Shown: positions 1 through 33,387 of the stretch, in pieces
Numbering within the stretch: position 1 is the stretch's first letter
Layout: each line of letters begins with the position of its first letter
DNA from: Sphingobacteriales bacterium
GTDB taxonomy: Bacteria > Bacteroidota > Bacteroidia > Chitinophagales > JADJOU01
Direction of reading: 5' to 3'
Assembly: GCA_021297855.1 (NCBI GenBank)
Contig: JAJTHM010000013.1
Location: forward strand, 1-33,387
Length of the DNA stretch: 33,387 bases
Notes under the pieces: generated by a model
Told to the model about the DNA's origin: nothing
What the model saw: the letters and a program-made list of their open reading frames with translations, nothing else
Databases searched by the model: none
Made by a program: the position numbers and the translations under genes

Positions 1-14
1 TAGGGCTTGCTGAA
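1..14 (+). repeat. Left terminal inverted repeat of the IS
   Basis: TAGGGCTTGCTGAA, the exact reverse complement of the last 14 bases of the element at 1587-1600. A few further positions inward also match with mismatches. It is the very first sequence of the window, which fits a contig that breaks at a repeated element. Confidence 0.9.
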
Positions 15-18
15 TAAC

Positions 19-1533
19 TCAAGCCACTACAAAAATAGGTCTAAAATGACTATAGGCAATAAAATACTTAACCCTCCACTTTAAGTTCATGTATATTCTG
101 ACGATATTGGCTTCTACCTTTATGCTGAATAAAAGGGGTATTGACCCTGCTAATTTTGCAAGGTTCAATACCATAAAAATGGAGGCTATCCATGATTCGG
201 AAGTACTTTTGAGTTTAGCTTGAATACAATTTAAACCGTATCGTATCTTGCCTTGTCCAAACTTACCTTCTATCGGATTCCTCTCGCCGGGTCTTACGTA
301 GTCTTCTACTGCCTCTTTTTTAGGTCTGCCCAAGGGCTTGGCTATGAGTTTTATTCCTTTTTCTTTCATTTTATTGCGATTCTCTCTGCTACAGTATATT
401 TGGTCTGCCAGTACTTCTTCTGGATAGTATTCATGCCTCTCCTTATACTTTTCTACTGAGTCTTCAAGATACTTTCCTTCGTTATACGCATCCCATGATA
501 ACTGATCTATGAAATTATAGCCATCGACTAAACTCACATTAACTTTGCTCCCAAATTCGGTATAGGCTCTCTCTTTACCTCGTACTATTGGGCGTACATG
601 TGGTTGATGAATATTGACTATTCTATCGGCTACATAATGTATTTTTTCTTTGTACATACCATTTTGCTGCTCATATACATACTGAATGATATAGAAATAG
701 CGTAGGTGTTTGAATTTTAGGGGTATTGCTCCATAGGTGTCTAGCAAACGATTTATATGAAGAATATTGCGCCTGAGGTAGCGTAACTGCTTACCTATAG
801 CCTTCTGAATCGTTTTTTTTGATGGTTTTTTCTTTTTCACATAGTTGAGATAGTCTTTATTTGCCATTTCTCTATAGGTGCGAACCTTGACTCCATGTAC
901 TTCATGATTGTGTAATTTATCAATGATTTGCTCTGCTTTTCTTCTGGCAGCATTGATAAGTTTTATATCCGTAGGAAATGTAATATTCTGAGGGCATACC
1001 GTAGCATCTATCAACAGTTTTCCCTTGTGAGTTGGAGGCTCTGCCGTGTCATCCTCCTCCTTACTATCTTCTTTCTTCTTCTCTAGCTCTTGATATTTAG
1101 CATATATCAGTTCATTGACATCACTCATAAATTCTAATCCGAGTCGCTCTCTTATCTCTACAAATAAAGAAGGGTCAAATGGTTCTTCTTTTTGAAAACC
1201 TTTGTATCCCAAGAAATACTGATAATACATATTCTCTTGAATCTGACTGATAGTTTCTCTATCTGTCAGCTTTTGCATATGTTTTATCATTACCGCTCCT
1301 ATAATCACACGACCATTGATAGGGGGTCTGCCAGTTTGATAGTTGAGAATTTTATAGTACTTGGATACTATCTCGTCCCATGGAATCACATTGGCTAATC
1401 GAACCCAGCGATTAGACATATCAATCTCTATATCCAATGGATTTTCAAAACCTGGTATGGTCAATTGGTTTTGACTCTCATATTTAGGATGAACTGCACG
1501 CTTTTTTGACTTCTTATCCGAATTTCCTTGCAT
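19..1533 (-). CDS. IS5/IS1182-like DDE transposase
   Basis: A 504-residue transposase filling the IS. The N-terminal third resembles the DUF772 region (NRWVRLANVIPWDEI, then GRPPINGRVIIGAVMIKH and the QENMYYQYFLGY stretch), which contributes to DNA binding and assembly. The DDE catalytic residues are visible: D in LLIDATVCPQ (about 174), D in EEVLADQIY (about 377) and E in RNPIEGKFGQG (about 423). A lysine-rich insert lies between about residues 150 and 170. The frame is intact and the length suits a full transposase, so the element may still be active. The start is the ATG at 1533, about 20 bp downstream of the start site predicted from a consensus promoter box. It is most likely an IS5/IS1182-superfamily enzyme; the exact IS name is unknown. 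Confidence 0.88.
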   Translation of the reverse strand: MQGNSDKKSKKRAVHPKYESQNQLTIPGFENPLDIEIDMSNRWVRLANVIPWDEIVSKYYKILNYQTGRPPINGRVIIGAVMIKHMQKLTDRETISQIQENMYYQYFLGYKGFQKEEPFDPSLFVEIRERLGLEFMSDVNELIYAKYQELEKKKEDSKEEDDTAEPPTHKGKLLIDATVCPQNITFPTDIKLINAARRKAEQIIDKLHNHEVHGVKVRTYREMANKDYLNYVKKKKPSKKTIQKAIGKQLRYLRRNILHINRLLDTYGAIPLKFKHLRYFYIIQYVYEQQNGMYKEKIHYVADRIVNIHQPHVRPIVRGKERAYTEFGSKVNVSLVDGYNFIDQLSWDAYNEGKYLEDSVEKYKERHEYYPEEVLADQIYCSRENRNKMKEKGIKLIAKPLGRPKKEAVEDYVRPGERNPIEGKFGQGKIRYGLNCIQAKLKSTSESWIASIFMVLNLAKLAGSIPLLFSIKVEANIVRIYMNLKWRVKYFIAYSHFRPIFVVA

Positions 1534-1559
1534 TTGAAAATTGTTTTAATCGACTAATG

Positions 1560-1567
1560 CAAAGATA
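1560..1567 (-). promoter_or_regulatory. Promoter -7 box for the transposase
   Basis: Read on the minus strand this is TATCTTTG, an exact match to the Bacteroidota TAnnTTTG box. A TTG lies 24 nt upstream within the right inverted repeat, slightly beyond the usual 17-23 spacing. Transcription would start about 20 bp before the transposase ATG. Confidence 0.5.
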
Positions 1568-1586
1568 TTCAATGTTGTTAAAGTTT

Positions 1587-1600
1587 TTCAGCAAGCCCTA
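1587..1600 (-). repeat. Right terminal inverted repeat of the IS
   Basis: TTCAGCAAGCCCTA, exact reverse complement of 1-14. The next base, 1601, already belongs to the dabA reading frame. A TTG that could serve as the -33 element of the transposase promoter lies within this repeat on the minus strand. Confidence 0.9.
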
Positions 1601-1663
1601 AGTATATCTGAATATCAGCAAGAGTATAAAAAAGGGCGAATCACTCATGAAATTATAGATAGA

Positions 1664-3991
1664 GTGCTGGATATAAATTCTGAAAATCCTTTAGAGCGAG
1701 AGTTGTTGAAGATAGATATGTTCAAAAATTATTTTGAACATGAGTTTGATTCTCGCATTGGAAATTTAAGAGAAAACTGGCGAATAAAAATTGGAGTAGA
1801 TATGGATGCCTTGGTTTATCCTACTTTATTTAGATTATTGAGTAGCTATTTAGATCAAGGTATTGCATTATGGAAATTTCCAATTAGAGACCTAAATTTT
1901 TTAGAAGCCCTGCGCCATATTGAATCCAATGGCTGGGTTAGTATATTTAGAAGAAAGCGAGCTAGGAAAATTTTTCAAGAACAAAACCATACGATTGAAT
2001 CTTTGTTAGAAATTTTAGTTGGGGAGAATAAAGATTTGTATGAACAATATATTTTTGATCAGCAGTTTGAACATCAAGGCTGGAGTGGATTTGTGTCAGA
2101 GCTAGAAAGAGTGCCGACTATGCTTTTGGACCAAAGAAAGATAAAAACTTCTGAATTTATCTTTTTAGAGTTACTGATGGAAATTGATGCCTTGGATTAT
2201 AAACTAGGAGAGGGGAAATGGAAACCATTAGAATTTTATTTAGATTATCAGCCCAAGCCACTTTTTGCAGAAGTAAGGGAAACAAGAGTATTTACCCTTG
2301 CGAAGATTTGGCAAGAAGCTTATGAGTGGTCATATTATATGCCAGTGCTAAAAGGTATTATTGACAATAGAAATTGTGTAGAATTTAGTCAAAAGGATTT
2401 TCAAACTATCATGTGTATAGATGATCGTATTTGCTCCTGGCGAAGACATGTAGAAGATTTAGCTCCTAATTGTGAAACCTTTGGAACGCCAGGTTTTTTT
2501 GGACTGGACATGTATTTTCAGCCAGAGGGTGGAAAATTTTATACCAAAGTCTGTCCCATGCCTATGACACCCATCTATCTAGTCAAGGAGGTACCTAAAG
2601 GTCATATCTTTAGTACAATGAGAAAGTTGATTAAAGCTAGAAAGGCAAATAAAACACATCATCATGACACAGACATTCATTTTTCTGAGCATGCACATAA
2701 TAGTTTATTTGGCTGGTTAATATCTCAATTTATTGGCTTTTTCTCTGCCTTAAACTTGGTTTCAGCGGTTTTATTCCCAAAACGGAGCGCAGCGACTTCA
2801 AGCCCATTCAATCATATGGAAAAAAACTTCCCATTGACGATTGAGAATCATGGAGAAGAAATGGAAAACGGTTTGCATCTCGGATTTACGAAAGTTGAAA
2901 TGGCGGAGCGAGTTTCCAATATGCTGCATAGTATTGGTTTAATGGACAACTTTGCTCCTATAGTTTACGTGATAGGTCATGGATCTACTAGTACAAACAA
3001 TCCCTACTACGCAGGATATGATTGTGGTGCATGCAGCGGAAGAGCTGGATCTGTCAATGCCCGTGCTTTCTGTCTAATGGCTAATGATTATAAAGTGAGA
3101 GAACTACTTATCGAAAAGGGAATAATCATACCAGAGACTACTTTTTTTATGGGTGGCCTGCATGATACTACTCAAGATGTCGTTCAGTTTTTTGACAAAG
3201 ATATTGTCATGGAGGAGACGAAAAGAGCGAAGCATCTCGAATATAAAAAACTGATGCGAGAAGCCCTTCTTCGCAATGCTGTGGAGCGTTCTCGGAATTT
3301 TGAAAACGTCAATAAGAAGCAAACACCAATACAAATCCATAAGGAAATAAAGAAGAGGGCAGTTTCATTTTTCGAACCGAGGCCAGAATACAATCATGCT
3401 ACAAATGCCCTTTGTATTATTGGTCGAAGACAAATGACTAAAGGACTGTTTCTAGATCGCAGAGCCTTTCTCAATAGCTATGATTATAGAATAGACAAAG
3501 ATGGCAAGTACCTTCAAGGGATAGTAAATGCTGCGGCCCCTGTTTGTGGAGGTATTAATTTGGAATATTATTTTTCGAGAACGGATAATCAAAAATTGGG
3601 TTCAGGTTCTAAGTTGCCGCACAATGTCATGGGACTCATCGGGGTCGCAAATGGCATAGAAGGAGACCTGAGACCAGGCTTGCCATCGCAAATGGTAGAG
3701 ATACATGAGCCTGTTAGACTCATGATGATTGTCGAACAATTTCCCGACATCATAATCGATGCTATCCAGGCGAATGCAGCGACCTATGAATGGTTTATCA
3801 ATGAATGGATACACTTAATTTGTTATCACCCTATAAATCACATGATGATGAAATTTCAAAATGGAGAATTTAAAGAGATACAAATTTCAAAAGAGATGAC
3901 ACCTAAAATGTCGAGTTCTCAATTATTGGAGGCATTTATGAACCAATCCGAACAATTGCCAGTCACTTTAATTCAGCAACCTATAACATGA
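1664..3991 (+). CDS. dabA: DabA, inorganic carbon pump subunit, 5' end removed by the IS
   Basis: DUF2309/UPF0753 family, the carbonic-anhydrase-like subunit of the DabAB energy-coupled CO2/bicarbonate uptake system. The zinc and active-site residues known from Halothiobacillus DabA are all present: Cys251 and Asp253 in CIDDR, His439 in VIGHGS and Cys454 in YDCGAC, with the family spacing of 15 between His and the last Cys. The GTG at 1664 is only the first possible start. The frame is open and homologous back to the IS edge at 1601 (SISEYQQEYKKGRITHEI), so the normal N-terminus, perhaps 75-100 residues, lies beyond the IS. The 3' end overlaps dabB by ATGA, indicating translational coupling. 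The gene is probably inactive, or makes a shortened protein if transcribed from the IS. Confidence 0.85.
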   Translation: MLDINSENPLERELLKIDMFKNYFEHEFDSRIGNLRENWRIKIGVDMDALVYPTLFRLLSSYLDQGIALWKFPIRDLNFLEALRHIESNGWVSIFRRKRARKIFQEQNHTIESLLEILVGENKDLYEQYIFDQQFEHQGWSGFVSELERVPTMLLDQRKIKTSEFIFLELLMEIDALDYKLGEGKWKPLEFYLDYQPKPLFAEVRETRVFTLAKIWQEAYEWSYYMPVLKGIIDNRNCVEFSQKDFQTIMCIDDRICSWRRHVEDLAPNCETFGTPGFFGLDMYFQPEGGKFYTKVCPMPMTPIYLVKEVPKGHIFSTMRKLIKARKANKTHHHDTDIHFSEHAHNSLFGWLISQFIGFFSALNLVSAVLFPKRSAATSSPFNHMEKNFPLTIENHGEEMENGLHLGFTKVEMAERVSNMLHSIGLMDNFAPIVYVIGHGSTSTNNPYYAGYDCGACSGRAGSVNARAFCLMANDYKVRELLIEKGIIIPETTFFMGGLHDTTQDVVQFFDKDIVMEETKRAKHLEYKKLMREALLRNAVERSRNFENVNKKQTPIQIHKEIKKRAVSFFEPRPEYNHATNALCIIGRRQMTKGLFLDRRAFLNSYDYRIDKDGKYLQGIVNAAAPVCGGINLEYYFSRTDNQKLGSGSKLPHNVMGLIGVANGIEGDLRPGLPSQMVEIHEPVRLMMIVEQFPDIIIDAIQANAATYEWFINEWIHLICYHPINHMMMKFQNGEFKEIQISKEMTPKMSSSQLLEAFMNQSEQLPVTLIQQPIT

Positions 3992-5850
3992 TTCATTTAA
4001 TTATTTTACTACTATTGGCCACTCCATTTTTAGGTTTTACGGCTGGCTTGTTTATAGAGGAAACCAATGAAAAAGCCCTATCTAGATTAGCTATAGGATC
4101 GGTTATTATGCAGTTTATCCTATCATCCATTTTGACTATATCTTGGTCAATAGGAGGATTTCAACAAATAAATTTATCTGAACTCAATGTTTTTCAAAAT
4201 CCAAGTTATCATTTCTTTATTGATTTCTTAATTGACAAAATTTCGATTAGTTTTATTCAAATCGGTTCGTTTCTCGCCTTAATGGTTACTATTTTTAGTC
4301 AGTATTATTTGCACAGAGAAGAAGGCTATAAAAGATTTTTCCTCATTATTTTGCTTTTTTATTTTGGGTATAATGTAACCATACTTTCTGGAAATTTTGA
4401 AACGCTATTTTTAGGCTGGGAAATTTTAGGTATTTCTTCATTTCTTTTGATTGCATTTTATCGTCATCGATACCTGCCAGTGAAAAATGCTGTCAAAGTC
4501 TTTACCATCTATCGCCTAGGAGATGTGGGTCTGCTACTCGCGATGTGGCTCAGTCATCATTTCTGGCATGAAAATGTTACCTTTCTAAAAATGTCCAATG
4601 CAAATTTATTTAACGAACATATTCACGAACATAGTATTTTAGGTATTTTCATAGCTCTTGGTGTCGTATTAGCTGCATCAGCTAAGTCAGCGCAGTTCCC
4701 ATTTTCATTTTGGTTGCCTAGAGCTATGGAAGGACCTACTCCGTCAAGCGCAATTTTTTATGGTTCTCTATCTGTTCATATGGGTGTTTTTTTATTGCTT
4801 AGGATATTCCCATTAATAGAATTTCAACTATCCGTTCGAATTTTATTAATTATATTAGGTTTGTTTACATTTTATGTATCGACAGGTATATCTAGAGTGC
4901 AGAGTTCTATAAAAGCCCAAGTCGCTTATTCCTCGATTTCTCATATTGGTTTAATGTTTGTAGAAATAGCTTTAGGTTTGCACTTATTGGCTTTAATTCA
5001 CTTTATTGGAAATGCCATATTGCGTACTTATCAATTATTAATTAGTCCCTCCATCGTTAGTTATAAAATTAGAGAACAATTTTACACCTTTAAACCACAA
5101 ACTCAAACTATAGAAAACTATTTTCCTAAAAGCTGGCAATACGCTATGTATTTGCTTTGTTTAAAGGAATGGAATTTAGATTCTATACTCTATAAATATA
5201 CCTGGTCACCGATAAAGTGGCTGGGGAAAAAACTTTCTTTTTTGACATGGAAAAGAAGTAAATATCTAATTCCATTTTTTCTATTGTCATCTCTTATTTC
5301 CTATTGGGTGGAAAAGCATTTTCATTACCATTTACTTCCAGAATTATCAGGTGGAATAGCGCTATTATTTGCTTTGAAGTCTTTTTCAGAAAAGAAAAGT
5401 GCATTTAATGCTTTATTTCTCGTTTTATTTAATCACCTATTTATTGCCTTAGCAGTATTTTTTAATGAGCATCTAACATGGGGTGAAGTTTTAATTTACA
5501 TAAGTGGCGTCCTTTTATCTAGTATTTTGGGATTTTCAATACTCTTTTTTATGAAGAAGAAGGGTGAAAAACTGAATTTGAAAAGATTTCATGGTCATGC
5601 CTATGAATATCCCCACATCTCCATTATTTTCTTGATAGCCTGTCTTGGTCTGACAGGATTTCCGATCTCCCCAACCTTTATTGGGGAAGATATAATTTTC
5701 TCTCATATACGTGATAATCAATTTATTTTAGCTATGTTTGTAGCGAGCTCATTTGTCCTAGATGGTTTGGCCTTGATTCGTATTTATTCGATGTTATTTT
5801 TAGGTCCGAATAGTAAAACCTATCATGAAGTAGCTTATCGAAATTCTTAA
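3988..5850 (+). CDS. dabB: DabB, proton-conducting membrane subunit of the carbon pump
   Basis: A 620-residue, very hydrophobic protein of the NuoL/MrpA proton-channel family (Proton_antipo_M). The signature of this family is visible around residues 230-270: AKSAQFPFSFWLPRAMEGPT followed by PSSAIFYGSLSVHMGVFLLLR. An earlier FETLFLGWEILGISSFLLIAFYRHR segment and about 14 likely transmembrane helices agree. On its own it could be mistaken for NADH dehydrogenase subunit 5. It is assigned to DabB because it overlaps dabA by four bases and no other Complex I gene is near. In DAC systems DabB is thought to let cations flow inward to drive DabA. The reading frame is intact, but with dabA broken upstream its expression and use are uncertain. 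Confidence 0.85.
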   Translation: MIHLIILLLLATPFLGFTAGLFIEETNEKALSRLAIGSVIMQFILSSILTISWSIGGFQQINLSELNVFQNPSYHFFIDFLIDKISISFIQIGSFLALMVTIFSQYYLHREEGYKRFFLIILLFYFGYNVTILSGNFETLFLGWEILGISSFLLIAFYRHRYLPVKNAVKVFTIYRLGDVGLLLAMWLSHHFWHENVTFLKMSNANLFNEHIHEHSILGIFIALGVVLAASAKSAQFPFSFWLPRAMEGPTPSSAIFYGSLSVHMGVFLLLRIFPLIEFQLSVRILLIILGLFTFYVSTGISRVQSSIKAQVAYSSISHIGLMFVEIALGLHLLALIHFIGNAILRTYQLLISPSIVSYKIREQFYTFKPQTQTIENYFPKSWQYAMYLLCLKEWNLDSILYKYTWSPIKWLGKKLSFLTWKRSKYLIPFFLLSSLISYWVEKHFHYHLLPELSGGIALLFALKSFSEKKSAFNALFLVLFNHLFIALAVFFNEHLTWGEVLIYISGVLLSSILGFSILFFMKKKGEKLNLKRFHGHAYEYPHISIIFLIACLGLTGFPISPTFIGEDIIFSHIRDNQFILAMFVASSFVLDGLALIRIYSMLFLGPNSKTYHEVAYRNS

Positions 5851-5871
5851 AAACTAAATAATTTATTAATA

Positions 5872-6228
5872 ATGAAGTTAGAACACCAAAAGCAGCAAGT
5901 TGTACCATTAACTAGATTTTTATATCGACTTGGGAAGTATGGATTGTTTGCCTTTGGATTGGTATCTGTTTCCGTATTCATAGGTACACTCGGATATCAT
6001 CACTTTGGACATATTACTTGGCTGGATAGTTTTCACATGGCATGTATGATTTTGACGGGTATGGGACCTGTGGTGGAAATGAAATCATCCTCTGCCAAGT
6101 TGTTTTCCTCTTTCTATGCTTTGTATAGTGGTGTTGCTTTTCTGAGTATTACAGCGGTATTTTTTGCGCCACTTATACATAGATTATTGCATATATTGAA
6201 TGTGGAGCAACCGGAGGTGGATAGGTAA
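5872..6228 (+). CDS. Small two-helix membrane protein, pore-loop-like
   Basis: A 118-residue protein starting 21 bp after dabB, so probably in the same transcript. Two strong transmembrane helices are visible (about residues 24-46 and 84-108) separated by a segment DSFHMACMILTGMGPVVEM. This helix-loop-helix plan, with a GMGP turn where potassium channels have TVGYG, resembles the core of two-TM ion channels, but the selectivity motif itself is absent, so channel function is not established. Its position suggests a link to dabAB, perhaps ion balance, by inference only. Confidence 0.6.
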   Translation: MKLEHQKQQVVPLTRFLYRLGKYGLFAFGLVSVSVFIGTLGYHHFGHITWLDSFHMACMILTGMGPVVEMKSSSAKLFSSFYALYSGVAFLSITAVFFAPLIHRLLHILNVEQPEVDR

Positions 6229-6304
6229 AATAGTTTATTTACCATATATTTTACTCCGATTCCTTCACAGGTGAATCAGAGGGGAGAGTATAAATAGTAG
6301 GCGA

Positions 6305-6634
6305 TTATATAAATTCCCTTTTGTGGTCGATTTCTTTCATCCAAAATTTACAAACAGTGTAAGCTTCGGTTAAAGTCTCTTCTAGATTTTCTTTATTTGT
6401 TTCTTTAGACCATTCTTTCTTGTTACGCAATCTAGTAATCCTTTTATCGGTATCATCTAACCAAAATAAGTTTACTTTAAATTCCGAATCATCTCTTAAT
6501 TTAATTGAAAGTTCATATTTAGATCCTTTATTATCAATTATCGGAATCCATCGAACTTCATAATCTTTATATTCCTTGTAAATCTTCAATTGGTAATCTT
6601 CGCACCAATCTTCTAAATATGTTATCAATTTCAT
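6305..6634 (-). CDS. Hypothetical protein, 109 aa
   Basis: A lone minus-strand frame between two plus-strand transcription units. The product is soluble and charged, rich in Lys, Glu, Asp and Trp, with alternating beta-like segments in the first two thirds (YEVRWIPIIDNKGSKYELSI, then KVNLFWLDDTDK) and a helical C-terminus. No family is recognised and there is no signal peptide or membrane segment. Codon use fits the surrounding AT-rich genes and no overlapping plus-strand frame competes with it, so a real gene is likely. No ribosome binding site is evident, as is usual for this phylum. Confidence 0.5.
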   Translation of the reverse strand: MKLITYLEDWCEDYQLKIYKEYKDYEVRWIPIIDNKGSKYELSIKLRDDSEFKVNLFWLDDTDKRITRLRNKKEWSKETNKENLEETLTEAYTVCKFWMKEIDHKREFI

Positions 6635-6864
6635 TAAATGGTTCGTATTTCATAGTTACTTTTTGTGTCCTGTCAGAAGTTTTAATATAAAGTCTAAAAT
6701 ATACCAAAGTTCTTACTTCAGTATTTTTTCGTTATAAAACAAAGATAACGAATTTATTAAAATGTAATTAATGAATATTTCTCTCTGTCTTCGTCTATCT
6801 GGCCTTCTAACGCTTGCACGGTATGGAGAAGGGTAAAATCACTCGTCTTAAACGCGATTATTAC

Positions 6865-6872
6865 TACCTTTG
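6865..6872 (+). promoter_or_regulatory. Promoter -7 box for bshB1
   Basis: TACCTTTG matches TAnnTTTG and would start transcription about 14 bp before the bshB1 ATG. No TTG at the usual -33 distance is visible, so support is partial. Confidence 0.4.
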
Positions 6873-6892
6873 CTATTTAGAATAGGGATTAG

Positions 6893-7609
6893 ATGAAACT
6901 AGATATTTTAGCCTTTGGCATTCACCCAGACGATGTAGAACTCAGTGCAGGAGGCACTATTCTTAAGCACAAAGCTCTAGGTTATAAAGTAGGTATTTGT
7001 GATTTGACGCGTGGAGAGTTGGGTTCGCGAGGTAGTGGAGAATTGAGGCTCGTAGAAGCCGCCAATGCTGCGAAGATACTAGGCATAGATGCGAGAGAAA
7101 ATCTTGGATTAGCCGATGTATGGGCTATAGATAATCAAGAAAACTGTTTGAAGATTATTCAAATCATCCGTAAATACCGTCCTCGAATTATACTATGTAA
7201 TGCAAAACAAGATCGACACCCTGATCATGCTAAAGGAGCAGAAATGGTTCAAAAGGCAGCATTTCTTTCTGGTCTAATCAAGATAAATACTGAGTTTGAA
7301 GGAAAACCACAGGAACATTTCAGACCCTCGGTAGTTTATAATTATATTCAATTTCAGTTTCAAAAACCAGATTTTGTTGTAGATGTTTCAGACTATGAGG
7401 AAAAGAAGTTTGAGGCTATACGAGCATATCGTTCCCAATTCTATGACCCTAATAGCCAAGAAGTGGAAACATATATTTCAGATAAGTCTTTTTTGGATGT
7501 CATTCGCTATCAATCGGCCATTCTAGGGAAGAGTATAGGGGTTCAGTCAGGGGAAGGTTTTCAGGTACAGCGTTATTTGGGCATCAATGATTTGACTCAG
7601 CTGATTTAG
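6893..7609 (+). CDS. bshB1: BshB1, bacillithiol biosynthesis deacetylase
   Basis: A 238-residue LmbE/PIG-L family zinc-dependent deacetylase. It removes the acetyl group from GlcNAc-malate in bacillithiol synthesis, in the cytoplasm. The metal site is visible in AFGIHPDDVELSAGG (His-x-Asp-Asp near residues 11-14) and NAKQDRHPDHAKGAEM (His-Pro-Asp-His near 107-110). The motif DLTRGELGSRGS after the first site is characteristic of the BshB1 subgroup. Length is typical and the frame intact. It stands alone behind its own promoter box; no other bsh gene is in the window. The MerR gene follows after about 100 bp with a separate promoter. Confidence 0.93.
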   Translation: MKLDILAFGIHPDDVELSAGGTILKHKALGYKVGICDLTRGELGSRGSGELRLVEAANAAKILGIDARENLGLADVWAIDNQENCLKIIQIIRKYRPRIILCNAKQDRHPDHAKGAEMVQKAAFLSGLIKINTEFEGKPQEHFRPSVVYNYIQFQFQKPDFVVDVSDYEEKKFEAIRAYRSQFYDPNSQEVETYISDKSFLDVIRYQSAILGKSIGVQSGEGFQVQRYLGINDLTQLI

Positions 7610-7681
7610 ATGATTGTTTAATATACTATACAGCCCTCTTTCTACGTTTACTACATACTGTTTAGACTAACGACTATCGAT

Positions 7682-7689
7682 TAATTTTG
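7682..7689 (+). promoter_or_regulatory. Promoter -7 box for the merR-like gene
   Basis: TAATTTTG is an exact TAnnTTTG match about 19 bp before the ATG at 7708. A clear -33 TTG is not seen. It indicates that the regulator and ddl start their own transcript rather than following bshB1. Confidence 0.45.
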
Positions 7690-7707
7690 TGCAGTTAAAA
7701 GAAATTT

Positions 7708-8109
7708 ATGGACGGCAAATTTTATTATACCATAGGCGAAGTAGCCGAAATTATGCAAACATCCACCTCGCAATTGCGCTACTGGAGTGGCGAGTTTCAT
7801 CTCAATGTTCGTAAGAATAGAAAAGGCGATAGACTATTTCAGAAAGATGATTTAGAGAAATTGAAGCTGATTCAACACATGCTGAAGGATGAGGGGTTCA
7901 CGATCGAAGGTGCTAAAAAAAGATTAAAACAAGGACGAAAGGAAGAGATTGTAAATGAAGTGGAGGAAGAAATTATAATTCACGAGGAAGAAATTGCAAT
8001 GCCGATCTTGACAAACCATTCGAGTACTAATTATGAATTGGTAAAACGACTCAAGCTAATTCGCGACGGGCTGGAGTCTTTGAAAGTGAAAGTCCATGTA
8101 AAGTTTTAA
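7708..8109 (+). CDS. MerR-family transcriptional regulator
   Basis: A 133-residue protein with the N-terminal winged helix-turn-helix of the MerR family: YYTIGEVAEIMQTSTSQLRY for the HTH, the wing around NRKGDRLFQKDDLEKLKLI, and a following helix LIQHMLKDEGFTIEGAKKRL. After residue 75 the sequence is an acidic helical linker and a short C-terminal helix. There is no effector domain, metal-binding cysteine cluster or drug-binding domain. This compact form is common as a single copy in Bacteroidota genomes and its target is unknown. It lies 17 bp upstream of ddl and probably shares its transcript. Confidence 0.88.
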   Translation: MDGKFYYTIGEVAEIMQTSTSQLRYWSGEFHLNVRKNRKGDRLFQKDDLEKLKLIQHMLKDEGFTIEGAKKRLKQGRKEEIVNEVEEEIIIHEEEIAMPILTNHSSTNYELVKRLKLIRDGLESLKVKVHVKF

Positions 8110-8126
8110 GTGAAAATTAAAAACAC

Positions 8127-9092
8127 ATGAAAAATATAGCCATATTAGCAGGTGGGTTTGAGTCCGAGCGGGTTATTTCTCTAAAAAGTGCTCAAGTAGT
8201 CAAAAAAAATCTAGATGAAAATGAATACAATGCTTTCATCATTGATATTGGATTGGAATCATGGCATAGTGAAGATGGTTATACTGTGGATAAAAATGAT
8301 TTTTCAATCACCATTCCAGATGTCAAAGTAAAGTTCGATGCTTGTTTTATGGCTATTCATGGATCTCCTGTCGAAGATGGTAAAATTCAAGGCTACTTAG
8401 AAATGATAGGCATACCATATACGGGCTGCGATGGTCGCACTATGGCTATTACAATGGATAAGATACTAACGAAACAAATTTTAAAAAATACTTTTGGTGT
8501 CCGCACAGCTGCGTTTGAAATCTACACAAAAGGAGAGAAAATAGACGAATCTAACTATGAGTATCTAGGATTTCCTATGTTTATCAAACCGAATAGTGTA
8601 GGATCTAGCTTTGGGGTGACTAAGGTAAAAGAGCGCTCACAAATAAAAAAGGCCATAGAGGATGCCTTGGAGCATGATGATTTAGTATTGATTGAAGAAT
8701 TTATAGAAGGGAGAGAGTTTTCACACGGTATTTTGCAAGAAGGCGAGAAGCTACACATTATGCCTGTCACAGAAATCATATCTGAAACAGAGTTTTTTGA
8801 CTATGCTGCCAAGTATGAAGGTAAGTCTAAGGAAGTGACTCCAGCAGAGAATCTAAGTCCAGTTATAGAAAATGAAATGAAAGCTATGTCTGAAAAAATC
8901 TTCCGAGCAATGAATTGCAGAGGACTGGGGCGAATAGATTATCTTTTGAGAGGCGAAGAAGTTTTTTTTATGGAAATAAATACTATTCCTGGTTTATCAG
9001 AAGCCAGTATATTTCCTCAGCAATTAAATCATTATGGATTAAGTCTGAAGGAGGCATTTGGGATAATGATCGAAAATAGTTTTAAGGTTTGA
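8127..9092 (+). CDS. ddl: D-alanine--D-alanine ligase
   Basis: A 321-residue cytoplasmic ATP-grasp enzyme that joins two D-alanines for peptidoglycan precursors. Features in order: the glycine-rich start NIAILAGGFESERVISLKSA, the substrate region MAIHGSPVEDGKIQGYLEMI and IPYTGCDG, the ATP-binding loop KPNSVGSSFGVTKV, the grasp strand LIEEFIEGREFSHG, and the Mg-binding end FMEINTIPGLSEASIFPQ. Length and motif order are normal, with no sign of decay. It follows the MerR gene closely. The glutamate of the usual GGxSxE start motif is kept as E15 in GGFESERVIS. Confidence 0.95.
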   Translation: MKNIAILAGGFESERVISLKSAQVVKKNLDENEYNAFIIDIGLESWHSEDGYTVDKNDFSITIPDVKVKFDACFMAIHGSPVEDGKIQGYLEMIGIPYTGCDGRTMAITMDKILTKQILKNTFGVRTAAFEIYTKGEKIDESNYEYLGFPMFIKPNSVGSSFGVTKVKERSQIKKAIEDALEHDDLVLIEEFIEGREFSHGILQEGEKLHIMPVTEIISETEFFDYAAKYEGKSKEVTPAENLSPVIENEMKAMSEKIFRAMNCRGLGRIDYLLRGEEVFFMEINTIPGLSEASIFPQQLNHYGLSLKEAFGIMIENSFKV

Positions 9093-9149
9093 ATTTTAAG
9101 TGATAAATGTTAAGTTTTAAGTGATAAGTGTTAAGTGATAAGTTTTAAG
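9092..9149 (+). repeat. Left arm, iterated TTTTAAGTGATAA-type repeat
   Basis: A run built from copies of TTTTAAGTGATAAGTGTTAAG and shorter pieces of it, ending 8 bp before the four-helix-bundle gene. Its first 26 bases match the reverse complement of 9525-9550 at 23 of 26 positions, with ten exact bases at each end, so the two runs form an inverted repeat around the gene. Confidence 0.8.
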
Positions 9150-9157
9150 TTATTAGT

Positions 9158-9514
9158 ATGTCGAAAGAAAGTATAATATTAAATAAAAGTTTTGATTTTG
9201 CGCTAAGATCAATTGATTTGTATAAAGTCTTGTTAGCAAAGAATGAGTACGTGCTATCAAAGCAATTTTTGAGAAGTGCCACCAGTATAGGAGCTAATGT
9301 GGAAGAAGCTTTGGCTGGAATTTCGAAGAAAGACTTTACAGCTAAAATGAGTATTTCTTCTAAAGAAGCAAGGGAAACACGTTATTGGTTAAGACTAATC
9401 AAATATGCTTCGATTTCTGAGTTTGATATAGAATCATTGCTAAAAGATTGTGAAGAGTTAATTAAGATATTAACTAAAATCGTTAAGACTAGCCAAGAGT
9501 CAATTATTAAGTAA
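9158..9514 (+). CDS. Four-helix-bundle protein, 23S rRNA IVS/S23 type
   Basis: A 118-residue all-helical protein of the TIGR02436 family, first known from open frames inside intervening sequences of 23S rRNA in Leptospira and Coxiella and structurally related to the Avd accessory protein of diversity-generating retroelements. The family core is visible: KSFDFALRSIDLYK, then LSKQFLRSATSIGANVEEAL, KKDFTAKMSISSKEARETRYWL and a C-terminal helix with LLKDCEELIKILTKIVKTS. Its molecular role is unknown, though related bundles bind nucleic acid. The gene is not in rRNA here but stands alone between ddl and the YiiX-like gene, enclosed by inverted AT-rich repeats that resemble the stem of an IVS. This suggests the gene and repeats moved as a unit. 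Confidence 0.88.
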   Translation: MSKESIILNKSFDFALRSIDLYKVLLAKNEYVLSKQFLRSATSIGANVEEALAGISKKDFTAKMSISSKEARETRYWLRLIKYASISEFDIESLLKDCEELIKILTKIVKTSQESIIK

Positions 9515-9524
9515 AAGCCTTACT

Positions 9525-9550
9525 AAACTTAACACTTAAAACTTAAAATT
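9525..9550 (-). repeat. Right arm of the inverted repeat around the four-helix-bundle gene
   Basis: Reads AATTTTAAGTTTTAAGTG and on to TTAAGTTT on the minus strand, matching the start of the left arm with only three mismatches in 26. It lies 11 bp after the stop codon. Folding the transcript would place the whole gene in the loop of a long AU-rich stem. Confidence 0.8.
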
Positions 9551-9564
9551 TATAACTCTCAAAG

Positions 9565-10170
9565 TTGAAGCTATTTATCTTTTTCCAACTTATTTTTAAC
9601 TTCGAAGAAGGAGATTTACTCTTTCAAGACTGCGACTGTGGAGCTATCTGCGAAGCTATTGAAGATGTCACTCAACTAAATGACAAGAAACGATTTTCGC
9701 ATATGGCTATGGTAGTCTCTGATTCTGGCGAACTCAAAGTGATAGAAGCGAATACAGATGGTGTGCGAATGGTTCTTCTGGATAGTTTTATTTATAGATA
9801 TCAAACCAAGCAAGGTAAGCCCAAAATAGTAGTGGGTCGATGGAAGGAAGATTATCTGCATTGGATACCGAGAGCAGTCGAATATGCTAAACTGAAATTA
9901 GGACTTCCATATGACTATACTTTTGTAGCTAATAATGACGCCTACTATTGTTCAGAGCTGGTCTATGAAGCATTCAAATTTGCCAATATGGAGGAAGATG
10001 TATTCAAAGAAATTCCGATGACCTTTAAGAAATATAAGTCCAAGGAATTTCACCCAGAATTCGTCAAATATTATAAAAAGCAAAAGAAAAAAATACCGCA
10101 AGGTAGGAAAGGTACCAATCCAGCTCAGATTAGTAGATATCATTATTTGACGCTTTATAAGTTGTATTAG
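9565..10170 (+). CDS. YiiX/YebB-like permuted papain-fold protein
   Basis: A 201-residue protein of the permuted NlpC/P60 superfamily (PF05708-like). Members act on amide or thioester bonds, in lipids or cell wall; the substrate here is unknown. The catalytic pair is visible: His46 in RFSHMAMVV and Cys129 in NDAYYCSELVYEAF, in the order of the permuted fold. The family's opening motif EEGDLLFQDCDCGAICEAI is at residues 14-32. Translation probably begins at the TTG at 9565, which gives a short hydrophobic N-terminus (LFIFFQLIFNF) that may be a signal or anchor; no in-frame ATG precedes the family motif. The LuxE-like gene follows after one base, so the two are probably co-transcribed. Confidence 0.8.
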   Translation: MKLFIFFQLIFNFEEGDLLFQDCDCGAICEAIEDVTQLNDKKRFSHMAMVVSDSGELKVIEANTDGVRMVLLDSFIYRYQTKQGKPKIVVGRWKEDYLHWIPRAVEYAKLKLGLPYDYTFVANNDAYYCSELVYEAFKFANMEEDVFKEIPMTFKKYKSKEFHPEFVKYYKKQKKKIPQGRKGTNPAQISRYHYLTLYKLY

Positions 10171-10171
10171 A

Positions 10172-11146
10172 ATGCAAATTGATTTAGCTGAAATTAATGA
10201 TGAAAATTTTAAACGTAAAGCTCTAGATGTTTTCCGATATCAGCGCGAAAATAATCCGATTTACGGCGAATATAGTGCGGCTCTTTTAAAAAGAGAAGTT
10301 CATGATTTCAAGGATATTCCTTTTCTACCCATTAGTTTCTTTAAATCACACCAAGTTTCTTGCTTTCCGAATTCTGAAATGAACTACTTTGAAAGCAGCG
10401 GTACGATTGGTCAATCTAATTCTAGACATTATTATGAAAATCTAGATTTATATCATCAAAGTATCGAACTTGGCTTTAAGTATTTCTTTAAGGATAGAAA
10501 ATATACTATTGTAGGTTTATTGCCCCATTATCTCGAAAGGCAGCACTCATCATTGGTAGCGATGGTTCGGCATTGGATGAAGATGAATGAACAAGAAGAG
10601 TATTTTTATTTACATAACTTATTAGAATTAAACACTAAATTAATAGAACTCCTAACAGCAGGAAAACAAGTACTTCTTATCGGAATCTCTTTTGCCTTAT
10701 TGGATTTTTCTGAAATATTCAAAATTCAAAATTCCCTGCTTGTGCAGACAAGAAAATTAAGCATTATCGAAACCGGTGGAATGAAAGGCTCTAGACCTGA
10801 ACTACCTAAACATGAGTTAGTTTCTACCCTGAAACAAGCCTTCCCTCAGTCTACCATTATCTCTGAATACGGTATGTGTGAATTGTTTTCTCAAGCTTAT
10901 TCAAATGAAGATTTATGGTTTAGCTGCCCGCCCTGGATGAAAGTTCAAGTAGCTGATATTAATGATCCTTTGTCCAATTTAGAGCAGGGAAGAGGTGTTG
11001 CTAAAATTATTGATTTAGCTAATTTAAATTCCTGTTCATTTATCGAAACTCAAGACCTCGTAGAACTCAGAGCAGATGGGCGATTCCAAATTCTAGGTCG
11101 CATGAATCAATCGGATATGAGAGGTTGTAGCTTGATGTATAGTTAG
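10172..11146 (+). CDS. LuxE-like acyl-protein synthetase family protein
   Basis: A 324-residue member of the LuxE/acyl-protein synthetase family, related to adenylate-forming enzymes. Visible landmarks are IPFLPISFFKSHQV, the nucleotide-binding-like YFESSGTIGQSNSRHYY (Ser/Thr/Gly loop near residue 75), IIETGGMKGSRPELPKHEL, ISEYGMCELFSQAY and the C-terminal LVELRADGRFQILGRMNQSD. Bioluminescent bacteria use LuxE to activate fatty acids, but luxCDAB genes are absent and this family is widespread in non-luminous Bacteroidota. A role in activating an acyl group for a sugar or lipid is plausible but not shown. It is tightly coupled to the YiiX-like gene. Confidence 0.78.
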   Translation: MQIDLAEINDENFKRKALDVFRYQRENNPIYGEYSAALLKREVHDFKDIPFLPISFFKSHQVSCFPNSEMNYFESSGTIGQSNSRHYYENLDLYHQSIELGFKYFFKDRKYTIVGLLPHYLERQHSSLVAMVRHWMKMNEQEEYFYLHNLLELNTKLIELLTAGKQVLLIGISFALLDFSEIFKIQNSLLVQTRKLSIIETGGMKGSRPELPKHELVSTLKQAFPQSTIISEYGMCELFSQAYSNEDLWFSCPPWMKVQVADINDPLSNLEQGRGVAKIIDLANLNSCSFIETQDLVELRADGRFQILGRMNQSDMRGCSLMYS

Positions 11147-11327
11147 AATGCGAATATTTTTTTTATAATTATCCAATTCTTGGCGTAACAAAAATATGCG
11201 ATAAGCTTCTATTTAATATAGTTTATACTTATAGTTTTAAATATAGCCATTAACAAGGGGCGTTTTTTGACATTTATTTTTGATAATTTTCAACCTATTT
11301 TTGTAGGGAAAGTTGCCTATTAATCCT

Positions 11328-11335
11328 TAAATTTG
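11328..11335 (+). promoter_or_regulatory. Promoter -7 box before the first large T9SS protein
   Basis: TAAATTTG fits TAnnTTTG, and a TTG lies 24 nt upstream. The box is only 7 bp from the ATG at 11343, so the predicted start site almost coincides with the start codon and the message would be leaderless or nearly so. Alternatively the real promoter is further upstream. Confidence 0.4.
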
Positions 11336-11342
11336 TACCATT

Positions 11343-14300
11343 ATGAAAAGAACTAGACAAATATTATACTTAATCCTAATATTATTTAGCTGTATTTACT
11401 CTGAAGTAAAAGCTACTGGTCTTTCAGGTGCGGCTATCACCTATCAGCTTATTGACACGAATACGGGGCGTTATAAAATCACACTAGAATACTATATGAT
11501 ATGTGCCCATGGTCATTTCTTTGGTACACAAAAAATTAATATTATTGGATCTCCAAGTGTTAGTGAGATGAATGTAATTTTTACAAAAAAGGAAGAAATA
11601 TCGCCTATAGCCCTGCCACCTGATGTTTTAATTCCTGCTAAAACCTTTTGCAATTCTTCTTCTGGACCTTATACATATGGAGGTTATTATAAAAATACCT
11701 ACGAAGGAATTGTCACCGTTGGAAAAAATATTGGTTTTGTCATTTTTGGTTGGTTTGATTGTTGTAGAGATAATGCTATCACTAATGGAAGTAGTCATGA
11801 TGGTTTATTTGTTCAGGCAGGTGTGAATACAAATTTGCTGAACAGTTCACCCATCCATTCTAAACCTGAAATCATACATCTTTATAAGAATAAAGTGAAT
11901 CGCTACAATATGCGCGCTACCGATATTTATGAGCCTAAATCAATTATTGTTGCAGGTCGCATGGTGGTGAGAGATTCTTTTAGCTATGAATTTCTTCCGA
12001 GTTTTACAGCTATGGGATCAAACCCTAATAATGTTGCAAATTTTTTAAACGGTACCTTTACATATAATGCGGGACTTAGCGCTAGTCAATGTTTTTATAC
12101 TACGACACCCATGTCTATAAATCAGTCTTTAGCTCAAGTATTGATAAATCCTGATCGAGATCAACTAGGGCATATGGCCTATTTAGTGCGTGAATATAGA
12201 GCTGTTCCCAATGCAAGTGGAACCGCCTACACGAGAGTTTTAGCTGGTTATACTATGCGCGATGTCGTATTAGGAGCCTTTGGTACAGCGGATCCAATTT
12301 TTTTCGGTGGAATCGTCAAAGATTTATCATCGATAGATACTCTTCATAATAATTATACTGCGGGATCATGTAAACAAGATAATAAAATAGTGTTTAAAGC
12401 AATTGGCGCTCCTTTTCGTCAGCTCCGAATCAAGGATTTGTCCGTCATAGAGCCAAGTATTATTGGCAATTATAAAATGAGTTATACAACTATAACTGGT
12501 AACAATGTGGACACCGCTTATGTGACGATTAGCTATCGTAAAAAGCGTGAAACACCGAGTTTGAATTTCTTGTATGATGCTTATTATGTGAATACGAATG
12601 GAATTATTGTAAGTAACATGATGCCAATAACCGTATTGCCAGGAGTTGGCTTTGTTCAATTAGCAGAAGATTCCCTTTATTATTGTTCTAGCGGCAGTAT
12701 CAAGCTTGATGCTAGTATAGTCGCTGGTGCAAAATGGTCTCCACTGACATCTGTCATCAGCGCGAGTCCAGATTCTTCCATGATAGAGATTGTGCCTACA
12801 GTCGGTAGATGGTATCGCGCAAGTAATTTAACTGCTAATACTGGGTGTAAATTAAATGACAGTGTCTATGTCAAAGTGCAAGCATGTGATACAGTATATG
12901 GCGTGATGTGTGTGGATAAAAACAAAAACTGCCTTTGCGATCCATGGGAGTATAAAATTAAGAATGCTAGTTTTGATGTAAAAGGGGTAACCAACTTATA
13001 TACAGCAACTGTTACCACAGATTCCACAGGTGCATATCACTTCGTCCCACCTTCCCTTAGTAGCTATCATATCGAAAGCGACGGTATGCTTTTTAACTGT
13101 GGGATTAACAACAAAAAGACAAGAGCATTTAGTATGACACTATTTGGAAACAAGAAAGTCGATATTCCAGTCTTAGATAGCGTTGTGATTTCTAAATTTA
13201 CCACTGCTATGCTCGATACCAACTTCTGCCATGGCGATTCAGTTCGCTATCATATGCATTTTTTCAAAAACTATGGTCTTATGCGAGCCATCATGCAATA
13301 TGGCAATGGCAAGTCTGATACTGTGAAAAATTATGTTATTGAATCTGGCTTTAACTCTCATTCTTTTGCCCATAAGTATTCTGGAGGGGGACAATTTACT
13401 GCCAAAATAGTGTTTACTGATTATTTCTATAGTCCAAAAGATAGTGTAATATTCAAGCCTATTTTGTTTTCAAATTGTATGTATGGACAGGTATATATCG
13501 ACGGGAATAAAGACTGCAATTACATTTCATCAGATAAATTACTATCTAGCCATAGACTTGATCTCAAGAATAATGTTACCAGCCAATCGGATATTATTTA
13601 TACTCTACCTAATGGTAGCTATAAGTTGTATTTAAAAAAGGGCCAAGGATATACTTTGAGTAATGCGATTACTATATTATGCAACTCGAATAGCGCAATA
13701 AAGTCCATACCAGCATTTGCCAACGATACGAGCTTAAAAATGGATATACCACTAGATCCACAACCGGTCAACTATATTTTAGTTGTTCAGAAAACTGGAA
13801 GTATAGATAATAATAGAAAATTAGATTTGAATTTGACCTACTCGGGATATTACTTTAGTGATACAGCTATTAAAAAGTATGAAGTAGTGTTGCCTGCTAA
13901 AACTAAGGTAGATGCTATATCGGCCAATGCCACCTATACACAGACAGGGTCAGTCCTTCAAATAATTCAAAACACGGGTACCCAAACCACACTCACATTA
14001 AAATTTGATTCCTTATTGGGTAATGACACCTTATGTTTTTCGACTAAGTTACTTCAGGTATTGCCAGAAAAGGATACAAGCGATAATTACCAATATTTCT
14101 GCCTCAAGGCAGGGGAGGTGGACCTAGCTTTAAATCAAAAACAAGTGAGCATAGCTTCACAAATTAATCATGAAGATTTTCTAAACAAAAATGACGAACT
14201 CATTTATCAAATCAATTTTATAAATAATAGAACAAGTACGGCTAATCATCTACTTATTTCTGATATAATTGATAGCAAATTGGATATGTCTACCTTCAAA

Positions 14301-14840
14301 CTAATAAAACAAAGCCATTCAGGACAGGTACTATTTAGACCAGGGAATGAATTGGTGTTGGCTTACCAAGATATCAATCTACCAGACAGCGCTTCAAATG
14401 ATCGTGCTAGTCGAGGATATGTCATTTTTAGCCTCAAACCGATCGCTAGTTTAGCATTTAATGACCTTATTCGAAATCATGCAGTCATTGTGATAGACTT
14501 TATTCAAAACATACGAACCAATACCACACTGAGTAGATATATAACTAAGCCGACAATTTCCATTCAGGATTTGCGAACTAGCGAATCCTACATTTATCCA
14601 AATCCGACAAGTGACTACCTTTATTTAAGACTAAATACTAAAAATGGAGTCAACAATAGCAGTTATTATCTAGCCAATATACTTGGGCAGCAAATTAAAC
14701 TAGAATCCATTTCTACAAGCTCTAATGATGAAGAAATAAAGTTTGATTTGAACTTAATACAAAATGGAATATACCTTTTGTATAGAAAGGATGGGAATGG
14801 TGAAGTACAATACATTGATAGAGTGAATGTATTGCGTTAA
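11343..14840 (+). CDS. Large secreted T9SS protein, paralogue 1
   Basis: A 1165-residue secreted or surface protein. Residues 1-24 form a signal peptide (hydrophobic LILILFSCIYSEVKA). The N-terminal 450 residues (ITYQLIDTNTGRYKITLEYY, the FDCCRDNAI region, KPEIIHLYKNK) form a conserved domain shared with the next gene. Next come cysteine-bearing segments of the VCVDKNKNCLCDPWEYK and VYIDGNKDCNYISSDK type, which resemble calcium-binding SdrD-B or prealbumin-like repeats. A DUF11-like domain (DLALNQKQVSIASQINHEDF) is at about 920-1060, and a type A sorting domain (YIYPNPTSDYLYLRL through NGIYLLYR) runs from about 1082 to the end. The sorting domain directs export by the type IX system. Adhesion is a guess; no enzymatic motif is seen. 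Confidence 0.85.
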   Translation: MKRTRQILYLILILFSCIYSEVKATGLSGAAITYQLIDTNTGRYKITLEYYMICAHGHFFGTQKINIIGSPSVSEMNVIFTKKEEISPIALPPDVLIPAKTFCNSSSGPYTYGGYYKNTYEGIVTVGKNIGFVIFGWFDCCRDNAITNGSSHDGLFVQAGVNTNLLNSSPIHSKPEIIHLYKNKVNRYNMRATDIYEPKSIIVAGRMVVRDSFSYEFLPSFTAMGSNPNNVANFLNGTFTYNAGLSASQCFYTTTPMSINQSLAQVLINPDRDQLGHMAYLVREYRAVPNASGTAYTRVLAGYTMRDVVLGAFGTADPIFFGGIVKDLSSIDTLHNNYTAGSCKQDNKIVFKAIGAPFRQLRIKDLSVIEPSIIGNYKMSYTTITGNNVDTAYVTISYRKKRETPSLNFLYDAYYVNTNGIIVSNMMPITVLPGVGFVQLAEDSLYYCSSGSIKLDASIVAGAKWSPLTSVISASPDSSMIEIVPTVGRWYRASNLTANTGCKLNDSVYVKVQACDTVYGVMCVDKNKNCLCDPWEYKIKNASFDVKGVTNLYTATVTTDSTGAYHFVPPSLSSYHIESDGMLFNCGINNKKTRAFSMTLFGNKKVDIPVLDSVVISKFTTAMLDTNFCHGDSVRYHMHFFKNYGLMRAIMQYGNGKSDTVKNYVIESGFNSHSFAHKYSGGGQFTAKIVFTDYFYSPKDSVIFKPILFSNCMYGQVYIDGNKDCNYISSDKLLSSHRLDLKNNVTSQSDIIYTLPNGSYKLYLKKGQGYTLSNAITILCNSNSAIKSIPAFANDTSLKMDIPLDPQPVNYILVVQKTGSIDNNRKLDLNLTYSGYYFSDTAIKKYEVVLPAKTKVDAISANATYTQTGSVLQIIQNTGTQTTLTLKFDSLLGNDTLCFSTKLLQVLPEKDTSDNYQYFCLKAGEVDLALNQKQVSIASQINHEDFLNKNDELIYQINFINNRTSTANHLLISDIIDSKLDMSTFKLIKQSHSGQVLFRPGNELVLAYQDINLPDSASNDRASRGYVIFSLKPIASLAFNDLIRNHAVIVIDFIQNIRTNTTLSRYITKPTISIQDLRTSESYIYPNPTSDYLYLRLNTKNGVNNSSYYLANILGQQIKLESISTSSNDEEIKFDLNLIQNGIYLLYRKDGNGEVQYIDRVNVLR

Positions 14841-14949
14841 CAATTATTGCTATTAAGTCATTGGAAAACAATAGTATGTGTGGATAGTAAAATACTTTTT
14901 ATCTAACAAACCCATTTTTTTGATAGTTTTTATTGCTATGTTCATATAT

Positions 14950-14957
14950 TATATTTG
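14950..14957 (+). promoter_or_regulatory. Promoter -7 box before the second large T9SS protein
   Basis: TATATTTG fits TAnnTTTG and lies 36 bp before the ATG at 14994. No TTG is at the ideal spacing. It indicates that the second paralogue can be transcribed separately from the first, 150 bp upstream. Confidence 0.45.
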
Positions 14958-14993
14958 CATTAAACATTTTGAATAACTTAAAAATTAAGTCGT

Positions 14994-17900
14994 ATGAAAG
15001 CCATTAATCAGTTGAAAGTTTATCTTTTAGTCCTTTTTTCCTTCATTTGTTTTCAATACTCTTATGCATCACATTCTGCTGGAGGTTACATCAACTATAG
15101 GTGTGTAGATACGACTGCAGGTCGATATGAAATAACAGTGCATCTTTTTCGAGACTGCAGCGGGATAATGTTTGGTGCCGAGCAAATTCAAGTCATAACA
15201 AGTACTTCTAATACTACTCATGCACTTACACGGATATCTACTAAGGAAGTTACACCTATATGTCAAGTACCCGATGTAACAGTAAGAGCTGCTGCCAACT
15301 GCCCTTCTGGTCCTATCGGAAATATTCAAGGCATAGAAAAAACCATATTTAGAACTAATATCACTCTAGGTAGAAATAAAGGATGGGCATTAATAGGTTG
15401 GGGCACATGCTGCAGACTGAATGTTATTAGTAATATTCAGAATCCTGCTGGTGAAATGTATTGGATTCAAGCGGCTATAAATACGAATCACATAAATTCA
15501 TCACCACTTTATAATTCAGAAGCGGTTAATTATTTATGGGCCAAAAAGGAAAACTGGATTGATTTCTCTGCGAGAGACAGTTTTGATTCTAAATATATTG
15601 TAGTAGGAGGTAGACATATAGTACGAGATTCTTTTGTTTATGAATTTTACACCCCTAACACAGGTCTTGCACCAAACATCAACAATTCTATATTACTGCA
15701 AAATCCATCGGTAAATTTTATTCAAGGATTATCTGCGAATCAATTTCTGAATTCCAATCCAACTATTAATTTGAATAAAAGTGCTGGAATCGCTAGAGTG
15801 GCGCCTAGATTTGAATCGCATAGTGTAGCAGCAGTGGTAGTGAAAGAGTATAGAGCTATTCCTTCGAGCAACGGTATGACCTATAGCCGCGAGTATATTG
15901 GATATACGTGTAGAGATCAGGTTTTTATCACAAAAAGCAGCGGAACTGAAATTTACAGTGAAGGGATTATTGCCGACTCCTCGAATGTGGAATTTATAGT
16001 CAACCCAAATTTAGTGAGAACCTGCAGATCCAAAGGCAACAAGATAGTAATGAAATTTAGTACAACAAGCGGTACTTCCCTAAAAGTTAAGGATGTTTCT
16101 GTTATCAATAATCAAGAAATTTCTAACTACAATTTTAAAGTAACTTCAAAACAATTAGGTAACCAAACCATAGCGTATGTTGAGTTCAAATTTGACAGAA
16201 ACTTCGCAACCTTGGGTTATGAATTTAAAGTGAAGGTGTATCATTGCAATTCTAGTGGTATCAGTGTAGAGAATTACATACCACTAAGTGTTCTATTTAG
16301 TAATGCAACCATTGGATTTGAACAAGATACCCTCCTTTATTGTAGTAATGCTGGCATCGTACCACTTTCATTACCTCTAGCTAAAAAAGTAGGCTGGAAG
16401 TCCAATAATGCCATAGTGAGTTCCGCGAATTTGGATAGTAATTTAGTGAATATCCTACCATCGAACAGTCATTGGATTTATGCGACCAATCTCAAGCATA
16501 GTGAACTTTGCAAAGTCAATGACAGTATATATATTAAGATGGAAACTTGTAATCAAGTAAAAGGGAATATTTACCATGATGTCAATAATAACTGCTCCAA
16601 TGACGCTAGTCTAGACCTTCCAGCTAAAATTCCACTAAATTTAAAGGGAAAGACTTCCAGTTACAATCAAACTATCTACCCAGATAACAATGGCAATTTT
16701 AGTTTTTCTCCTCCTGCATTCAATAACTATACCTTGACAGTCAATAATGTTATTGTCAATTGCAATTCAAAAGTCAATGTATTTGATGTCTATCTCGCGG
16801 ATAGTCCTACTATAGTGAATATAGCTGTGAAGGATTCGCCTAATTTTGTAGGCTATCCAGCAACCCCTATAACCCTAAATTATTGTGTAGGTGAAACGGC
16901 AAGTGCAGAATTTGTTTTGCCATTTGTGAAATCTATGGGTTATGTCAAAGCTAAAATGGACTATGGAAATGGAGAATTTGAAGAGCGAGTTTTAGGAATG
17001 GAACCTATGCAATCGCATCTAGTATTTAATAAAACCTATACTGCGAATGGAAACTACCCTGCTTCGATAAAGATTTACACCTTTGATAATAAGCTGATGT
17101 TTCAGACTGCCATGAACACAATATCAATTAGCTCTTGCCTACAAGCCAAGGTATTTATTGATATGAATGATGACTGCAACCTTGACCAAGGAGATTTACC
17201 AATGTCTGGAACAAACATAGAACTCAAAGATCTTTCCGCAAATCAAAAACAAATTGGCTCGACTAATGCAGATGGAATCGCCTCCTTTTACGTAAAGAAT
17301 GGTGTTCAGTATAACTTATCTAATGCAAATATTATAGGTTGTAATCAAGATAAAAAAGATCTAACCTTTAATTTTCCAAATCTAGATACTAACTATCAGT
17401 TAAATCTGCCCTTAGACAAATATAAAATTATTCCGACGGTAGATGCAAGTATAGACATTTTAAATAATAATTTTGAGCACTGTATCAATTCTCAAAGAAA
17501 CTTCACTGTAAAAGTTACAAAATCCATAGGAAATGTATCTATGAAACTTCTTTGTAATGATGGACAAGAATATACAAAGGATTTGCCATTTGAAGAAGGT
17601 ATATATACATATAGTTACGCTCATACCTTTACCAATAAATTTATTGGAACTGTAAAAGTTAGATTTTTTCATGGTTCCGATTTAATACATGATGTAACGA
17701 GTAATGATTTTGTACAATTGCTTTGTAGAAACTTCAAAGCCTATAGAGATGTCAACGAAAATTGCATTTTTGATAATGAGCAACTTATGGCGTATCTGAG
17801 ATTCAAGATATCTAATCTATCTAAGTCTACTGTAATGTACGCATTTTCAAAAAATAATGGTGACATAAGGTTAAAGTTAACTGAAAACGATCATTACAAA

Positions 17901-19307
17901 ATTGAAAGCCCTAGTTTAACTAATTGTAATAATTCTCACGATATCATTTTCAAAGCTGTTGATACAGCTCTAAGTAATTTAGATTTTCCAATTCAGAGGT
18001 TGTTTAATTATCAAGCTTACATTTCACTTCAAGGTCGCAGAATTGACAATACATCCGATTTTAAATTTACCTTATTGGCTCAATCAACAATGAATAATGA
18101 TCCTAAGACTCAAATTGATTCATTATTCACTTATGAACTTGATTTGCCAAACAATTGTATCTTCAAAAATGTCAATACTGATGATGGTGTAGTATATGAA
18201 AGCCTTGGTTCAAATAGATATAGATTCGTATGTCCAAGAAAGATTGGCTCTAGGTTTATTTCCCCAATTGTAACGGTAGAGTTTAGAAATTTAAAACAAG
18301 GTGATATTTTATGTTTTGGTTATCGATTGAAACAAGTAGGGGACGAAAAAGATATTTTTGATAATTATTATAGAATCTGTAGGGAAGCCTTCACTGCCTA
18401 CGATCCTAACAATAAAATACCTGTCATTCGCAGTAGTATCAATACGGAAGATTTCATTGATAAGACCAATCCTATTACTTATACCATCAATTTCCAAAAT
18501 GAAGGTAAGGCACCGGCAAGAGACGTTTATATTTTGGATCAGTTATCTTCCAGACTAGTTTGGGAGAGCATGGAAATCAAGCATGCGAGTCATCCTATGA
18601 GTGTCAGTCTATCCAATAGTGGGCAATTGCGCTTTGATTTCAAAGACATCATTCTTCCTGAAAAAGCGGTAGATGAGGAGGGAAGTAAAGGGCATGTTAT
18701 TTTCACTATTCAGCCAAAATCGGATTTGCAAATAGGGGAGGAGATTAAAAATACGGCTGAGATCTATTTTGATGCGAATGATGCAGTCATTACCAATACA
18801 GCTATTAGTCGATTAGTTAAACCTACCGGACAATATAACTTTTTCAATATTGCTACAATCGCTTATCCTGAAAATGCGGGAGTCACTTATGGACAGGGAA
18901 GATATCTGTTTGATGACAATGTACTAGTAGAAGCGAAGCCTCTTCCTGGATACCAATTCAAATACTGGGTCGATAATGGTGTGGCGAGTGTATTTCAGCC
19001 CAATTATTCGTTTATTTCTAACAAAGACAGAATTCTAACCGCACATTTCACGAAATCGACTTCAGAGATAAAAGAGGCTAACTGGTCATTTAAGATTAGC
19101 CCTAATCCTGCTTCCGATTTCATCCATATTGAAATGAATAAGTCTCATGCGAAATTTACAGTCAGGTTGACTACGCTGGATGGAAAATTAGTTGGAAATT
19201 ATATGAACCCGACTAGAATTCCTTTGGAGAGCCTAGCACGCGGTACCTATATACTAGAGTTGGAATCGGATGAAGTGAAGAGAACAGAAAAACTTATTCT
19301 AAGATAA
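14994..19307 (+). CDS. Large secreted T9SS protein, paralogue 2
   Basis: A 1437-residue secreted protein, clearly a tandem paralogue of the preceding gene. It shares the N-terminal domain (HSAGGYINYRCVDTTAGRYE, WGTCCRLNVI) after a signal peptide ending near residue 25. It carries three or four internal segments of the form GNIYHDVNNNCSNDASLDLP, VFIDMNDDCNLDQGDLPM and YRDVNENCIFDNEQL, which look like repeated calcium-binding SdrD-B-type folds. A DUF11-like domain (IPVIRSSINTEDFIDKTNPI) is at about 1140-1260, an InlB-B-type repeat (ATIAYPENAGVTYGQGRYLF, GYQFKYWVDNG) at about 1280-1350, and a type A sorting domain (FKISPNPASDFIHIEM through LARGTYILEL) at the end. The extra repeats explain most of its greater length. 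A surface role in attachment is likely but unproven. Confidence 0.86.
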   Translation: MKAINQLKVYLLVLFSFICFQYSYASHSAGGYINYRCVDTTAGRYEITVHLFRDCSGIMFGAEQIQVITSTSNTTHALTRISTKEVTPICQVPDVTVRAAANCPSGPIGNIQGIEKTIFRTNITLGRNKGWALIGWGTCCRLNVISNIQNPAGEMYWIQAAINTNHINSSPLYNSEAVNYLWAKKENWIDFSARDSFDSKYIVVGGRHIVRDSFVYEFYTPNTGLAPNINNSILLQNPSVNFIQGLSANQFLNSNPTINLNKSAGIARVAPRFESHSVAAVVVKEYRAIPSSNGMTYSREYIGYTCRDQVFITKSSGTEIYSEGIIADSSNVEFIVNPNLVRTCRSKGNKIVMKFSTTSGTSLKVKDVSVINNQEISNYNFKVTSKQLGNQTIAYVEFKFDRNFATLGYEFKVKVYHCNSSGISVENYIPLSVLFSNATIGFEQDTLLYCSNAGIVPLSLPLAKKVGWKSNNAIVSSANLDSNLVNILPSNSHWIYATNLKHSELCKVNDSIYIKMETCNQVKGNIYHDVNNNCSNDASLDLPAKIPLNLKGKTSSYNQTIYPDNNGNFSFSPPAFNNYTLTVNNVIVNCNSKVNVFDVYLADSPTIVNIAVKDSPNFVGYPATPITLNYCVGETASAEFVLPFVKSMGYVKAKMDYGNGEFEERVLGMEPMQSHLVFNKTYTANGNYPASIKIYTFDNKLMFQTAMNTISISSCLQAKVFIDMNDDCNLDQGDLPMSGTNIELKDLSANQKQIGSTNADGIASFYVKNGVQYNLSNANIIGCNQDKKDLTFNFPNLDTNYQLNLPLDKYKIIPTVDASIDILNNNFEHCINSQRNFTVKVTKSIGNVSMKLLCNDGQEYTKDLPFEEGIYTYSYAHTFTNKFIGTVKVRFFHGSDLIHDVTSNDFVQLLCRNFKAYRDVNENCIFDNEQLMAYLRFKISNLSKSTVMYAFSKNNGDIRLKLTENDHYKIESPSLTNCNNSHDIIFKAVDTALSNLDFPIQRLFNYQAYISLQGRRIDNTSDFKFTLLAQSTMNNDPKTQIDSLFTYELDLPNNCIFKNVNTDDGVVYESLGSNRYRFVCPRKIGSRFISPIVTVEFRNLKQGDILCFGYRLKQVGDEKDIFDNYYRICREAFTAYDPNNKIPVIRSSINTEDFIDKTNPITYTINFQNEGKAPARDVYILDQLSSRLVWESMEIKHASHPMSVSLSNSGQLRFDFKDIILPEKAVDEEGSKGHVIFTIQPKSDLQIGEEIKNTAEIYFDANDAVITNTAISRLVKPTGQYNFFNIATIAYPENAGVTYGQGRYLFDDNVLVEAKPLPGYQFKYWVDNGVASVFQPNYSFISNKDRILTAHFTKSTSEIKEANWSFKISPNPASDFIHIEMNKSHAKFTVRLTTLDGKLVGNYMNPTRIPLESLARGTYILELESDEVKRTEKLILR

Positions 19308-19368
19308 TATTGCTCTATGCTATCACAACTGTTGTCATATGCATTTCTCTAGATTAAATTAATAATTC

Positions 19369-19384
19369 TGTGATTCAAATCACA
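19369..19384. promoter_or_regulatory. CRP/FNR-type operator upstream of ydcH
   Basis: TGTGATTCAAATCACA is a perfect palindrome with the form TGTGA-N6-TCACA, the consensus for CRP-family regulators. Its centre is about 43 bp upstream of the start predicted from the -7 box at 19406, close to the class II activator position (-41.5). The regulator itself is not in the window. Confidence 0.6.
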
Positions 19385-19405
19385 AGCTTTTTATTTAAGA
19401 TAGAT

Positions 19406-19413
19406 TAAATTTG
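19406..19413 (+). promoter_or_regulatory. Promoter -7 box for ydcH
   Basis: TAAATTTG, an exact TAnnTTTG match, 35 bp before the ATG. There is no TTG at -33; the CRP-type palindrome overlaps that region instead, as expected for an activator-dependent promoter. Confidence 0.5.
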
Positions 19414-19448
19414 CTTTATTACTTAACCAATTTAAAAAATAATATTGC

Positions 19449-19682
19449 ATGGAAAAGCATGATTTGCATCACGAGTTCCCTGAGTTTGACAAACAAATTC
19501 ATGATTTAAAAACAAGCAACAATCACTTCAGAAAACTGTTTGACGAATATCATGAAGTTAATAATGAAATTCATAGAATAGAAACGGGTGCCGAAGCGAC
19601 TGCAGATGAAACCTTAAATCAATTGAGATTGAAAAGAGTTCATTTGAAAGATGAATTATATGCTATGCTAAAGCAGGCGTAA
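19449..19682 (+). CDS. YdcH-family (DUF465) small protein
   Basis: A 77-residue, highly charged helical hairpin. The family pattern is clear: HHEFPEFDKQIHDLKTSNNH for the first helix, FRKLFDEYHEVNNEIHRIE for the turn into the second, and LNQLRLKRVHLKDELYAML at the end. The function of DUF465 proteins is not known; they are small cytoplasmic coiled coils. The gene is single, with its own promoter box and a consensus CRP-type site. It is convergent with the orphan dapB tail at 19733-19783, as it presumably was with full dapB before the CRISPR-Cas segment came between them. Confidence 0.88.
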   Translation: MEKHDLHHEFPEFDKQIHDLKTSNNHFRKLFDEYHEVNNEIHRIETGAEATADETLNQLRLKRVHLKDELYAMLKQA

Positions 19683-19702
19683 TCTAACTAAATTTTTTGA
19701 TT

Positions 19703-19740
19703 AGGAGGAGTACAAATGAGTATTTCTCCTATCTATTTTT
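19703..19740. terminator. Possible bidirectional terminator after ydcH
   Basis: AGGAG at 19703-19707 can pair with CTCCT at 19726-19730, with weaker inner pairing, followed by a short T-run. It overlaps the stop codon of the orphan dapB tail and would suit two convergent genes. The stem is imperfect. Confidence 0.35.
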
Positions 19741-19783
19741 GTAGTAAATCATCCATCGTAAAATATCCTTTTTTACCATAGAT
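19733..19783 (-). pseudogene. dapB: Orphan dapB 3' tail (remnant at island boundary)
   Basis: On the minus strand this encodes the last residues of DapB, IYGKKGYFTMDDLLQK followed by TAG. The first 38 bases are identical to the 3' end of the intact dapB 8.8 kb away, after which the two diverge: here the protein ends LLQK, there LLYFN. Both are acceptable DapB endings. Nothing upstream of the repeat at this copy looks like dapB, so it is a broken-off tail, not a second gene. It may be the original end of dapB left behind by an insertion. Confidence 0.75.
19746..19783. repeat. 38-bp direct repeat, left copy (att-like)
   Basis: Exact 38-bp match, in the same orientation, to 28587-28624; one mismatch further out extends it to 40 of 41. 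It begins AAATCATCCATCGTAAAATA and ends ACCATAGAT. With its partner it brackets the whole CRISPR-Cas segment. Confidence 0.85.
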
Positions 19784-19813
19784 ATCTAGTGGAATGAAGG
19801 ACTTCTATTGATT

Positions 19814-19958
19814 GGAGCTATTTCCCGCACATGCTTTGCATAGATGAATGCCTATAAAATCAATTATGGCTTGAATAATCCGCTTTACTCCGCTGCGCTT
19901 TGTGCTCGCTACTATTTATGCTGACATATCTCGCAGAGTATCGTCAGTATCGGGGCTA
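19814..19958. repeat. Likely dispersed intergenic repeat
   Basis: Noncoding sequence running from GGAGCTATTTCCCGC to ATCGGGGCTA. I recall similar blocks, starting GGAGC-ATTTCCCGC and ending CGGGGCTA, scattered between genes in Bacteroidota genomes; that memory is the main support. No frame or RNA family is recognised within it. Confidence 0.3.
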
Positions 19959-20292
19959 GAGCATTCAGTTTCAAAAAATCATTTAATGAATACCATATTT
20001 TCTTCTAACCTTTATTTACACAATAAGTTATCTTTGTTCTAGGTCATCAATGATGAAAGGTAAAAGTATCATCTTCTAAACCCTATAGACTATTATTAGA
20101 TAATAAAAACGACAACCTAATCAAAACAGAAAGAATAGTGATTCAGCGTGATTAATAAAATTAATCCTTATTTATAACGTCTGAGTAAAATCGCAATCAT
20201 ACTTAAAAACAAATCTCATTAACCTAACAAAAATTGGGTTCTATTCATATTGAATCGACTTTCAATGTATTTTTTTCTAGATTTTATAAAAC

Positions 20293-20317
20293 AAAAAAAA
20301 GGCGACGATTGCTCGCC
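20293..20317 (-). terminator. Intrinsic terminator of tracrRNA
   Basis: GGCGA at 20301-20305 pairs with TCGCC at 20313-20317 across a 7-base loop. On the minus strand the stem is followed by eight T residues (the A-run at 20293-20300). Confidence 0.85.
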
Positions 20318-20371
20318 ACCTTAGATGTTTACACAACGGAATAATCCTTATTGTGAAAAGCTTTTAAAATT
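20293..20371 (-). ncRNA. tracrRNA of the type II-C system
   Basis: On the minus strand, 20374-20351 is a 24-nt perfect anti-repeat, complementary to the crRNA repeat. After it come a bulge region, AAGGATTATTCCGTTGTG (whose CCGTTGTG can pair back with CACAATAAGG), then ATCTAAGGTGG and a terminator hairpin. This AAGGnnnnnCCGTTGTG layout is typical of Bacteroidota II-C tracrRNAs. A TAnnTTTG box at 20378-20385 places the start at the anti-repeat, giving an RNA of about 80 nt. It is divergent from cas9, whose ATG is about 130 bp away. Guide binding to Cas9 requires it, and it appears fully intact. Confidence 0.85.
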
Positions 20372-20377
20372 GTAATA

Positions 20378-20385
20378 CAAAACTA
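20378..20385 (-). promoter_or_regulatory. Promoter -7 box for tracrRNA
   Basis: Minus-strand TAGTTTTG fits TAnnTTTG and would start transcription about 7 bases further on, at the first bases of the anti-repeat. No good -33 TTG is seen. The repeats of the array carry the same type of box, so tracrRNA and crRNAs may be transcribed by the same form of RNA polymerase. Confidence 0.5.
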
Positions 20386-20499
20386 ATTTATTTATTTTTA
20401 TTCGCTGTTAATTTTTTCGATTAAAAATTTAACAAAAGAAACGACAAGTAATGACGATGTAAAAGACTATTATTCGCAAAATTTTTAAACTATACAATT

Positions 20500-22155
20500 A
20501 TGGGTAAAACAATTTTAGGGCTAGATATAGGTGTATCTTCGGTGGGCTTATCTATCATTTTAGAAAATGAAGGTCAAAAGGAAATTAAAGATATGGCAGT
20601 GAGAATAGTGCCTGAGGATCCAAATTTTCATGGTAAGTTTTATTCTGGCAATACTGCTAGTAAAAACCTAGAAAGAACAACTGATAGGGGGATTAGAAGA
20701 AGCAATCAGCGCTTTAAAAAGCGAAGAGACCAGCTTAAAGAAGTGCTGAAAGTCCATAATATGCTAAATGATTCATTGATTAACTTAACTGCTATTGAGT
20801 TATATGGATTAAGAGCTAAGGCAGTTCAAGAGCGGTTATCTTTGGAAGAGCTAGGAAGGGTTTTTATACACCTTAATCAGCGGAGAGGTTTTTTAAGCAA
20901 CCGAAAATCTGCAAGCGAAGAAGAAAATACTACCGAATATAAGAAGAGATTAGCGCAGCTGCAAGAAGAACTAGGAAGTGAAACTATAGGTCAGCATCTG
21001 TATAATGAGCTAAAAAATGCTATAAGTCCAATAGAAATTGTATTAAGAGAAAGAACCTATTTGCGTGCCTCTTATATGGAAGAGTTTGATAGAATATGGG
21101 AATGTCAAAAAAAATTCTATCCTGCTGTATTTACAGGTGGAGTGCATGAAGATAATAATAAAAGTACACTATATAATACCATTAGAAATCGTATAATTTT
21201 CTATCAAAGACCGCTAAAAAGTCAAAAAGGTCTGGTATCGAATTGTACATTTGAAAGGTATCACAAGGCTATTAATAAATCATCTCCATATTTTGAATTG
21301 TATAGAATCTGGCAACGAATTAATGATTTAGCATGGAAACTGCCAAGTGGAGAATCTCAATTACCAACACAAGAGCAAAAAAATCGTCTTTTTGAAAAGT
21401 TATTTTATGAAGTAGAAGCAAAGAGCAATTTTAAACTGACCGTTTCAGCTATCAAAAAAACATTAGGCTTTTCATCAAGAGAAAATATATATCTGAATTT
21501 TACAGAATTAGATGGAAGTAAAACATATTCTACAATAAAAAATGCCTTAGAAAAAGCTGAAATTATTGATTTTAATCGCTTTTTGTTTTTCAATCATCAA
21601 GTACATGATGAAAAAGGTGGATTGCTTGAATTGTGGCACATACTATATTCTTTGCCAGCGGATGCAGATATTATTAATACATTAATAAAAAGATTCGGGT
21701 TTACTCAAGAACAGGCAAATATAGTTGCTAAAGAGGTAGGGTTTAACGCAGATTATAGCAGTTTATCTACTAAGGCGATAAAGAAGCTTCTACCTCACTT
21801 AGAGAATGGATTAGCCTACAATGAAGCTTGTGATATGGTTGGATATGACCATAGTGGTTATAAAACAAAAATTGAAGTTCATCAAAAGTTAGCACCTATA
21901 AAACAAAATAGTCTTAGAAATCCAGTAGTAGAGCAGGTGTTAAATCAAGTAGTTAACATGGTCAATCTTGCAATTGAAAAACATGGCAAGATTGATGAGA
22001 TAAGAGTAGAACTAGCTAGAGAGCTGAGAAATAATGCAAAAACTAGAAAGAAAATTACATATCAAAATTCTAAAAATAAAAAATCAAACGATGAAATTCG
22101 AGCAAGACTCCAAAATGAGTATAACTTCAAAATAGTGAATGGTAGAGATATATAG
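20500..22155 (+). CDS. Cas9 N-terminal part (RuvC-I, bridge helix, REC, RuvC-II)
   Basis: If translated as it stands, this 551-residue product would contain RuvC-I, the bridge helix, the REC lobe (roughly 90-480) and RuvC-II up to KIVNGRDI. It would lack HNH, RuvC-III and the PAM-interacting C-terminal domain. It could not cleave DNA and probably could not recognise a PAM. No TAnnTTTG box is evident upstream of the ATG; the transcript may start within the 130 bp shared with the divergent tracrRNA. Confidence 0.7.
   Translation: MGKTILGLDIGVSSVGLSIILENEGQKEIKDMAVRIVPEDPNFHGKFYSGNTASKNLERTTDRGIRRSNQRFKKRRDQLKEVLKVHNMLNDSLINLTAIELYGLRAKAVQERLSLEELGRVFIHLNQRRGFLSNRKSASEEENTTEYKKRLAQLQEELGSETIGQHLYNELKNAISPIEIVLRERTYLRASYMEEFDRIWECQKKFYPAVFTGGVHEDNNKSTLYNTIRNRIIFYQRPLKSQKGLVSNCTFERYHKAINKSSPYFELYRIWQRINDLAWKLPSGESQLPTQEQKNRLFEKLFYEVEAKSNFKLTVSAIKKTLGFSSRENIYLNFTELDGSKTYSTIKNALEKAEIIDFNRFLFFNHQVHDEKGGLLELWHILYSLPADADIINTLIKRFGFTQEQANIVAKEVGFNADYSSLSTKAIKKLLPHLENGLAYNEACDMVGYDHSGYKTKIEVHQKLAPIKQNSLRNPVVEQVLNQVVNMVNLAIEKHGKIDEIRVELARELRNNAKTRKKITYQNSKNKKSNDEIRARLQNEYNFKIVNGRDI
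22153..22155 (+). other. In-frame amber codon in cas9
   Basis: TAG between ATA (Ile551) and AGA. The frame continues open for 645 further codons with clear Cas9 homology. The sense codon at this point was most probably Leu. Confidence 0.9.
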
Positions 22156-22287
22156 AGATATAAACTCTGGGAAGAGACCAATCAAGTATGTCTTTACTGT
22201 AATAAAACAATCACAAAAACGGATTTACTGAATGGACAGGCAGATATTGAGCATATTCTGCCAAAATCGAGGTCGTTTAGTAATAAC

Positions 22288-24093
22288 ATGAATAACTACA
22301 TCTTAGCGCATAGAATGTGTAATAAAGATAAAAATCAAATGACAGCCTTTGATTTTATGCTATCTAAAAATGATTCAATTGCAAAAGACTATATAGAGCG
22401 AGTAAATGCCCTCTATAACGATGGTAAAGGATTAATATCCAAATCTAAGTTTGAAATGCTCATGTGCAGGGGAGAGGAAATCCCATCAGACTTTGTTGAG
22501 CGCATGAAAAAAGATACTCAGTATATAACTAAAGAAGCAGTAAAAATGCTAAAATCTGTCTGCGAAAATACATATACTACCAGTGGACAGATAACGGACT
22601 TTTTGAGAGAAAAATGGGGACTCAAGGAAACATTACAGGAAATAAATATAGACAAGTATAGAGCAATAGGTCTGGTGGATTCCAAGGAAATTAAAGACAA
22701 AGAAGGGCATCTAAAATCCATAGAAGTAATACATGAATGGAGTAAACGAGACGATCACAGACACCATGCTATTGATGCCCTTATCTGCGCCTTGACCGAT
22801 CAAAAAATTATATTCAAGTTGAACAATCTGAATAAACTATATCAATATGAGCGCAATCTGCTTAGTGTAGAGGAGCGCACTGCTATAGAGAACGCATTAA
22901 GCGATGAATTAAACCCTAATAGGAAATTTGATATAAAAAGTTTTGCAGAACTATCAGATACCTTAATTAATGAACCTATGCCAGATCTTAGGAAACAGGC
23001 AAGAGATCATCTAGATAAAATTTTCATCTCTATCAAAAAAAGCTCAAAAGTAATGAGCAAAAATGTAAATACTCCAAAAGGCGGTGAACCACAGACGACT
23101 TGGGTACCGCGAGGAAGACTGCATGAGGCTACTGTTATGGGACGTGTAAAAAGAATAGCGGATAAAAAAGTCAAGTTAAATGATAAATTTAACCAACTTG
23201 AAAATATAGTCAACCCAGATCTAAAGGCCTATTTAAAGCAGTATATATCTAAATTTAACAATGATATGAAGACCGCATTTGATAGTAAATTGCTAAAAAA
23301 GAAACCACTACTATACAAAGGTAAAGAGCTGAAAGAGCTGGCAGTCTATGAATACGCCTGCACTAAGCGAGTGGAAATATCTGATAAAGTAACATCAGCA
23401 CAATTAGATAAGATAGTGGACAAGAAAATTCAGAAAGTCATACAATCTAGACTAGATGATTCTCATGGAAAAATAAAGGAGGCGTTTTCAAATCTAAAGG
23501 ACAATCCAATATGGCTAAATAAAGAAAAAGGCATTCAAATAAAATCATTCACAGTCTATGATGAAAGCAAAGTCGAGCAGGTGAGAACTGGATATGCTAA
23601 AACGGGGAACAATCATCATGCGCTCATATATAGAACCGAAGATGGTAAATTTAAGGATAAAGTTATATCTTTCTGGGAAGCAGTGGAAATAGGTAAGTTT
23701 AATATAGCACAGACTGGGTTTCCTTATCCGATTATAAATAGAGCAGATGACCATCTTTTAGGTCAGTTTCATTTTTCAATGCAAATCAATGACTTATTCG
23801 TGTTTGATTTAAAGCACGCTGAAAATCCTAAAGAAGAAAATGAAATCAATTTTCTAGACCCTAATAATAGATCTCTTATCAGTTCTAAGTTGTTTAGACT
23901 TCAAAAATTGAGCAAAGGGAGTAGTGGTCAATTTATTGTTGATTTTAGACATCATTTGGAAACTACTGTTCTACGAAGCGACCCCAACCTAGTGGGACTT
24001 GCATGGAATAGAATCTCATCAAACGATCATATAAATAGACTGACTAAGATTAGAATCAATCAGCTAGGGGATATTTTAAAAATAGGGGAATAG
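22288..24093 (+). CDS. Cas9 C-terminal part (end of HNH, RuvC-III, PAM-interacting domain)
   Basis: The first ATG after the amber codon is at 22288, giving 601 residues. Starting here omits HNH Asp582 and His585 (in DIEHILP, just upstream) but keeps Asn608, RuvC-III (HHAIDALICALTD) and the whole C-terminal domain. Restart would therefore still lose HNH activity. This part has no further stops or frameshifts, which means the amber codon is recent or that readthrough keeps the downstream part under selection. Confidence 0.65.
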   Translation: MNNYILAHRMCNKDKNQMTAFDFMLSKNDSIAKDYIERVNALYNDGKGLISKSKFEMLMCRGEEIPSDFVERMKKDTQYITKEAVKMLKSVCENTYTTSGQITDFLREKWGLKETLQEINIDKYRAIGLVDSKEIKDKEGHLKSIEVIHEWSKRDDHRHHAIDALICALTDQKIIFKLNNLNKLYQYERNLLSVEERTAIENALSDELNPNRKFDIKSFAELSDTLINEPMPDLRKQARDHLDKIFISIKKSSKVMSKNVNTPKGGEPQTTWVPRGRLHEATVMGRVKRIADKKVKLNDKFNQLENIVNPDLKAYLKQYISKFNNDMKTAFDSKLLKKKPLLYKGKELKELAVYEYACTKRVEISDKVTSAQLDKIVDKKIQKVIQSRLDDSHGKIKEAFSNLKDNPIWLNKEKGIQIKSFTVYDESKVEQVRTGYAKTGNNHHALIYRTEDGKFKDKVISFWEAVEIGKFNIAQTGFPYPIINRADDHLLGQFHFSMQINDLFVFDLKHAENPKEENEINFLDPNNRSLISSKLFRLQKLSKGSSGQFIVDFRHHLETTVLRSDPNLVGLAWNRISSNDHINRLTKIRINQLGDILKIGE

Positions 24094-24099
24094 CTATCT

Positions 24100-25337
<1,238 letters not shown>

Positions 25338-25369
25338 AGCATAAAGTCAATTAAAACCCTTTGAAAACA

Positions 25370-25387
25370 AGCCCTGCGAGCAGAGCT
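25370..25387 (-). terminator. Terminator of crRNA transcription, abutting the last repeat
   Basis: On the minus strand AGCTCTG-CTCG-CAGGGCT forms a 7-bp stem (one G-T pair) with a 4-base loop, followed by TTGTTTTC. It begins at the base next to the cas2-proximal repeat. It would stop array transcription before it runs antisense into cas2, and it supports minus-strand reading of the array. Confidence 0.55.
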
Positions 25388-26479
25388 GTTGTCAAAGATA
25401 CAATTTTAAAAGCTTTTCACAACATAAAGACGGTAGAATGGAAGTAAGCCCACGTTGTCAAAGATACAATTTTAAAAGCTTTTCACAACTCAAGCGTTAC
25501 ATAAATAACACTCGTTGAGGTTGTCAAAGATACAATTTTAAAAGCTTTTCACAACATAACAGCTATCGTATTTCGATTAATGTATGTTGTCAAAGATACA
25601 ATTTTAAAAGCTTTTCACAACAGGCAGTCAGCAGCCTTTTTAGAAAACTGAGTTGTCAAAGATACAATTTTAAAAGCTTTTCACAACAGATTTTTGAGAA
25701 ATTGCTTTTCGGTCAAGTTGTCAAAGATACAATTTTAAAAGCTTTTCACAACGGGTCATCTTCTGTCTTTCTCAGCGCAGTGAGTTGTCAAAGATACAAT
25801 TTTAAAAGCTTTTCACAACTATCAGCTAGAATGGCCTCTTTATTGATAGTTGTCAAAGATACAATTTTAAAAGCTTTTCACAACTTATCGACAATCAACT
25901 CTCTATTGACTATAGTTGTCAAAGATACAATTTTAAAAGCTTTTCACAACAGCAGTTTTCATATACAGTAGGCGGTGTAGGGTTGTCAAAGATACAATTT
26001 TAAAAGCTTTTCACAACTCATCTGAATAATTCATAACCAAGGAAGTTGTTGTCAAAGATACAATTTTAAAAGCTTTTCACAACTATATTTTATAGTTAAT
26101 TGCCTCTATTGCAGTTGTCAAAGATACAATTTTAAAAGCTTTTCACAACAAATAAGCTAGTATGTGCCGATATGAAACCGTTGTCAAAGATACAATTTTA
26201 AAAGCTTTTCACAACGAATCTGAAATGCAAGATATAATTAATGAGGTTGTCAAAGATACAATTTTAAAAGCTTTTCACAACAAAACTATATGTCTCTGGA
26301 ATTAATCCGTTGTTGTCAAAGATACAATTTTAAAAGCTTTTCACAACTTACTTTGATATGTTCATTCAAAAGGAGAAGTTGTCAAAGATACAATTTTAAA
26401 AGCTTTTCACAACTAACATATATCTCTACAAAAATCTGATATAGTTGTCAAAGATACAATTTTAAAAGCTTTTCACAAC

Positions 26480-26509
26480 CCACATCGTATCTCTTGTAAA
26501 CTTCTTTAA
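26480..26509 (-). other. Spacer nearly identical to another spacer
   Basis: This spacer matches the one at 26612-26641 at 26 of 30 positions, and all four differences are transitions. On the crRNA strand it starts TTAAAGAAGTTTACAAGAGA. The differences lie 3, 4, 10 and 16 bases from the repeat-proximal, PAM-side end. Confidence 0.85.
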
Positions 26510-26611
26510 GTTGTCAAAGATACAATTTTAAAAGCTTTTCACAACCATTTTATGTTCTCCTTATATGCTATTGTGGTTGTCAAAGATACAATTTTAAAAG
26601 CTTTTCACAAC

Positions 26612-26641
26612 CCGTATCGTGTCTCTCGTAAACTTCTTTAA
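26612..26641 (-). other. Partner of the near-identical spacer pair
   Basis: On the crRNA strand it starts TTAAAGAAGTTTACGAGAGA. In the frame LKKFTRDT three of the four differences from the other spacer fall at third codon positions, and two of those are silent, as expected for homologous coding sequence of two related invaders. Confidence 0.85.
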
Positions 26642-26843
26642 GTTGTCAAAGATACAATTTTAAAAGCTTTTCACAACATTCCCATTACTTTATAATATAA
26701 AATTCGTGTTGTCAAAGATACAATTTTAAAAGCTTTTCACAACCAGGACTAGATGATGATGTTTTCGCAGATGTTGTCAAAGATACAATTTTAAAAGCTT
26801 TTCACAACTGAGTATTAAACCCAGCTCTAAAAGTCATAGTTGT

Positions 26844-26851
26844 CAAAGATA
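26844..26851 (-). promoter_or_regulatory. Promoter box inside the first transcribed repeat (present in all 23)
   Basis: On the minus strand each repeat contains TTG at positions 2-4, 19 bases, then TATCTTTG at 24-31: a full Bacteroidota TTG-N17-23-TAnnTTTG promoter. The start would fall about two bases into the following spacer. The coordinates mark the copy in the repeat at 26839-26874; the same box recurs in each repeat. Confidence 0.6.
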
Positions 26852-26900
26852 CAATTTTAAAAGCTTTTCACAACAATGGGAACATTAATTCACACCACCC

Positions 26901-26952
26901 CGCTGAGCATAGTCTCTGACTATGTTCGAGCGATAGTAAATTTCTAATTTAC
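26901..26952. repeat. Two adjacent hairpins beside the array (possible leader or dispersed repeat)
   Basis: CATAGTC-tct-GACTATG (26908-26924) is enclosed by CGCT and AGCG, and is followed by GTAAATT-tct-AATTTAC (26936-26952). Both stems are perfect with 3-base loops. The block lies just upstream of the first transcribed repeat, where a leader is expected, but palindromes of this kind are also dispersed in Bacteroidota genomes. Confidence 0.45.
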
Positions 26953-26974
26953 AAAGTATAAAATCCCTCTACGT

Positions 26975-27050
26975 CCTCTGCGCTAACTCTGCTTCCTTTG
27001 CGGTAAATAAAACAAACACCGCAGGTGCACATTATTCGTGTATTCGTGGC
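26975..27050. repeat. Dispersed extragenic repeat sequences
   Basis: CCTCTGCGCTAACTCTGC with CTTTGCGGTAAA, and TTATTCGTGTATTCGTGGC, closely resemble extragenic repeats I recall from many bacterial phyla (CTCTGCGCCTCTGCG... and ATTCGTG-ATTCGTGGC types). They do not encode anything visible. Their presence marks this as noncoding, recombination-prone sequence within the island. Confidence 0.35.
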
Positions 27051-27086
27051 TACCATCCTTAACCTTTTTTTAAAGTTTCTCTATAC

Positions 27087-27110
27087 AATAACGCAGACTC
27101 TCACGTTATT
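27087..27110. other. Small perfect hairpin in the 26875-27268 gap
   Basis: AATAACG (27087-27093) pairs with CGTTATT (27104-27110) over a 10-base loop. There is no T-run, so it is not an intrinsic terminator. Apart from this and the repeats listed, I see no gene in 26875-27268. Confidence 0.35.
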
Positions 27111-27268
27111 ATACTAAGATTAGTCCATACGTATTTACAATAATATAAAATGGAATAATGCCGACACGCATTTGAAAACTAAAGTTAAATCATAATCTCT
27201 TCTTTGCGTCGTCGGTATTAGTGAAAACTAATTGACATCCTATTGTTAACCATTTAAACCCATTTATT

Positions 27269-28000
27269 ATGGCAAAGTTCATTGAATCCGGTCACCCTCG
27301 AAACGTGGCCAATCTCGGGAAACTTATTGAGTTTGTAGATGCCTACGGTGCCACCTACAATCCATCCCGCACAGCCCTCACCGTCGCCAGTCTTAAAGTT
27401 CTTGAGACTACTTCCAAAGCAGCCCTTGACCTCGTTATTGACAAATTAGCCCTCTATGACGAAGCCGTGAATCAGCGGCACCAAGCCTTTGCAGATTTGA
27501 AGCGCAGGGCTACCAGAATCATGGCAGCATTAAAAGCTTCAGGGACTAGCGAAGAGCTTCTAGACGATGCCAAAGGCTTTAATCGCAAGATTCAAGGTCA
27601 GCGAGCAGCCAAGCCTCCCACACCTACTGACCCCAATTCTCCACCACCATCTACAGTCAGTGTCAGTCAGCAGTCCTATGACCAGTTGATTCAGCATCTG
27701 AAAGGTTTGATAGCCATTATCAAAACCGAGCCAAACTACGCTCCCAATGAGAATGAACTCAAAGTGGCGAATCTCGACACCTATGTGACAGACTTATTGA
27801 ATAAGAACAATAAAGTAGCTATAGCGATAGCAGCCATCAGCAATGCGCGCATTGACCGCGACAAAGTATTATATGCAAAAGATACTGGTCTTTTCGACCT
27901 AGCACAAGCAGTCAAGCTCTATGTCCGCTCTGTATATGGCACTAATAGTCCAGAGTACGCACAGGTAAAATCTCTCGTATTCACCAATAAAAAACTATGA
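27269..28000 (+). CDS. Unknown helical protein, 243 aa, island cargo
   Basis: A soluble, mostly helical protein that I know only as an uncharacterised Bacteroidota type. It starts AKFIESGHPRNVANLGKLIE, then has long helices (about 38-110), a proline-rich linker (AKPPTPTDPNSPPPSTVS, about 114-131) and a second helical half to the end (AIAIAAISNARIDRDKVLYA). There is no signal peptide, catalytic motif or DNA-binding motif. By eye its GC is higher than that of the neighbouring genes, suggesting either transfer or strong expression bias. It ends 22 bp before an excellent terminator, so it forms its own unit. It lies inside the dapB-flanked segment but no link to CRISPR function is evident. Confidence 0.7.
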   Translation: MAKFIESGHPRNVANLGKLIEFVDAYGATYNPSRTALTVASLKVLETTSKAALDLVIDKLALYDEAVNQRHQAFADLKRRATRIMAALKASGTSEELLDDAKGFNRKIQGQRAAKPPTPTDPNSPPPSTVSVSQQSYDQLIQHLKGLIAIIKTEPNYAPNENELKVANLDTYVTDLLNKNNKVAIAIAAISNARIDRDKVLYAKDTGLFDLAQAVKLYVRSVYGTNSPEYAQVKSLVFTNKKL

Positions 28001-28022
28001 CCGCCCGCTGGCTAGGCTAATG

Positions 28023-28057
28023 CCCTCTGTGATGAGCAATCTCACAGAGGGTTTTTT
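28023..28057 (+). terminator. Strong intrinsic terminator
   Basis: CCCTCTGTGA (28023-28032) pairs perfectly with TCACAGAGGG (28042-28051) across a 9-base loop and is followed by TTTTTT. It ends the transcript of the 243-residue protein gene. Confidence 0.92.
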
Positions 28058-28130
28058 GTTTTTAGTTCAATCTGTTTAGTTTTCCATTCGCGCAGTAATA
28101 CATTGTCAGTGCTTCGCTATTGCAATAGGA

Positions 28131-28569
28131 GAGTTCATTAGAGCACGGTGATTGGTAATTATTGCAAGTCAAGTTTTCGTTGAAGCATGATGAGTGTTAA
28201 TTATTCTAGGTCGAGACTTAGTTCTTGCAGGTTGAGCGTTCGTTGGAGCGAGTCAAGAGTTAGTTATTTTAGGTCAAGAGTTCGTTAGAGCAAGTCAAGA
28301 ATTAGTTATTGTAGGTCAAGAGTTCGTTGGAGCAAGTCGAGAGTTAGTTCTTGCAAGTTGAGCGTTCGTTTGAGCAAGTCGAGTGGTGATTATTGCAGGT
28401 TGAGCGTTCGTTGACGAATGTCAAGAGTTAGTTATTGTAGATCAAGAGTTCGTTGGAGCAAGTCGAGTGTTAGTTCTTGCAAGTTGAGTGTTCGTTGGAG
28501 CAAGTCGAGAGTTAGTTTTTGCAAGTTGAGCCTTCGTTGGAGCAGGTCGAGTGTTAATTCTTGCAAATC
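28131..28569. repeat. 21-bp tandem repeat next to dapB
   Basis: Seventeen consecutive units of exactly 21 bp fill 28213-28569, and about four more decayed units extend left to 28131. Units alternate between GAG-GTTCGTTGGAGCAAGTC and GAG-GTTAGTT-TTGCAAGTT types, so there is also a 42-bp period. The run ends two bases before the dapB stop codon. Because 21 is divisible by 3 it leaves long open frames on both strands (on the minus strand a LQELTLD/LLQRTLN heptad), but no start, homology or promoter supports translation. Confidence 0.88.
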
Positions 28570-28570
28570 A

Positions 28571-29296
28571 TTAATTAAAGTAAAGCAAATCATCCATCGT
28601 AAAATATCCTTTTTTACCATAGATGTATTCTGCGGCTCGAACAGCTCCTACCGCAAAGCCTTTTCGCCCTTTTGCTTCATGCGTGATCTGAATAAAGTCA
28701 ATATCAGACTCGAACCTGACATGATGCGTGCCTGGGACATGCTCTTCACGGATGGCTTCTATAGGAATAACACCAGTTTTAGATTCCTTGGTCAATTCCC
28801 AGCTTTTATATTGATTGTTGCTAACCGCAATCATATCATTTGCTAACTGAATGGCCGTACCACTGGGTGCATCTTTCTTTTCGGTATGGTGAATTTCAGA
28901 CATTTTGACACTATAGTTGTTAAAAGGCATCATTAGCCTCGTCAACTGTTTATTTAATTGAAAAAACAGGTTGACCCCTATACTAAAATTGGGTGATGTA
29001 AAAAGCGTTTGGTTGTTTTCAAGGCAAAATTTCTTGGCTTTTTCCAATCCTTCCGGCCACGATGTAGTTCCTACAACTATAGGTACGTTAGCCTTGAAAC
29101 AAAGCATGACATTGTCATAGGCCGAATCAGGTTCTGTAAAATCGATAGCTACATCGACATTTCGAAGATTTTCTGAATTGAAGTCCGCCTTATTAAACTC
29201 CGTTATTTTTAACACGATCTCATGACGTCCTTCTTCCAGAATCACTTGTTCGATAGCTTTGCCCATTTTACCATAACCGATTAATGCAATTTTCAT
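28571..29296 (-). CDS. dapB: 4-hydroxy-tetrahydrodipicolinate reductase
   Basis: A 241-residue cytoplasmic DapB, the NAD(P)H-dependent second step of the lysine/diaminopimelate branch. The nucleotide-binding start is IALIGYGKMGKAIE, then VDVAIDFTEP and VVGTTSWPEG. The catalytic and substrate motif is EIHHTEKKDAPSGTA (His and Lys of the active site), and the end GKKGYFTMDDLL is typical. It is last in the parA-parB-DUF5683-dapB series and begins 4 bp after the previous gene. Its final 13 or so codons lie in the 38-bp direct repeat, so its present ending, YFN, may have been supplied by the inserted segment. The stop codon almost touches the 21-bp tandem repeat. Confidence 0.95.
   Translation of the reverse strand: MKIALIGYGKMGKAIEQVILEEGRHEIVLKITEFNKADFNSENLRNVDVAIDFTEPDSAYDNVMLCFKANVPIVVGTTSWPEGLEKAKKFCLENNQTLFTSPNFSIGVNLFFQLNKQLTRLMMPFNNYSVKMSEIHHTEKKDAPSGTAIQLANDMIAVSNNQYKSWELTKESKTGVIPIEAIREEHVPGTHHVRFESDIDFIQITHEAKGRKGFAVGAVRAAEYIYGKKGYFTMDDLLYFN
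28587..28624. repeat. 38-bp direct repeat, right copy (within dapB)
   Basis: Identical to 19746-19783, and covers the codons for the last conserved residues of DapB (about 225-237). It is the right boundary of the segment that contains the CRISPR-Cas system. Confidence 0.85.
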
Positions 29297-29300
29297 TTAA

Positions 29301-29888
29301 TTATCGTTTAAAATTTAATGTACACGTTAATGATGGAATAGCTTGAGGGGTGGATGCATAATTTTTCATGTCTAGTCTCAGATTCATTGATAAATCATCA
29401 CTGACATCAAAATTCATAAAATGAGCATCTACAGTAGCATCAATTATATTTAATCCATAGAATAGTATGCCAAATAATAGATACATGTCGCGTTGATTTC
29501 TATATATATTTTTGGTACCTTGGACTATCGTTAAATTCGTGGTCCCATTAAAAGGGATATCATTGCTCGGATCAGTGTCTAGGAGCGATAAATATGAAGT
29601 TTTCGCATCTTGGTATCGATTATTTTCATTGACCCATAGATAGCCGAAGCCTGCTAATCCGCCCCATACTAATGGCAGCTTCCAATATCGTCTGTTGTAT
29701 ATCTGACCAGCACCAGGAAGTAAGGCAGATAGCAAGGCAGCAGTTTTTGGACTATGCTTTTTGTAGATTTTCTTTGGCATTTTTGCCAGACTACTAGAAT
29801 CTAAAAGCCTAAAAGCACTACTATCACTCTGAGAATAAACTGTTTGCGATATACAAACAAGTATAAATACAAATACAAGTAAGCGCAC
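29301..29888 (-). CDS. DUF5683 membrane protein
   Basis: A 195-residue exported or inner-membrane protein of the DUF5683 family, restricted to Bacteroidota as far as I know. It has a signal peptide (residues 1-19, LLVFVFILVCISQTVYS), the conserved PKTAALLSALLPGAGQIYNRRYWKLP motif near 47-72 followed by a membrane helix WGGLAGFGYLWV, and a second hydrophobic stretch near 136-150 (LLFGILFYGLNIIDATVDAH). It starts 2 bp after parB and ends 4 bp before dapB. This order is conserved in the phylum, which suggests a role tied to cell envelope or division, but no function is known. Confidence 0.85.
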   Translation of the reverse strand: MRLLVFVFILVCISQTVYSQSDSSAFRLLDSSSLAKMPKKIYKKHSPKTAALLSALLPGAGQIYNRRYWKLPLVWGGLAGFGYLWVNENNRYQDAKTSYLSLLDTDPSNDIPFNGTTNLTIVQGTKNIYRNQRDMYLLFGILFYGLNIIDATVDAHFMNFDVSDDLSMNLRLDMKNYASTPQAIPSLTCTLNFKR

Positions 29889-29890
29889 AA

Positions 29891-30790
29891 TTAACTAATT
29901 AGTTCGATAATTCGCTCTAAGTCTTTCTCATCTGCATAGGATAGAATGAGTTGCCCATTTCCTTTGTCAGTATGCTGTATAGTCACCTTCGTGCTCAAAT
30001 GACTAGATAAATCATCCTGCCATCGTCTGACGAAGTTGGGCTGACCTTTTTTCTCTTTGGTCGGTCTAGGTGTGCGCTGACTGCTTTTCTGCGCTACCAA
30101 GCTCTCCGTTTGTCTTACGGATAAACTTTTTCCTATTACCTCTTTGAAAATGGAAAGTTGTAAATCTATCTCATCTACTCCAGCCAAGGCTCTCGCATGT
30201 CCCATAGATATTTTATCTTCTCGCACGGCCACCTGAATATCTGGCGGCAGTTTTAAAAGTCTTATATAGTTAGATATAGTCGCCCTTTTCTTGCCCACTC
30301 TATCTGCTAATTCTTCATGGTTTAGCTTGCACTCATCGATAAGTCTTTGATAGTTTACTCCTATTTCAATAGCATTGAGTTCTTCGCGTTGAATATTTTC
30401 AATCAAAGCCATTTCCAAGGCTTCCTGATCATTGGCAGTGCGAATATAAACCGGCACCTCTGACAAACCCGCCAGATGAGATGCTCTCCAGCGTCTCTCT
30501 CCAGAAATTAGCTGATATTTATTGGTTCCTGTTAATTCCCTTACAGTCAATGGCTGTATAATTCCATGAACCTTGATCGAATTCGCCAAGTCTTCCATGG
30601 CCTCTTCATCAAAATTGACCCTAGGCTGAAATGGATTAACCTCGATTCTATCCAAACTTATAAGTTGCGTATTGGTTGTTTTAGGGTTGTCTAGCACCAA
30701 AACATCATCTTCATTCATCTGCTGATTGATATCTCCCAATAGGGCTCTGATTCCCTTTCCTAATTCTTTTTTCTGATTAATTTTTGCCAT
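29891..30790 (-). CDS. parB: ParB chromosome-partitioning protein
   Basis: A 299-residue ParB/Spo0J protein that binds parS sites and spreads as a CTP-dependent clamp. The N-terminal CTPase domain has NPFQPRVNFDEEAMEDLANS and the arginine-rich box LISGERRWRASHLAGL (about 95-110). A central helix-turn-helix follows (NHEELADRVGKKRATISNYIR, about 155-176), then a linker and a C-terminal dimerisation region ending ADEKDLERIIELIS. It lies 97 bp after parA and 2 bp before the DUF5683 gene. I see no parS consensus (TGTTTCACGTGAAACA) in the window. Confidence 0.95.
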   Translation of the reverse strand: MAKINQKKELGKGIRALLGDINQQMNEDDVLVLDNPKTTNTQLISLDRIEVNPFQPRVNFDEEAMEDLANSIKVHGIIQPLTVRELTGTNKYQLISGERRWRASHLAGLSEVPVYIRTANDQEALEMALIENIQREELNAIEIGVNYQRLIDECKLNHEELADRVGKKRATISNYIRLLKLPPDIQVAVREDKISMGHARALAGVDEIDLQLSIFKEVIGKSLSVRQTESLVAQKSSQRTPRPTKEKKGQPNFVRRWQDDLSSHLSTKVTIQHTDKGNGQLILSYADEKDLERIIELIS

Positions 30791-30887
30791 TTTATATTAA
30801 CTTAATTGAAATATTGCATAATATACTACCGCCCATGAATTTTCTAGTGTCCCGTATTTGTGGGATAGAACATTCGATTCGGTATGA

Positions 30888-31673
30888 TTAATTATTTTCT
30901 ACTATTTTCTTTTCATTATTTTCCACGAGTTCTTTCGCCAAATGCAGATAATTGACCGATCCCTTGCTATCAATATCAAAGGCAATTACAGGCTTGCCAA
31001 AACTTGGCGCCTCACTGATTTTTGAATTGCGATGTATGATGGTATTGAATACCAAAGACTCAAAATGCTGCTTAACTTCTTCTACCACTTGATTGCTCAA
31101 TCTTAATCTTGAATCATACATGGTAAGCAGTAAGCCTTCGATACTCAATTCAGGATTTAGACGTTTTTGAACGATTTTTATAGTATTTAATAGCTTTCCA
31201 AGGCCTTCTAATGCGAAATACTCACATTGAACTGGGATAATAACGCTGTCTGAAGCCGTTAATGCATTGACTGTAATTAAACCAAGAGAAGGAGAGCAAT
31301 CAATGATAATGTAGTCATAATCATTTTTTATTTTGCTTAGGGTCTCCTTCATGATTGTTTCCCTTTTTTCATGCTGAATAAGCTCAATCTCTGCTCCCAC
31401 AAGATCTAAATGAGAAGGTAAGATAAATAAATTGGGCGTTTCGGTAGCTAAAATAGCTTCCTTTGGATCAATCGTATCAATCATACATTCATAAAGACTC
31501 TTATCTACAGACTTCGGATCAATGCCACAACCCGAAGTAGAGTTCGCCTGCGGATCCGCATCTATAAGCAAAGTTTTCTTATCCATAGCCGCTAAACTAG
31601 CCGCCAAATTAATTGAAGTTGTCGTCTTACCAACGCCCCCTTTTTGATTAGCAATTGCAATTATTTTTCCCAC
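30888..31673 (-). CDS. parA: ParA/Soj chromosome-partitioning ATPase
   Basis: A 261-residue cytoplasmic ATPase that works with ParB in origin segregation. The deviant Walker A motif NQKGGVGKTTTSINLAASL is at residues 9-27, Walker A' LLIDADPQANST at about 35-46, and Walker B YDYIIIDCSPSLGLI near 119-133. Length and the C-terminal NTIIHRNSKISEAPSFGKPV match chromosomal Soj-type ParA. It is first in the operon with parB, the DUF5683 gene and dapB, behind a promoter box about 38 bp upstream of its ATG. Confidence 0.95.
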   Translation of the reverse strand: MGKIIAIANQKGGVGKTTTSINLAASLAAMDKKTLLIDADPQANSTSGCGIDPKSVDKSLYECMIDTIDPKEAILATETPNLFILPSHLDLVGAEIELIQHEKRETIMKETLSKIKNDYDYIIIDCSPSLGLITVNALTASDSVIIPVQCEYFALEGLGKLLNTIKIVQKRLNPELSIEGLLLTMYDSRLRLSNQVVEEVKQHFESLVFNTIIHRNSKISEAPSFGKPVIAFDIDSKGSVNYLHLAKELVENNEKKIVENN

Positions 31674-31710
31674 CTGTTTATATCTTATTTAATTCAAGAT
31701 TTATTAAGGG

Positions 31711-31718
31711 CAAAACTA
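31711..31718 (-). promoter_or_regulatory. Promoter -7 box for the parA-parB operon
   Basis: Minus-strand TAGTTTTG fits TAnnTTTG and would start transcription about 31 bp before the parA ATG. A TTG at -33 is not present. Confidence 0.45.
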
Positions 31719-31751
31719 TCTGAATCTTGGTAAAATGAGCTTGGTAATTAT

Positions 31752-31805
31752 AAACAAAAAAAAAGAGAAAACTAGTTGTTCAAATGCTTGATAACTAGTT
31801 TTCTC
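31752..31805 (-). terminator. Terminator of the Calx-beta/T9SS gene
   Basis: A perfect 13-bp stem (GAGAAAACTAGTT at 31765-31777 with its complement at 31793-31805) and a 15-base loop. On the minus strand it is followed by a long T-run (A-run at 31755-31764). It ends the transcript from 31891-33228 before parA. Confidence 0.88.
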
Positions 31806-31890
31806 CGTAAATTTTGAATTAAAAGGAAGCTGAGTTTCTATCTATTTATTCACATATCAAAAATCGATGTTCAAAACATGTGAATACAAC

Positions 31891-33228
31891 CTATTTAATT
31901 ATTGAAAACTGCTTAGATATCTGATTATAGGATGATTGTAGATTTAAAAAATAATGACCTTCTGGCAATATTTCCAATCCATCGATGGTGAATAAATTTT
32001 CACCATTGATTATCTGAATATTCTCTTCTCTAACGGTTTTACCAAGAACATCAATAATTTTTAAAGTGGTGGCTTCCTTTGCAGCAGCTTCAAAATATAC
32101 ATGTATCTTACTAGTAACTGCCGTAGGGAAGACGCTCACCTCTTTATTACTCGTTTTTTCAATAGACGCATTCCCTGTTTTTAAGATATCTGAAAGTTTT
32201 CTAGGTAGTAATTGATATCCTGCATTGTATGGTGCCCCAGAAGCCTGATCAAATTGTGTCCCCATGCCAGTTATAGTATATATTTCACCTGCCTTAATCG
32301 CTGGTGGAGCACTGAAATTGGCCGAAGGTTTATTCTCTATTCTCACCGAAAAGGAAGTGCCTCCAGAATTTTTCATTGTCAAGTCAAATGCAGAATCGGC
32401 AAGCCAAACTCCACTAAACAAAGATAAACCTTCGACCTTTACTAATTTGGCTTCTGTGGATTCATTTAAAACCGTGACTGTTTGGGGTGCATTGATCGAT
32501 TTAAATCCTAGTTTTCTAATGGTATCTCCTGAGGCATTAAATCTAATTTGCCCAAGACCTCTAAACTGATCTATTATCCCAGAAATCTCAACGGAATCAC
32601 CTTCTTGAACAGTCGGTAAAATAGAATAGGTTTTTCCCGAGAAAATACCAATGCAACCTGTACCGTCACATATAAACATTTGATAACCGGTTGTTCTTCT
32701 ATTTATGCCGTAGAGTGTGCCACGTATAGTGCAGGATTTATTGATAGAGTCCGGAATGCCATCTGCATTGGCTCCGCGAATAGCACCTATAGAATACAAT
32801 GGACGCCCTGTAATTGGAGGTGCTGTACTATCTTCTACAATAATCGTCGTTGAATCTGGAGTGACTATCGTCCCCATTGAAGCTTTAGTTAACTTCAAAA
32901 TAAAGGTATCATTTCCTTCGTTTAAACCGTCCAATACAGCTCTAAATCTCAAGGTAATGACTGTGTCATTATTTCCAAATTTCACCGTATCGACAAAATT
33001 AAACGTGTTAAAATCACTATTCGGATTAGCGCCACTATTTTTTCCTGTAAGAGAGTATGTGACCCACATAGTATGGTTCATCGGCATAGAGTTTCTTACG
33101 GCAAAAAATAGTTCAGAACCCCCTTCCTTTCTTCTGATGGTTGAAGGTACATTTTTAAAATTCCAGTTTTGAGCTCCTAGTTCACTCATGAGGAGAATAC
33201 AAGTAAGTATTAGGGTTAGTTTTTTCAT
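31891..33228 (-). CDS. Secreted Calx-beta/OB-fold protein with T9SS sorting domain
   Basis: A 445-residue exported protein. Residues 1-19 are a signal peptide (LTLILTCILLMSELGA). Residues about 22-130 form a Calx-beta-like domain (VRNSMPMNHTMWVTYSLTG, RFRAVLDGLNEGNDTFILKL, TIIVEDST). The middle, about 140-345, reads as one or two OB-fold domains of the DUF5689/YhcR type (CTIRGTLYGINRRTTGYQMF, GDSVEISGIIDQFRGLGQI, GEIYTITGMGTQFD). The end is a type A sorting domain (VSVFPTAVTSKIHVYFEAA through LPEGHYFLNLQSSYNQISK). OB-folds of this type often accompany secreted nucleases, but no nuclease domain is present here. The gene stands alone between a promoter box and a strong terminator. Confidence 0.82.
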   Translation of the reverse strand: MKKLTLILTCILLMSELGAQNWNFKNVPSTIRRKEGGSELFFAVRNSMPMNHTMWVTYSLTGKNSGANPNSDFNTFNFVDTVKFGNNDTVITLRFRAVLDGLNEGNDTFILKLTKASMGTIVTPDSTTIIVEDSTAPPITGRPLYSIGAIRGANADGIPDSINKSCTIRGTLYGINRRTTGYQMFICDGTGCIGIFSGKTYSILPTVQEGDSVEISGIIDQFRGLGQIRFNASGDTIRKLGFKSINAPQTVTVLNESTEAKLVKVEGLSLFSGVWLADSAFDLTMKNSGGTSFSVRIENKPSANFSAPPAIKAGEIYTITGMGTQFDQASGAPYNAGYQLLPRKLSDILKTGNASIEKTSNKEVSVFPTAVTSKIHVYFEAAAKEATTLKIIDVLGKTVREENIQIINGENLFTIDGLEILPEGHYFLNLQSSYNQISKQFSIIK

Positions 33229-33268
33229 TTAACTATTTTGTTTTTTATTTTTAATCACTATTGTCCGA

Positions 33269-33276
33269 CAAAAATA
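33269..33276 (-). promoter_or_regulatory. Promoter -7 box for the Calx-beta/T9SS gene
   Basis: Minus-strand TATTTTTG fits TAnnTTTG and would start transcription about 34 bp before the ATG at 33228. No -33 TTG is evident. Confidence 0.4.
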
Positions 33277-33280
33277 ATCA

Positions 33281-33310
33281 AAGGATAGCCATTACAGCTA
33301 TCCTTTTTTT
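33281..33310 (+). terminator. Hairpin with T-run
   Basis: AAGGATAGC (33281-33289) pairs with GCTATCCTT (33297-33305) over a 7-base loop and is followed by further T residues. There is no plus-strand gene just upstream to terminate. It may protect the downstream gene, possibly a transposase, from outside transcription. Confidence 0.55.
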
Positions 33311-33312
33311 GA

Positions 33313-33320
33313 TAACTTTG
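33313..33320 (+). promoter_or_regulatory. Promoter -7 box for the truncated last gene
   Basis: TAACTTTG fits TAnnTTTG, with a start about 16 bp before the ATG at 33343. The box is inside a possible hairpin, GATAACTTT (33311-33319) with AAAGTTATC (33334-33342). Confidence 0.4.
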
Positions 33321-33342
33321 TTTTTGCACCACAAAAGTTATC

Positions 33343-33387
33343 ATGGACAAAAATACAAAATCTCTCGGACAGCCGATTCTAAATCAA
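33343..33387 (+). CDS. 5' end of a gene cut by the window edge, possibly a transposase
   Basis: Fifteen codons from an ATG, MDKNTKSLGQPILNQ, running off the window. The GQPI-xQ start resembles N-termini of IS4-type transposases common in Bacteroidota, and the preceding hairpin and promoter box would suit an IS. With so few residues the identity is tentative. If correct, the window is bounded by IS elements at both ends. Confidence 0.35.
   Translation, partial: MDKNTKSLGQPILNQ

What the first reader, a model, noticed from the sequence alone, without database searches (positions are those of the whole stretch)
22153..22155. One amber codon splits an otherwise complete Cas9 just before HNH
The frame is the same on both sides, all RuvC and HNH residues are encoded, and there is no other lesion in 1197 codons. 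Leu is expected at this position, so a single T-to-A change explains it. cas1, cas2, tracrRNA, array and identical repeats look functional. Possibilities: very recent inactivation, a sequencing error, suppression at TAG, or a system kept for adaptation or regulation with cleavage off.
Basis: partly seen in the sequence, partly recalled or inferred. Interest (0 to 1): 0.7.

Follow-up and report, generated by a model that had tools for sequence, protein, structure and literature searches.

The report
Recently broken Cas9 gene (single stop)
A bacterium's otherwise complete CRISPR immune system carries one stop signal in the middle of its Cas9 cutting-enzyme gene, most likely an ordinary and recent loss-of-function mutation, or less likely a sequencing error, rather than a new kind of system.

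Summary
A type II-C cas9 (20500-24093, +) has one in-frame TAG at 22153-22155 (codon 552), with 566 and 645 open codons on either side and no other lesion. cas1, cas2, a minus-strand tracrRNA with terminator, and 23 identical repeats are present. Leu is not the expected residue: 36 aligned relatives have I/Q/E/V/K/T/D there, and the three closest (61-67% identical) have Gln or Lys, so T-to-A from a Leu codon has no support. Amber suppression is unlikely: no tRNA-CUA was found, RF1 is present, 41 of 152 long sampled ORFs end in TAG, and no other TAG-split gene occurs in 433 kb of this genome. Both halves are as conserved as intact relatives' cas9, so the lesion is young. Reinitiation cannot rescue cleavage: the first downstream start (codon 597) lies beyond the HNH catalytic motif (582-585). 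No spacer matches the genome elsewhere; there is no second Cas9 or Cas1. Best reading: a recent nonsense allele that turns interference off, and probably PAM-guided adaptation too, or, less likely, a consensus error or minor-strain base. Broken and truncated cas9 genes are known in this group. Ordinary; low interest.

The parts
20500..22155 (+). cas9, 5' part (551 codons: RuvC-I, bridge helix, REC, RuvC-II), ended by the in-frame TAG
22153..22155 (+). in-frame amber codon, cas9 codon 552, at the start of the HNH domain
22156..24093 (+). cas9, 3' part (645 open codons: HNH, RuvC-III, C-terminal/PAM-interacting region); first ATG/GTG/TTG in frame is 22288 (codon 597)
24100..24993 (+). cas1 (type II form), intact
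24966..25337 (+). cas2, intact (mechanical TTG start at 24966; true start may be further in)
25388..26874 (-). CRISPR array, 23 identical 36-nt repeats and 22 spacers; crRNA sense inferred to be the minus strand
20285..20374 (-). tracrRNA: 24-nt anti-repeat (20351-20374), then hairpins and a T-rich terminator

Best explanation
This is a complete type II-C CRISPR-Cas locus whose cas9 has recently picked up a single nonsense substitution at codon 552, just before HNH. Translation ends at residue 551 and gives an N-terminal fragment without HNH, RuvC-III and the PAM-interacting region, so RNA-guided cleavage is off. PAM-guided spacer choice is probably off too, although cas1, cas2, tracrRNA and the array remain. 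Shown: the stop, the open frames on both sides, the intact partners, and the absence of relaxed conservation. Inferred: that the base is real in the organism, that the fragment is inactive, and that the cause is ordinary loss, since no self-targeting spacer was found to explain selection against Cas9.
For: One TAG and no other lesion in 1197 codons. None of 36 aligned relatives has a stop there, and the column is variable with Q/K/K in the nearest three. At columns invariant in the other three close relatives, the window protein differs at 9.5% (N part) and 10.2% (C part), within the 6-12% range of the intact genes, so the 3' part is not decaying. Absence of a second nonsense or frameshift bounds neutral drift to about 0.02 substitutions per site from nonsense alone, or about 0.006 assuming 0.1 disruptive indels per substitution. 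RF1 present, TAG ends 41 of 152 long ORFs, no tRNA-CUA found. No usable start before codon 597, beyond DIEH at 582-585. No second HNH_4 protein or Cas1 in the genome. Broken cas9 genes exist elsewhere in the class (G116 frameshifted, G043 a 371-aa N-terminal remnant), and truncated II-C Cas9 is reported in Flavobacterium psychrophilum strains (PMC10309648).
Against: No reads or sister strains could be examined, so a consensus error or a minor-strain base is not excluded. The locus is otherwise pristine, which an error or a very recent change explains equally well. No selective reason was found: no spacer matches the genome elsewhere.
Confidence: 0.75

Rival explanations
1. The TAG is a consensus or assembly error, or the base of a minority strain in a mixed sample, and the organism's cas9 is intact.
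For: A single base in an otherwise intact locus with no trace of decay; genome in 134 contigs with 1.46% contamination.
Against: No other isolated stop of this kind in the 433 kb examined, so the assembly is not generally error-prone. A substitution error is rarer than an indel error in most assemblies (general knowledge).
Confidence: 0.16
2. The TAG is read through, by a suppressor tRNA or by a local RNA hairpin, giving low amounts of full-length Cas9.
For: The 120-nt stretch around the TAG (22100-22219) has the lowest folding z-score of 87 windows tiled along cas9 (-2.8 to -3.5), with a 15-bp stem reaching the TAG. The 3' part shows no decay.
Against: No tRNA-CUA by Rfam/ARAGORN or anticodon patterns; RF1 present; TAG a common true stop; no second TAG-split gene in the sample; the hairpin is absent in the three nearest relatives.
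Confidence: 0.04
3. The locus is kept for adaptation or for an RNA-based or regulatory role with cleavage off, or the two halves are made separately as a split Cas9.
For: cas1, cas2, tracrRNA and repeats intact. Cas1-Cas2 of II-C systems can be shared with other CRISPR types in F. columnare (PMC8092290).
Against: The fragment lacks the PAM-interacting region used in spacer choice (PMC10309648). The 3' part has no conventional start before codon 597, which drops the HNH catalytic motif. No other Cas1 and no second array with this repeat. A recent nonsense mutation explains the intact partners without any retained role.
Confidence: 0.05

Closest known systems
Type II-C CRISPR-Cas locus (tracrRNA, cas9, cas1, cas2, array) of Bacteroidota, e.g. 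Riemerella anatipestifer (PMC6008519) and Flavobacterium psychrophilum (PMC10309648)
   Same: Gene set and order, tracrRNA upstream of cas9, no csn2 or cas4, CRISPR array after cas2 with ~30-nt spacers
   Different: Here cas9 has one in-frame stop before HNH
Naturally truncated Fp1Cas9 in some F. psychrophilum strains (e.g. FPG3), PMC10309648
   Same: A natural isolate with a truncated II-C Cas9
   Different: The site and cause of that truncation were not examined here
cas9 of genomes G301, G308 and G256 (loci L053-L055), same class, other orders
   Same: 61-67% identical over the full length; same domain layout
   Different: Intact, with Gln or Lys at the homologous codon

Membership tests
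[quoted passage not shown]
   TIGR01865 492 bits read through the stop; Pfam HNH_4 and RuvC_III
[quoted passage not shown]
   TIGR03639 293.7 bits; TIGR01573
[quoted passage not shown]
   No ORF of 100 aa or more between cas2 (ends 25337) and the array (starts 25388), nor between cas9 and cas1; no cas4 or csn2 family hit among the Pfam-scanned window proteins
[quoted passage not shown]
   24/24 anti-repeat at 20351-20374, terminator hairpin, z -4.3
[quoted passage not shown]
   TAG at codon 552; hence filed as a broken member, not a working one
TAG-recoding organism or suppressor strain | tRNA-CUA | tested here: not met
   None among Rfam/ARAGORN tRNAs or anticodon-arm patterns. The Rfam search scored 150 of 218 candidates and also missed tRNA-Asp, so it is not exhaustive
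TAG-recoding organism or suppressor strain | RF1 lost or TAG avoided as a stop | tested here: not met
   prfA present at 488 bits; 41 of 152 long ORFs end in TAG

The most novel reading that the evidence does not exclude
A local hairpin at 22135-22208 lets ribosomes read through the TAG at low level, so that Cas9 is made in restrained amounts, a translational brake on CRISPR immunity.
Probability: 0.02. Interest if true: 0.75.

Novelty: new member of a known kind. Interest (0 to 1): 0.15.

Why it matters
Little on its own: one more example of a CRISPR system caught soon after losing its effector, with array and adaptation genes not yet decayed. It warns that a locus typed by repeats and cas1/cas2 may have no working interference, and that one base needs read support before biology is built on it.

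Tried and rejected
Self-targeting as the cause: 22 spacers against the own genome gave only their own array and chance-level partial matches. Spacer targets: none in phages; three exact-pattern scans of viral contigs empty. Suppressor tRNA: a first loose pattern was uninformative; the strict class I pattern found only tRNA-Arg(TCT) and a 3' fragment of it; the class II pattern found nothing. Second TAG-split gene: one candidate (L140:15543) is two unrelated genes, a redoxin and DUF4197. Other cas9 genes cut before HNH as a recurring type: the candidates in G285, G392, G006, G052 and G077 simply end at contig ends. dN/dS: synonymous sites saturated at these distances, so conserved-column counts were used instead. 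Literature: four searches gave no survey of nonsense alleles of cas9; one paper reports truncated Fp1Cas9. Heler 2015 and Wei 2015 were not held.

Full report
Observation. The window is a contig of a 3.1-Mb genome in 134 contigs. cas9 starts at ATG 20500 and ends at TAG 24091-24093; codon 552 (22153-22155) is TAG, and there is no other in-frame stop or frameshift. The genome search reports one TAG inside an otherwise open match to residues 1-1197. Both halves match the Cas9 family model on either side of the gap (TIGR01865 2-553 and 565-913), and all four RuvC/HNH catalytic motifs are encoded. Short HNH-domain constructs in the PDB align from query residues 510-548 onward, so codon 552 sits at the start of HNH.

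Surroundings. cas1 and cas2 are intact. The array has 23 identical repeats and 22 spacers. On the minus strand upstream of cas9 a 24-nt perfect anti-repeat is followed by hairpins and a T-run, a complete tracrRNA. This is the type II-C layout described for Riemerella (PMC6008519). The genome has only one HNH_4 protein and one Cas1, and no other copy of the repeat with up to 3 mismatches.

Which residue is missing. Across 36 aligned relatives the column holds I19 Q5 E4 V3 K2 T2 D1, with no Leu and no stop. The three closest relatives (67, 62 and 61% identical, other orders of the same class) have CAA (Gln), AAG (Lys) and AAA (Lys). The ancestral codon cannot be fixed from these data.

How old. 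dS is saturated against the nearest relatives. At columns invariant in the other three close relatives, the window differs at 9.5% (5' part) and 10.2% (3' part); the three intact genes differ at 6-12%. With no second nonsense or frameshift in 3.6 kb, unconstrained drift longer than about 0.02 substitutions per site (0.006 under an assumed indel rate) is unlikely. The lesion is recent, or not real.

Suppression and rescue. RF1 is present. 41 of 152 long ORFs sampled end in TAG. No tRNA-CUA was found by Rfam/ARAGORN or by class I and class II anticodon-arm patterns; these searches are not exhaustive, since tRNA-Asp was also missed. In 433 kb (14% of the genome; stretches fetched plus the window), every other single stop between two long open stretches has a start codon within 15 codons downstream, that is, two neighbouring genes; only the cas9 TAG does not. 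The first conventional start after the TAG is codon 597, past the DIEH motif at 582-585, so reinitiation would give a 3' product without HNH catalysis.

Hairpin. The 120-nt window at 22100 has the lowest folding z-score of 87 along cas9, with a 15-bp stem reaching the TAG, but the corresponding stretches of L053-L055 do not fold alike. This was found after looking, in one sequence, and is weak evidence.

Base rate. In the class search, 96 of 395 genomes had Cas9 matches. Among them G116 has a frameshifted cas9 and G335 a C-terminal remnant with a stop; in the search of relatives, G043 has a 371-aa N-terminal remnant inside a contig. Truncated Fp1Cas9 and complete loss are reported among F. psychrophilum strains (PMC10309648). 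Broken cas9 genes are thus ordinary.

Conclusion. Most likely a recent nonsense allele of a II-C cas9 (whose nearest relatives lie in other orders, suggesting horizontal spread) that switches off interference; second, a consensus error or minor-strain base. Retained-for-adaptation and readthrough readings are not excluded, but they add assumptions that nothing here requires.

Noticed in passing
26480-26509 and 26612-26641: Two spacers share most of their sequence (CCACATCGTATCTCTTGTAAACTTCTTTAA / CCGTATCGTGTCTCTCGTAAACTTCTTTAA), as if taken from the same site of two diverged invaders; no exact hit in viral contigs.
   Followed up: partly
22135-22208: Hairpin with a 15-bp stem reaching the TAG; lowest folding z-score along cas9, not seen in the three closest relatives.
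   Followed up: partly
22144-22163: Near-perfect 10-nt tandem repeat AGAGATATAT/AGAGATATAA spanning the stop codon; no indel relative to relatives, so it does not explain the lesion.
   Followed up: partly
24091-24102: The cas9 terminal TAG is in frame with the cas1 ATG at 24100 (TAG CTA TCT ATG), so TAG readthrough there would fuse Cas9 to Cas1.
   Followed up: no
L113 (G000:C81:5606-5633): A 3' fragment of tRNA-Arg(TCT), identical to part of the intact gene on C88, looks like the attachment site of an integrated element.
   Followed up: no
L148 (G116): Another genome of the class has a frameshifted cas9 split into open frames of about 244, 133 and 850 codons next to a short cas1 frame.
   Followed up: partly
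19-1533 (-) and 1664-5850 (+): A DDE transposase at the contig end, then DabA and a proton-antiporter-type membrane protein, likely a DabAB inorganic carbon uptake pair.
   Followed up: no
G000 contigs C5, C11, C13, C20: Several contigs begin with the same sequence about 66 bases from the end, probably a repeated mobile element that breaks the assembly.
   Followed up: no
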